Assembly: GCA_945787445.1 (NCBI GenBank)
Contig: CALZHT010000031.1
Location: 1-64,000, forward strand
Source of the DNA: an uncultured Desulfobulbaceae bacterium
GTDB taxonomy: Bacteria > Desulfobacterota > Desulfobulbia > Desulfobulbales > CALZHT01
Direction of reading: 5' to 3'
DNA: 64,000 bases
Shown in pieces: positions 1 to 64,000 of this stretch (the first letter of the stretch is position 1; each line of letters opens with the position of its first letter). The notes beneath the pieces were generated by a model. The model was not told where the DNA came from. It worked only from the letters and a program-made list of their open reading frames with translations, and made no database searches. Position numbers and translations under genes: made by a program.

Positions 1-258
1 GAACTTTTATGCTTAGCCATCCCAATACTTTTTGCGAGTAAATCAGAGGTGCCGGATAGGTGCCGTTGTCAATTTTTGTTGCGGAAGGCAAGCCCTGGAA
101 TCGGCTTATATATAATTATTTTTCTGCGCAGTGAATAAAAGATATGCAAAACCGCAAAAGGTTGATTACAAAGGTTGACAAAAATAAATTCTCTGTGATG
201 TAATTGGGTATCTGTGGGAGAGATTGAAACTCCACAAACACCTTTTGGGAGAGAGACC

Positions 259-642
259 ATGCAAGAGAAAAACTCAGAAGCAGAAAGACGTAGACATCGG
301 CGCTTTGAAGCATTAAGTGGAGCCTTTGCAGTGAACTCGAAATTCGGCCAGCTTGTTGATATCAGCAAAGGGGGGCTATCTTTCCGCTATATAGAGAGGA
401 GAGGATGGCCTAAAGAGATGTTTGAGCAGGGGGTTATTTTTGGGGATGATGATTTCAGTATGGATAATATCCCCATAAAAACCATTAACGATTATGTCGT
501 GGCCAACGGCCTATCAAGCTACTCAACAACAATAAGGCGATGCGGGATTGAGTTTGGTGAGCTTTCCTCCAAGCAACAGATTGATTTGGAATACTTTATT
601 TGGTCGCACACAGGTGACGACTTCAATGAAGGCAATATATAA
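259..642 (+). CDS. PilZ-domain protein, possible c-di-GMP receptor
   Basis: The 127-residue product reads as a single PilZ domain. An arginine-rich ERRRHRRF stretch lies at residues 9-16 and a DISKGG motif at 34-39; these correspond to the RxxxR and D/NxSxxG elements by which PilZ domains bind cyclic di-GMP. The usual second half of the domain is only weakly recognisable, so binding is inferred. I chose the ATG at 259 because GGGAGAGAG lies just upstream; an in-frame GTG at 214 lacks a ribosome binding site. No membrane segment or signal peptide is visible. An HD-GYP phosphodiesterase and a type IV pilus cluster elsewhere in the window make c-di-GMP signalling plausible here. Confidence 0.72.
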   Translation: MQEKNSEAERRRHRRFEALSGAFAVNSKFGQLVDISKGGLSFRYIERRGWPKEMFEQGVIFGDDDFSMDNIPIKTINDYVVANGLSSYSTTIRRCGIEFGELSSKQQIDLEYFIWSHTGDDFNEGNI

Positions 643-748
643 TCAATTTTGCTTCAGCAAAGTTTATTAGAAGAGATCCTTTCATCATACATTTACCCTG
701 ATGTGTGCCCTTAGATAGCTAAAAAGTTTTCCTCTATAAATTTTTGCC

Positions 749-774
749 AAAAGATTTTTTGCAAAAAATCTTTT
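749..774 (+). terminator. Hairpin after PilZ gene, probable terminator
   Basis: Two perfect 12-base arms, AAAAGATTTTTT and its complement, flank a GC dinucleotide and end in a T run. The hairpin is A/T-rich, so termination strength is uncertain. It separates the PilZ gene from the hydrolase, whose ATG begins 22 bases later. Confidence 0.45.
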
Positions 775-795
775 ATTCATTCACCCTAAATTTTC

Positions 796-1620
796 ATGAA
801 ATTTCTGTTCATTCTTCTTGTTCCCACATTCATCGCGCTTTACCTCCTCATTTTCCAACACAAGATGATTTATTTTCCCAGATCGTATACGCTGTCTCAG
901 ATTACTGATAAAAGGGTCGTGGAACTTGACTTCCAATCAAGTCAGGGGAAGCAGACGAGTTTCTATGTGATGCCGCGCTCGGGATCAAGCCAAGATATGG
1001 TCCATTTGTGGCTTCTTTTTGGTGGAAACGCCGCTCTTGCCCTCGACTGGATGGATTTTATTTCCCGATATCCTGACCAGCAGACAGGGTTTCTGCTTGT
1101 TGATTATCCAGGATATGGAAAATGTGAAGGAAGAGCTTCGCCGGGATCAATACTTGAATCCACAAAACTGGCGGTTCAAAAGCTCAGCGAACGAATGAAT
1201 ATGGATTTGGCGGCCTTGGAGAATCACATGTCCCTGTTAGGTCATTCTCTGGGAGCAGCCGCTGCGCTTCAGTATGCTGCTGGACATCGGGTAAATACGA
1301 TTGTGTTAATTTCCCCTTTTACGAGCCTCAGGGACATGGCAGTTCGGGTTGTTGGTAAACCGCTTCACATGTTGTTAATGGAAAATTTTGATAACGAAGC
1401 GCATCTTTCAGAGCTGGTAAAAAGGAATCCATTGCCGAGGATTGCTATTCTGCATGGTGACATGGATGAAATTATTCCAGTAAAAATGGGGCGCAAACTG
1501 GGAAAAATGTTCCCCGATATTATTACCTATCAGGAAATTAAAAATGGTGACCATAACACCATACTATTACAGGCCGAAGGGGAAATTTACCAGGCAATGC
1601 TGGGTGAGACAGTTATATAA
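796..1620 (+). CDS. Membrane-anchored alpha/beta hydrolase (serine esterase type)
   Basis: The 274-residue protein starts with a hydrophobic segment (about residues 3-20) that could be an uncleaved membrane anchor or signal peptide. An alpha/beta hydrolase fold follows: an LFGGN oxyanion strip near residue 75, the nucleophile elbow GHSLG with Ser151, an acidic residue in GDMDE near 222-224, and a catalytic His near 253 in GDH. This arrangement matches the BEM46/ABHD13-like group of hydrolases, whose substrates are mostly unknown. It stands alone between a hairpin upstream and an aldolase gene 61 bases downstream. The hydrolase class is sure; the substrate is not. Confidence 0.82.
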   Translation: MKFLFILLVPTFIALYLLIFQHKMIYFPRSYTLSQITDKRVVELDFQSSQGKQTSFYVMPRSGSSQDMVHLWLLFGGNAALALDWMDFISRYPDQQTGFLLVDYPGYGKCEGRASPGSILESTKLAVQKLSERMNMDLAALENHMSLLGHSLGAAAALQYAAGHRVNTIVLISPFTSLRDMAVRVVGKPLHMLLMENFDNEAHLSELVKRNPLPRIAILHGDMDEIIPVKMGRKLGKMFPDIITYQEIKNGDHNTILLQAEGEIYQAMLGETVI

Positions 1621-1681
1621 ACACGATCAGTTTGTTTTTATTGAGATGACCATTGGTTGGCATTAGAGGATTAAAAAGCAT

Positions 1682-2323
1682 ATGAAATTACAAGTTCCGG
1701 TAATTGGAATCCTCCGGGGGATTGATGCTACTTTTTTTGAAGATATTATGAAGGTCTCTTTCGCTGCAAGGTTAGAGGCCATTGAAGTGACCATGAATAC
1801 CCCGCAGGCCGAAAGAATTGTATCAGACGCCAGAGTCCATGTACCAGAGGGAAAGTTCCTTGGCATGGGGACCATCCGGAACAGAAATGAAGCCAGAGAG
1901 GCCCACCGGGCGGGAGCTATGTTTTTTGTTACGCCAAACCTTGATATCGAAGTGATCGAATATGCAAAATCATATGAAATTCCGGTCATTGCCGGTGCGT
2001 TGACCCCAACCGAAGTATATGGGGCCAGAAAGGCCGGGGCGGATATGATCAAGGTATTTCCCTGTAAAGCCCTGGGTGGGCCCCAATATATTAAAGAACT
2101 TCTGGGGCCATTCGATGATATGCCATTGGTTGCTGTCGGCGGAGTGCGGATTGACAATCTTGCCGAGTATTTTCAGGCAGGAACCACGGCTGTTGGAGTA
2201 AGCGAGGCGCTTTTCGGCGCCCAGGCATTGCAAGAAAAAAATATCGAACAGGTCGGCTCGAATGTGAAAATGTTTATTGACCATTGCCTCCAGGCAAAAG
2301 ATGGATTATTATCAGCCCCTTGA
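1682..2323 (+). CDS. KDPG/KHG aldolase family protein
   Basis: The 213-residue product has the layout of 2-keto-3-deoxy-6-phosphogluconate aldolase, a class I TIM-barrel enzyme that splits KDPG to pyruvate and glyceraldehyde 3-phosphate. Visible landmarks are IEVTMNTP with Glu35, GMGT at 61-64, LTPTEV near 107, the Schiff-base Lys124 in IKVFPC, and a phosphate-binding VAVGGV loop. The family length is about 205-215 residues. GAGGA upstream supports the ATG at 1682. No Entner-Doudoroff dehydratase is nearby, so the true substrate may be a related 2-keto-3-deoxy acid. The next gene also encodes a pyruvate-type aldolase, but a repeat element lies between them. Confidence 0.85.
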   Translation: MKLQVPVIGILRGIDATFFEDIMKVSFAARLEAIEVTMNTPQAERIVSDARVHVPEGKFLGMGTIRNRNEAREAHRAGAMFFVTPNLDIEVIEYAKSYEIPVIAGALTPTEVYGARKAGADMIKVFPCKALGGPQYIKELLGPFDDMPLVAVGGVRIDNLAEYFQAGTTAVGVSEALFGAQALQEKNIEQVGSNVKMFIDHCLQAKDGLLSAP

Positions 2324-2336
2324 ATTTAACTAACTC

Positions 2337-2403
2337 GTTCCCATCCGGCAAGGCGCAGACTTGCGGGATGCTGGAACAAGTTGTTTCCAATTCGGAAATT
2401 AAC
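2337..2403 (+). repeat. Repeat family B, copy 1
   Basis: This 67-bp sequence recurs at 63001-63070. The 32-base 3' part, from GATGCTGGAACAAG to TTCGGAAA, is identical in both copies. Two hairpins can be drawn: GCAAG paired with CTTGC in the 5' half, and GGAACAA paired with TTGTTtCC in the 3' half. It lies 23 bases before the next gene start and carries no ORF. Confidence 0.7.
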
Positions 2404-2425
2404 TTTCAGTTCTGGAGAGTAAAAG

Positions 2426-3367
2426 ATGTTTAGACCGGAGATCAAGGTTATCGATTGCACCGTTCGTGACGGCGGTTTAATGAATAAATGGCAGTTTGAC
2501 GGAAAATTCGTCCGCCAGGTTTATGACGCTTTGACGGAAGCCGGGGTGGATTATATGGAGATCGGTTATATCAGTTCGGAGTCGGCCTTTTCCCGCGACG
2601 AGGTTGGCCCATGGCGTTTCTGCGCCGAGGATGATATCCAGGAAATTATCAGCGGCACGGAGAAGAAGATCAAGCTTTCCGCCATGGCCGATATCGGCAG
2701 GGTTGATCATGATGATATTCCGCCCAGCTCGGAAAGCTCGCTGGATATGATCCGGGTTGCCTGTTATGTCCACCAGATCGATACTGCCATTGATCTGGCC
2801 CACCATTGCCTGGACAAAGGTTATGAAGCAACGATCAACCTGATGGCTGTATCCACCGTGGGACTGCGAGAATTGGAAGAGGGGCTTGACGATCTTGCCA
2901 AGAGCAGGGTGCCGGTCATCTATCTGGTGGATAGTTTCGGAGCTTTCTATTCCGAGGATATAGAAACTTTGGCCAAAAAATACATGGAAAGCCTGCCCGG
3001 TAAAACCATCGGCATCCATAGCCACAACAACCAGCAATTGGCCTTTGCCAATACCATTTCCGCGATTATCTCCGGGATCAACTACCTCGATGCCACTCTG
3101 TACGGGATTGGCCGCGGCGCCGGCAACTGCCCCCTGGAGCTGTTGATTTCCTTTCTGAAAAATCCGAAATTCAAGGTCCGTCCTCTTGTCAAAGCAATAG
3201 AGGAACAGATCCTGCCCTGGGAAAAGAAAATCAGTTGGGGATATTATGTGCCCTATATGATTACCGGGACCATGAACCAGCACCCCAGGACGGCCATGGC
3301 CCACATGGAATCAAAGAACAGGGACCAGTTGATCGAATATTACGACCAGATGACCAGCACGACATAA
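2426..3367 (+). CDS. HMGL-like (pyruvate carboxyltransferase fold) aldolase
   Basis: The 313-residue protein belongs to the HMG-CoA lyase-like TIM-barrel family (4-hydroxy-2-oxovalerate aldolase, HMG-CoA lyase, isopropylmalate synthase). The signature VIDCTVRDGG at residues 8-17 carries the metal-binding Asp and catalytic Arg-Asp, and the metal-binding histidines are in GIHSHNN near residue 196. A GIGRGAGNCPLE segment matches the conserved GRGAGN loop. It is closest to proteins annotated only as aldolase catalytic domain proteins; its length fits no synthase. Substrate unknown. GGAGAG precedes the ATG, and a strong terminator follows 38 bases after the stop. Confidence 0.8.
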   Translation: MFRPEIKVIDCTVRDGGLMNKWQFDGKFVRQVYDALTEAGVDYMEIGYISSESAFSRDEVGPWRFCAEDDIQEIISGTEKKIKLSAMADIGRVDHDDIPPSSESSLDMIRVACYVHQIDTAIDLAHHCLDKGYEATINLMAVSTVGLRELEEGLDDLAKSRVPVIYLVDSFGAFYSEDIETLAKKYMESLPGKTIGIHSHNNQQLAFANTISAIISGINYLDATLYGIGRGAGNCPLELLISFLKNPKFKVRPLVKAIEEQILPWEKKISWGYYVPYMITGTMNQHPRTAMAHMESKNRDQLIEYYDQMTSTT

Positions 3368-3405
3368 TATTTACTGTTGGTTGGTTCAAAAACAAATTGA
3401 CTATG

Positions 3406-3436
3406 GGGCGGCGGATGTATTCTTGCCGCCCTTTTT
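3406..3436 (+). terminator. Rho-independent terminator after HMGL-like gene
   Basis: GGGCGGC at 3406-3412 pairs with GCCGCCC at 3425-3431, followed directly by five T. This is a G/C-rich hairpin with a 12-base loop. Confidence 0.85.
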
Positions 3437-3662
3437 CATTAAGGCACTTTTACCTGTTGGTTTTCATTTTTTACCATGTCGCATGTTCTTTGGTTTTCTC
3501 GCCGGGGATGCTTTTTTACAAAATATTTAAATGTGATTTAAATATATATCACTTAAAGCAGAAAATTTTATTACTGAAATTATTCTATTATAAGCAAAAA
3601 TAATTAATTTGCTGGAATTTTTTCCGCTTATTAAAGTAAAATAATGTTTATTTTCACCTCAA

Positions 3663-3845
3663 ATGAAAAGAAAGATTATCGCTACAATACTGTTGGTTCT
3701 CTTGATTGGAGTTCCGTTCATTAACTGGAGATTAGGGGCGCTCCTGTGGATGTGTGCCTGGCTGGTCTTTATCTTTCAGAAGTTGTTTTCAAGGCAGGAA
3801 TGGAAGGTTGAGGAAAACCAAGATGATGAAGATGATGAGAGTTAG
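3663..3845 (+). CDS. Small membrane protein with acidic tail, function unknown
   Basis: This 60-residue ORF encodes two hydrophobic segments (about residues 5-21 and 26-42) and a highly acidic tail (ENQDDEDDES). No clear ribosome binding site precedes the ATG, and I recognise no family. The membrane-helix pattern and ordinary codon use argue that it is real, but it could be a chance ORF in an A/T-rich stretch. Confidence 0.45.
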   Translation: MKRKIIATILLVLLIGVPFINWRLGALLWMCAWLVFIFQKLFSRQEWKVEENQDDEDDES

Positions 3846-3939
3846 GATTTTTGGGTAAAACCTAAAGTTTAAATATGGCTCTTTCTTTTGAGCCGAGCCA
3901 TGGAAATGATGTATTCATCATTTTTGGTCGGAAAATGTA

Positions 3940-4341
3940 ATGAAAATTATTCGCAACATAAGTGGAGCTTTTACCGGTGGGGCTTTGGGCGCCTTCATCG
4001 ACAGTTTCAATATTTGGTTCATGGGCAAGATTGGTTTATCCGATCTCATCGGCATTACCATGAAACCTGAATTCACTGCTCCATGGCTATACAAACGCAT
4101 GATATGGGGTGGGATTTGGATGCTTCTGCTTTTGCTGCCCGTCATGAAAAATCGTATTTACTTGCGAGGCATGGCATGTAGTCTTGTGCCTTCCGCAATG
4201 ATGCTCTTTCTTGTTCTTCCTTCAATGGGAAAAGGAATGTTTGGCCTGGGCTTTGGACCGCTTATGCCTGGCGTAGTAATAGGTCTCAATTTCATCTATG
4301 GTATGTTTGCATCGTATTGGTATACGCTAGTAAAAAAGTAA
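3940..4341 (+). CDS. Integral membrane protein, function unknown
   Basis: The 133-residue product has four likely membrane helices, starting near residues 7-25 (glycine-rich), 56-70, 83-95 and 107-125, separated by short basic loops. A GGAAAA stretch lies just before the ATG. I recognise no family or catalytic motif. A second ORF at 3888-4070 in another frame overlaps it and looks like a shadow. The gene converges on the cupin gene with a 12-base gap. Confidence 0.62.
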   Translation: MKIIRNISGAFTGGALGAFIDSFNIWFMGKIGLSDLIGITMKPEFTAPWLYKRMIWGGIWMLLLLLPVMKNRIYLRGMACSLVPSAMMLFLVLPSMGKGMFGLGFGPLMPGVVIGLNFIYGMFASYWYTLVKK

Positions 4342-4353
4342 TTCAAAATCATA

Positions 4354-4677
4354 TCATATCGGTGGCGCGATTGTTACCAGGATGCGCATATCCGTGTCAG
4401 AAGCAGCGCGGGCGCCGTGGGGTTCGCTGATTTCTGATATCAGCACATCGCCAGGATTGGCCGGTATGGAAGAATCGTCTTTACCGAGGAATTCGCCCTT
4501 TCCTTCCAGAACAAGCATGCTGAGTTGGCCTTCCAGGTCGTGGGAGTGGACCGGAAAGGTCTGGCCCGCTTTGATGTTGAAGTTGATGATCCTGAAAAAC
4601 GGCGAATCGTGGACCAGAAATTTTTTTATTGCTTTCTCAGTAAATTCCGCTGTCTTGCTAAGCTCTACTTTTTTCAT
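4354..4677 (-). CDS. Small cupin-domain protein
   Basis: The 107-residue product is a single-domain cupin. The first cupin motif is visible as FPVHSHDLEGQLSMLVLEGKG, with His residues and a Glu in metal-ligand positions, and the second as PANPGDVLISEISEPHG. Such small cupins usually bind a metal and act as dioxygenase-like enzymes or as stabilisers or sensors; no substrate can be deduced. I chose the ATG at 4677, preceded by AGGTG, over an in-frame start 11 codons upstream. The gene converges on the membrane-protein gene at 3940-4341. Confidence 0.78.
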   Translation of the reverse strand: MKKVELSKTAEFTEKAIKKFLVHDSPFFRIINFNIKAGQTFPVHSHDLEGQLSMLVLEGKGEFLGKDDSSIPANPGDVLISEISEPHGARAASDTDMRILVTIAPPI

Positions 4678-4765
4678 AATGCACCTGTCTTTTGGCTTTA
4701 TTAGTCTCAATTACTGTTACTACCACCGCCTTTTGGGGGGCAGCTTTAGCATGTATTTGTTATTT

Positions 4766-4862
4766 TCGTGCTCGTGCTCGTACGCGTAATCGATTTTCCT
4801 TGTATTCATAATCAAACACGTAATGCTTCCTTTTCGATTACGGTTACGATTACGAGCACGAT
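4766..4862. repeat. Long inverted repeat built from GATTAC/GAGCAC hexamers
   Basis: Arms at 4766-4794 and 4834-4862 match at about 25 of 29 positions in inverted orientation, with a 39-base loop. Within the right arm the hexamers GATTAC, GGTTAC, GATTAC and GAGCAC follow in tandem; the left arm holds their complements. It lies in the gap upstream of the cupin gene. The rest of the gap (4678-5081) shows nothing else recognisable. Confidence 0.65.
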
Positions 4863-5081
4863 ACAAACGGGTCTATTTGACCTGTATCCGGACTTTCAGT
4901 CCTTTTCATTCAAAACCCACTGTCTTTAGACGGAGATTGTTGAGTTTTCTCATAATTTTTTGCATGATAAGTATATATCATGAGGGGAAGTCAATATCCT
5001 TGATATAAGTCAAACTTTTCGTAAAAGAAGCGAATTTAATTTTGACCGGAAAAGAGCGCATTTGTGCCAGGGGAGATTGCC

Positions 5082-5594
5082 ATGTCAAAAGATCGGATTG
5101 AGCTTATAGAAACGGATATAACTACACTGGACGTTGATGCCATTATTAATGCTGCCAACAATTCACTGCTGGGCGGTGGTGGGGTGGACGGCGCAATTCA
5201 CCGGGTTGCCGGACCTGAGTTGCTGGAAGAATGCCGGGCCCTTGATGGCTGCGCCACGGGAGATGCCAAAATAACCAAAGGCTACAGGCTACCGGCAAAA
5301 CACGTTATCCATACGGTTGGACCTGTATGGCATGGCGGCGACAATAACGAGCCGGAACTCCTGGCAAGCTGCTACAGGAGATGTTATGAGATCGCCGCTG
5401 AGCAAGGCCTGAAAAGCATTGCCTTTCCGGCGATCAGTACCGGCGTCTATGGCTTTCCAAAGGACACTGCCGCCGCCATAGCGGTGCAGGAAACCCAAAA
5501 AGCCCTTGACCAATACCCGGGGCTGGAAAAGGTTTTCTTTGTCTGTTTTAATCCCGCCACCCGTGAGGCCTATGAAAAAGTATTGGCTGGGTAA
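5082..5594 (+). CDS. Macrodomain protein, O-acetyl-ADP-ribose deacetylase (YmdB-like)
   Basis: The 170-residue protein is one macrodomain. Family motifs are [20 protein letters not shown] near residues 19-38, the GxCxTGxAxxT-like segment [19 protein letters not shown], and the C-terminal [13 protein letters not shown] loop that binds the distal ribose. This is the YmdB/MacroD class, which removes acetyl or ADP-ribosyl groups from ADP-ribose derivatives. Both the Asn and the Asp-Gly pair of the active site are present. GGGGAG just upstream supports the ATG at 5082 over an in-frame GTG at 5064. It converges on a peptidase gene, with a MITE-like element between them. Confidence 0.9.
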
Positions 5595-5600
5595 CTATTC

Positions 5601-5776
5601 CCTGAATCGGTGAGTGTATGCCAGTGGTCCAGATGCGCCTTGAAGGAGTGCCCTTGGAGGCCGCGGAGGGAACGAGTCTGATTATCCTTGTTTAACATCA
5701 AAGAGTTACCGACAGGAAAGCGAGTCTGCGATACTCCGAAGCAGGTGGGCCGCTGACGGGCGCTCACGGAATCAGG
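5601..5776. repeat. MITE-like element with 16-bp imperfect terminal inverted repeats
   Basis: CCTGAATCGGTGAGTG at 5601-5616 and CGCTCACGGAATCAGG at 5761-5776 are inverted repeats matching at 13 of 16 positions. The 176-bp element nearly fills the gap between two convergent genes and holds no ORF that looks real. No second copy was seen in the window and no clear target duplication is visible, so a mobile origin is only a suggestion. Confidence 0.4.
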
Positions 5777-5782
5777 ATTCTG

Positions 5783-6925
5783 TCAAGCAGTGGTGAGGAT
5801 GCTTTTGATCAACTCGGTGGTGCGCACCATATCAGCAAGGTCAATATATTCCTCAGTGGTATGCACTTTCTGCATGCCGGTTCCGATAATGGTGGTCTCC
5901 AGGCCATAGCCGTTGAAGATGTTTGCGTCGCTGCCGCCACCGGTGGCAATGTGGGTTATATTTCTGCCGAGATTACTGGCCGCTTTTTCAACCCTCTTGA
6001 TGACCGCGCTATTATTATGAAGCTTCATAGCGGGATATTCCCTGGATACTGAGAATTTCAAGGAAGGTTTTCCAGTGGCGTGTCCTGTCGGGTCTGTCCA
6101 GGTATCAACTGCTTGGTGGAAAGCCTCTTCAATCGTTTGGGTGTATCTGGCCAGCTTCTCTTCAGAGTGGCTCCGCACTTCGCCTTCAACCCGTGTCAGT
6201 TCAGGGACTATATTTGTGGCGGCGCCGCCATGGATCACCCCTATATTTGAGGTGCTTTCTGCGTCAAGCCGCCCTATTTTGAGATCCGCCATAGCTTTTG
6301 CAGCCAGCTGGATGGAGTTGATACCCTGTTCTGGGTTCAGGCCGGCATGGGCTGACAAACCTTTGAACTCGGCTATAAAACGGTTGGCCGCCGGCGCCTT
6401 GGTGATTATCTGGTCGGTGACATCCATATCAAGGGCAAATCCCATTTTTGCCCGTAGGCTTTTATGGTCAAAAGCTTTGGCGCCCAGCAAACCGTTTTCC
6501 TCGCAAGTAGTAAACACAAACTCTACCGGGCCATGGGTGAGATTGTCCTCCTTGATGGCCCGCATGGCCTCTATAAGTATGGCGATGCCGGATTTATCAT
6601 CACCGCCGAGCACAGTATCACCAACACTTGAAAATATCCGGTCCTGGCGTTTAACCTTAACCCCCATACCTGGAGTTACGGTATCCATGTGGGCGTTGAA
6701 AAAGACCGGTTCAGCACCAGGGTTGCTGCCGTTAAAACGGAAGATGAGGTTGCCGCTGTCAGAGCCTGTTGTGGATGCAGAATCGTCTTCATAAAAAGCG
6801 TCAGGATAAAGCTCTGAGAAAATGTTTTTTATTAAATCCGCCACCTCTGCTTCTTTGAAAGAAGGGCTGTCAGTTTCGCAGAGTTGAACAAATACTTCAG
6901 CCAGTCGTTTTTCATTTATGGCCAT
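5783..6925 (-). CDS. M20/M28-type metallopeptidase, PepT-like
   Basis: The 380-residue protein has the zinc aminopeptidase layout of the PepT-like M20 family: NAHMDTVTPG (first metal His and catalytic Asp), GGDDKSG (bridging Asp), the catalytic Glu-Glu pair in CEENGLLGAK, ALDMD, a dimerisation domain around LSAHAGLNPEQG, and HTTEEY near the C-terminus with the last metal His. These enzymes are cytoplasmic exopeptidases that release N-terminal residues from short peptides. I chose the ATG at 6925; an in-frame GTG three codons upstream is possible. No signal peptide is seen. Confidence 0.87.
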   Translation of the reverse strand: MAINEKRLAEVFVQLCETDSPSFKEAEVADLIKNIFSELYPDAFYEDDSASTTGSDSGNLIFRFNGSNPGAEPVFFNAHMDTVTPGMGVKVKRQDRIFSSVGDTVLGGDDKSGIAILIEAMRAIKEDNLTHGPVEFVFTTCEENGLLGAKAFDHKSLRAKMGFALDMDVTDQIITKAPAANRFIAEFKGLSAHAGLNPEQGINSIQLAAKAMADLKIGRLDAESTSNIGVIHGGAATNIVPELTRVEGEVRSHSEEKLARYTQTIEEAFHQAVDTWTDPTGHATGKPSLKFSVSREYPAMKLHNNSAVIKRVEKAASNLGRNITHIATGGGSDANIFNGYGLETTIIGTGMQKVHTTEEYIDLADMVRTTELIKSILTTA

Positions 6926-7103
6926 AAAAGTCACCGGAAATTATTTCTTTGGTTAAGGATATTTCCAGCCGTAAACAAGGGGCAAGAAATTCCAATCTCC
7001 TGCAAATTACCATGAAGCAACTTGTCAATCATCTCTTTTTGACCTATGTTTCTCATTATGGGGCCACCTGTCAAGCGGCAATACCTAAGGAGATGATCAG
7101 ACC

Positions 7104-7739
7104 ATGAAAAGAACGGTGATTTTCCTCTGGATACTCTTAGTACTTCTGGCAGGATACCGACTGTTTTTTCACTCTCCCAAGATCAGAAACGTTATCCCGC
7201 AAGGGCAAAACATCATTTGCTTTGGTGACAGCCTCACTTCCGGTATCGGAGCAACACAAGGCCGGGATTACCCGTCCCAACTCGCCCGCCTACTGAACAG
7301 AGATATCATAAATGCCGGAATTCCTGGTGATACAACGGCTTCCGGGCTGGCACGCCTGGAAAAAGACGTACTGGCGCGCTCTCCAAAGATAGTAGTCATC
7401 ACCCTGGGCGGCAACGATCTCTTGCGTGGGATTGCAAAGGAAGCTGCATTTGCGAATCTACAGACCATTATCGAAGCCATTCAGGACAAAGGGGCCTTGG
7501 TTGTTGTGGGGGGCATCAAATTTCCCTTCCTTGATAAGGGCTTTGCCAAGGAGTATAAGAAAGTGTGCAAAGCTACCGGGGCGGTTTTTGTCCCGGATAT
7601 CCTTGGCGGTATTATTGATAAGAATCATTTGATGAGCGACAGGATCCATCCCAATGGAGACGGCTATGGTATTATGGCGGAAAAGTTTTATGGAGCAGTG
7701 AAAAAGTATATCGAGTCCAATCCCACCAGAGATACTTGA
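7104..7739 (+). CDS. SGNH/GDSL hydrolase (arylesterase/thioesterase, TesA-like)
   Basis: The 211-residue protein has an N-terminal hydrophobic segment (about residues 4-20), so it is exported or membrane-anchored, followed by an SGNH hydrolase domain. Block I is FGDSLTSG (nucleophile Ser near 44), block II NAGIPGDT, block III GGND, and block V the Asp-His pair in DRIHPNGDGY. This matches the TesA/arylesterase group acting on acyl esters or thioesters. AGGAG lies upstream of the ATG. The next gene starts a few bases after the stop, suggesting co-transcription. Confidence 0.88.
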   Translation: MKRTVIFLWILLVLLAGYRLFFHSPKIRNVIPQGQNIICFGDSLTSGIGATQGRDYPSQLARLLNRDIINAGIPGDTTASGLARLEKDVLARSPKIVVITLGGNDLLRGIAKEAAFANLQTIIEAIQDKGALVVVGGIKFPFLDKGFAKEYKKVCKATGAVFVPDILGGIIDKNHLMSDRIHPNGDGYGIMAEKFYGAVKKYIESNPTRDT

Positions 7740-7741
7740 TA

Positions 7742-7975
7742 ATGTTGATCATTAAGTGTGCGGCCTGCAAGACGAAACTTTTCAGGTATGATAAGATCGG
7801 CCCTGGGGAGGTGCTGCGGTGCCATAAGGATAGAATAAAAAAGGTTTTTGAAGCTGCCAAAGACGATGACCGGATTATCTGTCCATGTGGTAACAAAATA
7901 GGCATAAGCAAGGGGAGTTTTTACAAGATGATTGGGAAGGCATTTACCTATTCTGGAACCAAGAGAAATAAATGA
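7742..7975 (+). CDS. Small zinc-ribbon-like protein, function unknown
   Basis: The roughly 77-residue product has two paired-cysteine knuckles, CAAC near residue 6 and CPCG near residue 49, with one further Cys between them, as in a zinc ribbon. No known family is recognised. A TTG start at 7736 overlapping the upstream stop is also possible; I prefer the ATG at 7742. It probably shares a transcript with the SGNH hydrolase. Confidence 0.6.
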   Translation: MLIIKCAACKTKLFRYDKIGPGEVLRCHKDRIKKVFEAAKDDDRIICPCGNKIGISKGSFYKMIGKAFTYSGTKRNK

Positions 7976-8135
7976 TGCCTGGACTTAAGGTCTTTTATGG
8001 ATACCTGCAACGGATAGCGCACTGAACTTGACATGAATTTCCAACCATGTCTGAATGGTAATAAGGGTAAAATGTCAGGCCAAACATTGGCTGATTGGTT
8101 TTCAGGGGCTTTTTGATTTACAACCGGGAGATAAT

Positions 8136-9959
8136 ATGGAGAAAAAATTACAGTTTTCTTTGACATATATTCTCATTGCGTTCCTGGTGTTCTTGCTTAT
8201 CCAATACTGGCTCACACCAAGGGTTATAAATGTTTCGTATTCACAATTCAAGAAACACGTCGTCGAGCAAAAGATCAATGCCGTGGTGATTTCTACAAAC
8301 CAACTCAAAGGATTTGAACGGATCCAGGGCGAACGTAAGGAGCCCCTTTTCCCGGAGCTTTTTTATCGTACCCCTCGGGTTGATGACCGGAACCTGGTTG
8401 AATTTTTAGAAGATAATGAAGTGGAAATTATTGCCACCAATGAAAATACATTTTTCAAAACCCTTTTGTCCTGGATTGTGCCGGCCCTTATTTTTGTGGG
8501 AATATGGATGTTTTTCATGAGACGGTTTGCCCAAACCGGGCCGGGCGCCGGCATTATGACCCTGGGCAAACACAAGGCAAAAATCATTGCCCAGAAAGAT
8601 CTCGGGGTCGATTTCAACTCTGTGGCCGGCCAGGATGAGGCCAAACAGGAACTACAGGAAGTAATCGAGTTTTTGAAGACGCCGCAAAAGTTCACCCAGC
8701 TCGGTGCAAAAATACCCAAAGGTATTCTGCTTGTGGGGCCGCCTGGTTGCGGTAAAACATTAATGGCAAAAGCAGTTGCAGGGGAATCAGGTGTGCCGTT
8801 TTTCTCCATCAGCGGCTCGGATTTCATTGAAATGTTTGTTGGTCTAGGGGCAGCCCGGGTCCGTGATCTTTTTGATCAGGCCAGCAAAACTGCGCCATGT
8901 ATTGTGTTTATAGACGAACTGGACGCCTTGGGCAAGGCGCGCGGCGTCGCCGGAGGTATTGGAGGTCATGATGAGCGTGAGCAGACCCTTAATCAGCTTT
9001 TAGTGGAATTGGACGGCTTTGAGACCAACAAGGGGGTGATTATTCTTGCCGCAACAAACAGGCCGGAGATTTTAGATCCGGCGTTGTTGCGGCCCGGTCG
9101 CTTTGACAGACATATTCTCGTGGACCGGCCTGATCTGAAGGAACGTCTTGCAATACTAAAGGTGCATTCCAAAGGGGTGGAGCTTGCCAATGAGGTGGAT
9201 TTGGAAATTACCGCGCGGAGAACATCAGGGTTTACCGGCGCTGATCTGGCCAATCTCATCAATGAGGCCACCCTGCTTGCCGCCCGAAAAAATAAAAAAC
9301 AGGTGGAAATGACCGAAATTGAAGAGGCTATTGACAGAATTGTTGCCGGCCTTGAAAAGAAAAACCGGGTGTTAAATGAAACAGAGAAGAAAATTGTCGC
9401 CCATCATGAAACAGGACACGCCTTGATTGCCACGCTCAGGGAAACCGCTGAAAAGGTTCACAAAATATCGATCGTGCCGCGGGGCATAGGGGCATTGGGC
9501 TTCACTTTGCAACTGCCGACCGAGGACAGGTTTTTAATGTCAAAAACCGAGTTGCTGGAAAAAATTGATGTGCTTTTAGGGGGCAGGGCTGCGGAAGAGC
9601 TAATGTTTGGCGACATTACCACCGGCGCGCAAAATGACTTGCAAAAAGCGACGGATATCGCCCGCAGCATGGTGGCCATGTATGGCATGAACAAGAAGAT
9701 GGGCCATGCCACTTATATGCAGCCCGGCGGTCGATTTGTGCAGCAGAACTATTTCCAGCAAAAGGAGATAAGCGACGAGACGGCCCGGTTAATAGATGAA
9801 GAGGTAAAATTGATATTGGATGAAAGAATGAAAGAAGTCCTTAAAACCTTGGAAGATAAAAAGGAGCAGCTGGCCATTGTCGCGAATAGGCTCCTTGAAA
9901 AAGAGACGGTGGAGAGCGAAGAACTTGTTGAGCTTCTTAAGGGCAAGGCACACGATTAA
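8136..9959 (+). CDS. ftsH: ATP-dependent zinc metalloprotease FtsH
   Basis: The 607-residue protein has the full FtsH layout: a first membrane helix (residues about 9-27), a periplasmic segment, a second helix (about 110-127), an AAA domain with Walker A GPPGCGKT near residue 201 and Walker [14 protein letters not shown], a second region of homology with ATNRPE and RPGRFDR, and the zinc site HETGH near residue 424. FtsH hexamers degrade membrane and short-lived cytoplasmic proteins. I chose the ATG at 8136 after GGGAG over an upstream in-frame start at 8055 that adds 27 atypical residues. The protein is slightly shorter than common FtsH, and the C-terminal tail is short. It is not next to tilS, hpt or folP, so it may be an extra paralogue. 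Confidence 0.93.
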
Positions 9960-9967
9960 TTGACATA

Positions 9968-10158
9968 CCCGCAAAAAGCCGGGAAAGCGGTTAACATGCC
10001 ATGCAATTTCAACTAGTTACAAGGTAATACATCGATGAACTAGCAATAGCTCCATAAGAAGCACCTGATGTGTTTATCGCCCTTTTCATTGCAAAGAGTT
10101 ATAATGGTTAAGGCGTCCGCCCAGCAGACAAATCGTATTATTTTACGATTTCATCAAT
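9968..10158 (+). repeat. Repeat family A, copy 1 (long form)
   Basis: The element begins CCCGCAAAAAGCCGGG, continues through GCGGTTAAC, ATTTCAACTAGTTACA and CATCGATGAAC, has a middle part ending GCAGACAAATCG, and closes with a hairpin ending ACGATTTCATCAAT. Other copies are at 37401-37500, 40248-40345, 44696-44792 and 62776-62963. This copy fills most of the gap between ftsH and the glutaredoxin gene and has no ORF. Confidence 0.85.
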
Positions 10159-10196
10159 AATTTGATCGGCATGGCGAAAACAAAAGAGGAGCGGTA

Positions 10197-10451
10197 ATGA
10201 ACGGTAAGGTATTGTTGTATTCCCTGAGTACATGTATCCACTGCAAGGCCACGAAAAAGTTGCTTGATGAATGCACGGTACATTATGAATTTACCGATGT
10301 GGACTTGTTGGATCAAGATGAGCGGCAAGCCTTATTGGAAGATGTGAGAAAGTTTAATCCCAAATGTTCCTTTCCCACCATAATTATCGGTGATTTGGTC
10401 ATAGTGGGCTATAAAGAAGAAGAAATCAAAAGGGCATTGGGTGTGATATGA
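10197..10451 (+). CDS. Glutaredoxin-like protein with CIHC redox centre
   Basis: The 84-residue product has the glutaredoxin/NrdH fold in outline: a short first strand, the dithiol motif CIHC at residues 13-16, a cis-Pro in FPTIIIG near 62-68, and a VGYKEEEI helix start. It could reduce disulfides or bind a substrate protein. Its gene overlaps the next one by four bases (ATGA), and that gene encodes a ferredoxin:thioredoxin reductase catalytic chain, so this small protein is the likely partner reduced by it. A GGAG-type site precedes the ATG. Confidence 0.85.
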   Translation: MNGKVLLYSLSTCIHCKATKKLLDECTVHYEFTDVDLLDQDERQALLEDVRKFNPKCSFPTIIIGDLVIVGYKEEEIKRALGVI

Positions 10452-10783
10452 CTGAAGTAGAAAAGCTTTACGAGAGGTTGAAACAACTTCAGGAATCCAA
10501 GGGGTATTTCTTCAACGAGGATAATGAAACGACCCTGGAGCTTCTTGCGGCGCTCATCATTAACAAAGAGCGCTATGGGTATATGGCTTGCCCGTGCCGG
10601 CTTTCCTCCGGCAACAAGGAGTGGGACAAAGATATTATCTGTCCATGCGAATATCGTGTGCCTGATGTGCAGGAATACGGCAGCTGCTACTGCAATCTTT
10701 ATGTATCAAAAGAATGGAACAAGGAAAAAATTGCACATCGATATATTCCTGAGCGGCGACCGCCAGAAAAAATACGATTATAA
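10448..10783 (+). CDS. ftrB: Ferredoxin:thioredoxin reductase catalytic chain-like protein
   Basis: The 111-residue protein carries the three cysteine pairs typical of the FTR beta chain: CPC at 48-50, CPC at 65-67 and CYC at 80-82. In known FTR these hold a 4Fe-4S cluster and the redox disulfide that reduces thioredoxin with electrons from ferredoxin. Two features differ from the plant enzyme: the spacings are 14 and 12 residues (usual 16 and 8), and the CHC motif reads CYC, so the His beside the active site is replaced by Tyr. No variable (alpha) chain is encoded nearby. The gene overlaps the upstream glutaredoxin-like gene by four bases. Confidence 0.88.
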   Translation: MTEVEKLYERLKQLQESKGYFFNEDNETTLELLAALIINKERYGYMACPCRLSSGNKEWDKDIICPCEYRVPDVQEYGSCYCNLYVSKEWNKEKIAHRYIPERRPPEKIRL

Positions 10784-10816
10784 AAATATACGATTCCAAT
10801 AATTCAGGAGGTTGAT

Positions 10817-11812
10817 ATGGGCGAAGCCATGGAGTGGAATCCCGGATTGCTATTAAGCACTTCAAGCGGATACTGGCGGTCGTGCACCATTCATGCCGGG
10901 GTGCGTTTGGGTGTATTTACCGAAATCGGCGGCGGCAAAAGCACGGCGGCGGATATCGCTGCGAAACTTGCGGTGGATGAAAAAGCGCTGGGGCTTTTGC
11001 TCAATGCTTTATCGGCACTCGGGCTTTTGATCAAGGAAAAAGACCTTTTTGCCAACACTCCTTTTGCCAAAAAGCACTTGGTTAAGGACGCCCCGGATTA
11101 CCTTGGCTATATCATTATGCACCACCATTTTCTCGTTGATGGCTGGCAACAACTTCATGATGCAGTGGCAAACGGCACAGCGGTCCCTGAAAAGCCCCAT
11201 GATGAAGAAAGAAAACGAGAGAGTTTTTTGATGGGCATGTTCAACATTGCCATGTCCATTGCGCCGCAAATTGCTTCTCTTGTTGATCTGAGTGGCCGCA
11301 AACAACTACTGGATCTGGGTGGCGGGCCAGGCACCCATGCTATTTTTTTCTGCAAGGCCAATGCGCAATTATCAGCAACAATATTTGACCGGCCCACAAC
11401 CGCGCCGTTTGCCAGGGAAACAGTAAAAAAGTTTGGGTTTGAAGACCGCATTGGTTTTGTGGGAGGAGATTTTACCTTGGACCCGATACCGGGAAGCTAT
11501 GACGCTGCGTGGCTTTCCCAGATCCTGCACAGCAACGGACCGGATCAATGCCAGAATATAATTAACAAGGCTGTCGGAGTTTTAGAGCCAGGCGGTTTGA
11601 TAATGATCCATGATTTTTTCTTGAATGACTCTATGGATGGCCCGATATTTCCTGCCCTGTTTTCTTTGAATATGCTGCTTAATAATGGCGTGGGCCGTTC
11701 TTATTCTGAAAAGGAAGTGACAGCCATGCTTGAAAAGGCCGGGATAAATGATATACAACGTTTGCCGTTTCAGGGTCCCAATGATTCTGCCGTGCTTTGC
11801 GGGATTACCTAA
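10817..11812 (+). CDS. SAM-dependent O-methyltransferase (two-domain, acetylserotonin/hydroxyneurosporene type)
   Basis: The 331-residue protein has an N-terminal winged-helix dimerisation domain (about residues 5-90) and a C-terminal Rossmann methyltransferase domain with the SAM-binding motif LLDLGGGPGT near residue 164. A downstream LEPGGLIMIHDFF segment matches motif III of the class. Relatives methylate small hydroxylated aromatics or carotenoid intermediates; the substrate here is unknown. AGGAGG lies six bases before the ATG. It is 33 bases downstream of ftrB and probably in the same operon, although the functional link to redox proteins is unclear. It converges on the kinase gene. Confidence 0.85.
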   Translation: MGEAMEWNPGLLLSTSSGYWRSCTIHAGVRLGVFTEIGGGKSTAADIAAKLAVDEKALGLLLNALSALGLLIKEKDLFANTPFAKKHLVKDAPDYLGYIIMHHHFLVDGWQQLHDAVANGTAVPEKPHDEERKRESFLMGMFNIAMSIAPQIASLVDLSGRKQLLDLGGGPGTHAIFFCKANAQLSATIFDRPTTAPFARETVKKFGFEDRIGFVGGDFTLDPIPGSYDAAWLSQILHSNGPDQCQNIINKAVGVLEPGGLIMIHDFFLNDSMDGPIFPALFSLNMLLNNGVGRSYSEKEVTAMLEKAGINDIQRLPFQGPNDSAVLCGIT

Positions 11813-11826
11813 AAGGCCGGATTGGC

Positions 11827-13971
11827 TCACTGATTCAGGTCTTTTGCTAAAATCCATTTTTTGATAGCTTCAAAAACCTTTTCGCGTTTAATGGGCTTTG
11901 CAATGTAATCATTCATACCAGCTTCCAAGCATTTTTCACGATCCCCCTTCATGGCTTCAGCGGTCATGGCAATAATGGGAAGGTCGGTAAATCCTTTCTG
12001 ACGAATTACCTTTGTAGCCTCTCTGCCGTCAAGGTGCGGCATTTGAATATCCATCAGGATAAGATCGAATTTTTTTTCCAATGCCATGTCCACGGCCTCT
12101 TGACCGTTTTTAGCGAGTTCCACCGTATAGCCCGCTTTTTTTAGCAGGTTTACAGCAAGTTTCTGGTTGACCTTGTTATCTTCCGCCAAAAGAATGGTAA
12201 CATTCCGTTTCTGCTCTTCGGCCGCACCATGGGATGTGACAATCGGCTTTGTCACCCCGTCAGAATCTTCATGGCCCAGCATATGCTTAAGGGTGCTGAT
12301 GAAACGGTGCCGGCGCACCGGCTTTGATAGAAAGGCGGTGAATCCTGCTTCACCGCATTGTTTTGCAATCCGTTCGGAGGAGGAAGAAAAGGCAAGCGTG
12401 GGAAAGTGGGAAAATCCCTTACTGTTTCTGATGTCGCTGGCGATTTCCAAGCCGCTCTTTTGGGTCATCTGGACATCTATCAGGGCAAAATCAAAAGGAG
12501 CTCCTTCCTGTACCGCTGATTTTAAAAGGTAAAGGACCATGTCTGTGTCGGAAAGGGCTTCAACCGTAACGCCTAATTGTCTGAGGATATGACTGATAAT
12601 TTCCAGATGCGTTTGGTTGTCATCAACCACCAAACATTTTTTTCCCTGTAGTTCAACGGAACTGACTGCAGGGACAGCACTTTTGGCTGATTTGCCGAGC
12701 CAGCAGGTGAAGTAAAAGGTGCTGCCCCTGCCTTCTTCGCTTTCAATCCAGACATCGCCGCCCATGGCCTGAGATATTTTTTTACATATGGAGAGGCCAA
12801 GACCGGTACCTCCGTATTTTCGAGTGGTGGATCCGTCAGCTTGTTCAAAGGCCTCGAAGATTTTTCCGTGTTTGTCTTCTGGGATACCAATGCCTGTATC
12901 GCGCACCGTGATCAGCAGTTTTATCCTATCTGCCGCTTCTTCCTCGACCTGCGCAGCAAGCTCGATTTCACCTTTTTCCGTAAATTTCGGCGCATTTCCC
13001 AAAAGATTTGTTACGACTTGTTTAAAGCGATGCGGATCACCTTGGACTGCTGCGGGAAAATTATCAGAAATCCGGCATAACATCTCAATAGGCTTTTCGT
13101 CGATTCTCACTTTTATAATGTCGGCTATATCATAAAGAGCTAACTCCGGATCGAACTCGATACATTCCAGATCCATTTTACCTGTTTCAATTTTTGAGAA
13201 GTCAAGGACATCATTTATAAGGGCCAGCAAAGTTTCACCGCTATTTTTAATCGTGTTGGCAAAGTCATTTTGTTCATGGGTCAAGTCGGTATCAAGGAGC
13301 ATTTCCGTAAAGCCGATAATACCATTCATCGGTGTTCTGATTTCATGGCTCATGGTGGCCAGAAAGACACTTTTCATCCGGTTCGCTTCATCGGCGATTC
13401 TTCTTGCTTCAGCCAGTTCCTTGTTTTGCTCTTCTATATTTTTGGCATATTCTTCAACTTGTTTCAGGGCGGCCTCGGTTTCATCTTGGGCTTTTGCAAG
13501 CTGGAATGACATTTCCTTTTCACTTTCCAGGGAGCTGATCATTGCCTTGCTCATTTCATTGGCTTCATGTTCAGCATGCTTAAATTCCGTTACATCCCTA
13601 ATTTCTATGGCAACCGCCTTATTCTCACCATTTCGGTAAGGAAATAGATTGTACTCGATGTAGGCTTCTCCCCATTTTTCAACAATATTTTCCTGCACTC
13701 CTGATTTGATGACCCTGGAAAGAGTTGGCCGGCAATCAGATAACCAGCCTTCCTTGATAATCTCTGAAATGTTTCCCCCATTCAGGCAGGTTTCATTCGT
13801 TGCATATATTTGGGAGGTAACTTGATTGTGATACAGAATGGTGCCGTCTTCCTGTAAAAGAAAAACCGGATGGAGAATAGTGTTAAGGATTTCTTCAGTC
13901 ATAGAAAGTATCTGGGTGGATTGAAGCTCCCGGTTGCCCCGTGAAACGCGATCCCTGTTGATTAATGACAA
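11827..13971 (-). CDS. Hybrid sensor histidine kinase: PAS, HisKA, HATPase, two receiver domains
   Basis: The protein of about 714 residues has a PAS-like sensor domain (about residues 25-130), a coiled coil, a HisKA domain with phospho-acceptor His in [10 protein letters not shown] near 208, a HATPase_c domain with N, G1 (DTGIGIPE) and G2 (GTGLGLSI) boxes, and two receivers. The first receiver is in LIDVQM context and the second in LMDIQMPH, each with a phospho-accepting Asp. There is no membrane helix, so it senses a cytoplasmic signal. The start is uncertain: TTG at 13971 or ATG at 13902. It diverges from the HD-GYP response regulator gene 309 bases away, a likely partner, but phosphotransfer between them is an inference. 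Confidence 0.92.
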
Positions 13972-14279
13972 GTATTAGAGAGTGCAATATTGCAAAGCAT
14001 GCACTTTGCGTGTTCATACGTTGACAGGCCGTTTCCTTTAGGCAACTACTAAAAAGTATACCATAACGGAATGATATTATAGAATTTTTTTAATCACCAT
14101 AATCAATTTTTCCGGAAGTATTGGGAAAACGCATTGAATTGCTTAAGGATTTCTCAAAAAGGGATTCATTTTCAGCACGAATTGTGAGATGATGATTGAA
14201 TGAGTAAACCCATATCCGGGCCTTCTTTTCGGGATATCTTGTTGCGCATATCAACTATCAACCAATTGAAGAAATTTTA

Positions 14280-15380
14280 ATGGGCACTACTGGAAGGGTA
14301 GCGGCACAAGAGGACAATTTTGTCCAGAACATCCTGGTAGTGGATGATGACAGGCCAACCTGTGTAATTCTTTCCAAATGGCTGGAAAGAGAAGGGTTCG
14401 GTTGCCAGGTGGCATTCAGCGGCGATGAGGCGCTGCAGAAACTGGCAGAGGAATCATATGCGCTATTGGTTTCCGATATAGAAATGCCGGGCATCTCAGG
14501 AATTGATCTGCTCAGTAAGGTCAAGGAGTATTATGAGGACTTGGCGGTCATTATGGTTACAGGTCTTGATGATCGGGAGATCGCCACACAAACTCTCGAG
14601 TTGGGCGCCTTTGGTTATGTTATCAAGCCTTTTGAGCGCAATGAACTGCTCATCAATGTGGCAAACGCCTTGCGCCTCCGACGTCTTGAGATGGAAAACA
14701 GGCGACACCGGGACAATCTGGAAAGAAAGGTGCTGGAAAGAACCGCTGAGTTGCGGGCCGCTCAAGCAAAAGTCCGAAAATCCAGCGAAGAAACTATTAT
14801 GCGCCTGGCAAAGGCTGCTGAATTCCGAGATGATGAGACTGCCCAGCATACCGTTAGAATGAGCCACTACTGCGGGCAGATCGCTGAAAAAACCGGATTT
14901 TCCGCTGAGCAATGCGATTTGATCAGGATGGCGAGTGCGCTGCACGATGTGGGGAAAATAGGCACTCCGGACAACATATTACTCAAACCGGGTGCCCTAA
15001 CATCTGAAGAATTTGATATTATTAAGCAGCACACAGACATCGGCTATCGGATTCTTTCCAGCTCAGATTCAGAACTTCTTGACATGGCGGCCACTATTGC
15101 CTGGACCCACCATGAAAAATATGACGGCAGCGGCTATCCAAGAGGCCTGGTTGGTGATGCCATCCCTGTTGAAGGCCGGATTGCAGCGGTTTGTGACGTA
15201 TTTGATGCCCTGACCACGAACCGGGTCTATAAAAAGGCTTTTAGTGTTGAGAAAGCGGTGGATATTTTAGAAGAAAGCAAAGGCAAACACTTTGATCCGC
15301 ATATATTGGATTTGTTCCTCGACTCCATGGATGCTGTCCTCCATATCCGCCATGAATTTTCCGATCCCGACCAGCTCTAA
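14280..15380 (+). CDS. Response regulator with HD-GYP c-di-GMP phosphodiesterase domain
   Basis: The 366-residue protein has a receiver domain (about residues 15-130; phospho-Asp in LLVSDIEMPG near 66), a coiled-coil linker of about 40 residues, and an HD-GYP domain. The metal-binding motifs ALHDVGKIG near 218-226 and HHEKYDGSGYP near 277-287 are intact, so c-di-GMP hydrolysis is expected. This is the RpfG-type arrangement. It diverges from the hybrid kinase gene, which plausibly phosphorylates it. The 308-base gap between the two (13972-14279) has no ORF or hairpin I can name. Confidence 0.93.
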   Translation: MGTTGRVAAQEDNFVQNILVVDDDRPTCVILSKWLEREGFGCQVAFSGDEALQKLAEESYALLVSDIEMPGISGIDLLSKVKEYYEDLAVIMVTGLDDREIATQTLELGAFGYVIKPFERNELLINVANALRLRRLEMENRRHRDNLERKVLERTAELRAAQAKVRKSSEETIMRLAKAAEFRDDETAQHTVRMSHYCGQIAEKTGFSAEQCDLIRMASALHDVGKIGTPDNILLKPGALTSEEFDIIKQHTDIGYRILSSSDSELLDMAATIAWTHHEKYDGSGYPRGLVGDAIPVEGRIAAVCDVFDALTTNRVYKKAFSVEKAVDILEESKGKHFDPHILDLFLDSMDAVLHIRHEFSDPDQL

Positions 15381-17463
<2,083 letters not shown>

Positions 17464-17471
17464 TCTGAACC

Positions 17472-17798
17472 ATGGCCGCCCAAAAAAAATACAATGAGGA
17501 ATTCCAGCAAGAAGTCATCCGCAAAGAACGACGGAAGCTGCGGGCCAGAAAGTCTGATAAATTCACGGCCTGGTTCGGATTGGGATCGTTCGGATTGATC
17601 GGCTGGTCTGTTGCTTTGCCTACCGTTCTTTTTACCGCTTTGGGGGTATGGATCGACGGCCGCTGGCCGTCACGGTATTCATGGACCTTGATGTTTCTGG
17701 TGATCGGCGTCTGCTTGGGGTGCTACAATGGCTGGTTCTGGATGAATCGTGAGCGCAAGATTATTGAAAAGGAAAGAGAGGAAGGATCGGATGAATGA
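17472..17798 (+). CDS. atpQ: N-type ATPase AtpQ (AtpI-like) subunit
   Basis: The 108-residue product has a charged N-terminal stretch, two membrane helices (about residues 38-60 and 70-92) and a charged tail, as in AtpI/AtpQ proteins. The position after atpC and before atpR is diagnostic of N-ATPase operons, where AtpQ is thought to help assemble the c ring. The start codon lies eight bases after the atpC stop. Confidence 0.85.
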   Translation: MAAQKKYNEEFQQEVIRKERRKLRARKSDKFTAWFGLGSFGLIGWSVALPTVLFTALGVWIDGRWPSRYSWTLMFLVIGVCLGCYNGWFWMNRERKIIEKEREEGSDE

Positions 17799-18078
17799 CC
17801 TTGTGATTCTGGTGGTTGCTTTCCTGTTGGGCGGTGTGCTGGGTGTTTTCTACTTCGGAGGGCTTTGGCTAACCGTCAAACGTGTGCCTTACAGTAAACA
17901 TCCCAAAATAATGATGTTGGCAAGTTTTATGGTCAGAGTGAGCGCGCTTGTTGCAGCTTTTTATGTCCTGAACAGGAACGACTGGCGTAAATGGGCCTTG
18001 GCCCTCCTGGGATTTATGGTGATCCGCGCTATCAGTCTGAGGATTACCCAACAGGGTGCGGTAGGGGAGCGCGTCTAA
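17791..18078 (+). CDS. atpR: N-type ATPase AtpR subunit
   Basis: The 95-residue product has three membrane helices (about residues 3-23, 42-60 and 67-84) and is found only in N-ATPase operons. I chose the ATG at 17791, which overlaps the atpQ stop by eight bases. AtpR contains Arg residues in its helices (for example MVRVSA) and has been proposed to fit against the c subunit. The rest of the operon follows after a 219-base gap with an inverted repeat. Confidence 0.85.
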   Translation: MNDLVILVVAFLLGGVLGVFYFGGLWLTVKRVPYSKHPKIMMLASFMVRVSALVAAFYVLNRNDWRKWALALLGFMVIRAISLRITQQGAVGERV

Positions 18079-18152
18079 GCTCAGACTTCCTGACGCCATA
18101 ACGTAATATTGAGGAGATAGAGGAACCCTTGAGAAAATTGTTTGATACCGAG

Positions 18153-18235
18153 TTAAGTGCCTAAAGTTAAAGGAACATCTGATAAAATTAGTACATTAAC
18201 TTTAGGCACTTAAGGCACTTCGAACTTTAGGCACT
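18153..18235. repeat. Perfect 18-bp inverted repeat inside the atp operon
   Basis: TTAAGTGCCTAAAGTTAA at 18153-18170 is exactly complementary to the sequence at 18196-18213, with a 25-base loop, and AACTTTAGGCACT recurs at 18223-18235. It occupies the gap between atpR and atpB, the only long gap in the operon. There is no T run after it, so it may be a regulatory stem, a processing site or a small mobile repeat. Confidence 0.8.
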
Positions 18236-18297
18236 CTTACGGGCATTATCAACGCTGGCATCATCGTAAAATTCTCGAGTTCAAGAGGTCTGAAACT

Positions 18298-18990
18298 ATG
18301 GAATTAAGTCCGGACACCGCAATAATATATCAATGGGGTGTGGTAAAGATAAATGCCACCATTCTTTACACCTGGCTGGTTATGGCTGCCCTGGTGCTGG
18401 GATCATGGCTGGTAACGCGGCATCTGCATGGCGGTCCCAAAATCCCGCGCTGGCAGCATGTTCTGGAAATTCTCGTAACATTTATGCGCGACCAGGTGCA
18501 TCAGACCGCCGGCAGGAATTCGGATAAGTATGTGCCCTTTGTCGCCTCTCTTTTTCTGTTCATTGGCTTGAGCAACCTGCTCGCCATAGTTCCAGGGTAT
18601 GCACCGCCGACCGGCTCTCTGTCCACCGCAACCGCTCTGGCTCTCTGCGTGTTTGTCGCCGTGCCGGTTTACGGCATTCAAAAGACCGGCCTTGGGCCGT
18701 ATCTTAAGAATTACGCCAGACCAACCCCGTTTATGCTGCCCTTTAATATTGTTGGCGAATTATCGCGCACCCTGGCATTGGCTGTCCGCCTGTTTGGCAA
18801 TGTTATGAGCGGCAACATGATCGGTGCCATACTTCTTGTTATCGCGCCCTTGTTTTTCCCAATTTTACTGCAGATTCTCGGTCTGCTCACCGGAATTATC
18901 CAGGCCTACATCTTTGCCATTCTGGCAACGGTCTACATTGCGGCGGCCATACAGATGCAGGAGGATGCGGTCAAAGGCAAAACCACATAA
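18298..18990 (+). CDS. atpB: N-type ATPase a subunit
   Basis: The 230-residue protein has five or six membrane helices and the conserved essential Arg at about residue 164 in LALAVRLFGNVMSGN, which forms the ion path with the c-ring glutamate. The QAYIFAILATVYI helix near the C-terminus is also typical. The N-terminal part is shorter than in E. coli AtpB, in keeping with N-ATPases. Confidence 0.94.
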   Translation: MELSPDTAIIYQWGVVKINATILYTWLVMAALVLGSWLVTRHLHGGPKIPRWQHVLEILVTFMRDQVHQTAGRNSDKYVPFVASLFLFIGLSNLLAIVPGYAPPTGSLSTATALALCVFVAVPVYGIQKTGLGPYLKNYARPTPFMLPFNIVGELSRTLALAVRLFGNVMSGNMIGAILLVIAPLFFPILLQILGLLTGIIQAYIFAILATVYIAAAIQMQEDAVKGKTT

Positions 18991-19061
18991 ACAGAGAAGG
19001 GCTTGTAAAAAACAGAGCTTTTTTGAAATATGAACGAAAAACGCAACAAAAGGAGAACATC

Positions 19062-19340
19062 ATGTCCAGTCTTGCCTTTGTAGCAGTGGCGTCCATTGTA
19101 TCTGCCGGCTTATGCATCGGTATCGGTGCCATCGGTCCGGCCTTAGGGGAAGGGCGGGCCGTTGCCCAGGCCCTCAGTTCTCTGGCCCAGCAGCCGGACG
19201 AGGCCAACACCATAACCAGAACGCTGTTTGTCGGGCTGGCCATGGTGGAATCAACCGCCATTTATTGTTTTGTGGTATCCATGATTCTGCTTTTTGCCAA
19301 TCCCTTCTGGAACTATTTTCTCGCAAATCCCGGTAAGTAA
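19062..19340 (+). CDS. atpE: N-type ATPase c subunit with Na+ binding signature
   Basis: The 92-residue hairpin has two membrane helices with the polar loop RxxxQP at LAQQPDE. Helix 1 contains P26 and E30 (GPALGEG), and helix 2 carries E63-S64-T65 and Y68 (ESTAIY). The Glu with Ser and Tyr is the Na+-ligand set known from Na+-translocating c subunits, so Na+ is the predicted coupling ion. I chose the ATG at 19062 after AGGAG. Confidence 0.95.
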   Translation: MSSLAFVAVASIVSAGLCIGIGAIGPALGEGRAVAQALSSLAQQPDEANTITRTLFVGLAMVESTAIYCFVVSMILLFANPFWNYFLANPGK

Positions 19341-19343
19341 GCA

Positions 19344-20117
19344 ATGCTTCTCGACTGGTTTACCGTGGCGGCCCAGACCGTAAATTTTCTAGTGCTTGTC
19401 TACCTCCTGAAGCGCTTTCTCTATGGCCCGATAATCAAGGCCATAGATGAACGAGAAAAGAGGATACACTCCCGTCTTGCGCAGGCAGATACCAAAATGA
19501 AGGAAGCAGAGCAAAAGGCGAGTGCCCTCGATGCGGAGCGGGCGGCTTTTGATGACCAGCAACAGGAGATGTTTGCCAAGGCCAAAAAAAACGCAGAAAA
19601 ACTGGAGAACGAGCTTGTTGTTCAGGCCAAAGCGGGAGCTGCTGCAGCCAAAACCAAGTGGCTGCAAGCACTTGATCAGGAGAAAGTGCGCTTTCTTCGG
19701 GAAATAAGGCAAAGGGCGGGCGCCGGCGTTGTCAAGGTGGTTGAACGAATATTGCAGGATATGGCCGGCGAAGAACTGGAAGAGATGATTCTGGACCGTT
19801 TCCTGGACCGCGTACGCACCATGCCCCCTGATGAAAAAAAGAAGCTGGAAGATATTATTGCCAGGGGGGAGGATCTGGTGGTCAGATTTTCAATAGAGGC
19901 CCCGCAATATCTGGCCAAAAGGATCTCCAGTTTTTTCCAAACCGAGTTTTCCGTTTCCAAGAATTTCGTTTTTGAAAAAACAGAAGACCTTGTTGCCGGG
20001 ATAGAACTGATTTCCCAGGATCACAAGGTTTCTTTCTCAATTGCCGATTACCTGGAGCAATTATACAAGGAGCTTGACCTGGTCGTTGCCCAGAAAGAGT
20101 TGACCCATGCAGGATGA
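19344..20117 (+). CDS. atpF: N-type ATPase b subunit (b-delta type, 257 residues)
   Basis: One N-terminal membrane helix (about residues 5-25) is followed by a long charged coiled coil and a C-terminal domain. At 257 residues it is about 90 longer than a normal b subunit. N-ATPase operons lack a separate delta gene, and the C-terminal part here presumably does the job of delta in the stator. It overlaps atpA by 11 bases. Confidence 0.9.
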
Positions 20118-21630
20118 TATACAGGATGTAAAAAAGGCCCTGGAAAGCTCCTTTGATTCGGTGGAGGAGGCCCTGGATCATGTCAGTCCAGCCATCCAGA
20201 GCCGGGAAATCGGCACAATCGGATTTGTCGGCAAAGGCATAGCACAGGTTCATGGTCTGCCTGAGGTGAAAAGCGAAGAACTGCTGGAATTCCCCGAGGG
20301 CTTGCTGGGTATGGCATTCAACCTGGATAAGGATGAAATCGGCGTTATCCTGCTGGGCGATTATGAACACCTGAAAGCAGGCTCTGAAGTGAAACGGACG
20401 GGCCAGGTGGTTGACATCCCGGTTGGTGATGAACTAATCGGCCGGGTCATTGATCCCACCGGGAAGCCCCTTGATGGCCTGGGCCTTACCATGATAGAAC
20501 AACGGCTGCCGGCCGAGAGGGAAGCGCCGCCCATCATGCATCGGGCCCCGGTTTCAGCTCCTCTGCAGACCGGCATCAAGGTGATAGACGCCCTGATTCC
20601 CATAGGCAGAGGGCAAAGGGAGCTAATTCTGGGCGACAGGCAAACGGGAAAAACCGCTGTTGCCCTTGATACCATCATAAATCAGAAAAATGGGGATGTC
20701 CTCTGTATCTATTGCGCCATTGGCCAGCGAAGTTCAAGTATTGCCAAGTTTATTGCCGACTTGAAACATCATGGCGCCATGGAATATTCCATAATAGTGG
20801 TTGCCGAAGGAGATGATCCTCCCGGTCTCCAGTTTATTGCGCCCTATGCGGCAACCAGTATTGCCGAATATTTCATGGCAATGGGACGGGACGTCCTCAT
20901 TGTCTACGATGACCTGACTCACCATGCCCAGGCCTACCGCGAACTGAGTTTGCTTTTGCGGCGCCCGCCGGGCCGCGAGGCCTTTCCTGGGGATATTTTT
21001 TATATCCATTCAAGGCTGCTGGAACGATCAACCCATTTGCGGGAAGAGTTCGGCGGCGGTTCGTTGACAGCGCTGCCCATCATTGAAACCGAGGCCCAGA
21101 ATATTTCCGCCTATATACCGACCAACCTCATCTCCATCACCGACGGCCAGATTTATCTGTCGCCCGATCTTTTCCAAAAAGGCGTCCTGCCTGCCGTGGA
21201 TGTGGGAAAATCCGTGTCCCGGGTGGGCGGCAAGGCGCAGCTCCCCGCGTTCCGCGCCGTTTCCGGGCATCTGCGCCTGACCTATTCTCAGTTTGAAGAG
21301 CTGGAGGCTTTTTCCCGATTCGGCACCAGGCTGGACGAGGAGACGCGCCAGACCCTGGAACATGGCTATCGGGTGCGGGAAATTCTCAAGCAGCCGCAAT
21401 ACGCTCCAGTGGTTGTGACTGAGCAGCTTGCCGTACTTATTGCCGTGGCAAAGGGTGTGCTTGATGCAACACCCCTTGAAAAAATTGCCGGGGCTGAAAA
21501 GGGTATAGCAGCCGCCCTCCAGCAAAACCTTCCGGAAATATGGCAAAAATTGGCGAAGGGCCAGAGGTTGACCGATGATGACCAGGAGAAAATAGTGAAA
21601 ACTGCCGGAAAGGCTGTGCACGACCTTTGA
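20107..21630 (+). CDS. atpA: N-type ATPase alpha subunit
   Basis: The 507-residue alpha subunit has Walker A GDRQTGKT near residue 176, the Q-loop equivalent, AIGQRSSS, and [21 protein letters not shown]. It is the non-catalytic nucleotide-binding subunit of the head. The gene begins inside the end of atpF. Confidence 0.96.
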
Positions 21631-21636
21631 TTTGTT

Positions 21637-22521
21637 ATGCAAACCCAGGAAGTCCTGAAAAAGAAGATTCGCAGCGCAACAGAGATGTTTTCCGTGGTGA
21701 AAACCATGAAAACCATGGCTGCGGTCAATATCCGCCAGTATGAACTGGCTGTGGCGTCTCTGGGCGATTTTTTCAAGACCCTGGAAATGGGTCTGCAGGC
21801 CGTATTAAAATACCGCTGGAAAAGCAGGCCGCTGCAAAGGGATGGCCGCAAGCAGGCAACCGGCTTGATAGTATTTGGCTCTGATCAGGGGATGTGCGGG
21901 CAATTCAACGAGCTGGCAATTGGTTTGGCCTCATTAACCGCGGCAGAACAAAAAGATCATGGCCGGGACGTGTTTTTCTGGACAATCGGGGATAGAGTAG
22001 CTGTGCAGATTGAACAGGGACTGGACCGGAAATTTGAGCTGCCGGGCTCGGTAAAAGGCATAACCGCAATTGTCCAGGATATGGTTCTTGCGCTCGATGA
22101 CTGGATGAAAGAGAAACATTTAGGGAAGATCTACTGTGTTTATAACAAGCCCATTTCCGCTTCATTGTATCGAGCCCACGTCATGCAGCTGCTCCCCCTG
22201 GATGCCCAGTGGTTTCAGCAGTATGGGGAAAAATCATGGCCTTCAAGGGCCATCCCCTTATATACCTTGCCCTGGCAGGACTTGTTCAGAGCACTATTCG
22301 GCCAGTATCTTTTTGTCGCCCTGTTCAGGGCGTTTGCCGAATCGCTGGCCAGTGAGAATATAAGCAGGCTTGCCTCCATGCAGGCGGCGGAAAAAAATAT
22401 TGAGGAGCTTATCGAGAGGCTGAACGCCGAGTTTAATCAGCAGCGCCAGAACGCCATCACCGAAGAACTCCTCGATATTATTTCCGGGTTCGAGGCATTG
22501 ACTGTGTCAGCAGAGAAATAA
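21637..22521 (+). CDS. atpG: N-type ATPase gamma subunit
   Basis: The 294-residue product has the two shaft helices of gamma: an N-terminal one with KKKIRSATEMFSVVKTMKTM and a C-terminal one with NIEELIERLNAEFNQQRQ followed by ITEELLDIISG. The middle domain contains GSDQGMCGQFNE. It is the last gene of the operon; a hairpin follows at 22875. Confidence 0.92.
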   Translation: MQTQEVLKKKIRSATEMFSVVKTMKTMAAVNIRQYELAVASLGDFFKTLEMGLQAVLKYRWKSRPLQRDGRKQATGLIVFGSDQGMCGQFNELAIGLASLTAAEQKDHGRDVFFWTIGDRVAVQIEQGLDRKFELPGSVKGITAIVQDMVLALDDWMKEKHLGKIYCVYNKPISASLYRAHVMQLLPLDAQWFQQYGEKSWPSRAIPLYTLPWQDLFRALFGQYLFVALFRAFAESLASENISRLASMQAAEKNIEELIERLNAEFNQQRQNAITEELLDIISGFEALTVSAEK

Positions 22522-22938
22522 AATAATTCAGGTCCTCTGTGTAACTGCAATACCAGATTATTTTAACCACAGTCAGAGAACAGCTGGATCAGGATAGATG
22601 GCGGTTATCTAACCCGAATTATTCATGACTCTGGACTATTTTTTTTATTTTGTTGAAATTTAGTCGAAATTGAATATTTTCTCAGTGCTTAGCAACACGC
22701 AGAGTGTTTTTGGCTCGTTCTGTAACTGCATTTGACAAGAGTCACCCTGAGGGGGCAGCGATTTGGCGGAATCTGCTTCGTCATCGGGCGGTTCGCGTAG
22801 CCAACTACAGCGAATCACCCTCTTCCTCACATTTTCAGCCAACTCACCACCTGAATAATCCACGCTAATACAATAAGACAGCCCCATTCAATAGTGGATA
22901 ATAAATGGGGCTGTCTTCGATAACTAGCTGTCTTTATA
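22522..22938. other. Gap between atpG and the Spy-like gene
   Basis: No gene is supported in this 417-base gap. It holds only the hairpin at 22875-22917; short ORFs here have no recognisable features. Confidence 0.4.
22875..22917 (-). terminator. Perfect 14-bp hairpin between convergent genes
   Basis: AAGACAGCCCCATT at 22875-22888 is complementary to 22904-22917, with a 15-base loop. It lies between the ends of the convergent atpG and Spy-like genes and could terminate either; only a weak T stretch follows on the minus strand. Confidence 0.55.
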
Positions 22939-23385
22939 TTATCTTCTGCTGTGCCGGTATTTCTTTCCTTTTTCTTTGTTAATGAAATTGGCCAGCTTTT
23001 CCCTTTGGTCAACTGACAATGAACTATGAAACAGGGCTAGTTCGGTGATGAGTTCATTGGCAGTATTTTCCAACTCCTGCATATATTCAGAAGTTTCCTT
23101 TCGCAGATACTCTTCATCCAGTTCTTCATTTTTGAGCTGTTCCACGAAGATTGTCCTCAACGCATGCGGTTTATCAAGCTCCTTTCTTTTTTCTTCAAAG
23201 CTGGCCAAAATTCCGCTGAGTTGATTTTCCTGATCGGAATCCAGGGCAAGCTCTTTAACGATATGGCCGGTTACCCTGTTAATATCAGTGTGTCTGCCAT
23301 CACCATGATGACGGCATGCTGTGAAGGAAAGAAGAATTAATGATAACGTACAAATAATAAGTGTTTTCATAAGATGGTTGTTCAT
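22939..23385 (-). CDS. Spy/CpxP-like periplasmic lipoprotein
   Basis: The 148-residue product begins with a lipoprotein signal ending LLSFTAC, then a mostly helical, charged domain typical of the Spy/CpxP/ZraP group, which act as periplasmic chaperones or metal-stress sensors. The LTxxQ motif of Spy is not clear, so assignment is by shape and setting. GGAGGT precedes the ATG at 23385. It is the last gene of a three-gene unit with a small membrane protein and MarR. Confidence 0.68.
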   Translation of the reverse strand: MNNHLMKTLIICTLSLILLSFTACRHHGDGRHTDINRVTGHIVKELALDSDQENQLSGILASFEEKRKELDKPHALRTIFVEQLKNEELDEEYLRKETSEYMQELENTANELITELALFHSSLSVDQREKLANFINKEKGKKYRHSRR

Positions 23386-23413
23386 GATCGTACCTCCGTT
23401 TTCTTTAAATTCG

Positions 23414-23674
23414 TCATTCAGCATTCATCGGCAGGTCATTTCCATTCCTTTTCGCTATATGGCGATTGGCTGAAAAAACCAGGGCAACTCCTGCAGCTAT
23501 TGTCACTGCCGGCCATAAAATGCCTGCGCTGCCTGCAGCAACAGGAATCCAGCCGATTTTTTTCGCAAACCAGAAAAAGCCAACTGCCACTAAAGCCAAA
23601 CCTGTGAGTTTATGTCCCTTTCGATTTGCTTTGCTGTGCATCCATTGCTGATTGCGTATGCTTCTGATTGTCAT
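23414..23674 (-). CDS. Small two-helix membrane protein, function unknown
   Basis: The 86-residue product has two hydrophobic segments (about residues 24-41 and 45-66) and basic ends. No family is recognised. GGAGGTG lies upstream of the ATG. It lies between the MarR and Spy-like genes, and a MarR-type palindrome sits just upstream of it, so the three genes probably share control. Confidence 0.65.
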   Translation of the reverse strand: MTIRSIRNQQWMHSKANRKGHKLTGLALVAVGFFWFAKKIGWIPVAAGSAGILWPAVTIAAGVALVFSANRHIAKRNGNDLPMNAE

Positions 23675-23691
23675 AATTACACCTCCATTTT

Positions 23692-23708
23692 GTTTAGTTG
23701 CTAAACTA
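23692..23708. promoter_or_regulatory. Putative MarR operator, copy 1
   Basis: GTTTAG-TTG-CTAAAC is a perfect palindrome extended by TA. It matches the motif at 24220-24236 at 14 of 17 positions in opposite orientation. It lies between the MarR stop and the start of the small membrane protein gene. Confidence 0.5.
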
Positions 23709-23723
23709 TTGAGCCAAAAAAAT

Positions 23724-24212
23724 TTAATGCTTTTCTTTGGTGTGTTCTTGCATCTTTACTTTGCTGTCATCTAAAAATGAATCCATCCACTTGAACATTT
23801 CTACTAAAAAGTAGACCTTATCATCAGAATATTTCCTGAGTTCCTCATAAAGCGGGATGATTGATTCCTGGTTGATCTTCTTGTGTTTTTCATAAACAGT
23901 TTTGCCAATTTCAGAAAGCTCCAGAAAAACTTCCTTTTCATTTTCCAGACCCTTATACCGTTTAACAAGCCCTTTATCCTCAAGTTTTTTAACCGTCTGT
24001 GAAATAGCTCCTTTGGTAACTCCCAAAAATTGAGCAAGCTCCGTGATGTTCTTCTCTGGGTGGTCGCCAATCTGATCTATCATATGCCTCTCTGAGTGAT
24101 AGAGGTCTTTGCCAACTCCATAGTCCACCGGAATTTTTTCCAGTGCATGATACTTATTGGCGAGCCGTATAAAAAGCTCGACAATCTCTTCACAAATCTT
24201 TTTTCTATCCAT
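23724..24212 (-). CDS. MarR-family transcriptional regulator
   Basis: The 162-residue protein shows the MarR winged helix: an N-terminal dimerisation helix, a recognition region NITELAQFLGVTKGAISQTVKKLEDKGL near residues 54-82, and the wing KRYKGLENEKEV. It probably represses itself and the two downstream genes, since the same palindrome lies ahead of both. The ligand is unknown. Confidence 0.88.
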   Translation of the reverse strand: MDRKKICEEIVELFIRLANKYHALEKIPVDYGVGKDLYHSERHMIDQIGDHPEKNITELAQFLGVTKGAISQTVKKLEDKGLVKRYKGLENEKEVFLELSEIGKTVYEKHKKINQESIIPLYEELRKYSDDKVYFLVEMFKWMDSFLDDSKVKMQEHTKEKH

Positions 24213-24219
24213 GCCTATA

Positions 24220-24236
24220 TAGTATAGAAACTAAAC
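24220..24236. promoter_or_regulatory. Putative MarR operator, copy 2 (autoregulation)
   Basis: The minus-strand reading GTTTAGTTTCTATACTA resembles the palindrome at 23692-23708 and sits 8-24 bases upstream of the marR start, where it would cover the promoter. Confidence 0.5.
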
Positions 24237-24338
24237 AAAATGTCAAGGGCTCATTTCATTTTTTTTCTCAAAGAAACTTTTTCATTTAAAAAGTTATGAA
24301 ATGATTAAAGAAATTTTAAAAAAACTTTAAAAAAGGAA

Positions 24339-24400
24339 GGTTGGAACCAAAATTAAAAAAACGGCCCCAAAAAGAAAAAATGGCGCGTGGTTTGGAACCG
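24339..24400. repeat. Left inverted-repeat cluster of the accessory block
   Basis: GGTTGGAACC at 24339-24348 and ATGGCGCGTGGTTTGGAACC at 24380-24399 lie on the left. The complement of the second matches the sequence at 30308-30329 except at a few bases. With the right cluster it brackets about 6 kb of mobile and unusual genes. Confidence 0.6.
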
Positions 24401-24476
24401 TTAATCTGTTTCGATTAAAATTGTAAACCTTTATCCTAAAATTTTCTCCTGACAACTCAACTAATAGCAGGATGTT

Positions 24477-24537
24477 ACAGTTGAATGCTTAAGCTAAGAC
24501 GCGCAGACCGTAGCATCGACCTAGTGCATTGTTATGT
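24477..24537 (-). other. Possible degenerate attC-like recombination site
   Basis: On the minus strand, ACATAAC and AATGC begin this stretch and GCATT with a poor match to GTTATGT end it, about 50 bases apart, just downstream of the gene at 24555-24968. This is the order of an integron cassette end. One of the two outer boxes is badly degenerate, so this is weak. Confidence 0.25.
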
Positions 24538-24554
24538 GTTATTTTCCCAATATT

Positions 24555-24968
24555 TCAAAAGCCCCCATTAAGTTGTTTCCAGCTAGGAATTACGACAAAT
24601 ATATAAATGGCAGGCAAAATAAATGGGAGCCACCATAGTTCTTCACTCTTTATGGCCCATGGTGGAGCAATAACGAAACTCACAATCAATCCTATACCTA
24701 CAATAGCGCCGAATAAATATACTCCCCATCGTTTCATCTTCCATAAAGCATATAATGAAACAAGAGTTAATACATTTGCTAAAACGCCATAAATCGCTGC
24801 AGGTACTGTGAGTGCTGCAACTGCGGTTGAAACCATTTCCTGTCCTTCATTACCCTCAAATTGATAAACTCCTATTGCTACCATCAGGGACATAATTGAT
24901 CCGAATAAAGCAAATCCAAAAAAGATAAATAAGATGATACAAAAAATTGAAATAGATTTAGGCCTCAT
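24555..24968 (-). CDS. Four-helix membrane protein, function unknown
   Basis: The 137-residue product has four likely helices (about residues 7-30, 48-72, 79-100 and 113-128). I recognise no family. It lies 22 bases downstream of the unknown gene at 24991-25569, in the same direction, inside the accessory block. Confidence 0.6.
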   Translation of the reverse strand: MRPKSISIFCIILFIFFGFALFGSIMSLMVAIGVYQFEGNEGQEMVSTAVAALTVPAAIYGVLANVLTLVSLYALWKMKRWGVYLFGAIVGIGLIVSFVIAPPWAIKSEELWWLPFILPAIYIFVVIPSWKQLNGGF

Positions 24969-24990
24969 GACTTTCCATTACACACATACG

Positions 24991-25569
24991 TTAACTGTTA
25001 TTAATTTGTTTTATTAGTTTTTCGTGTGGAATATCTACAGCATACCAGCAAGAGGGCTCAACTTTTTCAGGTAATGAATTCCATGCGATAACATAGTGTA
25101 GTGATAAAGGTTTATTTTGAGGAATATCCTTAAGACAAATATTGATAGTATTATTGTCCATCGTAACTGGATAATCCTCAGCTAATGACGGTTTGATTTT
25201 TAGTCTTGATACCAAACACTCTTCATCCTCAGTACCAATAATCACCAAAGTTTTGTTGTGTTCCCACTCCCATGCATCTAAGCACTCACCGGAACAACCG
25301 TACCCTTTTTCTTTGAGATTTATCCAGGTGCAAGAGAAATTAATGCTGCTGATATTTGTGGTAAGTACGCATTGAAATACCACAGCGATACATTTCTCCA
25401 CACTCATACCTTTCGGTAAGTCTGGAACAACTTCATTTGAGTTTATTTGAACTCTGTCATGATCTAATTCGGGAGAATCAACATCGAATGACAATGTACC
25501 AATAGGAGTATCTACTTGTAAATGGTCGTGATAAATTGAGCCAAAAATGGTCGTTAAGAATTGAGCCAC
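24991..25569 (-). CDS. Unknown protein, probably 5'-truncated by an IS21 element
   Basis: The 192-residue ORF is soluble and acidic with several Cys and Trp residues; I recognise no domain. Its GTG start falls in a sequence with two copies of TTGAGCCA (25536-25543 and 25561-25568), which resembles the repeated ends of an IS21 element. So the first dozen or so residues probably come from the IS, and the real N-terminus is lost. The body is probably a genuine protein. Confidence 0.5.
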   Translation of the reverse strand: MAQFLTTIFGSIYHDHLQVDTPIGTLSFDVDSPELDHDRVQINSNEVVPDLPKGMSVEKCIAVVFQCVLTTNISSINFSCTWINLKEKGYGCSGECLDAWEWEHNKTLVIIGTEDEECLVSRLKIKPSLAEDYPVTMDNNTINICLKDIPQNKPLSLHYVIAWNSLPEKVEPSCWYAVDIPHEKLIKQINNS

Positions 25570-26647
25570 TTTTGAGGAAAAATGACTTTAATCCTTTAGT
25601 GTTTTCCGAGAAGGAAGAAAGCAGTTATTCTTTAAATTTTTATTCTCAGAAAATGAAAGGGAGAAAAGTGGTTTGAAAAAAAGGAGACCGTTTTGGACAT
25701 TCTATTACTGCACAGGAGGGGGTTGTCCCAGAGGCAGATAGCTCGGAAGCTGGGAGTCAGCCGGAATACCGTTAAGAAATATATAGAGAAGCCGGAGTTG
25801 CCGGAAGCGGGGCGCAAGTTGGTCCAGCGGAAAAGCCTGCTGGACCCTTACCATGACAATATAATTTCATGGCTGGATGAAGACAGCGACTACAGCGCTA
25901 CCTGGATTTATGACCGCCTTTGTAATTTCGGTTTTCCAGGAAGTTACGAGATTGTAAAGCGGAGAGTTCGGGACCTGAAAGAGGAACGTCAGCGGATCGC
26001 CTATATGCGTTTTGAGACGGAGCCTGGTTATCAGGCCCAGGTTGACTTTGGTGAATTTCAGGTTGAAAATGCCGACGGCACGATTAAGAGACTGTATTTA
26101 TTTTCAATGATCCTGGGATATTCCAGGAAGAATTACGGGGTCTTTGTTGAGCGCTGCGACCTGCCCACCTTCCTGGATTGCCACATCAATGCCTTTGAAT
26201 ATTTTGGCGGAGTTCCCGAGCAAATACTGTACGACCGGATGAAGAATGTCTACATTGGCAAGCTTGTGGGCAAGAGCAGATTTAATGATACTCTGACTGG
26301 TTTTGCCTTGCATTATGGTTTTAAGCCTGAGGTCGCTCCGGCCTATGCGGCGTGGGTTAAAGGAAAGGTGGAAAGGCCTTACCGGTTCATTCGGGAAGGA
26401 TTTTGGCGGAGTTATGGTTATATCTGTCTTGAGACGGCCAATCGTGATCTTTCAGCATGGCTCAAGAAAAAGGATGAACGAGTGCATGGTACGACCCATG
26501 AAGTTGTCTCTCTTCGTTTTGACCGGGAACGTCCGCACCTGAACCCTTTGCCAAGGCAGCCTTTTGACACCTCCTACCGTGTATACAGGAAGGTTTACAA
26601 GGACTGTACAGTGCGCTTTGATGGTAACAACTATGGAACGGAAAGCA
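25536..26647 (+). mobile_element. IS21-family remnant, left end with istA, no istB
   Basis: Two copies of TTGAGCCA 25 bases apart mark a probable left end, followed by istA. No istB ATPase gene follows, and the right side is cut by the Y1-transposase element. Confidence 0.6.
25693..26647 (+). pseudogene. istA: IstA transposase of IS21 family, 3' truncated
   Basis: The product has the HTH of IstA (LSQRQIARKLGVSRNTVKKYI near residues 11-31) and the rve integrase core with DDE residues seen in QVDFGEF, ILYDRMKN and KGKVERPYRF. Family similarity ends near DGNNYG, where residues expected to continue are replaced by sequence of the next element; the frame runs on to 26778. TTG at 25693 has AGGAG upstream. 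Without its C-terminus and istB it is probably inactive. Confidence 0.75.
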
Positions 26648-27723
26648 GGGACGTTGTTGTTCAATGTGCAAAAAGCATTGACATTTGCTGCTGTTCTTGC
26701 ATAAATGAGCATTATGCCACGCCGTCCAAGGTTAGATATACCAGGAGCCTTACATCACATCATGGTGAGAGGAAATGACAGGGCCGATATTTTCCCTGAT
26801 GACGAGGATAAGCGTAAATTTTTACAAAAACTTGAAGAGCTCATTGTTGATTCCGGAAGTCAAGTTTTTGCGTGGACATTGATGTCGAATCATGCACACA
26901 TCTTGTTCAAGAGCGGGAAAAAAGGGATTTCGACAGTGATGAGGCGGCTCCTTACCTGGTATGCGATTTACTTCAACCGCCGGCATAATAGAACCGGACA
27001 TTTGTTTGAAAACCGGTATAAATCGATTCTATGCGAGGAAGATCAATACTTGCTGGAACTTGTGCGCTATATTCATCTTAATCCTGTCCGCGCCGGTATT
27101 ATTCGGACCCTGGATGAGCTTGATCAATATTCATGGGGTGGACATAGCGTGCTTGTCGGCTCGATCGAGATGGATTGGATGGATACCCGATATGTATTGG
27201 CTCATTTTGACAACACCCTCTCCGCTGCCCGAAAGAAATACCGTTTCTTTATCGCTGACGGCCTACACTTGGGCCACCGGCCGGAGTTGACCGGAGGAGG
27301 CTTGGTTCGAAGCAAAGGAGGTTGGTCTCAAGTGATGGCCTTACGCCGGAGAGGAGAGCAGGAGAGTTCAGATGAGAGAATTTTGGGTCATAGTGAGTTT
27401 GTAGAAAGTATTCTGAGGGAGGCGGAAGAAAGAGAAATTCGACAATTGAGAATAAAGCGAGCCGGGAAGGCAATAACTGATATTATAGAAGAAGAATGTT
27501 TACACCGATCAATAAGCCCAAAAGAGCTGCAATCTGGTAGCCGACGCCGCAATGTGAGCGAAGCACGAGCCGTAATAGCCTTCCGGAGTATAGAGGAACA
27601 AGGCATTACAACAGCTGAGATTGCCCGATCTCTGGGAGTGGCGACTTCTACAATCAGTCGAGCGATTGCCAGAGGAGAAAAGCTAAAGAATGGATAGTTT
27701 CGCACCTTGAACAACAACGTCCC
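26648..27723 (+). mobile_element. Y1-transposase (RAYT-type) element with 17-bp inverted ends
   Basis: GGGACGTTGTTGTTCAA at 26648-26664 and its exact complement at 27707-27723 bound a 1,076-bp unit that contains one transposase gene. On both sides a truncated gene runs into the repeat: istA at the left and a tyrosine recombinase at the right. This is the youngest insertion in the block. Confidence 0.65.
26714..27697 (+). CDS. REP-associated tyrosine transposase (TnpA-REP/RAYT, IS200-like)
   Basis: The 327-residue protein belongs to the Y1 transposase group. It has an MPRRPRLDIPGALHH opening, VRGNDR, the HUH metal motif as NHAHIL, and the helix with the catalytic Tyr in TWYAIYFNRRHNRTGHLFE. 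The C-terminal part (about 240-327) looks like a DnaA-type or HTH domain (ITTAEIARSLGVATSTISRA). RAYTs use a 5'-phosphotyrosine link and mobilise short palindromes. ATG at 26705 is also in frame. The ORF looks intact. Confidence 0.85.
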   Translation: MPRRPRLDIPGALHHIMVRGNDRADIFPDDEDKRKFLQKLEELIVDSGSQVFAWTLMSNHAHILFKSGKKGISTVMRRLLTWYAIYFNRRHNRTGHLFENRYKSILCEEDQYLLELVRYIHLNPVRAGIIRTLDELDQYSWGGHSVLVGSIEMDWMDTRYVLAHFDNTLSAARKKYRFFIADGLHLGHRPELTGGGLVRSKGGWSQVMALRRRGEQESSDERILGHSEFVESILREAEEREIRQLRIKRAGKAITDIIEEECLHRSISPKELQSGSRRRNVSEARAVIAFRSIEEQGITTAEIARSLGVATSTISRAIARGEKLKNG

Positions 27724-28558
27724 CAACTTCTTCTTTCTGAGGGTCTCGAATCTCCATCCACCTTTGCAGGGCAGCTCCGGCATCATCGCTGAAATAGACA
27801 ACCCTGCCGCGGAAGTTCTTTTCCCCGATGTAAATCATGACCTTGCGTTCTTCGAGATTGATATCCCTGCTTTTTAAGTCGAGCAACTCCCCGATCCGCA
27901 TCCCTGTCCTGAGCAGCAGCAGGATTATTGCGCGGGTGCGAATATCATCAACAACCGCAAGCAGTCTTTTTATGTCTCCTGCGTCAATAGCCCTGGGCAA
28001 GGTGTCTGGTACCTTTATCCTTACTTTTTTCAAAAGAATCTCGGGCTGCACAATACGCTTTTCAACCAGGTAACTCATAAAGATGTATACATTCCCCAGC
28101 GTGTTCTTGATCGATGTTGCCATCAAATCACGATCCTGCTCGTGTTCAACAAAGGCTTCAATATCCTTGCGGGTTATTCCAGAAAGAGACTTCTTGCCGT
28201 TCTTCTTTATAAACTTAAGGAAATAGAAAATACTTGAACAACTATGGGTAACTGTATAATGCCTGAGGTTCCGACGGTATTTCCCCTGCAGATAATCTAA
28301 GGCATGCTCTTTGCCCGGCAGATCATGGTCCAAAAATCTTTTCCTAAAACGGTCAAGACCTCTACGACTTTGGATACGGTTGCGTTCATCCCTGCTTAAT
28401 GAATGGGCTCGGGATGGTTCATGAGTAGGAGCGAATTGCTCGGCAGAACTATTTGTGAAAGCAAATCTTTCACTGTCTGGTGATAAATTCAATAAAAGAT
28501 TTGAATGATATCCTTCGATAGGATATGTTGCCTGATAGGAATAGGTAAAATTGACCAT
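27683..28558 (-). pseudogene. XerC/D-type tyrosine recombinase, C-terminally truncated
   Basis: The ORF has a core-binding domain and the start of the catalytic domain, with the first catalytic Arg in LLRTGMRIGELLDLKSRDI. The rest, holding the HxxR, His/Trp and the Tyr nucleophile, is missing: the frame ends in the end of the RAYT element. It starts at 28558 with AGGAGG upstream. It was probably the integrase of the accessory block. Confidence 0.8.
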
Positions 28559-29406
28559 ATCTATCCTCCTTTTCTTTTTTCAAGAAAAAACAGCTAGATA
28601 ATGGTCATTATAGACTATTAACCGATTTCCATTTTGTTACGTATAGTTGGCATCAGTTGAAATCAAGACTGAACCGTTTTTGATTTTAACTTCCATAAGC
28701 ATTCTATGATCACACTCCAACCAAATTTCTCTTCAAATAATCCTCTTTTTCTATTTTTTGCGCGCCAATTAGAAATACCCTTGAGGGCAAGACCAACAAT
28801 TATTATGTCGTAAAAAAAAAAGAATGGAGTATTGTTGTTTAAACATCAACACAATGTGTAAAGCATATTCTTTAGCGTATCCATCCACGCAATATCATTC
28901 GCTTTGTCAGGCTACAGCGCCGTTGAAGCTTCTGCTGATCACTTAGAAAAGAAGAACTCGTATCGACCGACACGGGGCATTTTTTTCAAGGGGCAAAGAC
29001 GAACTCCGAAATCTTTTTACCTCGTACAATAAATCCTCGGGAGTCGTCCCTGAATCCATGATGGGAAATTTGTATATTTTTTTCTTGATGACTCTGCTGT
29101 TGAAAAAAACAATGTTTTCCCCCAGGAGAGAACAGACCTCTATAAAATCCAGAAGAATCGAGGCTAAATGGCTCGAATAATAATGGTAAAAGGATGGAGA
29201 AGCATTTGCAGAAGAATTCAGAAACTGGGCAAATAAGTATGGAGAAAAGCAGTTTCACTTTCTGCCAACAGTTCAGCAATAACTGGCGCGATGAATGCCT
29301 TATGACTAGACCGGAACTGGTCAGCTCCAAAGCTGGAATTGAAAAATGTTCACACTATTTCCAAAAAAAACTAAACCAAATAAAATATGAGGAATGGAGA
29401 ATCAAA
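28559..29406. other. Long gap without a supported gene
   Basis: This 848-base stretch is A/T-rich with many short ORFs in all frames and no recognisable domain. The ORF starting at 29194 in frame with the SET gene lacks SET features in its first 70 residues. No repeat shared with other parts of the window was seen. Confidence 0.5.
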
Positions 29407-29877
29407 ATGAAAAATGGATTTGAGTTAAGAGAATCTGATGGAAAAGGAGAAGGTGTTTTTCCGACGAGATCATTTAAAGCCGGTGAAATCATAATGGTCG
29501 GAATAATTGAAAAAGTACTGGAGGAGAATAATTCTCATGCTTCACAGGTAGGCGAAAATGAGCATGTATTACACGCTGGATTAATAAGTAAAGTTAATCA
29601 TTCCTGTGACCCTAATTGTGGTATCAGAGTAAATGATACTGGCGCCCATGACTTTGTGGCCATAAGAGACATTATTGGTAACGAAGAAATAACCTTCGAT
29701 TATGCTATGAGAAATTACGGTATTGATTATTTTCCGAAACAGTGCATATGCGGATCGGAGAGATGTCGTGGTAGAGTTACCGGCTGGAAAGATTTGCCGG
29801 ATGAAAGGAAAAATGAATATGAAGGGTTTGTTGCTCCCTACCTTCTTGAATTGGATGCCAAGTGTTCAATTACCTGA
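29407..29877 (+). CDS. SET-domain protein (putative protein lysine methyltransferase)
   Basis: The 156-residue protein is nearly only a SET domain. GEGVFPTRSFKAGE opens the fold, NHSCDPNC is the pseudoknot motif that binds SAM and substrate, ITFDY carries the catalytic Tyr, and the C-terminal CICGSERCRG is a post-SET zinc cluster. Such proteins are common in eukaryotes and patchy in bacteria. I chose the ATG at 29407 (GAGGAATGGAGAA upstream); a longer frame starts at 29194. It lies inside the accessory block and is a likely transferred gene; the substrate is unknown. Confidence 0.85.
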   Translation: MKNGFELRESDGKGEGVFPTRSFKAGEIIMVGIIEKVLEENNSHASQVGENEHVLHAGLISKVNHSCDPNCGIRVNDTGAHDFVAIRDIIGNEEITFDYAMRNYGIDYFPKQCICGSERCRGRVTGWKDLPDERKNEYEGFVAPYLLELDAKCSIT

Positions 29878-30307
29878 GCGTGGGATGGACAGAATCAGGA
29901 ATATACCTAATAAATGTTTCTAGTCGAAAGCCCCGCACAATTTTCGGCTTATTGAAGTTCAGCGTTTTTCAAAAAACGCGCATAAGCCAAGTATAGCGTA
30001 AGGCTGCGGCTGAAACTGGCGTTCCTGACTTTTACCCCTAATCGTGATAAGATTGGGACTTATGATGTCCATGAATTTGGAGTGGTAAAATATGAACTCC
30101 AATCTTTATGCATGCTTGCCAGAGGCTTCAAATTGCCTCAACATCTATACACTTATGATGTCCGAAATTTCCTTTCCGAGTTCCAATTAGCAGTTGGAAA
30201 TCTGTAATGAATCGGAGAAAATCCGGATAGTAACATATCTGCTATGAATTGATCTCTTGCTCAGAGATTTTGAATTACAGGTTGACAGATTAAACCTGAG
30301 GGAATTC
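29878..30307. other. Gap downstream of the SET gene
   Basis: No gene is supported in this 430-base gap; the two halves of a 30-residue ORF-like trace near 30090-30210 are too short to call. Nothing else is recognisable. Confidence 0.4.
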
Positions 30308-30343
30308 ATGGTTCCAAACCGCGCGTCATTTGGTTCCAAACCG
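30308..30343. repeat. Right inverted-repeat cluster of the accessory block
   Basis: ATGGTTCCAAACCGCGCGTC is followed by a second direct copy of GGTTCCAAACCG at 30332-30343. The first is the inverted match of 24380-24400. It lies about 70 bases from the terminator of the tRNA-Asn. Confidence 0.6.
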
Positions 30344-30411
30344 CTACAACAGCTACAGCTGCTAGTCTCGCATTGTAGGATATATACCCAGAAAGATAAT
30401 TTTTACTCCAT

Positions 30412-30451
30412 AAAAAAGAAAAGCCCGAGACCATTTACTGGAATCGGGCTT
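30412..30451 (-). terminator. Terminator of tRNA-Asn
   Basis: AAGCCCGA at 30421-30428 pairs with TCGGGCTT at 30444-30451; on the minus strand it is followed by a T run (A-rich 30412-30420). It follows the end of tRNA-Asn directly. Confidence 0.85.
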
Positions 30452-30459
30452 GCATTAAC

Positions 30460-30535
30460 TGGCTCCCCGGGCCGGACTCGAACCAGCGACAGGGTGGTTA
30501 ACAGCCACCTGCTCTACCAACTGAGCTACCGGGGA
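30460..30535 (-). tRNA. tRNA-Asn (anticodon GTT)
   Basis: The minus-strand cloverleaf begins TCCCCGGTAGCTCAGTTGG, has the anticodon GTT in CTGTTAA, a TTCGAGT T-loop and encodes CCA at its 3' end. All four stems pair well. Confidence 0.95.
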
Positions 30536-30554
30536 TCGGTAAATCAAAAGCGCT

Positions 30555-30583
30555 TTTATAGTCTAAAAGCTTCTTTTCGTCAA
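30555..30583 (-). promoter_or_regulatory. Sigma-70 promoter of tRNA-Asn
   Basis: On the minus strand TTGACG (30578-30583) is followed by a 17-base spacer and TATAAA (30555-30560), about 20 bases upstream of the tRNA. Confidence 0.75.
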
Positions 30584-30637
30584 TGATTTTGCAGGCGGAA
30601 TATTACGGTATTAAAAAAACCATTTCAACCTTTTTTC

Positions 30638-30666
30638 TTGACGGAATATCATGGTAGTGCTATTGG
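30638..30666 (+). promoter_or_regulatory. Candidate promoter of tRNA-Pro
   Basis: TTGACG at 30638-30643 and a 17-base spacer lead to TATTGG at 30661-30666, a weak -10. It is placed about 25 bases before the tRNA-Pro. Confidence 0.45.
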
Positions 30667-30690
30667 TAATCGCTTTCAAATTCCACAAAT

Positions 30691-30768
<78 letters not shown>

Positions 30769-30815
30769 TTTATCTCAAGTATATCCTCAAGACAACACCC
30801 TGCGTTGAGAGAATA

Positions 30816-30860
30816 CCTGCAGGAGGTCGTCCCGCATAAATTGCGGGATCGCCCCGACCA
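30816..30860 (+). repeat. tRNA-Pro 3' fragment with the T-arm replaced
   Basis: GCAGGAGGTCG and TCGCCCCGACCA, both identical to tRNA-Pro, recur here about 90 bases downstream, but the T stem-loop between them is replaced by another hairpin, TCCCGCA-TAAAT-TGCGGGA. The next 10 bases also resemble the tRNA's downstream flank. Confidence 0.7.
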
Positions 30861-30982
30861 ATTACTTCAATTATTTCCAGAAAATCAATCCTACTCAGCC
30901 GTTTTTGAGCTATTGTTTTTTTACATGAAAGCTCCATTTTTCTGTTTAATATGGAGTATTGATGAATGAGGGGAAGATTTTA

Positions 30983-31393
30983 TTATGGTTCCTTTCTTGT
31001 GATTTCCTTAATCCGGGCAAGATGCTTTTTGTCATACGAGAAGATTTCTGATATTCCTTGTTTCATCATCATCGCAGCGATGTAGCCGTCAATGAAATGA
31101 ATATTGCGGGTTAAATAAAATTCCACTGCTTTATCAACTAAAGCCCTATTAATCACTTCAAGACCGGGAGTTGCCAGAATAGCCTTGATCATGGCCCCAA
31201 CTTCAACATTTTTCAATCCATAGGCGGCCTCAAGAACCCACACTACCTCGGCAAGGACCATCTCGGCAGTCGCCAATTTGACCTTTCCAGCAGCAGCTTC
31301 ATCGAGCAGGGCTTCTACTCGATCGGCCTTTTCAGGATCATCATTGGTTAGGTAACGAATAAATAGATTGGTATCGACAAAAAAAGTCTTCAT
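30983..31393 (-). CDS. vapC: VapC-type PIN-domain toxin (putative ribonuclease)
   Basis: The 136-residue PIN domain has the acidic residues of the active site: Asp7 in VDTNLF, a Glu in the AE segment near 43-50, Asp in FIDGYIA and Asp in SYDKKH. VapC toxins cleave RNA, often tRNA, when not bound by VapB. The ATG overlaps the antitoxin stop (ATGA), as in other vapBC operons. Confidence 0.85.
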   Translation of the reverse strand: MKTFFVDTNLFIRYLTNDDPEKADRVEALLDEAAAGKVKLATAEMVLAEVVWVLEAAYGLKNVEVGAMIKAILATPGLEVINRALVDKAVEFYLTRNIHFIDGYIAAMMMKQGISEIFSYDKKHLARIKEITRKEP

Positions 31394-31638
31394 TCCATCT
31401 CCTTGCCTACCCGTTTCCCAACGGCGGTTTTGGCAGCCCGCCGTTCCGCATCAAAATCAGGTTTGCCAGGAGCCGCTACGCTGCCTCGCATATCCTTCAG
31501 GGTTTTAACCGGGACAAGGATGACTTTTTCACCTTCCCTGATAAAATCTACCTTATCGTTAGGTTTGATGTGTAACAGGTCGCGAATTGCTTTGGGAATC
31601 GTTACTTGTCCTTTGCTGGTTACCGTCGATGCGGCAAG
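31390..31638 (-). CDS. vapB: VapB/AbrB-type antitoxin without a normal start codon
   Basis: The 82-residue reading frame has the SpoVT-AbrB swapped-hairpin motif STVTSKGQVTIPKAIRDLL followed by IREGEKVILVPV, and a tail that would bind the toxin. The frame is open from 31704, but it contains no ATG, GTG or TTG before the motif; the codon at the expected start position (31636-31638) is CTT. Upstream in the frame lie codons matching the 3' end of phoH. It may be translated from an unusual start or be silent. Confidence 0.65.
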   Translation of the reverse strand, partial: LAASTVTSKGQVTIPKAIRDLLHIKPNDKVDFIREGEKVILVPVKTLKDMRGSVAAPGKPDFDAERRAAKTAVGKRVGKEME

Positions 31639-31704
31639 CTGGGAGCGTCTCTCTTTTTCAAGATTGAGGTGAGCAACTGTACCAGGGTTGACCCCCGGGT
31701 GTTT

Positions 31705-32462
31705 TTAACTAAGTTTATAATATTATTATATTTTAATAAGATTTACTCACAATGTTTTTACCCTGTCGCCAAAATAACCAATTGTCACCCTCGCCCCTTT
31801 GCCGGCCTGTGTAACCCTTTCCTTATTCCGTGCTTTCTGTCTCGTATCATTAACTCTTTCTTACGAACCAATAACTTGTAAACAAAGTGGCCTTTTTATA
31901 GCAAGCAGGTCAACGTCGTTTGCGTTTTCCGGGAAGGCGATAATTGCACTGTTGGTTTTCAGGAAAAATAATAAATAATTTTAGCAGGTTATAGACAGCG
32001 CCTTTTTCTCTTCTCGCTGGCATCCTGTTTGCTTTGGAGAGTTCTGTTATCGAAAAGTAAATGACAATCATGAAAGAGGAGACACCTGTATATGAGAAAA
32101 CCGATGATTTGTTTATCGATCGACAGCCGTATCGCCTCTCATTCAACATTGCCAAAGCACCAAAATCAGGGAAAAAAGTGGCTGAAAAGGGTGGATCTTA
32201 GTAACAGGATGGCAAAGTTCCCCAAGGATGAACTTTTGGTATGGCAGGCATTTTTGTTTTCCAGGTTATGGACAAGTAACAGCACCAAATTGTGCTGGCA
32301 GGTGATGCCATGTCACCGGAGGATGCACTAGAATATTTTCAGAAATTTCTTTTTGCAATGATCTTGAAGTTCCCCGCGGCTCTGCCTGAGTTGGATTCTC
32401 TAATTCGTTACGAAAATTTGCGGGGATGTGCTCACTGATCGTGTTCTCAAGGAGGTGTGAAA
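31705..32462. other. Gap between the vapBC pair and the beta-propeller gene
   Basis: No gene is supported in this 758-base gap. Short ORFs (for example at 32092-32331) have no domain and no ribosome binding site. Confidence 0.45.
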
Positions 32463-34019
32463 ATGAAAAAGATGGAAAGAAAAGAACCCATGATAAAGAT
32501 TGTTGCCACAGGGATGGTCGTATTCATGGCTGTATTCTTCTGGGGTGTGGTAGGGCATGCTGAGGAATATACCACGATTCAGCTGACCGACAACATTCAT
32601 AATGACTTTGACCCGCAGATCAATAACAGCGGTCAGGTTGTCTGGGCTGGATATGACGGCAATGACCTTGATATATTTCACTACAATGAGAGAGGTACAG
32701 GGAAGCTGCTCGAGAATAATTACCAGGATCAGTATCCCCAGGTCAATGCGAGCGGCCAGACGGTCTGGACTGGATCGGATGGCACAGGCAATGAGATCTT
32801 CCATTACAACGGTGCAATTGTTATACAGCTGACCAACGATGATTACAGCCTTGCGTCTAGGTCCCAGATCAATGACCTCGGCCAGATGGTCTGGAAGGGA
32901 TCGGACGGTAATGACTATGAGATCTTTCTCCATGATGGGGCGAACACCATCCAGCTGACTGACAACAATTATGATGATTTTGATCCCCGGATCAATAACA
33001 GCGGCCAGGTGGTCTGGTATGGAACGCACAACGATTCAGATTATGAGATTTTTCTCTATGACGGAAATGAGACAAGCCAACTGACCAACAACAGCTATCA
33101 TGATTATGACCCGCAAATTAATAGCAAAGGCCAGGTGGTCTGGACAGGATTTGACGGCAGAGATTATGAGATATTCCTCTATGACGGAAACGGGACCAGG
33201 CAGCTGACCGACAACAGCTATCATGATTTAGCCCCGCAGATCAATGACAACGGCCAGGTGACCTGGTATGGAAAACACAATGGTGCGGATTACGAGATCT
33301 TTGTCTATGACGGAATTTTGCCCGTACAGTTGACTGACAACAATTTTCCGGATAATGATCCCAAGATAAATGCCAGCGGCCAGGTGGTCTGGCATGGATG
33401 GGGTGGCAGGAGCAACGAGATCTTCCTTTATAACGGGACTGAGACCACCCAGCTTACCTACAACACTGATGATGATTATGCCCCGCAGATCAATGCCGGC
33501 GGCCAGATAGTCTGGGCCGGACATGACGGCAACGACTATGAGATCTTCCTTGCTGTCCCCCTGGGGGACACAGACAAAGACGGAATTCGTGATGATGTGG
33601 ACATGTGTCCGGCAGAAGATGCCACAGGATTTGACGTTGATGAGGACGGCTGTATAGACAGTACAAAGGGCTTGGCTGAAATAATAATCAGACTTTTGCA
33701 GGAAGGCAAAATAAAAAAAGAATTTCGGCGGAGTCTGCTCGCCAAGGTGGAAAATGCCGAGAAATCAGTGCGTAAAAATAACATCTGCGCTTCGACCCAT
33801 CAACTGAAGGCCCTTAAGAACCATATCAATGCCGAGAAATCAGTTCATAAAGGTAACATCTGCGCTTCGACCCATCAACTGAAGGCCCTTAAGAACCATG
33901 TCAATGCCCAGAGGAGACACAAGATCCATGCTGAGGCTGTAAAGGAGATCATTATCTATACAGATAGTGTGATATCGTATCTGAATAGCCAGGTGTCAGC
34001 AGGAAAGGATTGCGGCTGA
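32463..34019 (+). CDS. Secreted beta-propeller repeat protein (TolB-like) with Ca-binding and tandem C-terminal repeats
   Basis: The 518-residue protein has a signal peptide (hydrophobic core about residues 11-28, cleavage near VGHA). Eight repeats of about 40 residues follow, each with QLT, a DPQIN-type pair, GQVVW and DYEIFLYDG, as in a TolB/WD40-like beta-propeller. Next is a Ca-binding type-3 repeat (DTDKDGIRDD and similar). The C-terminal 100 residues contain two copies of NAEKSVRK..CASTHQLKALKNH. GGAGGTG precedes the ATG at 32463. Function unknown; probably an exported binding protein. Confidence 0.8.
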   Translation: MKKMERKEPMIKIVATGMVVFMAVFFWGVVGHAEEYTTIQLTDNIHNDFDPQINNSGQVVWAGYDGNDLDIFHYNERGTGKLLENNYQDQYPQVNASGQTVWTGSDGTGNEIFHYNGAIVIQLTNDDYSLASRSQINDLGQMVWKGSDGNDYEIFLHDGANTIQLTDNNYDDFDPRINNSGQVVWYGTHNDSDYEIFLYDGNETSQLTNNSYHDYDPQINSKGQVVWTGFDGRDYEIFLYDGNGTRQLTDNSYHDLAPQINDNGQVTWYGKHNGADYEIFVYDGILPVQLTDNNFPDNDPKINASGQVVWHGWGGRSNEIFLYNGTETTQLTYNTDDDYAPQINAGGQIVWAGHDGNDYEIFLAVPLGDTDKDGIRDDVDMCPAEDATGFDVDEDGCIDSTKGLAEIIIRLLQEGKIKKEFRRSLLAKVENAEKSVRKNNICASTHQLKALKNHINAEKSVHKGNICASTHQLKALKNHVNAQRRHKIHAEAVKEIIIYTDSVISYLNSQVSAGKDCG

Positions 34020-34100
34020 TAGATAAACATCTTTATAAGTTCGTGGCTCAATAGGACTTGTTCATCTCAGGCAGATGGTATTACACATGTAAATAGAAGC

Positions 34101-34132
34101 AAAAGCCCTGGCAATCGCCAGGGCTTTTTTTT
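34101..34132 (+). terminator. Rho-independent terminator after beta-propeller gene
   Basis: AAAAGCCCTGGC at 34101-34112 pairs with GCCAGGGCTTTT at 34117-34128 over a 4-base loop, followed by more T. The rest of the gap up to 34406 (about 270 bases) has no recognised feature. Confidence 0.9.
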
Positions 34133-34406
34133 ATTATACCCTTCCTCAAAAATTGGGGTGAGGGTGGTTCAGTGCTCAGGGGAAAGGTTTGACAATTGGA
34201 TATTTACAGATTTGGTTTGTGATTACTCTGAAATATTGTCTGAAAGTCCTCATTCCTATAGCAGAACGTGATGTCGTTATCAATAGATTGCTAAATTGCC
34301 TTATCAGGGCAGGATCACTCTTTTATCAGCAACGAAATTGACGAGCAGTTATTCCGCGTATATTTTCTGGCTCGCTCTGGAGCATTGCAACGAAAGTACG
34401 GCCGGT

Positions 34407-35735
34407 TCATAAAATATTGCTGGCCAGATCGGCGAGCTGGGAGCGTTCTCCTTTTTCGAGATTGATGTGGGCATAAAGCTGCTGGCCCTGCATTTTTTCG
34501 ATCAGATAGCTGAGGCCGTTGGACTGGCAATCGAGATAGGGATGATCGATCTGAAAAATATCGCCGGTAAACACTATTTTGGTGCCCTCGCCTGCCCTGG
34601 TGATGATCGTTTTCACCTCATGGGGAGTAAGGTTTTGGGCCTCGTCAACAATAAAGAATATCTTCACCAGAGAGCGACCCCTGATATAGGATAGGGGTGC
34701 TATCACCAGCTTATCTTCTTCAAGCAGCTTGGCGATATTTTTTTCCTTACCGTTTTTCTCGGAGAGCTGCATGACCCCGAGGTTATCGAATAACGGCTGC
34801 ATGTAAGGCTGGAGCTTGGATTCAATGTCGCCGGGCAAAAAGCCGATATCCTTGTTGCTGAGCGGAACAACGGGTCTGGCCATGAAGATCTGCCGGTACT
34901 GCCTTCTGGTCTGCAAGGCTGCCGCCAGGGTCAAGAGGGTTTTGCCGGTCCCCGCCTTGCCTGAAAGGGTTACGAGCTGGATATCGGGGTTCAGTAAGGA
35001 GTCAAGAGCAAAGATCTGCTCGGCATTGCGGGGCAATATGTTGTACGCCAATGTTTTGTCGACCCGCCTGATCCGCTCATTGGAGATATCATGTATCCCC
35101 AAGGCCGATTGTTTGCCGTTCTTCAGGATGAGGTATTCGTTGGCTAACAGATCGGACTGGAGATCAAGATCATTCTTAGAGCATCCGCCATGTCCATTAT
35201 ATATATTGCGCAACACCTCATTGTGGACATTTTCAAGGAGACGATAGCCTTTATAGAGCGAGCTGATGTCGCGCACCTGGTTTGTTTTATAATCCTCTGC
35301 CATGAGGCCTATGGATTTGGCCTTCATCCGTAAATTTACATCCTTGGTAACAAGAATGATATCCAGATCAGGCTTTTCCTTAGCCAAATGGTAAGCGATA
35401 TTGAGGATGTGGTGGTCGATCTTCTGGGGTGAGAAGTTGTGCGCCAGTTCCGGATGGATTTCCTGTTCGAGCTTGATTGATATCTTGCCCTTCTGCGGCT
35501 CGATTGTTACGCCACCGTTAAACAGTCGATCACCGCTTAAGGAATCAAGGGCCCGCAGGAATTCCCGGGCATGATAATTAATGGATTCTTTGCCTTTTTT
35601 AAACTGATCCAGTTCCTCCAGCACCGGTATCGGAATCGCGATATCATGCTCGTCAAATTGATATATGCAGCTGCTGTCATGAAGGATAACGTTGGTGTCA
35701 AGCACCATCAATTTTTTCTGTTTTCTGGGCGCCAT
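34407..35735 (-). CDS. PhoH-like ATPase with N-terminal PIN domain (YlaK type)
   Basis: The 442-residue protein has an N-terminal PIN domain (MVLDTNVILHD at residues about 9-19) and a PhoH helicase-like ATPase domain, with Walker A GKAGTGKT and Walker B FFIVDEAQNLTPHE. PIN-PhoH fusions are RNA helicase/ribonucleases. The last 20 residues (AHINLEKGERSQLADLASNIL) also match a stretch found next to the vapB gene at 31640-31690. Confidence 0.88.
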   Translation of the reverse strand: MAPRKQKKLMVLDTNVILHDSSCIYQFDEHDIAIPIPVLEELDQFKKGKESINYHAREFLRALDSLSGDRLFNGGVTIEPQKGKISIKLEQEIHPELAHNFSPQKIDHHILNIAYHLAKEKPDLDIILVTKDVNLRMKAKSIGLMAEDYKTNQVRDISSLYKGYRLLENVHNEVLRNIYNGHGGCSKNDLDLQSDLLANEYLILKNGKQSALGIHDISNERIRRVDKTLAYNILPRNAEQIFALDSLLNPDIQLVTLSGKAGTGKTLLTLAAALQTRRQYRQIFMARPVVPLSNKDIGFLPGDIESKLQPYMQPLFDNLGVMQLSEKNGKEKNIAKLLEEDKLVIAPLSYIRGRSLVKIFFIVDEAQNLTPHEVKTIITRAGEGTKIVFTGDIFQIDHPYLDCQSNGLSYLIEKMQGQQLYAHINLEKGERSQLADLASNIL

Positions 35736-36388
35736 GGAATTCCTTTATCTTCAATTGTTATTTCTAAAATCCCCAAAAAGAAATGCATTTTTGAAGGTTA
35801 GGAGCGGAATGGACATAGGTACTAATCACCTATGATATAATTCCTGACGCAGGATCACCTCTTGGTGGTCCGGGCGAAGACATAGGCTTGCCATGATCAG
35901 TTACTGTCAGCATTATTGCCATTATGCAGCAGATGCCTCCCAGGAAGAAAAGTTCTATCTACTGTTCGGAGAAAGGTATAGGCACCACGTCTGACCAGAG
36001 CATGCTTGATTGCATTCCGGTTAAAGACGTTGTTGCTGAAAAGAATGAAGGATATAGCCGCGGAGCGGTATTTGTGATTGGACCGAAAGAGTTGCCGGCG
36101 TGGTAATGAAGCAATGAACATGTCTTCGCGCACCGGATTAATGAATCCATCCATAATCTGATATTGACAAGGAATAGATGAGATTTCAAGTTTTTTTAAT
36201 GGGTTTTCTAAGAAACAGTCAGGGTCTTTTTGAGTTAGGCAATTGTAAGTAGTTGTAGTTCTGTTACGTCAAGGTTTTCATGGCTCTTCCCGGGCAGCAT
36301 TTTTTGGATTCTTTTCCACCCAAGCGTTGTTTAGTTGCAGGTGGAACTGCTGCATCAACTCAATGGATTGTAACGCTTTGACTTTTTC
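35736..36388. other. Gap without a supported gene
   Basis: A 653-base stretch with short ORFs on both strands around 35900-36190 that have no recognised domain. No clear promoter or hairpin was found. Confidence 0.4.
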
Positions 36389-37368
36389 CTATGGTTCGCA
36401 TGCCACATGACAGACGCCGGTTGGCGTTTCTACCGCATAAGGAAAGTATTTACGCTTAAACCTGAGGGCGACACTTACAAGGCCAATCAAAACCGGGACC
36501 TCAACAAGCGGGCCGATAACAGCTGCAAAGGCCTGGCCCGAATCAATACCGAATACGGCAATGGCCACAGCAATAGCCAGCTCGAAGTTATTGGAAGCTG
36601 CGGTAAAACTGAGGGTAGTGGATTGCTCATAGGTGGCACCGACTTTCATGGACAGAAAGAAAGATACCAGGAACATGACCAGGAAATAGATGGTCAGTGG
36701 CATGGCAATACGGATAACATCCAGGGGCAATTGGACAATATACTCGCCCTTGAGAGAAAACATGACCAGAATGGTGAACAAGAGAAATACCAAGGTGAGG
36801 GGGCTTATTCTTGGAACAAGTTTTTCCTGATACCACTCCTCGCCTTTGATTTTGATGCCGATAAAACGGGTAATCATGCCGCCCAGGAAAGGAATGCCGA
36901 GATAGATAAAAACGGATTGGGCAATTTCCTGCATGGATATTTTTACAATTGTCCCCTCAAGGCCGAGCCAGCCCGGCACAAGGGTAATGAAGAAATAGGC
37001 ATATACCGAGAAAAAAATAACCTGGAAAATGGAGTTAAAAGCCACCAGCCCGGCGCAATATTCCCGGTCACCATCAGCCAGGTCGTTCCAGACAATGACC
37101 ATGGCAATGCAGCGGGCCAGGCCGATGAGAATGAGACCGACCATATATTCGTGGTAGCCGGAGAGAAAAGAAACAGCCAGGAGAAACATGAGGACATGAG
37201 AATCAGGCCGACCGCAATGGGAATATTTGTGGTGCCGACTTGGAATGCGTTGATGATACTACGGATTTTTGGAAAAAAATAGCCGCCAAAAACCCCAACG
37301 AACATGGCCAGGAAAATCCATAAAGTCAAGTAACGGTCCAGAAAGGAAAGGCGTTTTGTAGATGCCAT
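36389..37368 (-). pseudogene. ACR3-family arsenite permease, broken by an internal deletion
   Basis: The frame from 37368 encodes the ACR3 N-terminus ([31 protein letters not shown]). The frame then shifts, and the C-terminal part up to 36389 continues with [45 protein letters not shown] and the remaining helices. By family comparison about 37 residues are missing at the junction near 37190. The junction reads CTCATG-TC-CTCATG, which fits a deletion between short direct repeats. The DNA otherwise looks well conserved, so the loss is recent. Confidence 0.85.
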
Positions 37369-37400
37369 GCGCAAAGTCTCTTGTGAAATTAATATTAAAT

Positions 37401-37500
37401 AATTGATGAAATCGTAAAAAAATACGATTTCATCGATGTATTACATTGTAACTATTTGAAATTACATGGCACGTTAACCGCTTTCCCGTCTTTTTGCGAG
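37401..37500 (-). repeat. Repeat family A, copy 2 (short form)
   Basis: On the minus strand, an A-rich end, GCGGTTAACGTGCCATGTAA, ATTTCAAATAGTTACAATG and CATCGATGAAATCG are followed by the closing hairpin ATGAAATCGTA-TACGATTTCAT. It lies between the ACR3 pseudogene and the AI-2E gene. Confidence 0.85.
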
Positions 37501-37585
37501 TGTGTCCTAATTGATTCCCCGATAAGTATGAAAAGGAAAATGGTATGACTAGGAATCCTTTCATTTTCCGGTTTGAAGGTGGCAA

Positions 37586-38683
37586 TTACTTTTGTGAAAG
37601 CTTCTCAGCAACCGCTTCTTTAACAAGATGATCATAACTACTGAGATAGATATCAGACAAGGTTAGAAAAGCAGTTACAATCAGTGGTCCATAAATTATC
37701 CCTAAAACCCCAAAACCGGCCAATCCCCCCATAATTGCGAGAAAAACAAGAAGCGTATGCATCTGTACCTGCGTACCAACCAGTTTCGGTTTGAGCAGAT
37801 ATTCAATGGAAAAGGAAATTATCATATAGAAGACGATCAGGAAAACACCGGCGCCAACATTTCCTTTCATAATGAGAATGACGGATGCCGGCACAAGAAC
37901 CAGTCCTATGCCGAAGATGGGCAGAAATGCTAAAATTCCCATGACCACGCCCCACAATATCGGAGGACCGAGATTGAAAAAGGCAAATATCAGGCCGCCC
38001 AGAACGCCCTGGATCATGCCGCAGATGCCATTGCCGATTAATACGGCGCCCGCTATTTTTTCAAATTTTTGTATCAATTGCCTTTCCTGGTCGTCGGGCA
38101 GGGGGGATAAGCGCAGCAAGAAATCAATCAGATGTTCGTGGTCTTTCAGGAGAAAGAAGATGATAATGAGCAGCATGAAAAAATTAAAAATAAAACTTAG
38201 AATATTTGCCGCCCATGCGCTTGCCTGATTATAAATGAAAAATCCTACCACCTTACCGATTTCAGCAAGAGTCTGGCTGATATTTTCCGGCTGGAAGGAA
38301 ATGCCGAATGTTTCAAGAAATTCTTGCAGACGGAGGATCTTTTCGTTTTCATGCAGAAACTCCCGCAGTTTTAAGCCGAGGTTTGCCCCTTTGCTAAACT
38401 GGTAAAGGGAAAATGCTTCTTGTGACAAGGCGCCGATAAAGAACAAGAGAGGTACAAATACAAGAAGTATGATGAGAGTGCAGGTGGCAAGCGAGGAAAA
38501 AGAAGGCGAAAATTTTTTCGTAAGAAACTTATAGATTGGCTGAAAGATTGCAGATAGCAGGTACGAAAGGACAAGAATGGAAAGAAAAGGCCATAATATC
38601 TTGGCAACGAGCAGTATTGAAATAAAAAAGAGGATAAGGAAGTATTTCAATACCATTGGGCTTGCTGCTGATTGCTTATCCAT
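37586..38683 (-). CDS. AI-2E family transporter (PerM-like membrane protein)
   Basis: The 365-residue protein has about eight membrane helices with the long cytoplasmic segment of the AI-2E/PerM family after the third helix, and the final motif LGIIYGPLIVTAFLTL. Members export autoinducer-2 or act as Na+/H+ antiporters; the substrate here is unknown. I chose the ATG at 38683 with AGGGG upstream over an in-frame start at 38734. Confidence 0.85.
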   Translation of the reverse strand: MDKQSAASPMVLKYFLILFFISILLVAKILWPFLSILVLSYLLSAIFQPIYKFLTKKFSPSFSSLATCTLIILLVFVPLLFFIGALSQEAFSLYQFSKGANLGLKLREFLHENEKILRLQEFLETFGISFQPENISQTLAEIGKVVGFFIYNQASAWAANILSFIFNFFMLLIIIFFLLKDHEHLIDFLLRLSPLPDDQERQLIQKFEKIAGAVLIGNGICGMIQGVLGGLIFAFFNLGPPILWGVVMGILAFLPIFGIGLVLVPASVILIMKGNVGAGVFLIVFYMIISFSIEYLLKPKLVGTQVQMHTLLVFLAIMGGLAGFGVLGIIYGPLIVTAFLTLSDIYLSSYDHLVKEAVAEKLSQK

Positions 38684-38948
38684 ACAACCCCTATAACATA
38701 TTACCGCGAAAGTATTAAGGAATAATGCGCACATCCTCTTCCTAAATATCTCACGTATTATACTGTATTAAAATGACCGGTCGCCATATTTTGTTTTTAA
38801 AAGAAACCGAAAGCAATTTAAGTTATTTTAAAGAATTTCTATTTCATGTATAGTAATCGCCTTTTACACCGTAAATGTAGATGGATGGGTGTCGGGTAAA
38901 ATTTTTTCCGAAGTAGTTGCGTGTATGATCTAAGGAGTGAACCAAGTC

Positions 38949-40016
38949 ATGGACTTGAAGCTTGAGAGAGTAATCGATAATGAATTGAAATCCAAACCGG
39001 ATGAAAGCAATTTAGGCTTTGGTCAATATTTTACCGACCACATGTTTGTCATGACCTATGATGAAGGGAAGGGCTGGCATGAAGCTGGTATTAAAAAATA
39101 TGCAAATTTTTCCTTGGATCCGGCTGCCATGGTGTTGCACTATGGGCAAGCTATTTTTGAAGGGTTGAAGGCATATAGAGGTAAAAGGGAGAAGATATAT
39201 CTTTTTCGTCCTAACGCGAACCTTGAGCGCATGAACGTCTCTGCTGAAAGGATGTGCATGCCCACTTTTGACACCAAGGAAGTCCTTGCCGCCATGCAGG
39301 AACTAATCCGTATTGATGAGTCGTGGGTGCCGCATGCAAAAGGTGCCACCCTCTATATTCGACCTACCATGGTTGCCATTGAAGCAGGCCTTGGAGTGAG
39401 GCCTGCAAAGAGCTATCTTTTCTTCATTATTTTAAGTCCGGTCGGCGCTTACTATCCTGAAGGGTTCAACCCTATAAAAATCTATGTGACGGATACATAT
39501 GTCCGGGCGGTTTCCGGCGGGGTCGGGCACGTGAAAACGGCAGGGAATTATGCGGCAAGCATCATGGCTGCAGTTGAAGCCCAGAAGAAAGGGTATACCC
39601 AGGTTCTTTGGCTCGATGCCGTGCACCGGAAATTTATTGAGGAGGTCGGCACCAGCAATATTTTCTTTCAGATTGGTGATGAGCTGATTACGCCACCTCT
39701 TTCCGGCAGCATATTGCCGGGTATTACACGTGATTCTGTTCTGAAATTGACAAAAGATTGGGGGCTTAAGGTTTCGGAGAGACCAATTTCGATCGATGAG
39801 GTTCTGCAGGCGAATGAAAAGGGAACCTTAAAGGAAGTGTTCGGTTCAGGGACAGCGGCCGTCATTTCTCCGGTTGGTGCTTTATGTTACAAGGGCAGGG
39901 AATATACGGTCAATGGCGCTATCGCCGGAGAACTCTCACAAAGGCTCTTTGCGGAACTTCAAGCAATTCAGTTCGGTATAAAGACTGATCCGTACGGCTG
40001 GACAGTGGCCGTGTAG
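38949..40016 (+). CDS. ilvE: Branched-chain amino acid aminotransferase
   Basis: The 355-residue protein is a class IV PLP transaminase: LHYGQAIFEGLKAYRG near 58-73, RPNANLERMN, the PLP lysine in HVKTAGNYAAS, EVGTSNIFF and FGSGTAAVISPV near the end. It makes leucine, isoleucine and valine from their 2-keto acids. I chose the ATG at 38949; GGAG is 12 bases upstream. An in-frame GTG at 38937 lies within that site. Confidence 0.93.
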   Translation: MDLKLERVIDNELKSKPDESNLGFGQYFTDHMFVMTYDEGKGWHEAGIKKYANFSLDPAAMVLHYGQAIFEGLKAYRGKREKIYLFRPNANLERMNVSAERMCMPTFDTKEVLAAMQELIRIDESWVPHAKGATLYIRPTMVAIEAGLGVRPAKSYLFFIILSPVGAYYPEGFNPIKIYVTDTYVRAVSGGVGHVKTAGNYAASIMAAVEAQKKGYTQVLWLDAVHRKFIEEVGTSNIFFQIGDELITPPLSGSILPGITRDSVLKLTKDWGLKVSERPISIDEVLQANEKGTLKEVFGSGTAAVISPVGALCYKGREYTVNGAIAGELSQRLFAELQAIQFGIKTDPYGWTVAV

Positions 40017-40247
40017 GATAACTAAACAGATACCTTGCTTTTGGGCGATATTTGCTCTAATAATTTTCACCATTAACTATTCAACAAGATTTTTTTATCT
40101 GCTCACTTGATTTTTTATAGAGCCGTGCCTATTTTATCGGCCAGCCTGAAAAATATTCACATTTTAGGCATTGATTCAAGCAAACATAAAAATGGATGGG
40201 TGTAAATTGATATGGCTGCGCTTGCGTTGTCTTTCAATCTTGATGAT

Positions 40248-40345
40248 CCCGCAAAAAGTCGGGAAAGCAGTTAACGTGCCATGTAATTTCAACTAGGTAC
40301 AACGTAATACATCGATGAAACCGTATTTTTTACGATTTCATCAAT
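40248..40345 (+). repeat. Repeat family A, copy 3 (short form)
   Basis: It runs from CCCGCAAAAAGTCGGG to the closing hairpin ATGAAACCGTA-TACGATTTCATCAAT. It lies in the 493-base gap between ilvE and groES (40017-40509), which otherwise holds only the groES promoter region. Confidence 0.85.
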
Positions 40346-40509
40346 CTTTACAATCCCTTAAAAAGCAGGGTTGTCAGTTACGGTGTCCTGATTTTTCAAT
40401 GGGGTATTACACGAAACGGCGTTGAATCTGCTATTTAAGCAAGTTCATCAAATTTATAAGTAGTTGTTACTCAAATCAATAAAACTTAATAAAGAAATGG
40501 AGGCGTTTT

Positions 40510-40797
40510 ATGAACATTCGTCCATTAAATGATCGCATTCTGGTCAAACGATTGGAGGAAGAGGAAACAACCAAAGGCGGTATAATCATTCCTGACACTG
40601 CCAAGGAAAAACCGGCCGAAGGAAAAATTATGGCCGTCGGTAAAGGTAAATTGAACGATAAGGGTGATCGTATCCCTTTGGAGGTCAAGGCTGGTGACAC
40701 TGTCCTGTTCAGTAAATATGGTGGAACCGATGTAAAGATTGAGGGTGAAGACTTCCTGATCATGCGTGAAGATGACATTCTTGGTGTTGTGGAATAA
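40510..40797 (+). CDS. groS: Co-chaperonin GroES
   Basis: The 95-residue protein has the GroES mobile loop [19 protein letters not shown] and the ending DILGVVE. It caps the GroEL chamber. GGAGG lies just upstream of the ATG; groEL follows 99 bases later. I see no CIRCE repeat in the upstream gap. Confidence 0.96.
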
Positions 40798-40875
40798 TGT
40801 GGAAATACACTAACCATTCGAGGGGAGCATCCATAGAAATCCTCTGTAAATTTTAATTATTTCTAAACAAGATAA

Positions 40876-42555
<1,680 letters not shown>

Positions 42556-42627
42556 TTCTACCCTCTTGCCGGGCAATATTTTACTTGAAGTAAAACTTGC
42601 CTGTTACTCGAAACATATTGAAAATAA

Positions 42628-42665
42628 GAAAGGAGCCTTTCCACCAAGAAAGGCTCCTTTCTTTT
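42628..42665 (+). terminator. Terminator after groEL
   Basis: GAAAGGAGCCTTT at 42628-42640 pairs with AAAGGCTCCTTTC at 42649-42661, followed by a T run. Confidence 0.9.
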
Positions 42666-42720
42666 ATATTGCTATCTTTTGTTTTGGAGTGATAGGGCCA
42701 AGATTCAGATGTATTTTATA

Positions 42721-42749
42721 TTGACAATTTCGGTAAAATACCCTATAGA
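42721..42749 (+). promoter_or_regulatory. Sigma-70 promoter of tRNA-Met
   Basis: TTGACA at 42721-42726, a 17-base spacer and TATAGA at 42744-42749 lie 15 bases before the tRNA. Confidence 0.85.
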
Positions 42750-42763
42750 ACAAAGCTTTTCAG

Positions 42764-42840
42764 GGCGATGTAGCTCAGCTGGTCAGAGCATACGGCTCAT
42801 ATCCGTAGTGTCCGGGGTTCAAGTCCCTGCATCGCCACCA
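42764..42840 (+). tRNA. tRNA-Met (anticodon CAT, elongator)
   Basis: GGCGATGTAGCTCAG opens a cloverleaf with anticodon CAT in CTCATATC and a CCA end. The first base pair G-C and the A/T in the D-stem favour elongator Met over initiator; a lysidine-type Ile-tRNA cannot be excluded from sequence alone. Confidence 0.9.
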
Positions 42841-42850
42841 TTAAAAAATA

Positions 42851-42883
42851 AAGCGCCTCTTTTGGGGGCGCTTTTGTTTTTTT
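42851..42883 (+). terminator. Terminator after tRNA-Met
   Basis: AAGCGCC at 42851-42857 pairs with GGCGCTT at 42867-42873, with a following T run. Confidence 0.8.
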
Positions 42884-43033
42884 CAGGCTGCGAGCATTAT
42901 AAAATACACTGATTTTGTGTTCCCATGGGGATTTCTTTGCTGATGTCAGAGTATGGAGTGAGCCCATATAATTACATGTTTCAGGAATCTCGCTCCCGCC
43001 TGTTTACGGAAGCGTCTTTTTTGGTGTTATTTT

Positions 43034-43327
43034 TCAATAATCATCGTCCTGATCTCCATCTTCTTCATCCTCATCTTCCGAGGCCTGTACTTCCTCCTCC
43101 TCCTCCACTTCTTCTTCGGCAGCTTTTTTGGTCAGACGTTTTGAGGGAGGAAAAACGATATCGGCTATCTTTTCCACTTCTTGGTGCACTTTGGGATCAA
43201 GCAGGCAAACATCACATTCAAAGATATGTTTTTCCATGAAAGCCACCATTCGAGCCGGCGCCAATGCTTCATCCTGAACTTGATGGTACCATGATTTAAT
43301 GAGCTTGCTTAAACGCTCACAATCCAT
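43034..43327 (-). CDS. Small protein with CxxC and acidic tail, function unknown
   Basis: The roughly 97-residue product has an alpha-helical N-terminal part with CDVC, and the C-terminal third is mostly Asp and Glu. No family is recognised. I chose the ATG at 43327 after AAAAGGAGC; an upstream start gives a longer, non-conserved tail. It stands alone between tRNA genes. Confidence 0.6.
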   Translation of the reverse strand: MDCERLSKLIKSWYHQVQDEALAPARMVAFMEKHIFECDVCLLDPKVHQEVEKIADIVFPPSKRLTKKAAEEEVEEEEEVQASEDEDEEDGDQDDDY

Positions 43328-43519
43328 AAAAATTGCTCCTTTTGGCAAGTTTATAGTATTCCTCAATATAAACGACTACATACTTGCACGGTTTTTTTAA
43401 AAATCAATAAGGCCCAAAATAGGAATAAAATTTACAATACCGGGTAATTACGCCTCCTTGCCAAGGGAGACCCTTTTTTGCATGATGAAGAAATTTAGCA
43501 TAAAAAGTCCAGAAAAAAG

Positions 43520-43548
43520 TTGCCGGTAAACCAAAGAAAATTTATTAT
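43520..43548 (+). promoter_or_regulatory. Candidate promoter of tRNA-Sec
   Basis: TTGCCG at 43520-43525 and TATTAT at 43543-43548 are separated by 17 bases, 20 bases upstream of the tRNA. Confidence 0.6.
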
Positions 43549-43568
43549 TATATTTTGTAAAGGTTGAC

Positions 43569-43666
43569 GGAAGTGGAAAGGGCGCTGGTGGCCCTCCCGG
43601 ACTTCAAATCCGGTGCACTGGGTTAACAGCTTGGTGGGTGGGTTCGATTCCCATGCACTTCCGCCA
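43569..43666 (+). tRNA. selC: tRNA-Sec (anticodon TCA)
   Basis: The 98-base gene has the UGA-decoding anticodon TCA in ACTTCAAAT, a long variable arm (about 23 bases), a T-loop TTCGATT and CCA end. The acceptor pairs GGAAGTG with CACTTCC (7 pairs plus one G-G apposition); the D-stem AGGGC/GCCCT is long. This is the selenocysteine tRNA, so the organism should make selenoproteins. Confidence 0.95.
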
Positions 43667-43671
43667 TCGTA

Positions 43672-44556
43672 TTATCCCTCAGGGGTTCGTGATTTTAAAA
43701 GGGGATATCCCAACTCTTCCCTTTGTTCTGTGTATTGAATCGCAACCTTTCGGGCAATATTCCTTATCCGGCCAATGTATCTGGTTCTCTCGGCCACGCT
43801 TATCGCTTTGCGCGCATCCAGAAGATTGAAGGTATGAGAGCATTTCAGGCAATAATCATAAGCCGGGAGGATCAAGTTGTTATCCAAGAGCTTATGGGCT
43901 TCTGACTCGAATGTATCAAAAAAGGAAATCAATGCTTCAACGTTTGCAATTTCAAAGTTAAAGGTTGAAAACTCAATTTCTGCCTGGTGGTAAATTTCGC
44001 CGTAAGTAACATCTTTGTTCCAGGCAATATTATAGACACTGTCAACTCCCTGAAGATACATGGCGATACGTTCAAGCCCGTATGTTATTTCAACAGTGAC
44101 AGGCGATAAATCAATACTGCCAGCTTGCTGGAAATAGGTGAATTGGGTGATTTCCATGCCATCGAGCCAAACTTCCCAGCCAAGCCCCCAGGCGCCAAGG
44201 GTCGGAGATTCCCAATCGTCTTCGACAAACCTGACGTCGTGCTCAAGAAGATCAAGGTTAAAGCGCTTGAGGCTGTCTAGATAGAGGTCCTGGATATTCA
44301 ATGGAGAAGGCTTGATAACGACTTGGTATTGATAATAATGTTGCAGGCGATTGGGATTTTCACCGTATCTTCCATCAGTAGGGCGTCTCGAAGGCTGGAC
44401 ATAAGCTGCTTCCCATGGCTCAGGGCCAAGGGCACGGAGAAGGGTGGCCGGATGAAAGGTGCCGGCCCCAACCTCCATATCGTAAGGTTGCTGGATGATG
44501 CATCCTTTTCCCGCCCAGAACTGATTTAATTCAAAGATGATGTCCTGAAAATACAT
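43672..44556 (-). CDS. glyQ: Glycyl-tRNA synthetase alpha subunit
   Basis: The 294-residue protein matches GlyQ of the alpha2beta2 enzyme along its whole length: [17 protein letters not shown] at the start and class II motif [15 protein letters not shown]. It makes glycyl-AMP with the beta subunit GlyS. No glyS is adjacent: the stop lies six bases from the tRNA-Sec CCA end, on the opposite strand. glyS is presumably elsewhere. Confidence 0.95.
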
Positions 44557-44695
44557 GTGGAAAATCGTAAGCCTTTTTAATTAATAAAATTTTGCTTGGT
44601 CCGGAAAAATAAAAGAGGATGGCTAATGTTTCAATAAAAAAGTATGGTATTGCAAAAATAAACTTTATTTTTTTATTGTCTCCATCTTTGATGGT

Positions 44696-44792
44696 CTCGC
44701 AAAAGCCAGGAAAGCGGTTAACGTGCCATGTAATTTCAACTAGTTACAACGTGATACATCGATATAATCGTTTTTTTTACGATTTTATCAAT
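44696..44792 (+). repeat. Repeat family A, copy 4 (short form)
   Basis: It runs from CTCGCAAAAGCCAGG to the closing hairpin AATCG-TTTTTTTT-ACGATTTTATCAAT, in the gap between glyQ and the YfaZ-like gene (44557-44967). The hairpin has drifted more than in other copies. Nothing else is recognisable there. Confidence 0.8.
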
Positions 44793-44967
44793 TTTTAATA
44801 ATCTGCATATTTAGGTATGTTTACCGCAACGTCTATTTAGGAGATAGCGTAGTTGAGTTATTTCTGCGAAGAGATTTCTCTACTTGATGGAACATCTGGA
44901 TTATGTCATATTTTAAAGACCGACAACAAAATACATAAAGCACAATAAATATTTCCGGAGCCGAATA

Positions 44968-45528
44968 ATGATCAAAAAGATTATACTTACAGTTGCGCTT
45001 TTTTTTATGGCTTTGCCTGTTCATGCGGGTTCGTTGGAATTCAGCCTTAATGATTTCAGTGCCCAGGCTACCGTGAAGCAAAAAATTAGCGAGGACAATT
45101 TTGGGGCTTCACTGGTTAACGCAAAGATATTGTATAATTCAAAAGAAGACACCACCCTTGGCTCCGTGGGATTAGATGTTCTTGGCAATATCGGTGTGCA
45201 AGGAGTTCAAGCTGGCGCCGGTGTTAAGCTCTATGGTGGAACTACTGATAAAGAAGATATCCTTTCCCTTGCCTTAGGAGCTTTGGCGCGTGTCGCTCCA
45301 GCCGCATGGAAGGGCTTTGGTTTTTCCGGAAGTATTTTTTGGGCCCCTTCCGTGCTGTCATTTCTGGACGCCGATGGGGGATTTGATTCGTCAATAAGCG
45401 TGGATTATGAATTTATTCCCAGGGCGAGAATTTTCGTGAGCTACAACAATATCAGAATAGATATCGAGGACCGCGGAGATGTGACTGCTGACGAAGCATT
45501 CCGGGTGGGTGTCGAACTTATTTTTTAA
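44968..45528 (+). CDS. YfaZ-family outer membrane protein
   Basis: The 186-residue protein has a signal peptide (cleavage near VHAG at residue 20) and amphipathic strands ending with Phe, as in outer membrane barrels; it matches the YfaZ family by its order GSLEFSLNDFSAQAT, LGALARVAP and RVGVELIF. Function in the outer membrane is unknown. CGGAG precedes the ATG. Confidence 0.78.
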   Translation: MIKKIILTVALFFMALPVHAGSLEFSLNDFSAQATVKQKISEDNFGASLVNAKILYNSKEDTTLGSVGLDVLGNIGVQGVQAGAGVKLYGGTTDKEDILSLALGALARVAPAAWKGFGFSGSIFWAPSVLSFLDADGGFDSSISVDYEFIPRARIFVSYNNIRIDIEDRGDVTADEAFRVGVELIF

Positions 45529-45640
45529 CCGACAGCATCGTAAGTATTTAATTGATAGCCTGTTCGCCTTAGCTGTTTTAAGCGGGCTGACATCTGCATT
45601 TCTCAATTTCACGATTCCCATTGGCGCTTTTCAATAAGTT

Positions 45641-46402
45641 ATGCGGGCGCATCTTTTTTACCACAGTAGAGGGACACCCCATTTTATCTTTCGTTCCCTT
45701 TTCTTTCCCCATCTTTTCCATGGGGTTTTTACAACCAATGGCGGTGTTAGCAAAGGACCTTGGCGATCGTTGAATGTGAGTTTCAACGTGGGGGATGGTA
45801 GTCAGAATGTGTTGGAAAACAGACAAAGGATAAAAGAGGCCTTTGGTGTATCACGTCTGGTTTCCGCCAACCAGGTCCATGGGAATAATATACTTTTCAT
45901 ATCACAGCAGCCTTCTTCAGATGTTGAGGAACAAGGATATGATGCAATAATATCAGCCGCCAAAGGTGTCGCATTCATGATCCAGCAGGCAGACTGTCAG
46001 GCCGTTTTTCTTTATGATCCTGTCCGGCACGCTGCAGGAATTATTCATGCCGGATGGAGAGGCAGCGTACAAAATATAATTGGCGATACGGTCAGGGCTA
46101 TGAAAGAAAATCTTGGCGTGAAACCGGCTAACCTTTATGCAGCGGTAAGCCCCTCCCTCGGTCCTTGCTGTGCAGAATTTATCAATTATCAGAAAGAACT
46201 GCCGCAGATGTTCAAAAAGTACCGAGTCAGGGAGAATAATTTTGATTTCTGGTCCATTAGCAGAGACCAGCTTGTTAACGCATCAGTCAAACCTGAGAAA
46301 ATTGATATTGCAGGAATATGCAACCTGTGCAATCCGGATTTTTATTCCTTTCGGCGAGAAGGAATCACCGGCCGGTTCGCCTCAGTCATTGGTTTGTACT
46401 GA
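45641..46402 (+). CDS. pgeF: Purine nucleoside phosphorylase PgeF (laccase-domain, YfiH family)
   Basis: The 253-residue protein has the YfiH/PgeF hallmarks HGVFTTNGGVS, HAGWRGSVQNI and SPSLGPCCAEF with the metal His and Cys. These were once called polyphenol oxidases; known members cleave purine nucleosides or UDP-MurNAc peptides. The stop overlaps the rsmB start (TGATG). Confidence 0.9.
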   Translation: MRAHLFYHSRGTPHFIFRSLFFPHLFHGVFTTNGGVSKGPWRSLNVSFNVGDGSQNVLENRQRIKEAFGVSRLVSANQVHGNNILFISQQPSSDVEEQGYDAIISAAKGVAFMIQQADCQAVFLYDPVRHAAGIIHAGWRGSVQNIIGDTVRAMKENLGVKPANLYAAVSPSLGPCCAEFINYQKELPQMFKKYRVRENNFDFWSISRDQLVNASVKPEKIDIAGICNLCNPDFYSFRREGITGRFASVIGLY

Positions 46403-47757
46403 TGAACTCAGATGCCCGGTTTGTCTCTCTAGAGATATTGTGCGACTGGCAGAAAACACACGGGCCTGTTGATGAGATCAAAGATAGGTGGCTTTCGCAG
46501 CATGCTTTCAAAGACCAAAGGGATGCTCATTTGGTCATGGCCCTTGTTTATGGCGCAATTCGCTGGCAAGGGTATCTTGATTGGGTCTTGAGTCGGTTTT
46601 CGACCCATCCACTCTCTAAAATGAAGAGGCGAACGTTAGCAGCACTTCGCATCGGTTTGTTTCAAATTCTCTTTCTGGACAGAATTCCCCAGTCAGCGGC
46701 GATAAATGAGACCGTAAATTCCCTGAGAGCGGCAAGGCAGCCCAAATGGATTTGTGGTTTTGTCAACGGATTGTTGCGAAACGTTGCTCGGAACCGCGAT
46801 ACCATTCCCGCTCCCGGACAAAAGGATCCCGCAATACCAGAGCATTCTCGGTTGAGCCATCCGGAATGGCTTTTACGCAAGTGGCAGAACCGTTATGGCG
46901 ATGACAAAGCTGAGGAAATGTGTCGACAGAACAACACCCAGCCAGACTTGTGTCTTTGTGTCAACACTGTTAAAGGCACCAGGGAGGCTTTCCTTGGACG
47001 TCTAGCAGAAAAGGGAATAAAGGCATGTCTTGGAGAATATTCCCGGCAAGCCGTGCGAATGGAAGGCTATAAAGGTCCTGTCCATGACTTGCCGGGATAT
47101 CATGAAGGGCTTTTCCAGGTTCAGGATGAGGCAGCCCAGCTTATCGTTCCCCTCCTTGCCCCTTTCAAAGATGGCGCATACCTTGATGGGTGCGCCGGAT
47201 CAGGGGGCAAGACCATACAGCTTGCCGATATGCTTTCAGGTTCGGGCCGCATACTGGCAGTGGATCCCAACAAAACAAGAATTGCACTGCTTAGAGAAAA
47301 TCTCAGCCGGGCAGGTTTTGTATCCAGCACAGAAATTATCCGAGGAAGACTGGAAGAACTGGAAGTCCGTTTTCGAGGGTATTTTTCCGGAGTCCTCATC
47401 GACGCTCCATGCTCCGGTTTGGGTGTCATCAGGCGGCATCCGGATATCCGCTGGAATCGACAACCTGGGGATGTTATGCGATACCAGCGCCAACAACTTG
47501 GATTATTGGAAGGCGCGGCTGAATTTACAAAGCCGGGTGGCACCCTGGTCTATAGCACCTGCAGCACCGAACCTGAAGAAAACGATGCAGTTGTAAGCCT
47601 GTTTCTTGAAAAACATAAGGAATTTTCATTGACTGACTGCAAAGATGTATTACCTTCCCAAGCAAGGGTATTGGTGGATACCGGCGGTTTTTTTCGAACC
47701 AATCCCGCTGATCATGATTTGGACGGCTTTTTTGCCGCCCGCCTCGTAAAAAAGTGA
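46402..47757 (+). CDS. rsmB: 16S rRNA m5C967 methyltransferase RsmB
   Basis: The 451-residue protein has an N-terminal NusB-like domain and a C-terminal SAM methyltransferase domain with LDGCAGSGGKT, DAPCSGLGVIRRHPDIRW and STCS, carrying the two catalytic Cys. It modifies C967 of 16S rRNA. The start overlaps the pgeF stop; an in-frame start at 46318 inside pgeF is less likely. Confidence 0.94.
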   Translation: MNSDARFVSLEILCDWQKTHGPVDEIKDRWLSQHAFKDQRDAHLVMALVYGAIRWQGYLDWVLSRFSTHPLSKMKRRTLAALRIGLFQILFLDRIPQSAAINETVNSLRAARQPKWICGFVNGLLRNVARNRDTIPAPGQKDPAIPEHSRLSHPEWLLRKWQNRYGDDKAEEMCRQNNTQPDLCLCVNTVKGTREAFLGRLAEKGIKACLGEYSRQAVRMEGYKGPVHDLPGYHEGLFQVQDEAAQLIVPLLAPFKDGAYLDGCAGSGGKTIQLADMLSGSGRILAVDPNKTRIALLRENLSRAGFVSSTEIIRGRLEELEVRFRGYFSGVLIDAPCSGLGVIRRHPDIRWNRQPGDVMRYQRQQLGLLEGAAEFTKPGGTLVYSTCSTEPEENDAVVSLFLEKHKEFSLTDCKDVLPSQARVLVDTGGFFRTNPADHDLDGFFAARLVKK

Positions 47758-47839
47758 TTCTTCCTCCTCGAATTTACATATCAAAGCATTAAATCATTTC
47801 GGAAAAATTAATTAATCGTAATGTTATTATTTTAGAGTC

Positions 47840-50671
47840 ATGGAACCGAAATTTATTCGTATCCGTGGGGCACGGATGCATAATCTTAAAAATATCGATG
47901 TGGACCTGCCGCGCAATAGCTTGATTGTTTTTACCGGCCTGAGCGGCTCGGGAAAATCAACCCTGGCATTTGATACCTTATATGCCGAGGGGCAACGCCG
48001 GTATGTTGAGTCTCTTTCAACCTATGCGCGCCAATTTCTCGGACAACTGGAAAAACCTGATGTTGATGCCATTGAAGGACTTTCTCCGGCTGTTTCCATT
48101 GAACAGCGTACCACCGGCAGGAATCCCCGCTCAACGGTCGGCACAATTACGGAAATTTACGATCATTTTCGGCTCCTTTTCGCCAGGGTTGGTCATCCCC
48201 ACTGTCCAGAATGCGGCCAGGAGATCAAACCGCAAAGTATCCAGGATATGGTAAAAAAACTATCAGAAATGCAGGAAGGCAGTAAAGTGATTCTGCTTTC
48301 ACCTCTGGTGGAGGGCAAAAAGGGAACCCATAAGGATCTGTTCGACAAACTCAAAAAAGATGGCTATGTCCGGGTCCGCGTGAACAAAGAGGTTCGGAGT
48401 CTGGATGAGGATATCGAACTCGATAAAAACAAGCGGCATACCATTGAGGCGGTGGTGGATCGCCTGGTTATCAAGCCATCGGTGGCCACAAGGTTGTCGG
48501 ATTCTGTTTCCACTGCCGTCAGGTTGTCGGACGGCTTTCTGCTAGTCCAGGTTTTGCACGATAAGAGTGAACAGCTTTTTAGTGAGAAAGCTGCCTGCAT
48601 TCAGTGTGGCAGGAGCCTGCCGGATCTTACTCCACAGCTCTTTTCATTTAACAATCCCAAAGGGGCCTGTCTGGAATGCAGCGGCCTCGGCATTAAGCAG
48701 TTTTTTGATCCGCAATTGGTCATACCGGATCCGGAGCTCAACATACGTGAAGGGGCGATTGCCCCGTGGAGCAACCGCTCGTCCTATGCCTATTCTTCCC
48801 AGGTTCTTGCCGGTCTTGCCGCGCATTTTGGTTTTGACCTCCACACACCCTTTAAGGACCTGTCGGAAAAGGCCCAGTCCGTGATTCTCCATGGCACGGG
48901 CAGAGAAGAGGTGCTTTTTGAGTACATTCGCCACAACCGCAGCGTGACATATAAATCCCCTTTTGAAGGGATATTGCCGCAGCTTGCCCGGCGGTATCAA
49001 GAGACAAATTCCATGATGATCCGCGAAGAAATGGAGCGCTTTATGAATGAGCAACCTTGTCCTGCCTGTCATGGCGCGCGTCTGCAACCTGAAGCCTTGG
49101 CAGTCAAGGTGGGTACATGGGATATTTTTGCAATGACCAGGCTCAGTATTTCTACCCTTGTTAACGAGCTTCCCGCTCTCCGCTTTGATGCCCAGGAAGA
49201 GATGATCGCCGGCCGTATTTTGAAGGAAATATTGGAAAGGTTGTCGTTTCTTGAGGATGTTGGTCTAGGCTACCTCTCTCTCGACCGCAGGGCATCGACA
49301 CTCTCAGGAGGCGAGGCGCAACGCATACGGCTTGCTTCCCAGATCGGCTCCCGGCTGGCCGGGGTACTTTATATTCTTGATGAACCGAGTATCGGCCTGC
49401 ACCAGAGGGACAACCAGCGGCTGATCAATACCTTGACCAGCTTGCGGGACCTGGGAAATACCGTATTGGTAGTGGAGCATGATGCTGAAACAATTTTGGC
49501 TGCCGATCATGTGCTCGATATGGGGCCAAGGGCTGGGATACATGGCGGCGATATAGTGTACAGTGGACAGGTCGATGGATTGTTGGGAGATGCGAAATCC
49601 TTGACCGGAGGCTATCTTTCCGGGCGCCTTGCCATTGAGCTTCCCGCTCGCAGGCGCAAGGTCAAAAACAAGAAATCCTGGATTGCTATTGGCAAAGCCA
49701 GGACAAACAATCTCAAGGACATTTCCATACAATTTCCTTTGGGGATTATGACCTGTGTAACAGGTGTGTCCGGTTCAGGGAAAAGCTCCCTGGTTGTTGA
49801 AACCCTTTATAAAGGGCTCAAAAACAGGTTGTCCAAAAGCCGTGACCAGGCAGGCGAGTGTGAGAGCATCACCGGCCTGGAGCAGATTGACAAGATTATT
49901 GACATTGACCAGAGCCCCATTGGCCGGACGCCCCGGTCGAATCCAGCCACCTACACCGGTGTTCTCACTCCGATTCGAGAGCTTTTATCGCGGTTGCCTG
50001 AGTCCCGGGCCAGGGGATACAAACCGGGACGGTTCAGTTTCAATATAAAAGGGGGGCGTTGCGAGGCCTGTCAAGGTGAGGGGGTGATCAAGATCGCCAT
50101 GCATTTTCTGCCGGATATTTATATTACCTGTGAAACCTGCAAAGGCAAGCGCTACAATTATGAAACCTTGGAAATCAGGTATCGAGATAAAACCATTGCT
50201 GATATCCTTGCCATGAATGTTGAACAGGCCCTTGCGTTTTTCGGTAATGTGCCGCCGGTTAAGAACAGGCTGCAAACCTTAAGCGATGTCGGCCTTTCCT
50301 ATATTGCCCTGGGTCAATCCTCAGTGACCTTGTCGGGCGGGGAGGCGCAGCGCATCAAACTGGCGCGTGAATTAAGCAAAAGAAGCACCGGCAAAACCAT
50401 GTATATTCTGGACGAACCAACCACCGGCCTTCATCCGGATGACATACAATACCTCCTCAGGGTTTTGGGCCGCCTGGTGGATAGCGGCAATACCGTGATC
50501 GTGATTGAACATAATCTTGATGTTATCAAAACATCTGATTACATTATCGATCTGGGGCCGGAAGGGGGAGAAGAAGGCGGCAAGGTCGTGGCAACCGGTA
50601 CCCCGGAAAAGGTGGCCAAAGCCAAAACATCCTATACAGGTCAATATTTAAAGCCATTATTGGGTCAATAA
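47840..50671 (+). CDS. uvrA: Excinuclease ABC subunit A
   Basis: The 943-residue protein has two ABC ATPase modules (Walker [10 protein letters not shown] and GVSGSGKSS; signatures [17 protein letters not shown] and [17 protein letters not shown]) and zinc modules (CPEC, CIQC, CPAC, CEAC). Together with UvrB it finds bulky DNA lesions. Full family length; all motifs intact. Confidence 0.97.
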
Positions 50672-50820
50672 TCCATATCATACTTAACGTGCTCAATTAT
50701 TGTTCATATCCAGCAAGGGTTTACGTTGTTGATGAAGATAGTTTTTACCGTGAAATTCTCGAGGACCGAGAATTGAAATCTGAAAAATAAATAGTAATTG
50801 TTAATTTTAAATGAGGTAGG

Positions 50821-51303
50821 ATGATGTCCCAGGAAAACAACGCACAGCAGCAGGCAGAAAATGCACCACTCCTAAAACTTCAGAAGCTTTATGTCAAAGA
50901 TCTTTCCTTTGAAAGTCCTAATACGCCGGATGTTTTTCTCAAGCAGCAGATGGCGCCCAAGGTGGACATTAACCTGGGACTGAAAAACAAGAAACTGGAA
51001 GCTGATAATTATGAAGTTGCTCTATCCATAAATGCAAAAGTCTCCAGCGAGGATGGAGCTGTGACCTTATTCATCATAGAGGTTGAACATGCCGGCATCT
51101 TTTTCTTAAAAAATATCCCGGAACAGCATCTGCCCATGGTGTTGGCAGTTGACTGCGCAACCTTCATGTATCCGTTCACCAGGCAGATCGTCAGCCAGCT
51201 TGCAGTGGACGGCGGATTCGCGCCGTTTCTCCTGGAGCCCGTTAATTTCATGGCCCTGTATGAGAATGCCCGGAAAAGCAAGGAAGGAGAGAAGAAGCAG
51301 TAA
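50821..51303 (+). CDS. secB: Protein-export chaperone SecB
   Basis: The 160-residue protein has the SecB pattern: LQKLYVKDLSFESPNTPDVF at the start and AGIFFLKNIPEQHLPMVLAVDCATFMYPFTRQIVSQL, GGFAPFLLEPVNFMALYE near the end. It holds preproteins unfolded for SecA. A second ATG at 50824 is also possible; GAGGTAGG precedes them. Confidence 0.95.
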   Translation: MMSQENNAQQQAENAPLLKLQKLYVKDLSFESPNTPDVFLKQQMAPKVDINLGLKNKKLEADNYEVALSINAKVSSEDGAVTLFIIEVEHAGIFFLKNIPEQHLPMVLAVDCATFMYPFTRQIVSQLAVDGGFAPFLLEPVNFMALYENARKSKEGEKKQ

Positions 51304-51356
51304 AACAGGAGGGTAATAAGATGGCAATTGTCTAGCTTACAAGTGAATCACAAAAG

Positions 51357-51416
51357 AAAAACAGGAATTAATAAGGCATCTGTTGAGATTAAGCCCTATC
51401 AATTCCTGTTTTTTAT
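51357..51416. terminator. Bidirectional terminator between secB and Ig-repeat gene
   Basis: AAAAACAGGAATT-type arm at 51357-51376 pairs with 51394-51414 (about 18 of 20 pairs), with T or A runs on both sides. It can terminate both converging genes. Confidence 0.85.
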
Positions 51417-51448
51417 AAGCTTAATATGCTTTGCAAAACTTTGAAAAT

Positions 51449-53515
51449 TTAATACCAGCCAAAGGGCGAATCACCCAAAAAGGGTTCATCCCCTACCATG
51501 TAATGAAGGCGAAATCCCAGGGATGAGGAAGCCTCTGAACCATAAACCTGAACGCTTGCGGTTACCTCCACCCCTATCCAATAAGCATATGTCTTCAAAT
51601 AGACCAACTCAAAATCCGCCGACCCATCGTCACCGGTGATAACCGTGGCAGGAAGGGTGCCCCCGGAGGAATTGAGCGGTGAGAGTGCACCATCCGGGAC
51701 ACCCATGGGACCGACATCTTCACCGGCATCAAGAATCAGGTTTCTGTTTACATCCTCATTGGGCTGGGCATATGGTCCAGTATCAAAAACACAATTCATA
51801 TTGGTATCCTCTCCAAAATCAAGAATACCATTTGTATTAAGATCTTCACCAGCATCAAGAATACCATTACAATTAATATCCTCAAAACCATCTAAAATAC
51901 CATTCGTCGGATTAATATCCTCCCCTATAGTCCAGAATTGCGTAACAGGTACAGGAGTGGAAGTGGAATGATCCCAATAACCGAGGTAGTAAGAGATTGG
52001 CCAAACCTTTAGGGAAACTTCGGCATTGGCAACAGAATTACCGTTTGAATCTGACACCTGTACACTCATGGGTGCTTTATATATGGTATTGGTTGCATTG
52101 GCAAGTATCCTGGTACTTTGCCCGATTACAACGGACCCAGCCGCACCGCCGACTATTATATTAACACTGTCATTGAATGCCGTATTAACTACTTCCGCCT
52201 GGATATCCACACCGTCCGAATCCGTACTTGAACCTGCATAAAAGGTTGATACTGCCACACCGTTATCATTGGTAAAGACAAGCACTGGTGAGATATACTC
52301 CCCGTGGCCGGGGGGAGTATTTATAAAGGAAAAATAAACCGGTGCATTGCCCACAACCTGGCCGCTGGCAGTGAGCACTGATGCCGTTAGAGTCACAGTG
52401 TTTCTATTATCCCCGGTACTTGGCGCCACCACAGTAGTACTTGCCTGGAGTAAAAGTTGCGCCGCATCTGCTGGGGGTGCCGAAAGGTTGATGACTAATG
52501 TGTCCTGGGTAGAGGGCGCTGCGGCATCATAGACCGAGATATTTGCAGCGCCGGCATCGGGGGAATTGAAGGTGGCCGAGGCGATGCCGCCTACGACAGG
52601 TACTGTTTCAATATTTGTCGCCCCATTCCAGGTGCTGTTTGCAATTGTAGAAATAAATTGGACATTCGTTACACCTGGTGCATTTACCGTGACAGTCAGG
52701 TCGGTGCCGGTGGAAAGACTGACCGTATCTGTTGTTGGTGCGGTAATACCAAACGATTGACCGGCGCCGGCCACTGAAAAGACTTGGCTTGCTATGGTGC
52801 CAAGCCCGGTGGCTTGGAGAGTGAGGCTGCCAACTGCAGAGCCGGTAACATCGATTACAAGATTACCGGTAACATCTGTGTAGCCATTGTAGCCGGTAAT
52901 CGGATCCATGGCCGGTGAAAGAGTAACCGATCCGGTTCCTGATGAAATTACGGTTATCGGCGCATTATATACGGGTAAATTTGCCGCATCCCTAACCGTA
53001 ACGGTCAACTGGGTTGTTTCACCAACTCCTATACTGGTTTTCGTAGCAGCGAGAGTGAGGGATGTGCCGGCAATTTGGATGGGTATGGTTTGTGTTCCAG
53101 CCGTAGTGCAGGAGGCGGTAACGGTGACGGTCTGGTTTACTTTAATGGGACCGGATTTAAGTTCAATGATAGCCTCGCCATTGGCATCGGTATCTGCGCT
53201 GGAAGCGGTGATCATGCCGCCAGTGGTGGCAAAGGATATGGATTCACCTTCCACCGGAACATTAGCGGCATCCAAAACGGTTGCAGTAATCGTTGCACTG
53301 TCGGCGTTGTCTGTTTGCACTGTAGCTTGCGACAGAGCCAAGGTAAGGCTGGCGTTGGTCGTACCACCGCCTCCTCCTCCGCCACCTCCAGCAGTTTGCT
53401 GGGGAGTTCCGCCGCCGCTACAAGACGAAATCAAGGTCAAAGCCGCGAAAATTAGCAATAATGTAAGCCATTCATTGGTTTGTCTAATAAAATTTATGTA
53501 CCGTATTGACTTCAT
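51449..53515 (-). CDS. Large Ig-like (Big_1) repeat lipoprotein, possible adhesin
   Basis: The 688-residue protein has a lipoprotein signal ending LISSC near residue 32, a poly-Gly linker, then four or more Ig-like Big_1 domains of about 90-100 residues with ALDAANVPVEG-type and DANG-type turns. A Ca-binding repeat region follows (ILDGFEDINCNG, LDAGEDLNTNG). The C-terminal half is less repetitive. It lies at the 3' end of the pilus cluster and may be attached to the surface. Function is inferred. Confidence 0.75.
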   Translation of the reverse strand: MKSIRYINFIRQTNEWLTLLLIFAALTLISSCSGGGTPQQTAGGGGGGGGGTTNASLTLALSQATVQTDNADSATITATVLDAANVPVEGESISFATTGGMITASSADTDANGEAIIELKSGPIKVNQTVTVTASCTTAGTQTIPIQIAGTSLTLAATKTSIGVGETTQLTVTVRDAANLPVYNAPITVISSGTGSVTLSPAMDPITGYNGYTDVTGNLVIDVTGSAVGSLTLQATGLGTIASQVFSVAGAGQSFGITAPTTDTVSLSTGTDLTVTVNAPGVTNVQFISTIANSTWNGATNIETVPVVGGIASATFNSPDAGAANISVYDAAAPSTQDTLVINLSAPPADAAQLLLQASTTVVAPSTGDNRNTVTLTASVLTASGQVVGNAPVYFSFINTPPGHGEYISPVLVFTNDNGVAVSTFYAGSSTDSDGVDIQAEVVNTAFNDSVNIIVGGAAGSVVIGQSTRILANATNTIYKAPMSVQVSDSNGNSVANAEVSLKVWPISYYLGYWDHSTSTPVPVTQFWTIGEDINPTNGILDGFEDINCNGILDAGEDLNTNGILDFGEDTNMNCVFDTGPYAQPNEDVNRNLILDAGEDVGPMGVPDGALSPLNSSGGTLPATVITGDDGSADFELVYLKTYAYWIGVEVTASVQVYGSEASSSLGFRLHYMVGDEPFLGDSPFGWY

Positions 53516-53594
53516 AAGACTTCCTCATTCTTCCTTAGTTGCCTGCCAAAAAAAGTAAGTGGCAGATCGCCCGCCTTGCCATTTGTTGGTTGGA

Positions 53595-54611
53595 TTACAA
53601 GTAGAGTTCGGTATTGTCCCAGAAATTATCCACTAAGTGTTTCACTGCTTTCTTCACAGCGGTGTGGAATAGGGAGTCAGGCCTGTTGTCTGCAAAAGCG
53701 CTTTGGGTGGTTGCCTCGACCTCTGCCCGGTTGGTCCAGATAATTTCGCCGGTTTCCGCTTTTTGCACCCACATACGGAGATGGACAACCGCTTCCGGGG
53801 TTTCGCCGGCATTCTGCGCAAGATAGGCTACGCCTGCCGCGGCAGCACCCCAAACAGCAGCATTGGCATTGGAAGGGTCGAGTTTGTCTGCCGTCGAATA
53901 CGGCGTGGTGGCTTCGTGGCCGATTGCAGCTCCAATGGCGCCGCCGACTACCATGGCATTAACGTTGTCATAGGTTTCTGATTTTGCTACCCCAAAGATC
54001 GATCGGTTGGTAGCACCGAAGAACAGCGGTAAAACGCCACGCCGATGCACCTGCCAGGTGTGATCATTCTGGAGATCAAATTTGATAATTCGGCCCCGAA
54101 GAATATAGTCGGCTTGCAGGTCCTTGCCGATGCCGGCCAGAGTTTTGTTATCCAAACCTCGCGTGCCATGGTCATTGCCAGCGAACGATGCGAGTTGTTC
54201 GCCTTTGATTTCTTCTTTTATGAGGCCTTTCATCTCATCAGACCAATTGGCGCTCAATTGTTCTTCGAGGCTTTTTGTTTTTGAGGTCCTGGAAGAATAG
54301 GGCATGCCTTTGACAATATTCTTATCAACAAGATACATCAAGGTATCTTCCGGTATGGGCATCTGAAAACCCTTGGCAACCAATTGATCAGTCAAAGCCT
54401 CCATAATAGCCATGTTTCTGGCATAGGTGGCCTGAAGGTCATCATCTGTTGCTGAGTGGTCTGCAAAGGGAAGAACCACTATTTTCCTACCAAGCGTACA
54501 AGATGATTTGTCCGGAGACTGTGGCGTTGTTAACTTGCCTGTTACAACTTGACCGCAGGCAGCAAGTTGTACGATTAAAATCCCATAGAGGAAAAGTCTG
54601 ATGCCTGACAT
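53595..54611 (-). CDS. CsgG-like outer membrane lipoprotein
   Basis: The 338-residue protein has a lipoprotein signal (LAAC near residue 19), a KIVVLPFADHS opening, an ILRGRIIKF core as in the CsgG/LpoB fold, and a glycine-zipper stretch VVGGAIGAAIGHEA. It follows the secretin gene. It could be a pilotin-like or secretin-stabilising factor, but it is assigned by fold pattern only. Confidence 0.6.
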   Translation of the reverse strand: MSGIRLFLYGILIVQLAACGQVVTGKLTTPQSPDKSSCTLGRKIVVLPFADHSATDDDLQATYARNMAIMEALTDQLVAKGFQMPIPEDTLMYLVDKNIVKGMPYSSRTSKTKSLEEQLSANWSDEMKGLIKEEIKGEQLASFAGNDHGTRGLDNKTLAGIGKDLQADYILRGRIIKFDLQNDHTWQVHRRGVLPLFFGATNRSIFGVAKSETYDNVNAMVVGGAIGAAIGHEATTPYSTADKLDPSNANAAVWGAAAAGVAYLAQNAGETPEAVVHLRMWVQKAETGEIIWTNRAEVEATTQSAFADNRPDSLFHTAVKKAVKHLVDNFWDNTELYL

Positions 54612-54718
54612 AGCTATAACTCCTTCGGTATTGTTATTTCTTTATTATAGCAAATTTGGGGCGCAAGATTAAGTTGAATTCTTATCAATAAAAGGTTGTA
54701 GCTATTTATGTTCAATTT

Positions 54719-56392
54719 TTAAGAAATTACCTTAGGTTGCATTATGATAATGAGTTCTTTACTGTTGTTGATTTTGACTTTATTTTTGAAAAACCAATTG
54801 AGAATCGGAATCTCGGCAAGCACCGGCACCTTTTCTACGTTTGAATCGTCGGTTTTGTCAATAAGGCCGCCCACCACCAGGATCTGCCCATTTTCCACCC
54901 GGACCGTGGTGTTCATTTCCCGGAGGTTGACGATCGGCAAGCCGACCTGGTTGTTGCCGCCAAAAAATCTGTATTCAATGGGCTCTTCGAGCTGGGAGGT
55001 AACCGGAGTCAGACTCATGATGACATCTTTGTTGTCCATGACAGTTGCTACAACCGCCAGGCCCAGGCCCGACATCACACTGGAAGTTTCAACAGAGAAG
55101 GTTATAACACCTTCGTCAACCGTTGAGGTAACGGATTTGATGAAGGTTACATTTTCCCCGACACTGATCATAGCGGGCTGGCCGTTCATCACACTGATTT
55201 TAGGATTTGCCAGCACTCTGGTTTCGCCATACGTTTTAATGGCATTGAGCAGTAATGAAAAACCGTCATGGCTCATGGTGATTGATCGGGCATCACCCAT
55301 AGGGTTATGACTGCTCAGTTGACCAAAGGTCATATTGAAATTAAAGGCTGAACCATCAAGCAGGTCTGACCAGTCGATGCCGGTTTTGCTCTCGTCATTC
55401 AACGTTACTTCAATGATCTTGGCCTCAATTGATACCTGCCTGTACAGTTCATCTTTCAAGTTGTTGATATACAACTCAATTTTATCCAGTAAGCTTCGCG
55501 GAGCAGTGACGGTAATCAAGCCGATGGGCTTGTCAATAGTATAATACCCCTTGCCTACTCGTGGCGGGCTCGCAATAGTTGGGGCAGGTGCGGCTTCGCC
55601 ACCTTGAGGGGCTTGATCCGATGGCGCGGCTGCCGCCTGGGCAGAGGTCGGTGTAGGCTGGGTCCAAATTTCCAGAACCTGATCCAGGTTTTCCCTGATG
55701 TTTTCCCACAGATCAAAGTTGTTATCGCTGCTTATCAGTTCTATGGTCCCTTTCATGTTACCGGTACTGGCGGTCCCGCCAAGAACATTGCCGCCGACCC
55801 CGGTATTGAGTTTGGAATTTAAAAAAGGCATGGCAATATGAAATTTCCTGGTCGCCTTATATTTTACAACAATAGTATTGCCTTGAATTACATGGAAATA
55901 GTCTTGCTGACGTAATATATTATCAATTGCTTTGAAAAAATCGTCTTCCGCTCTCAGGTCTACGTCAACCAACGCGTATTGGTCCACATCGCTTGACCAG
56001 CTGACATTCATATTTTTTAGCAATGCCAGTCTTTTAATGATATCCCGAAGAGCCACAGCGCCGGTTGTTGAGGAAATGTCAGCACCGACTTGCACTGTAA
56101 ATTCTTCCTCCTCTTCACCTACAGCAACAGATGTTTTTTCATCGCCTACAATATAGGATGGCTTTTGAAAACGGACAGGCAGGGTTGTCTCTTCCACATA
56201 GGAGATTTTTTTAGAAGAGGGCGCGACTTGGGCCTCGGCTTGGGCTTCGGCCGGCATTGATTTTAATTGAGCTGTATCTTGCTCGACTTTGCTGTCAATC
56301 TGTTGGGGAGGTTCAACCGAGGAAGCGCAAGCAAAGAGTAAGCTCAGCATTAAAATTATGCACGCATGAAACATGCATTGGATAGTTTTCAT
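54719..56392 (-). CDS. Type IV pilus secretin (MshL/PilQ C-terminal type)
   Basis: The 557-residue protein has a lipoprotein signal (LLFAC near residue 20), an N-terminal STN/N1-like region, an N1 ring around KIELYINNLKDELYRQVSIEAKIIEV, and the secretin core: RVLANPKISVMNGQPA, the glycine pair GLALAV and the end EIPILNWFFK. It forms the outer membrane pore. The AMIN domains that PilQ has at its N-terminus are missing; they are in the next gene upstream in the operon. I chose the ATG at 56392 over TTG at 56422. Confidence 0.88.
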   Translation of the reverse strand: MKTIQCMFHACIILMLSLLFACASSVEPPQQIDSKVEQDTAQLKSMPAEAQAEAQVAPSSKKISYVEETTLPVRFQKPSYIVGDEKTSVAVGEEEEEFTVQVGADISSTTGAVALRDIIKRLALLKNMNVSWSSDVDQYALVDVDLRAEDDFFKAIDNILRQQDYFHVIQGNTIVVKYKATRKFHIAMPFLNSKLNTGVGGNVLGGTASTGNMKGTIELISSDNNFDLWENIRENLDQVLEIWTQPTPTSAQAAAAPSDQAPQGGEAAPAPTIASPPRVGKGYYTIDKPIGLITVTAPRSLLDKIELYINNLKDELYRQVSIEAKIIEVTLNDESKTGIDWSDLLDGSAFNFNMTFGQLSSHNPMGDARSITMSHDGFSLLLNAIKTYGETRVLANPKISVMNGQPAMISVGENVTFIKSVTSTVDEGVITFSVETSSVMSGLGLAVVATVMDNKDVIMSLTPVTSQLEEPIEYRFFGGNNQVGLPIVNLREMNTTVRVENGQILVVGGLIDKTDDSNVEKVPVLAEIPILNWFFKNKVKINNSKELIIIMQPKVIS

Positions 56393-56440
56393 CTCGATCC
56401 TCTTCAGTTTTATGTTTTCCAATATGTCTAATCCTATTAT

Positions 56441-58450
56441 TTAAATGTTGTTTTCCATTGAAATGCGGCCTTTAATATAACGGGCCAGGTCGGGGGGCAA
56501 ATCAAATCCTGAATGGAGAAGAGCGCGATATTCTTCTACTGCTTGTTTGCGTTGCCCCATCTTATCGTAGATCCTTGCTTTACTGATCATCGTATCCAGG
56601 GTGTCGCCGTAAAGGGCCCCATGTTTCTGTAACATGGAAATGGCGGTATCAAAATGCTGGTTCTCTTCAGCAAAGGCGGAATAGCTTATCAATGCTTCAC
56701 CTTCGGGAGATGTTCCACCTACAGCCAAATTAAAATATTCTTCGGCCTCGGCTATCTTCTTCATATTTGCATTCGCAATGGCAGCCTGCAGGGCAGCAGA
56801 ATTATCCTTTGCATTAATGTTTAAGGCGCTTTTGGCATAATAGGCTGCTTTGGCATTCATATTAAGTTGCACAAGGCATAATGAGGCGATTCGCTTGGCA
56901 AGTTGCGCATTATCTTTCCATAGTGAAAACGCTTCCTCATAAAGCTTCAAGGCCCCTTCATAATTACCTGTTTTTTCCTTGCTCTGGGCCTGGACTAATA
57001 TTTTCTTTGCTTCGAGGAGTTCCTTTGGTTGTTCAATCTTTTTTCTGATTGTTATCGCTTCTTTTATCTGCGTTTCAGGTTTCTGGGCTGATTCATCCAC
57101 CTTAAAGGCAATATTGTCGGTAGTTCTTTCAGGCCACGAAAAATTTTTACTCTTTGGCGAAATAACGATGGTATTAAACCGTTCTTCTTTTTGGAGATCT
57201 TTAAGGTTTAAAATGATATCTAAAGCAAAGTCCCAGGGGACTTCATTGAGGGAAAGGGTGAGGGATCCTGCAACGCCTTCATCCACAACAATGTTGAGGT
57301 CGCTTATCTCCCCAAATAATCTGAAAACGTTGTGGAGATCAATTTTATAAAAATCAACAGTGATCTTTTTTTTGGCATAGCCGCCAAAAGAGAAATCTTC
57401 TAAAAGCTCATCTATTTTTGATGATTTACTTGCAACATCTTGATTTGCTATGGTGTCAGGTTTTGCAGCTTGCTGAATACTATTGATAGGATCCACAGTT
57501 TCTGCTGTATCAGCATCTTTTTCGAGGATACCGGCGATCAACTCTGAACTTTCGGCTTCAGGTATAACGATCATAAGCCCATAAGACATGGGATAAATTT
57601 TAAAATCAAAAAGCTGGTTGATTCCGGAGTCAAAAACAATTCGAACGCCTTTTTCCCTTCTAGCCGCTCTGATCCGGGCAAGTGTGGTATTCACTTCAAT
57701 TTGCGAGTCTGGAATATCAATTTTAACATTTGGGAAATCCACATAAAGACGATCCGGTCGGCTGTTTGCCTTGGGCAAAGGCATTTTTTGGAAATTGACC
57801 AGCGGACCATCAGCTTTAACATGTACTCGAGTTTCAGAAGATGTTTTTTCTACATCAATATCAAAAATAGTTGATGATTCTTGTTTAAATGTTGGGGCAA
57901 TTTCTTCGGTTTGATCATCAACTGTTTCGGCTAAGGCTTCTTCAACCATTTCTTTTTCAGTGTCTGTGGGTAAAGAAGTAGTCTCATTGCCCTCTTCATC
58001 GACAGTTTTTTTTGCAAATCGTACCAGAATATCGTTCTCTTCCCGTTCAACGGAATACGCCTGATCACTTGTCAGGAAAATTTCTATTCTGGCTATAGCC
58101 GGCTTTTTATCGTTTATCGTTGTACCGTTAACCTGGAATACAGGCCCGTGCTGCAAGTCAATCGGCAGAGAAACATTCGCATCGATCGATGCATCTGCTA
58201 TATCGATTATAATGCGCAGGGGCTCAAAGAGTTGATACATTGTATAGGTGGGTTGAGTGTTTCCCAGAATACGCAGGAGAAATTCATCAGCCGTTTGTTC
58301 CCACTGAAAGTTAGTTATGGTATATGCGTTGTTTGTTTGTTCTATCTGCTCAATGTTTACATCTGTGCTGGCTGTAGCCATGTTTGCAAAACAGAGCAGG
58401 AAAATTGCACAATACACAACAAATGCTCTAAAATGTACCAACAAGGTCAT
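56441..58450 (-). CDS. PilQ N-terminal half fused to TPRs: AMIN-AMIN-STN-TPR protein
   Basis: The 669-residue protein has a signal peptide (cleavage near TAS), an AMIN domain (about residues 38-130), a second one (about 200-300; LYVDFPNVKIDI and LARIRAARREKGVRIVFD), an STN/secretin-N0-like domain (TVDFYKIDLHNVFRLFG near 365) and at least three TPR-like helical repeats (about 480-640). AMIN binds peptidoglycan. There is no secretin core. The domain order is that of PilQ up to N0, then diverges; the secretin is encoded by the next gene. Confidence 0.85.
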   Translation of the reverse strand: MTLLVHFRAFVVYCAIFLLCFANMATASTDVNIEQIEQTNNAYTITNFQWEQTADEFLLRILGNTQPTYTMYQLFEPLRIIIDIADASIDANVSLPIDLQHGPVFQVNGTTINDKKPAIARIEIFLTSDQAYSVEREENDILVRFAKKTVDEEGNETTSLPTDTEKEMVEEALAETVDDQTEEIAPTFKQESSTIFDIDVEKTSSETRVHVKADGPLVNFQKMPLPKANSRPDRLYVDFPNVKIDIPDSQIEVNTTLARIRAARREKGVRIVFDSGINQLFDFKIYPMSYGLMIVIPEAESSELIAGILEKDADTAETVDPINSIQQAAKPDTIANQDVASKSSKIDELLEDFSFGGYAKKKITVDFYKIDLHNVFRLFGEISDLNIVVDEGVAGSLTLSLNEVPWDFALDIILNLKDLQKEERFNTIVISPKSKNFSWPERTTDNIAFKVDESAQKPETQIKEAITIRKKIEQPKELLEAKKILVQAQSKEKTGNYEGALKLYEEAFSLWKDNAQLAKRIASLCLVQLNMNAKAAYYAKSALNINAKDNSAALQAAIANANMKKIAEAEEYFNLAVGGTSPEGEALISYSAFAEENQHFDTAISMLQKHGALYGDTLDTMISKARIYDKMGQRKQAVEEYRALLHSGFDLPPDLARYIKGRISMENNI

Positions 58451-58452
58451 GG

Positions 58453-59073
58453 CTATTTTTCTCCCTCTTTTTTTAAGACCATTTCCACCGATTTATATCG
58501 TTTTTCCTTGGCCATTGTATAATATGCTTCTTTGATTGTTACTTTGTTTGGAGAAATGTCTTCAACCTCACCTAAACGGCCGATCTTGGTTCCCTTCTTG
58601 ATAATGTAGCCCTTGCCAACCGAATCCTGTACCATGGCAAAAGGTGCATTTTTTATAAAAACAATGGCAACAAGACGTAATTGCCCCGGTTCGAACCTTC
58701 TCATACCTGTAAGTACTTCATCGGCACCTTCCAGTTCAGCCTTAATGATTTCTTCTGAAATAAAGGGGAGGAATGGATCGTTCCTGCCTTCTCTTTGGTA
58801 TTCAAAAGGTTCTTCATTAAAGAGCGTTGACAGATCAATTGATCCATCAGGTCTAAAAAAGGGTGAGGTTATTTTTTTATCTTCGATATCCGCTTCAATA
58901 TTGGCAGTTGCCAGGCAAACTCCCCCCATCCAAAATGACAAGAGAAGACAAAGTATAATGGGGTACAACCACAGAGACTTTTTCCCCAAAACTATTTGCT
59001 CCCCTTGGAAGCTCAGCGCCCCTGTGAGGATTACATTCCTATTTATTTTTCTGTTACTGATTTTGTTTTTCAT
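58453..59073 (-). CDS. pilP: Type IV pilus protein PilP
   Basis: The roughly 206-residue product has an N-terminal helix (about residues 35-53), a linker with DPFLPF and a C-terminal beta domain (LRLVAIVF, GKGYIIKKGTKIG). PilP links PilNO to PilQ. I chose the ATG at 59073 over TTG at 59085; it overlaps pilO by 20 bases. The usual PilP lipobox is not clear. Confidence 0.85.
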   Translation of the reverse strand: MKNKISNRKINRNVILTGALSFQGEQIVLGKKSLWLYPIILCLLLSFWMGGVCLATANIEADIEDKKITSPFFRPDGSIDLSTLFNEEPFEYQREGRNDPFLPFISEEIIKAELEGADEVLTGMRRFEPGQLRLVAIVFIKNAPFAMVQDSVGKGYIIKKGTKIGRLGEVEDISPNKVTIKEAYYTMAKEKRYKSVEMVLKKEGEK

Positions 59074-59674
59074 CGCTCGGTTCAATAAATCTGTAAGTAA
59101 CCAAATTAAATCTTGTTGAAAGGATCATCTCGTTTCCAGATCTTTTGGGTGCACCCATATTGATATTTGAAACAGTGACAATTCTTGGGAGCTTGCTAAT
59201 TTTATCAAGGAATACCCCAACATTATGGTATGGCCCTTCGATCTGGATATCTACGGGAATGCTCGCATAAAAATCAACAGGAGTCTCGGCTTTGGGGTTG
59301 AATGATACAAAGTCTAAACCTGAATTCGTCCCTTCTGCAGATATGCTCGTTAAGAGTGAAGGAATCTCCTTTTTCTGCGGTAAAAATTCAGATGCTGCTT
59401 TAAATAGTTGTTCGACTTCATCTTTTTCGGCTTGGTATCTGGGCAGTTCTTTTGTCTGTGCTTCTAGCTTGGTTATTTCTGCATGCAATTTGCTAATAGT
59501 GCCTTTGAGATGCTTTATCTGTTTATGTTTAGGAGAAGCATAAAGCATCACAAATACAATAATTGGCAGCGCCACAGCGGCAATAAGGATACCTGTCTTT
59601 ATTTTGATGTTGAGAGCGCTGTATTTAGTGTCGAGGAAAGTATCAAAAGCCTCGGTAACTTTTGCAAGACTCAT
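59054..59674 (-). CDS. pilO: Type IV pilus protein PilO
   Basis: The 206-residue protein has a cytoplasmic N-terminus, one membrane helix (about residues 28-45), a coiled coil and a ferredoxin-like periplasmic domain ending YHNVGVFLDKISKLPRIVTVSN. It pairs with PilN in the inner membrane alignment complex. The neighbours pilN and pilP are tightly packed. Confidence 0.9.
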   Translation of the reverse strand: MSLAKVTEAFDTFLDTKYSALNIKIKTGILIAAVALPIIVFVMLYASPKHKQIKHLKGTISKLHAEITKLEAQTKELPRYQAEKDEVEQLFKAASEFLPQKKEIPSLLTSISAEGTNSGLDFVSFNPKAETPVDFYASIPVDIQIEGPYHNVGVFLDKISKLPRIVTVSNINMGAPKRSGNEMILSTRFNLVTYRFIEPSDEKQNQ

Positions 59675-59677
59675 ACA

Positions 59678-60268
59678 TTAGCCTTTCGAGCTTTTATTTT
59701 TTTCTGTTGTTTCTTCTTCTTGAGCCGGTTTTTTTATTGTTAGAGAAAGCGAAAAAGATTTGAGTTTTCTCCCTGCCACAGCAGTTTGTGAAGAATTGGC
59801 AAGTTCAGCAGCAGTAAATAATTCAGAATTGGTTAATTCTTTCATATATTGTGCAATAGTGGCATTATCCAAGGCAACACCTGCTATTCTTAGTTTGTCT
59901 TGCGTCTGTGAAAGCGAATTTAACCAGAGACGGTTTGAAGGTGTTCTCTTGGCGATTTCATCAAGAATTCTCACCGTTAATTGGGAATTCTTTTTAAGCA
60001 ATTTTATGGCGTTAAGCTTAGCTTCGAGTACCTTCTTTTCTTTCTTTAAATCTTCAATAAGTTTTAAGGTGGGCTGAAAAGAAGCTTTTTTCTTTGTTAG
60101 AGTTGCCACCTGTGTGTTTAAGTCATTAATGGTGTTTTTAAGTATTAACGCATAGCCACCTATGCCGAGAGCAATAAGCAGCAGGGAAAAAATAAACACA
60201 TAGATTTCCTGCTTGTGTCTCTGGCGCTTTTTAATTTGACGGATTGGTAAAAGATTTATTCGAATCAT
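59678..60268 (-). CDS. pilN: Type IV pilus protein PilN
   Basis: The 196-residue protein starts MIRINLLPIRQ, which binds PilM, and has one membrane helix (about 24-41), a coiled coil and a ferredoxin-like domain (LDEIAKRTPSNRLWLNSL). I chose the ATG at 60268 by the INLLP motif, over an upstream start at 60316. Confidence 0.92.
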   Translation of the reverse strand: MIRINLLPIRQIKKRQRHKQEIYVFIFSLLLIALGIGGYALILKNTINDLNTQVATLTKKKASFQPTLKLIEDLKKEKKVLEAKLNAIKLLKKNSQLTVRILDEIAKRTPSNRLWLNSLSQTQDKLRIAGVALDNATIAQYMKELTNSELFTAAELANSSQTAVAGRKLKSFSLSLTIKKPAQEEETTEKNKSSKG

Positions 60269-60308
60269 AATGGCGGCAAGCCCTTGGTATTTCTGGGTTA
60301 CAATGTTG

Positions 60309-61391
60309 TTATACAACCACCGGCCTAGTGGCTAAGCCGGTTGATAGAGCCATCTCAGGAGCTATAAAGTTAATATATTCTGAATCGATCTTTTTATCAT
60401 TGAAGTTGGTATTGACGAAGGGGTTAAAAATTTCGGCAGGAATGCCGGTTTCTTTTTGAAAAAATTCGCAGAGTCCTTTTACCTTCGCGCCCCCCCCACT
60501 CAGTACAATTTTTGAAATAGGTTCATCGGGATAGTTTGATGAATAAAAATCCAAAGCTCTTTTGATTTCCGTTGACCATTGAGCGCATGTGGCCATAAAA
60601 ATATCTGCAAGTTCTTTCTTTTTATCGCCTGGAGGTGTTTGCCCAACCTTGATAGCTTCCGCTTCCTCAAAGCTTATATCAAATTTACTTTGAATCTGTT
60701 CCGTTAATAGCCTGCTGCCGAGGATTACGTCTCGTGCCAGAATGGAGCTGCCGCCTGTAATTATATTGATGTTCATCTTGGAGGCGCCGATGTCAACCAG
60801 CGCAACATTGTCTTCAATACCGAAGTTTGCACCGTAGGCATTTTCAAGAGCAAAGGCATCCACATCAACAACTACTGTTTTAAGGCCTACGGATCTGAGC
60901 ATGGTAAGGTAGCCATCAACTACATCCTTTTTGGCGGCAACGAGCATAACATCCGTACGGTCATTTTCTTCGGTGTTCGTTTTAAGATCTTGAAAATCAA
61001 TATAAACATCGTCGATATCGAAGGGTATATATTGTTCCGCTTCAGATTGTATGTGAGATTCGAGTTCGGAGGCGCTCATGACCGCCAAGTTGATTTTTTT
61101 AACTATGACTGAATAGCCGGAAACGGAAATAGAAACTTTCTTCCCCTGAAGCTTCAGATTGCTGACCAGTGCAGTAATTGATTGGGCCACCGCGTCAGGG
61201 TCTTGAAGGATACCGTCCTCTACGGCATTTTGGGGGAGTATGGTACTTCCAAGGCTTAAGAGTCGATAGCCGCTCCCACTTTGGGCCAGCTCGCAGACCT
61301 TGATGGAATGCGAGCCGATATCTAGACCAATAGAAAGATTTTGGCTTTTGATAAAGGGTAAGGTTATTTTGGGAAGCGTTAACCCTTTCAT
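60309..61391 (-). CDS. pilM: Type IV pilus assembly ATPase-like protein PilM
   Basis: The 360-residue protein has the actin-like fold of PilM: GLDIGSHSIKVCEL near residue 18, ALVDIGASKMNINII and VLSGGGAKVKGLCEFF. It is cytoplasmic and binds the PilN N-terminus. It is the first gene of the cluster. Confidence 0.94.
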   Translation of the reverse strand: MKGLTLPKITLPFIKSQNLSIGLDIGSHSIKVCELAQSGSGYRLLSLGSTILPQNAVEDGILQDPDAVAQSITALVSNLKLQGKKVSISVSGYSVIVKKINLAVMSASELESHIQSEAEQYIPFDIDDVYIDFQDLKTNTEENDRTDVMLVAAKKDVVDGYLTMLRSVGLKTVVVDVDAFALENAYGANFGIEDNVALVDIGASKMNINIITGGSSILARDVILGSRLLTEQIQSKFDISFEEAEAIKVGQTPPGDKKKELADIFMATCAQWSTEIKRALDFYSSNYPDEPISKIVLSGGGAKVKGLCEFFQKETGIPAEIFNPFVNTNFNDKKIDSEYINFIAPEMALSTGLATRPVVV

Positions 61392-62125
61392 ATTATTATG
61401 ATCCTGTCACATCAATTATAAAGAGCCAGAGAAATAGCAAGGGCCTGTTTGTCTAAGGGCATAAAATAATTATAGAAAACAAGAAAAATACAAGACATAC
61501 AATAAAAAAATATTTTTTCCTTTAAAAAATACATCTACTATTGCATTAGACACACAAAAACAAGCTATTGTCAAGCTTAAATTTAATACGAATTAGGAGG
61601 TATTTAATCAGAAACATTAAAAAAAATAGCCTCAGTGGGGGGCAATAACTATTCTCAACAGAAACTATTTCACCCGAACTTTTTCCATATTTTGTGCCTT
61701 CATTTTCATTTCACCACCACATGTGGTGCAATTGCTGTTGGCAAGTAAGAAGGACTTATATATTATACTCCTATAACTTTTCCAAAGTGTATTCTTATAC
61801 AACCTACTGGAAAGCATATATTCAGGTAGTTGATAAATTATTAAAGTACTTTTTGAATGGATACACCTCTATTGTATAAGAAGCATGGATTTCTATAGCT
61901 CTCGGGGATGATTTATTGCTGAATGAAGCTTTGCTCTTCATTTGCGGTGGTGAATTAATGAAAATATTTGCCCAACAAAGGTAAACTTTCTTGTTTTTTA
62001 TAATGATTTGGATTACCTATTCTGAGATTATTATTATGAAAGCATTTCACCTGCACTGCCATCCTTATAAAGGTTCTTGAGTAGTATTTATCTTTGTCTA
62101 ATAATTATTCCGAGGAGTATTACTT
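61392..62125. other. Gap between pilM and lepB
   Basis: A 734-base gap without a supported gene; the promoter of the pil operon should be near 61400-61480 on the minus strand. An ORF at 61694-61879 lacks a ribosome binding site and features. Confidence 0.5.
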
Positions 62126-62755
62126 TTGACTGACGAAGTGAATAAAATACGTCGAAAATCTGTTTTTCGCGAGTACGTTGAAGCTATTCTTATTGCGTTA
62201 TTGTTGGCTTTGTTTATTAGAACTTTTGTTGTCCAGGCGTTTAAAATTCCATCCGGTTCAATGATTCCAACTTTGTTGGTTGGGGATCATATCCTTGTCA
62301 ATAAATTTATTTATGGCATAAAAAATCCTATCACAGGATCAACATGGATTTCAATTGAAAAACCAGAGCGAGGCGACATTGTTGTTTTTAAATACCCTGT
62401 AAATCCAAAACAGGATTTTATTAATCGGGTGATTGGAGTTCCTGGTGATACTATAAAGATTGTTAACAAAAAGGTATATATAAACAATAAGTTATTTGAT
62501 GTCGACGGGGCAGTTAATCTTGATGCTAAAGTCATTCCTGGAAACCTTCAACCTCGTGATAATTTTGGTCCGGTCGTTGTCCCGGAGGACTCTCTTTTCG
62601 TCATGGGAGACAATAGAGACAACAGCCATGACAGCAGATTCTGGAGCTTTGTAAAATTTAAAGAAGTTAAGGGAGAGGCGTTTATGATTTATTGGTCCTG
62701 GAACCGGGAGGATTTTTCTGTACGATGGGAGCGCCTTAGCGATATAATCCACTGA
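62126..62755 (+). CDS. lepB: Signal peptidase I, catalytic Lys position reads Asn
   Basis: The 209-residue protein has one N-terminal membrane helix (about 18-36), the nucleophile Ser45 in SGSMIPTL, box C RGDIVVFKYP, box D FINRVIGVPGD and box E MGDNRDNSHDSRFW. In typical SPase I the residue before the Arg of box D is the general-base Lys (KR); here it is Asn100. TTG at 62126 has GAGGAG eight bases upstream. The rest is well conserved. Confidence 0.9.
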   Translation: MTDEVNKIRRKSVFREYVEAILIALLLALFIRTFVVQAFKIPSGSMIPTLLVGDHILVNKFIYGIKNPITGSTWISIEKPERGDIVVFKYPVNPKQDFINRVIGVPGDTIKIVNKKVYINNKLFDVDGAVNLDAKVIPGNLQPRDNFGPVVVPEDSLFVMGDNRDNSHDSRFWSFVKFKEVKGEAFMIYWSWNREDFSVRWERLSDIIH

Positions 62756-62775
62756 GGAAATCCGGGAGTCTTTAT

Positions 62776-62963
62776 TTGATGTAATCGTAAAAATACGATT
62801 TGTCTGCTACGCGGACGCGTTGACCACCTTTATTTTTTGCGATGAAACGGGCGATGCGTTAAGCCGGGACTTCTTACAATAGTATTGCCAGTTCATCGAT
62901 ATATGAGGTTATAACTACTTGAAATTACATGGCACGTTAACCGCTTTCTCGAATTTTTGCGGG
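62776..62963 (-). repeat. Repeat family A, copy 5 (long form)
   Basis: On the minus strand it runs from CCCGCAAAAATTCGAG through GCGGTTAACGTGCC and CATCGATGAACTGGCAATA to GCAGACAAATCG and the closing hairpin TCGTATTTTTACGA. It matches copy 1 along the whole length, including the middle that short copies lack. Confidence 0.85.
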
Positions 62964-63000
62964 ATTATCTTACTTGATTTTTCCCAGGATGAAGTTTTAA

Positions 63001-63070
63001 TTAGTTCCATCCGGAAAGTCGAAGACTTTAATGATGCTGGAACAAGTTGTTTCCAATTCGGAAACTAATT
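63001..63070 (+). repeat. Repeat family B, copy 2
   Basis: The same 3' part as copy 1 (GATGCTGGAACAAGTTG to TTCGGAAA). The 5' hairpin here is AAAGTC-GAA-GACTTT. It lies 11 bases before the pyrB start, where it may affect translation or transcription. Confidence 0.7.
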
Positions 63071-63081
63071 AAAAAATTGTT

Positions 63082-64000
63082 ATGGCCTCAGTACATCATT
63101 TTGACCACAATCATATACTAAGTCTGCAGGATTTGTCTCGTGAAGATATTCACTTGATTCTGCAATCGGCTGAATCTTTCAAAGAGATATCTTCACGATC
63201 CATTAAAAAAGTCCCAACCCTCAGGGGCAAAACGGTAATTAACCTTTTTTTTGAGCCCAGTACCAGAACTCGTCTTTCATTTGAAATTGCCGCCAAGAGA
63301 ATGAGTGCGGATACCTTTAATTTTTCCGCCTCCACTAGCAGCGCAGTCAAGGGAGAATCCCTTGTCGACACGGCAAGAAATTTGATGGCAATGCATCCAG
63401 ATGTCATTGTTATACGGCACGCCCACTCGGGAACTCCTTATTTGTTGACCAAACATATAAAAGCATCTGTTATAAATGCCGGTGACGGCACCCATGAACA
63501 CCCAAGCCAGGGTCTCTTGGATCTCATGACTGTCAAGCAAAGAAAAGGAAGAATCGAAGGATTAAAAGTAGCGATTGTCGGCGACATTGCTCACAGCAGA
63601 GTGGCGCATTCCAATATTGTTGGTTTTTCAAAAATGGGCGCCAATGTTTTGGTGGGAGGGCCCGCGACTTTGATACCGTCAGGCATTGAAAAATTGGGGG
63701 CAAAAGTTGGTAAAACCATTGATGCTACCATTGTTGATGCGGATGTGGTAATGGTCTTGCGAATCCAGAAAGAGCGGCAAAGAGATCCATTAATTCCTTC
63801 ATTCCGGGAATATGCAAATCAGTTTGGGATTAATAAGAAAGTTCTTACCGCTGCGAAACCTGACGTATTGGTCATGCATCCTGGCCCCATTAATAGGGGG
63901 GTCGAGTTGGACCCAGATGTTGCAGACAGCCCAAGGAGCGCGATCTTAGACCAGGTATCAAACGGTGTGGCCGTCAGAATGGCCTTGCTCTATTTGATAA
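63082..64000 (+). CDS. pyrB: Aspartate carbamoyltransferase catalytic chain, cut by window end
   Basis: The first 306 residues are visible. [13 protein letters not shown] near residues 56-68 binds carbamoyl phosphate, [11 protein letters not shown] near 139 is intact, and HPGPINRG near 268 matches the aspartate domain. Family length is about 310, so little is missing. It makes carbamoyl aspartate, the first committed step of pyrimidine synthesis. Confidence 0.96.

What the first reader, a model, noticed from the sequence alone, without database searches (positions are those of the whole stretch)
9968..10158. Dispersed repeat family A with a long form and short forms
Five copies lie in intergenic gaps at 9968-10158, 37401-37500, 40248-40345, 44696-44792 and 62776-62963, in both orientations. 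Shared blocks are CCCGCAAAAAGCCGGG-like, GCGGTTAACGTGCCATGTAA, ATTTCAACTAGTTACAA, CATCGATGAA and a closing hairpin around TCGTA/TACGA. Two copies are about 190 bp and share a middle of about 90 bp ending GCAGACAAATCG; the other three lack it. No copy encodes a protein. The pattern fits a non-autonomous mobile element or an abundant structured RNA or DNA element whose function is unknown.
Basis: seen in the sequence. Interest (0 to 1): 0.72.

Follow-up and report, generated by a model that had tools for sequence, protein, structure and literature searches.

The report
Short mobile elements built around IHF
The five repeats are copies of a tiny, gene-less jumping DNA element, present about 130 times in this Desulfobulbales genome and in diverged form in over half of the sampled genomes of its order, whose ~100-bp layout centres on a sequence matching the binding site of the DNA-bending protein IHF, which suggests that IHF folds the element so that its two ends can meet.

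Summary
The five copies align end to end, and a covariance model finds about 124-141 copies in the 4.46-Mb genome, including a sixth, decayed copy in the window at 40349-40449. They are non-autonomous DNA transposons (MITEs). They have imperfect terminal inverted repeats (GATGATCCCGCAAAAA / GATGAAATCGTAAAAA) and a 6-7-bp AT-rich target duplication (AANNNT(T); 64/122 copies versus about 9 expected), and 121/122 lie between genes. The short form (~101 bp) is probably ancestral; long forms carry a 92-bp and/or a 36-bp block. The conserved interior includes the IHF consensus WATCAANNNNTTR at the element's centre, with its NNNN positions the most variable. In 27 diverged copies from other genomes it sits at the same place (23/27 within one mismatch; 2.1 expected). 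Elements fetched by their ends alone also have it, centrally (17/53 versus 1.2 expected). The right end is a palindrome kept by compensatory changes. Homologues occur in 79/146 genomes of the order but in only 1 of about 237 outside it. No transposase-bearing partner was found. Proposed mechanism: a transposase supplied in trans acts on ends brought together by an IHF bend. Mobility is supported by sequence; IHF action is inferred. Closest known kind: Correia/NEMIS-type MITEs.

The parts
9962..10155 (+). Long-form copy (194 bp); flanking repeat ATTAATT / AATAATT (6 of 7 bases alike)
10007..10019 (+). IHF-consensus-like site TTTCAACTAGTTA in the copy at 9962-10155
10040..10129 (+). Block present only in the long form, inserted into the left arm of the right-hand palindrome
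37405..37506 (-). Short-form copy (102 bp), left end of the GACACACTCGC type; flanking repeat AATTAG / AATTAT
37449..37461 (-). IHF-consensus-like site TTTCAAATAGTTA
40242..40342 (+). Short-form copy (101 bp); perfect 6-bp target duplication AATCTT at 40236-40241 and 40343-40348
40287..40299 (+). IHF-consensus-like site TTTCAACTAGGTA at the centre of the element
40314..40342 (+). Right-hand palindrome GATGAAACCGTATTTTTTACGATTTCATC, its outer arm being the right terminal repeat
40349..40449 (+).
44690..44789 (+). Short-form copy (100 bp); flanks ATCTTT / AATTTT, duplication decayed
44734..44746 (+). IHF-consensus-like site TTTCAACTAGTTA
62778..62969 (-). Long-form copy (192 bp); flanking repeat AAGTAA / AAATAA
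62912..62924 (-). IHF-consensus-like site TTTCAAGTAGTTA

Best explanation
[quoted passage not shown] A transposase supplied in trans recognises the ends (left GAYRNNNYCGYAAAAA; right a head-to-head palindrome of the same motif) and inserts the element into AT-rich intergenic sites, duplicating 6-7 bp of the form AANNNT(T). Host IHF (or a close IHF/HU-family relative) binds the site in the middle and bends the element sharply, so that the two ends, each about 45 bp away on stiff DNA, come together for the transposase to pair and cut them. Shown here: ends, target duplication, copy number, intergenic location, central IHF consensus conserved across genera, palindrome conserved by compensatory change, IHF-type genes in the host. 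Inferred: the transposase, IHF binding, and its role in pairing the ends. Long forms probably arose by insertion of a 92-bp and/or a 36-bp block into the ~101-bp layout.
For: Copies: 68 cores at <=3 mismatches, reversed control 0; 141 CM matches, of which the best 124 were sorted by length, in classes ~104, ~140, ~196 and ~232 bp including two bases of the duplication on each side. Target duplication: excess left/right flank matching only at the predicted positions, z 5.8-8.3; blocks >=5 nt in 64/122 copies v about 9 expected, ending 4 or 5 nt into the right flank; the same in other genomes of the order, 15/28 v 3.05. Intergenic: 121/122. Other families share ends and duplication (L035: AAAGTT both sides; TIR pairs mostly 80-200 bp apart). 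IHF site: short copies 56/67 within one mismatch of WATCAANNNNTTR v 15.4 expected, nearly all at one position, with the NNNN positions the most variable of the interior; copies from other genomes 12 perfect + 11 one-mismatch of 27 v 2.1 expected, all at position 48-49; elements fetched only by their ends, 90-145 bp, 17/53 central sites v 1.2 expected and 6 perfect v 0. Host encodes IHF-alpha- and IHF-beta-like proteins. Right palindrome: 95% of cells paired; whole structure 21 cells with two-sided change v 6.4 shuffled, 0/500. Order-wide: 79/146 genomes against 1 of about 237 outside the order.
Against: No transposase-bearing element with these ends was found in the own genome, in 120 TIR loci, or next to ISNCY and IS1634-type transposases. 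About half of the copies have no clear duplication. The own-genome IHF site departs from consensus at its second base (T for A) in nearly all copies. IHF binding is not measured. Elements of 146-200 bp with the same ends show no central IHF enrichment (3/52 v 1.4), so IHF is not needed by every user of these ends. The near-fixed length across genera is partly selected by the model used to find them.
Confidence: 0.75

Rival explanations
1. The elements spread as MITEs, but the conserved IHF site is kept because they act as IHF-bound chromosome-architecture or gene-regulation sites (as proposed for IHF-binding BIMEs in enterobacteria), not because transposition needs IHF.
For: About 130 dispersed copies in the genome, almost only between genes; site conserved over an order.
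Against: No bias in gene orientation: convergent 11, divergent 25, tandem 65 of 101, close to the share of intergenic DNA. Presence is patchy (79/146 genomes), and sequence differs greatly between genera, as for mobile families. The centred position and the ~100-bp length fit a geometric role between two ends better than a stand-alone binding site.
Confidence: 0.2
2. A structured RNA family: the elements are transcribed and the hairpins act in RNA (processing, termination, stability).
For: The right-hand palindrome covaries within and between genomes; intergenic location.
Against: Target duplications and terminal repeats. G.T and A.C mispairs about equal in the own genome, no strand preference. 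Only the right-end palindrome covaries well; the left hairpin is weak (83% paired) and not kept across genera. No Rfam match. No preference for gene 3' ends.
Confidence: 0.06
3. REP/BIME-type repeats copied by a RAYT (Y1 tyrosine) transposase as single-stranded hairpins.
For: High copy number, intergenic, palindromic right end.
Against: Target duplications and inverted ends, which hairpin-processing Y1 transposases do not make (general knowledge of the IS200/IS605 family). RAYT genes were not searched for directly.
Confidence: 0.04

Closest known systems
Correia elements / NEMIS (Neisseria)
   Same: ~107-bp short and ~155-bp long forms of one MITE, many copies, terminal inverted repeats, target duplication, an IHF site shown to bind IHF in vitro in the long form (PMC2229807)
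   Different: TA at the termini there, GA..TC ends and a 6-7-bp AANNNT(T) duplication here; IHF site there only in the extra block of the long form, here in all forms and at the centre of the short one
QMITE1 (Coxiella burnetii)
   Same: MITE with a conserved WATCAANNNNTTR IHF site (PMC5896051)
   Different: ~400 bp, 21-bp repeats, 2-4-bp duplications; described in one species
Chunjie MITE (Geobacter uraniireducens)
   Same: 178-235-bp MITE in a formerly deltaproteobacterial genome, conserved ends and direct repeats (PMC10969869)
   Different: Primary paper not held, so ends and duplication could not be compared
RUP, ERIC, YPAL repeats
   Same: 100-170-bp non-coding intergenic MITE-like repeats (PMC2229807)
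   Different: TA or variable duplications, no IHF site listed for them, other taxa
IS1634 and ISNCY insertion sequences
   Same: IS1634 makes 5-6-bp AT-rich duplications (PMC2266710), near the 6-7 bp seen here
   Different: Ends differ; none of the order's retrieved ISNCY/IS1634 loci carries these ends as its own; one ISNCY copy sits inside such a MITE

Membership tests
MITE (non-autonomous DNA transposon) | Short, no transposase gene | tested here: met
   about 100-250 bp, all copies
MITE (non-autonomous DNA transposon) | Terminal inverted repeats | tested here: met
   GATGATCCCGCAAAAA / GATGAAATCGTAAAAA, imperfect
MITE (non-autonomous DNA transposon) | Target-site duplication | tested here: met
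   64/122 v ~9 expected, 6-7 bp
MITE (non-autonomous DNA transposon) | Many dispersed copies | tested here: met
MITE (non-autonomous DNA transposon) | Autonomous partner with matching ends | tested here: inconclusive
   None found in the genomes and loci sampled; not required for the class, and the search was not exhaustive
MITE (non-autonomous DNA transposon) | Empty sites in close relatives | not testable with these tools
   No same-genus genome among the relatives returned
Correia/NEMIS | TA at the termini | tested here: not met
   GA..TC ends with AANNNT(T) duplication
Correia/NEMIS | Two length classes and an IHF site | tested here: met
   supports 'works like' only, since the termini test failed
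REP/RAYT | No target duplication | tested here: not met
   duplication present
REP/RAYT | Linked Y1 transposase gene | not tested
   no search made
Any Rfam RNA family | Match at gathering score | tested here: not met
   only tRNAs in the window

The most novel reading that the evidence does not exclude
An order-wide class of ~100-bp mobile elements whose defining constraint is mechanical: the element is a minimal IHF-bent fold of double-stranded DNA, with ends and IHF site at fixed spacing, moved by a transposase that is not of a known MITE-donor family or that is encoded unlinked and only rarely present. Sequences between the fixed parts are free to change.
Probability: 0.25. Interest if true: 0.75.

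Novelty: new variant of a known kind. Interest (0 to 1): 0.5.

Why it matters
It turns an unnamed repeat into a testable mechanism: on DNA this short the two ends could hardly meet without a bend, and an IHF-type site has been kept at the mid-point while the rest of the sequence changed. It also gives a common explanation for many unexplained intergenic repeats of Desulfobulbales and, through the shared ends, of Desulfobacterota, and it predicts dozens to over a hundred dispersed IHF sites in each of many genomes of environmentally important sulfate reducers and relatives.

Tried and rejected
Autonomous partner: TIR pairs 0.5-3.5 kb apart were inspected in the loci fetched from relatives and public contigs; the pairs that enclosed transposases were insertion sequences nested inside a MITE (L337, IS5-like by eye with its own GAGACCTTTGCA ends; L399, ISNCY with its own TAGTGTCTGTCC ends). 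ISNCY and IS1634 transposase loci of the order do not carry these ends as their own. Phage and viral collections: 3 exact TIR hits in the viral contigs, none for the element in the phage or plasmid records. Coding reading of the long-form block (ELIARFIARNKGGQRVRVADK in some copies, by eye): interrupted by stops and frameshifts in others, dropped. First definitions of the target duplication (4 bp, or 8-9 bp TCAANNNTG) were replaced by 6-7 bp after per-copy analysis.

Full report
CHECKING THE OBSERVATION. All five copies exist, in intergenic gaps and in both orientations, and align from end to end. The limits, worked out from target duplications, are 9962-10155 (+), 37405-37506 (-), 40242-40342 (+), 44690-44789 (+) and 62778-62969 (-). 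A sixth, decayed copy abuts the third at 40349-40449 (E=0.0013 genome-wide with model R1; 1.9e-7 in the window with model R2). Rfam has no match to any of them. The 38-bp core is found 68 times in the 4.46-Mb genome with up to 3 mismatches and never when the pattern is reversed. A covariance model of 30 copies finds 141 matches at E<=0.01. Of the 124 best, 69 are ~104 bp, 41 ~196 bp, 7 ~232 bp and 6 ~130-140 bp (lengths include two bases of the duplication on each side). The classes fit a ~101-bp layout with a 92-bp block, a 36-bp block, or both.

ANATOMY. The 5' end reads GATGATCCCGCAAAAAGTCGGG, with variants GACACACTCGC, GATAATCCCGC and GACATACCCGC. The 3' end is a palindrome, GATGAAATCGTA-TTTTT-TACGATTTCATC, whose outer arm is the inverted counterpart of the 5' end. 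The block unique to the long forms lies inside the left arm of this palindrome. Because the copies seen in other genera nearly all have the ~101-bp layout, I take the short form as ancestral and the long form as derived; this is an inference.

TARGET DUPLICATION. With 122 copies fetched with flanks, left and right flanks of the same copy agree far more often than flanks of shuffled copies at exactly the positions expected, z 5.8-8.3. Per copy, 64 of 122 share a block of 5 or more bases against about 9 expected. The blocks end 4 or 5 nt into the right flank and their commonest short form is AANNNT or AANNNNT. So insertion duplicates 6-7 bp, AT-rich, with a preference for AA..TT. An example is AATCTT at the 40-kb copy. 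Copies from other genomes of the order show the same, 15/28 against 3.05. Only 1 of 122 copies lies inside a reading frame of at least 110 codons, and gene orientation around the others follows the share of intergenic DNA (rough gene calls).

THE CENTRE IS AN IHF-TYPE SITE. In the 42 short copies of exactly 105 bp, the stretch TTTCAA-NNNN-TTA at positions 48-60 is 90-98% conserved at its fixed letters, while positions 54, 55 and 57, inside the NNNN, are at 50-60% and are the most variable of the interior. This is the IHF consensus WATCAANNNNTTR with one change at its second base. Of 67 short copies 56 match within one mismatch, against 15.4 in dinucleotide shuffles. In 27 diverged copies from other genomes, 12 are perfect and 11 have one mismatch, all at position 48 or 49, against 0.2 and 1.9 expected. 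These copies were found with a model that contains the site, so an independent test was made on elements fetched only by the terminal pattern TTGATGNACTCGYAAAAAGTC. Among those of 90-145 bp, 17 of 53 have a site within one mismatch in the middle fifth of the element (1.2 expected), 6 of them perfect (0 expected), and only one has an off-centre site. Several share no alignable interior, and one is GC-rich (AAACAACAAGTTG, L188). Longer elements with the same ends (146-200 bp) show no enrichment. The host encodes an IHF-alpha-like protein at the NCBIfam cut-off (111 of 111 bits) and an IHF-beta-like one just below it (112.8 of 115), besides HU-type proteins.

PALINDROME. In an ordinary MAFFT alignment of 38 short copies the right palindrome is 95.4% paired; for the whole structure 21 cells show two-sided change against 6.4 shuffled, 0/500, e.g. 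81-97 as AU, UA and CG, and 78-100 as GC and AU. Across genera, on an alignment fitted to the model and so leaning towards it, 92% are paired and 37 cells change on both sides against 11. In the own genome G.T and A.C mispairs are about equal (23 v 18; 46 v 44), which argues for a DNA palindrome or a double protein site rather than an RNA stem. Across genera it is 23 v 2, but most of the G.T cells are one fixed terminal pair. The left hairpin is weaker (83%) and is not kept between genera.

DISTRIBUTION. Model R2, built on own and relatives' copies, finds the element in 79 of 146 genomes of the order, 34 of 54 genera, often with 20 or more copies even though only 27 candidates per genome were scored. 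In the phylum sample only one genome outside the order, of about 237, has it at E<=1e-4. The order is Desulfobulbales by inference: order member G122 has a contig of the same length (111822 bp) and with the same hit as Desulfogranum marinum DSM 2058. The ends reach further than the element: the exact 21-base end pattern occurs in 33/146 order genomes with 0 reversed controls and in Desulfobacterales, Syntrophaceae and others, bounding small elements mostly of 80-200 bp with very different contents, including palindromic repeats as cargo.

MECHANISM. Shown: ends, duplication, copy number, intergenic placement, a central IHF-type site kept over an order, a maintained palindrome, host IHF-type genes. 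Inferred: a trans-acting transposase cuts at GA..TC, and IHF bends the ~100-bp element at its mid-point so the ends can be paired. DNA of this length is too stiff to bring its ends together unaided, and IHF assists Tn10 transposition and lambda integration in a comparable way (established knowledge; Tn10 cited in PMC5896051). The gap is the transposase: no element with these ends and a transposase gene of its own was found, despite scanning end pairs up to 3.5 kb apart and ISNCY and IS1634 loci. Two insertion sequences were instead found nested inside such elements (L337, L399).

KNOWN RELATIVES. It is a MITE by the tests available. It works like the Correia/NEMIS elements of Neisseria (short and long forms, IHF site; PMC2229807) and shares the IHF site with QMITE1 of Coxiella (PMC5896051), but differs from both in duplication, ends and placement of the site. 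It is not a Correia element (TA termini tested, not met). Searches for literature on such repeats in Desulfobulbales or Deltaproteobacteria returned nothing relevant; the open-access library is incomplete. Novelty: a new variant of a known kind, notable for its order-wide conservation of geometry rather than sequence.

LIMITS. The genome is a draft assembly of 227 contigs; no same-genus genome was among the relatives, so empty sites could not be shown. Counts in relatives are lower bounds. The near-constant length in other genera is partly selected by the model. The IHF consensus is degenerate; binding must be measured.

Noticed in passing
window 40349-40449: Decayed sixth copy back to back with the 40-kb copy; the younger one seems to have used its AATCTT flank as target.
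   Followed up: yes
L033:806, L035:935, L038:1138, L043:1000, L049:976 (own genome): Other small elements with the same ends carry palindromic repeats as cargo (ACCACAGAGGACACAGAG..., GTCATTTCGAACG...GAAATGACA); L035 has the same kind of duplication (AAAGTT).
   Followed up: partly
L232:2639-2690, L259:2796-2850, L315:1117-1190: In some Desulfobacterales and relatives the end motif is repeated in tandem at 26-bp spacing (GATGAACTCGTAAAAAGTC-CGATTTA-GACGGTTTCGTAAAAAGTTC), like iterated transposase-binding sites.
   Followed up: no
L399:723-1936 and L337:4428-6013: An ISNCY-type and an IS5-like insertion sequence nested inside elements with these ends; L399 is flanked by a perfect 7-bp duplication (AACATAT).
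   Followed up: partly
L040:943-1082 (own genome): A ~139-bp element with the same ends that holds the long-form block but not the IHF core, suggesting exchange of modules between families.
   Followed up: no
L142, L143, L150, L202, L204, L209, L210: A separate, widespread ~120-210-bp family with one end TTGATGGCGTCGYAAAAAGTC, shared by several genera; its main cluster shows no IHF-site enrichment.
   Followed up: partly
window 43569-43666: Selenocysteine tRNA gene, about 1 kb from one copy of the repeat.
   Followed up: no
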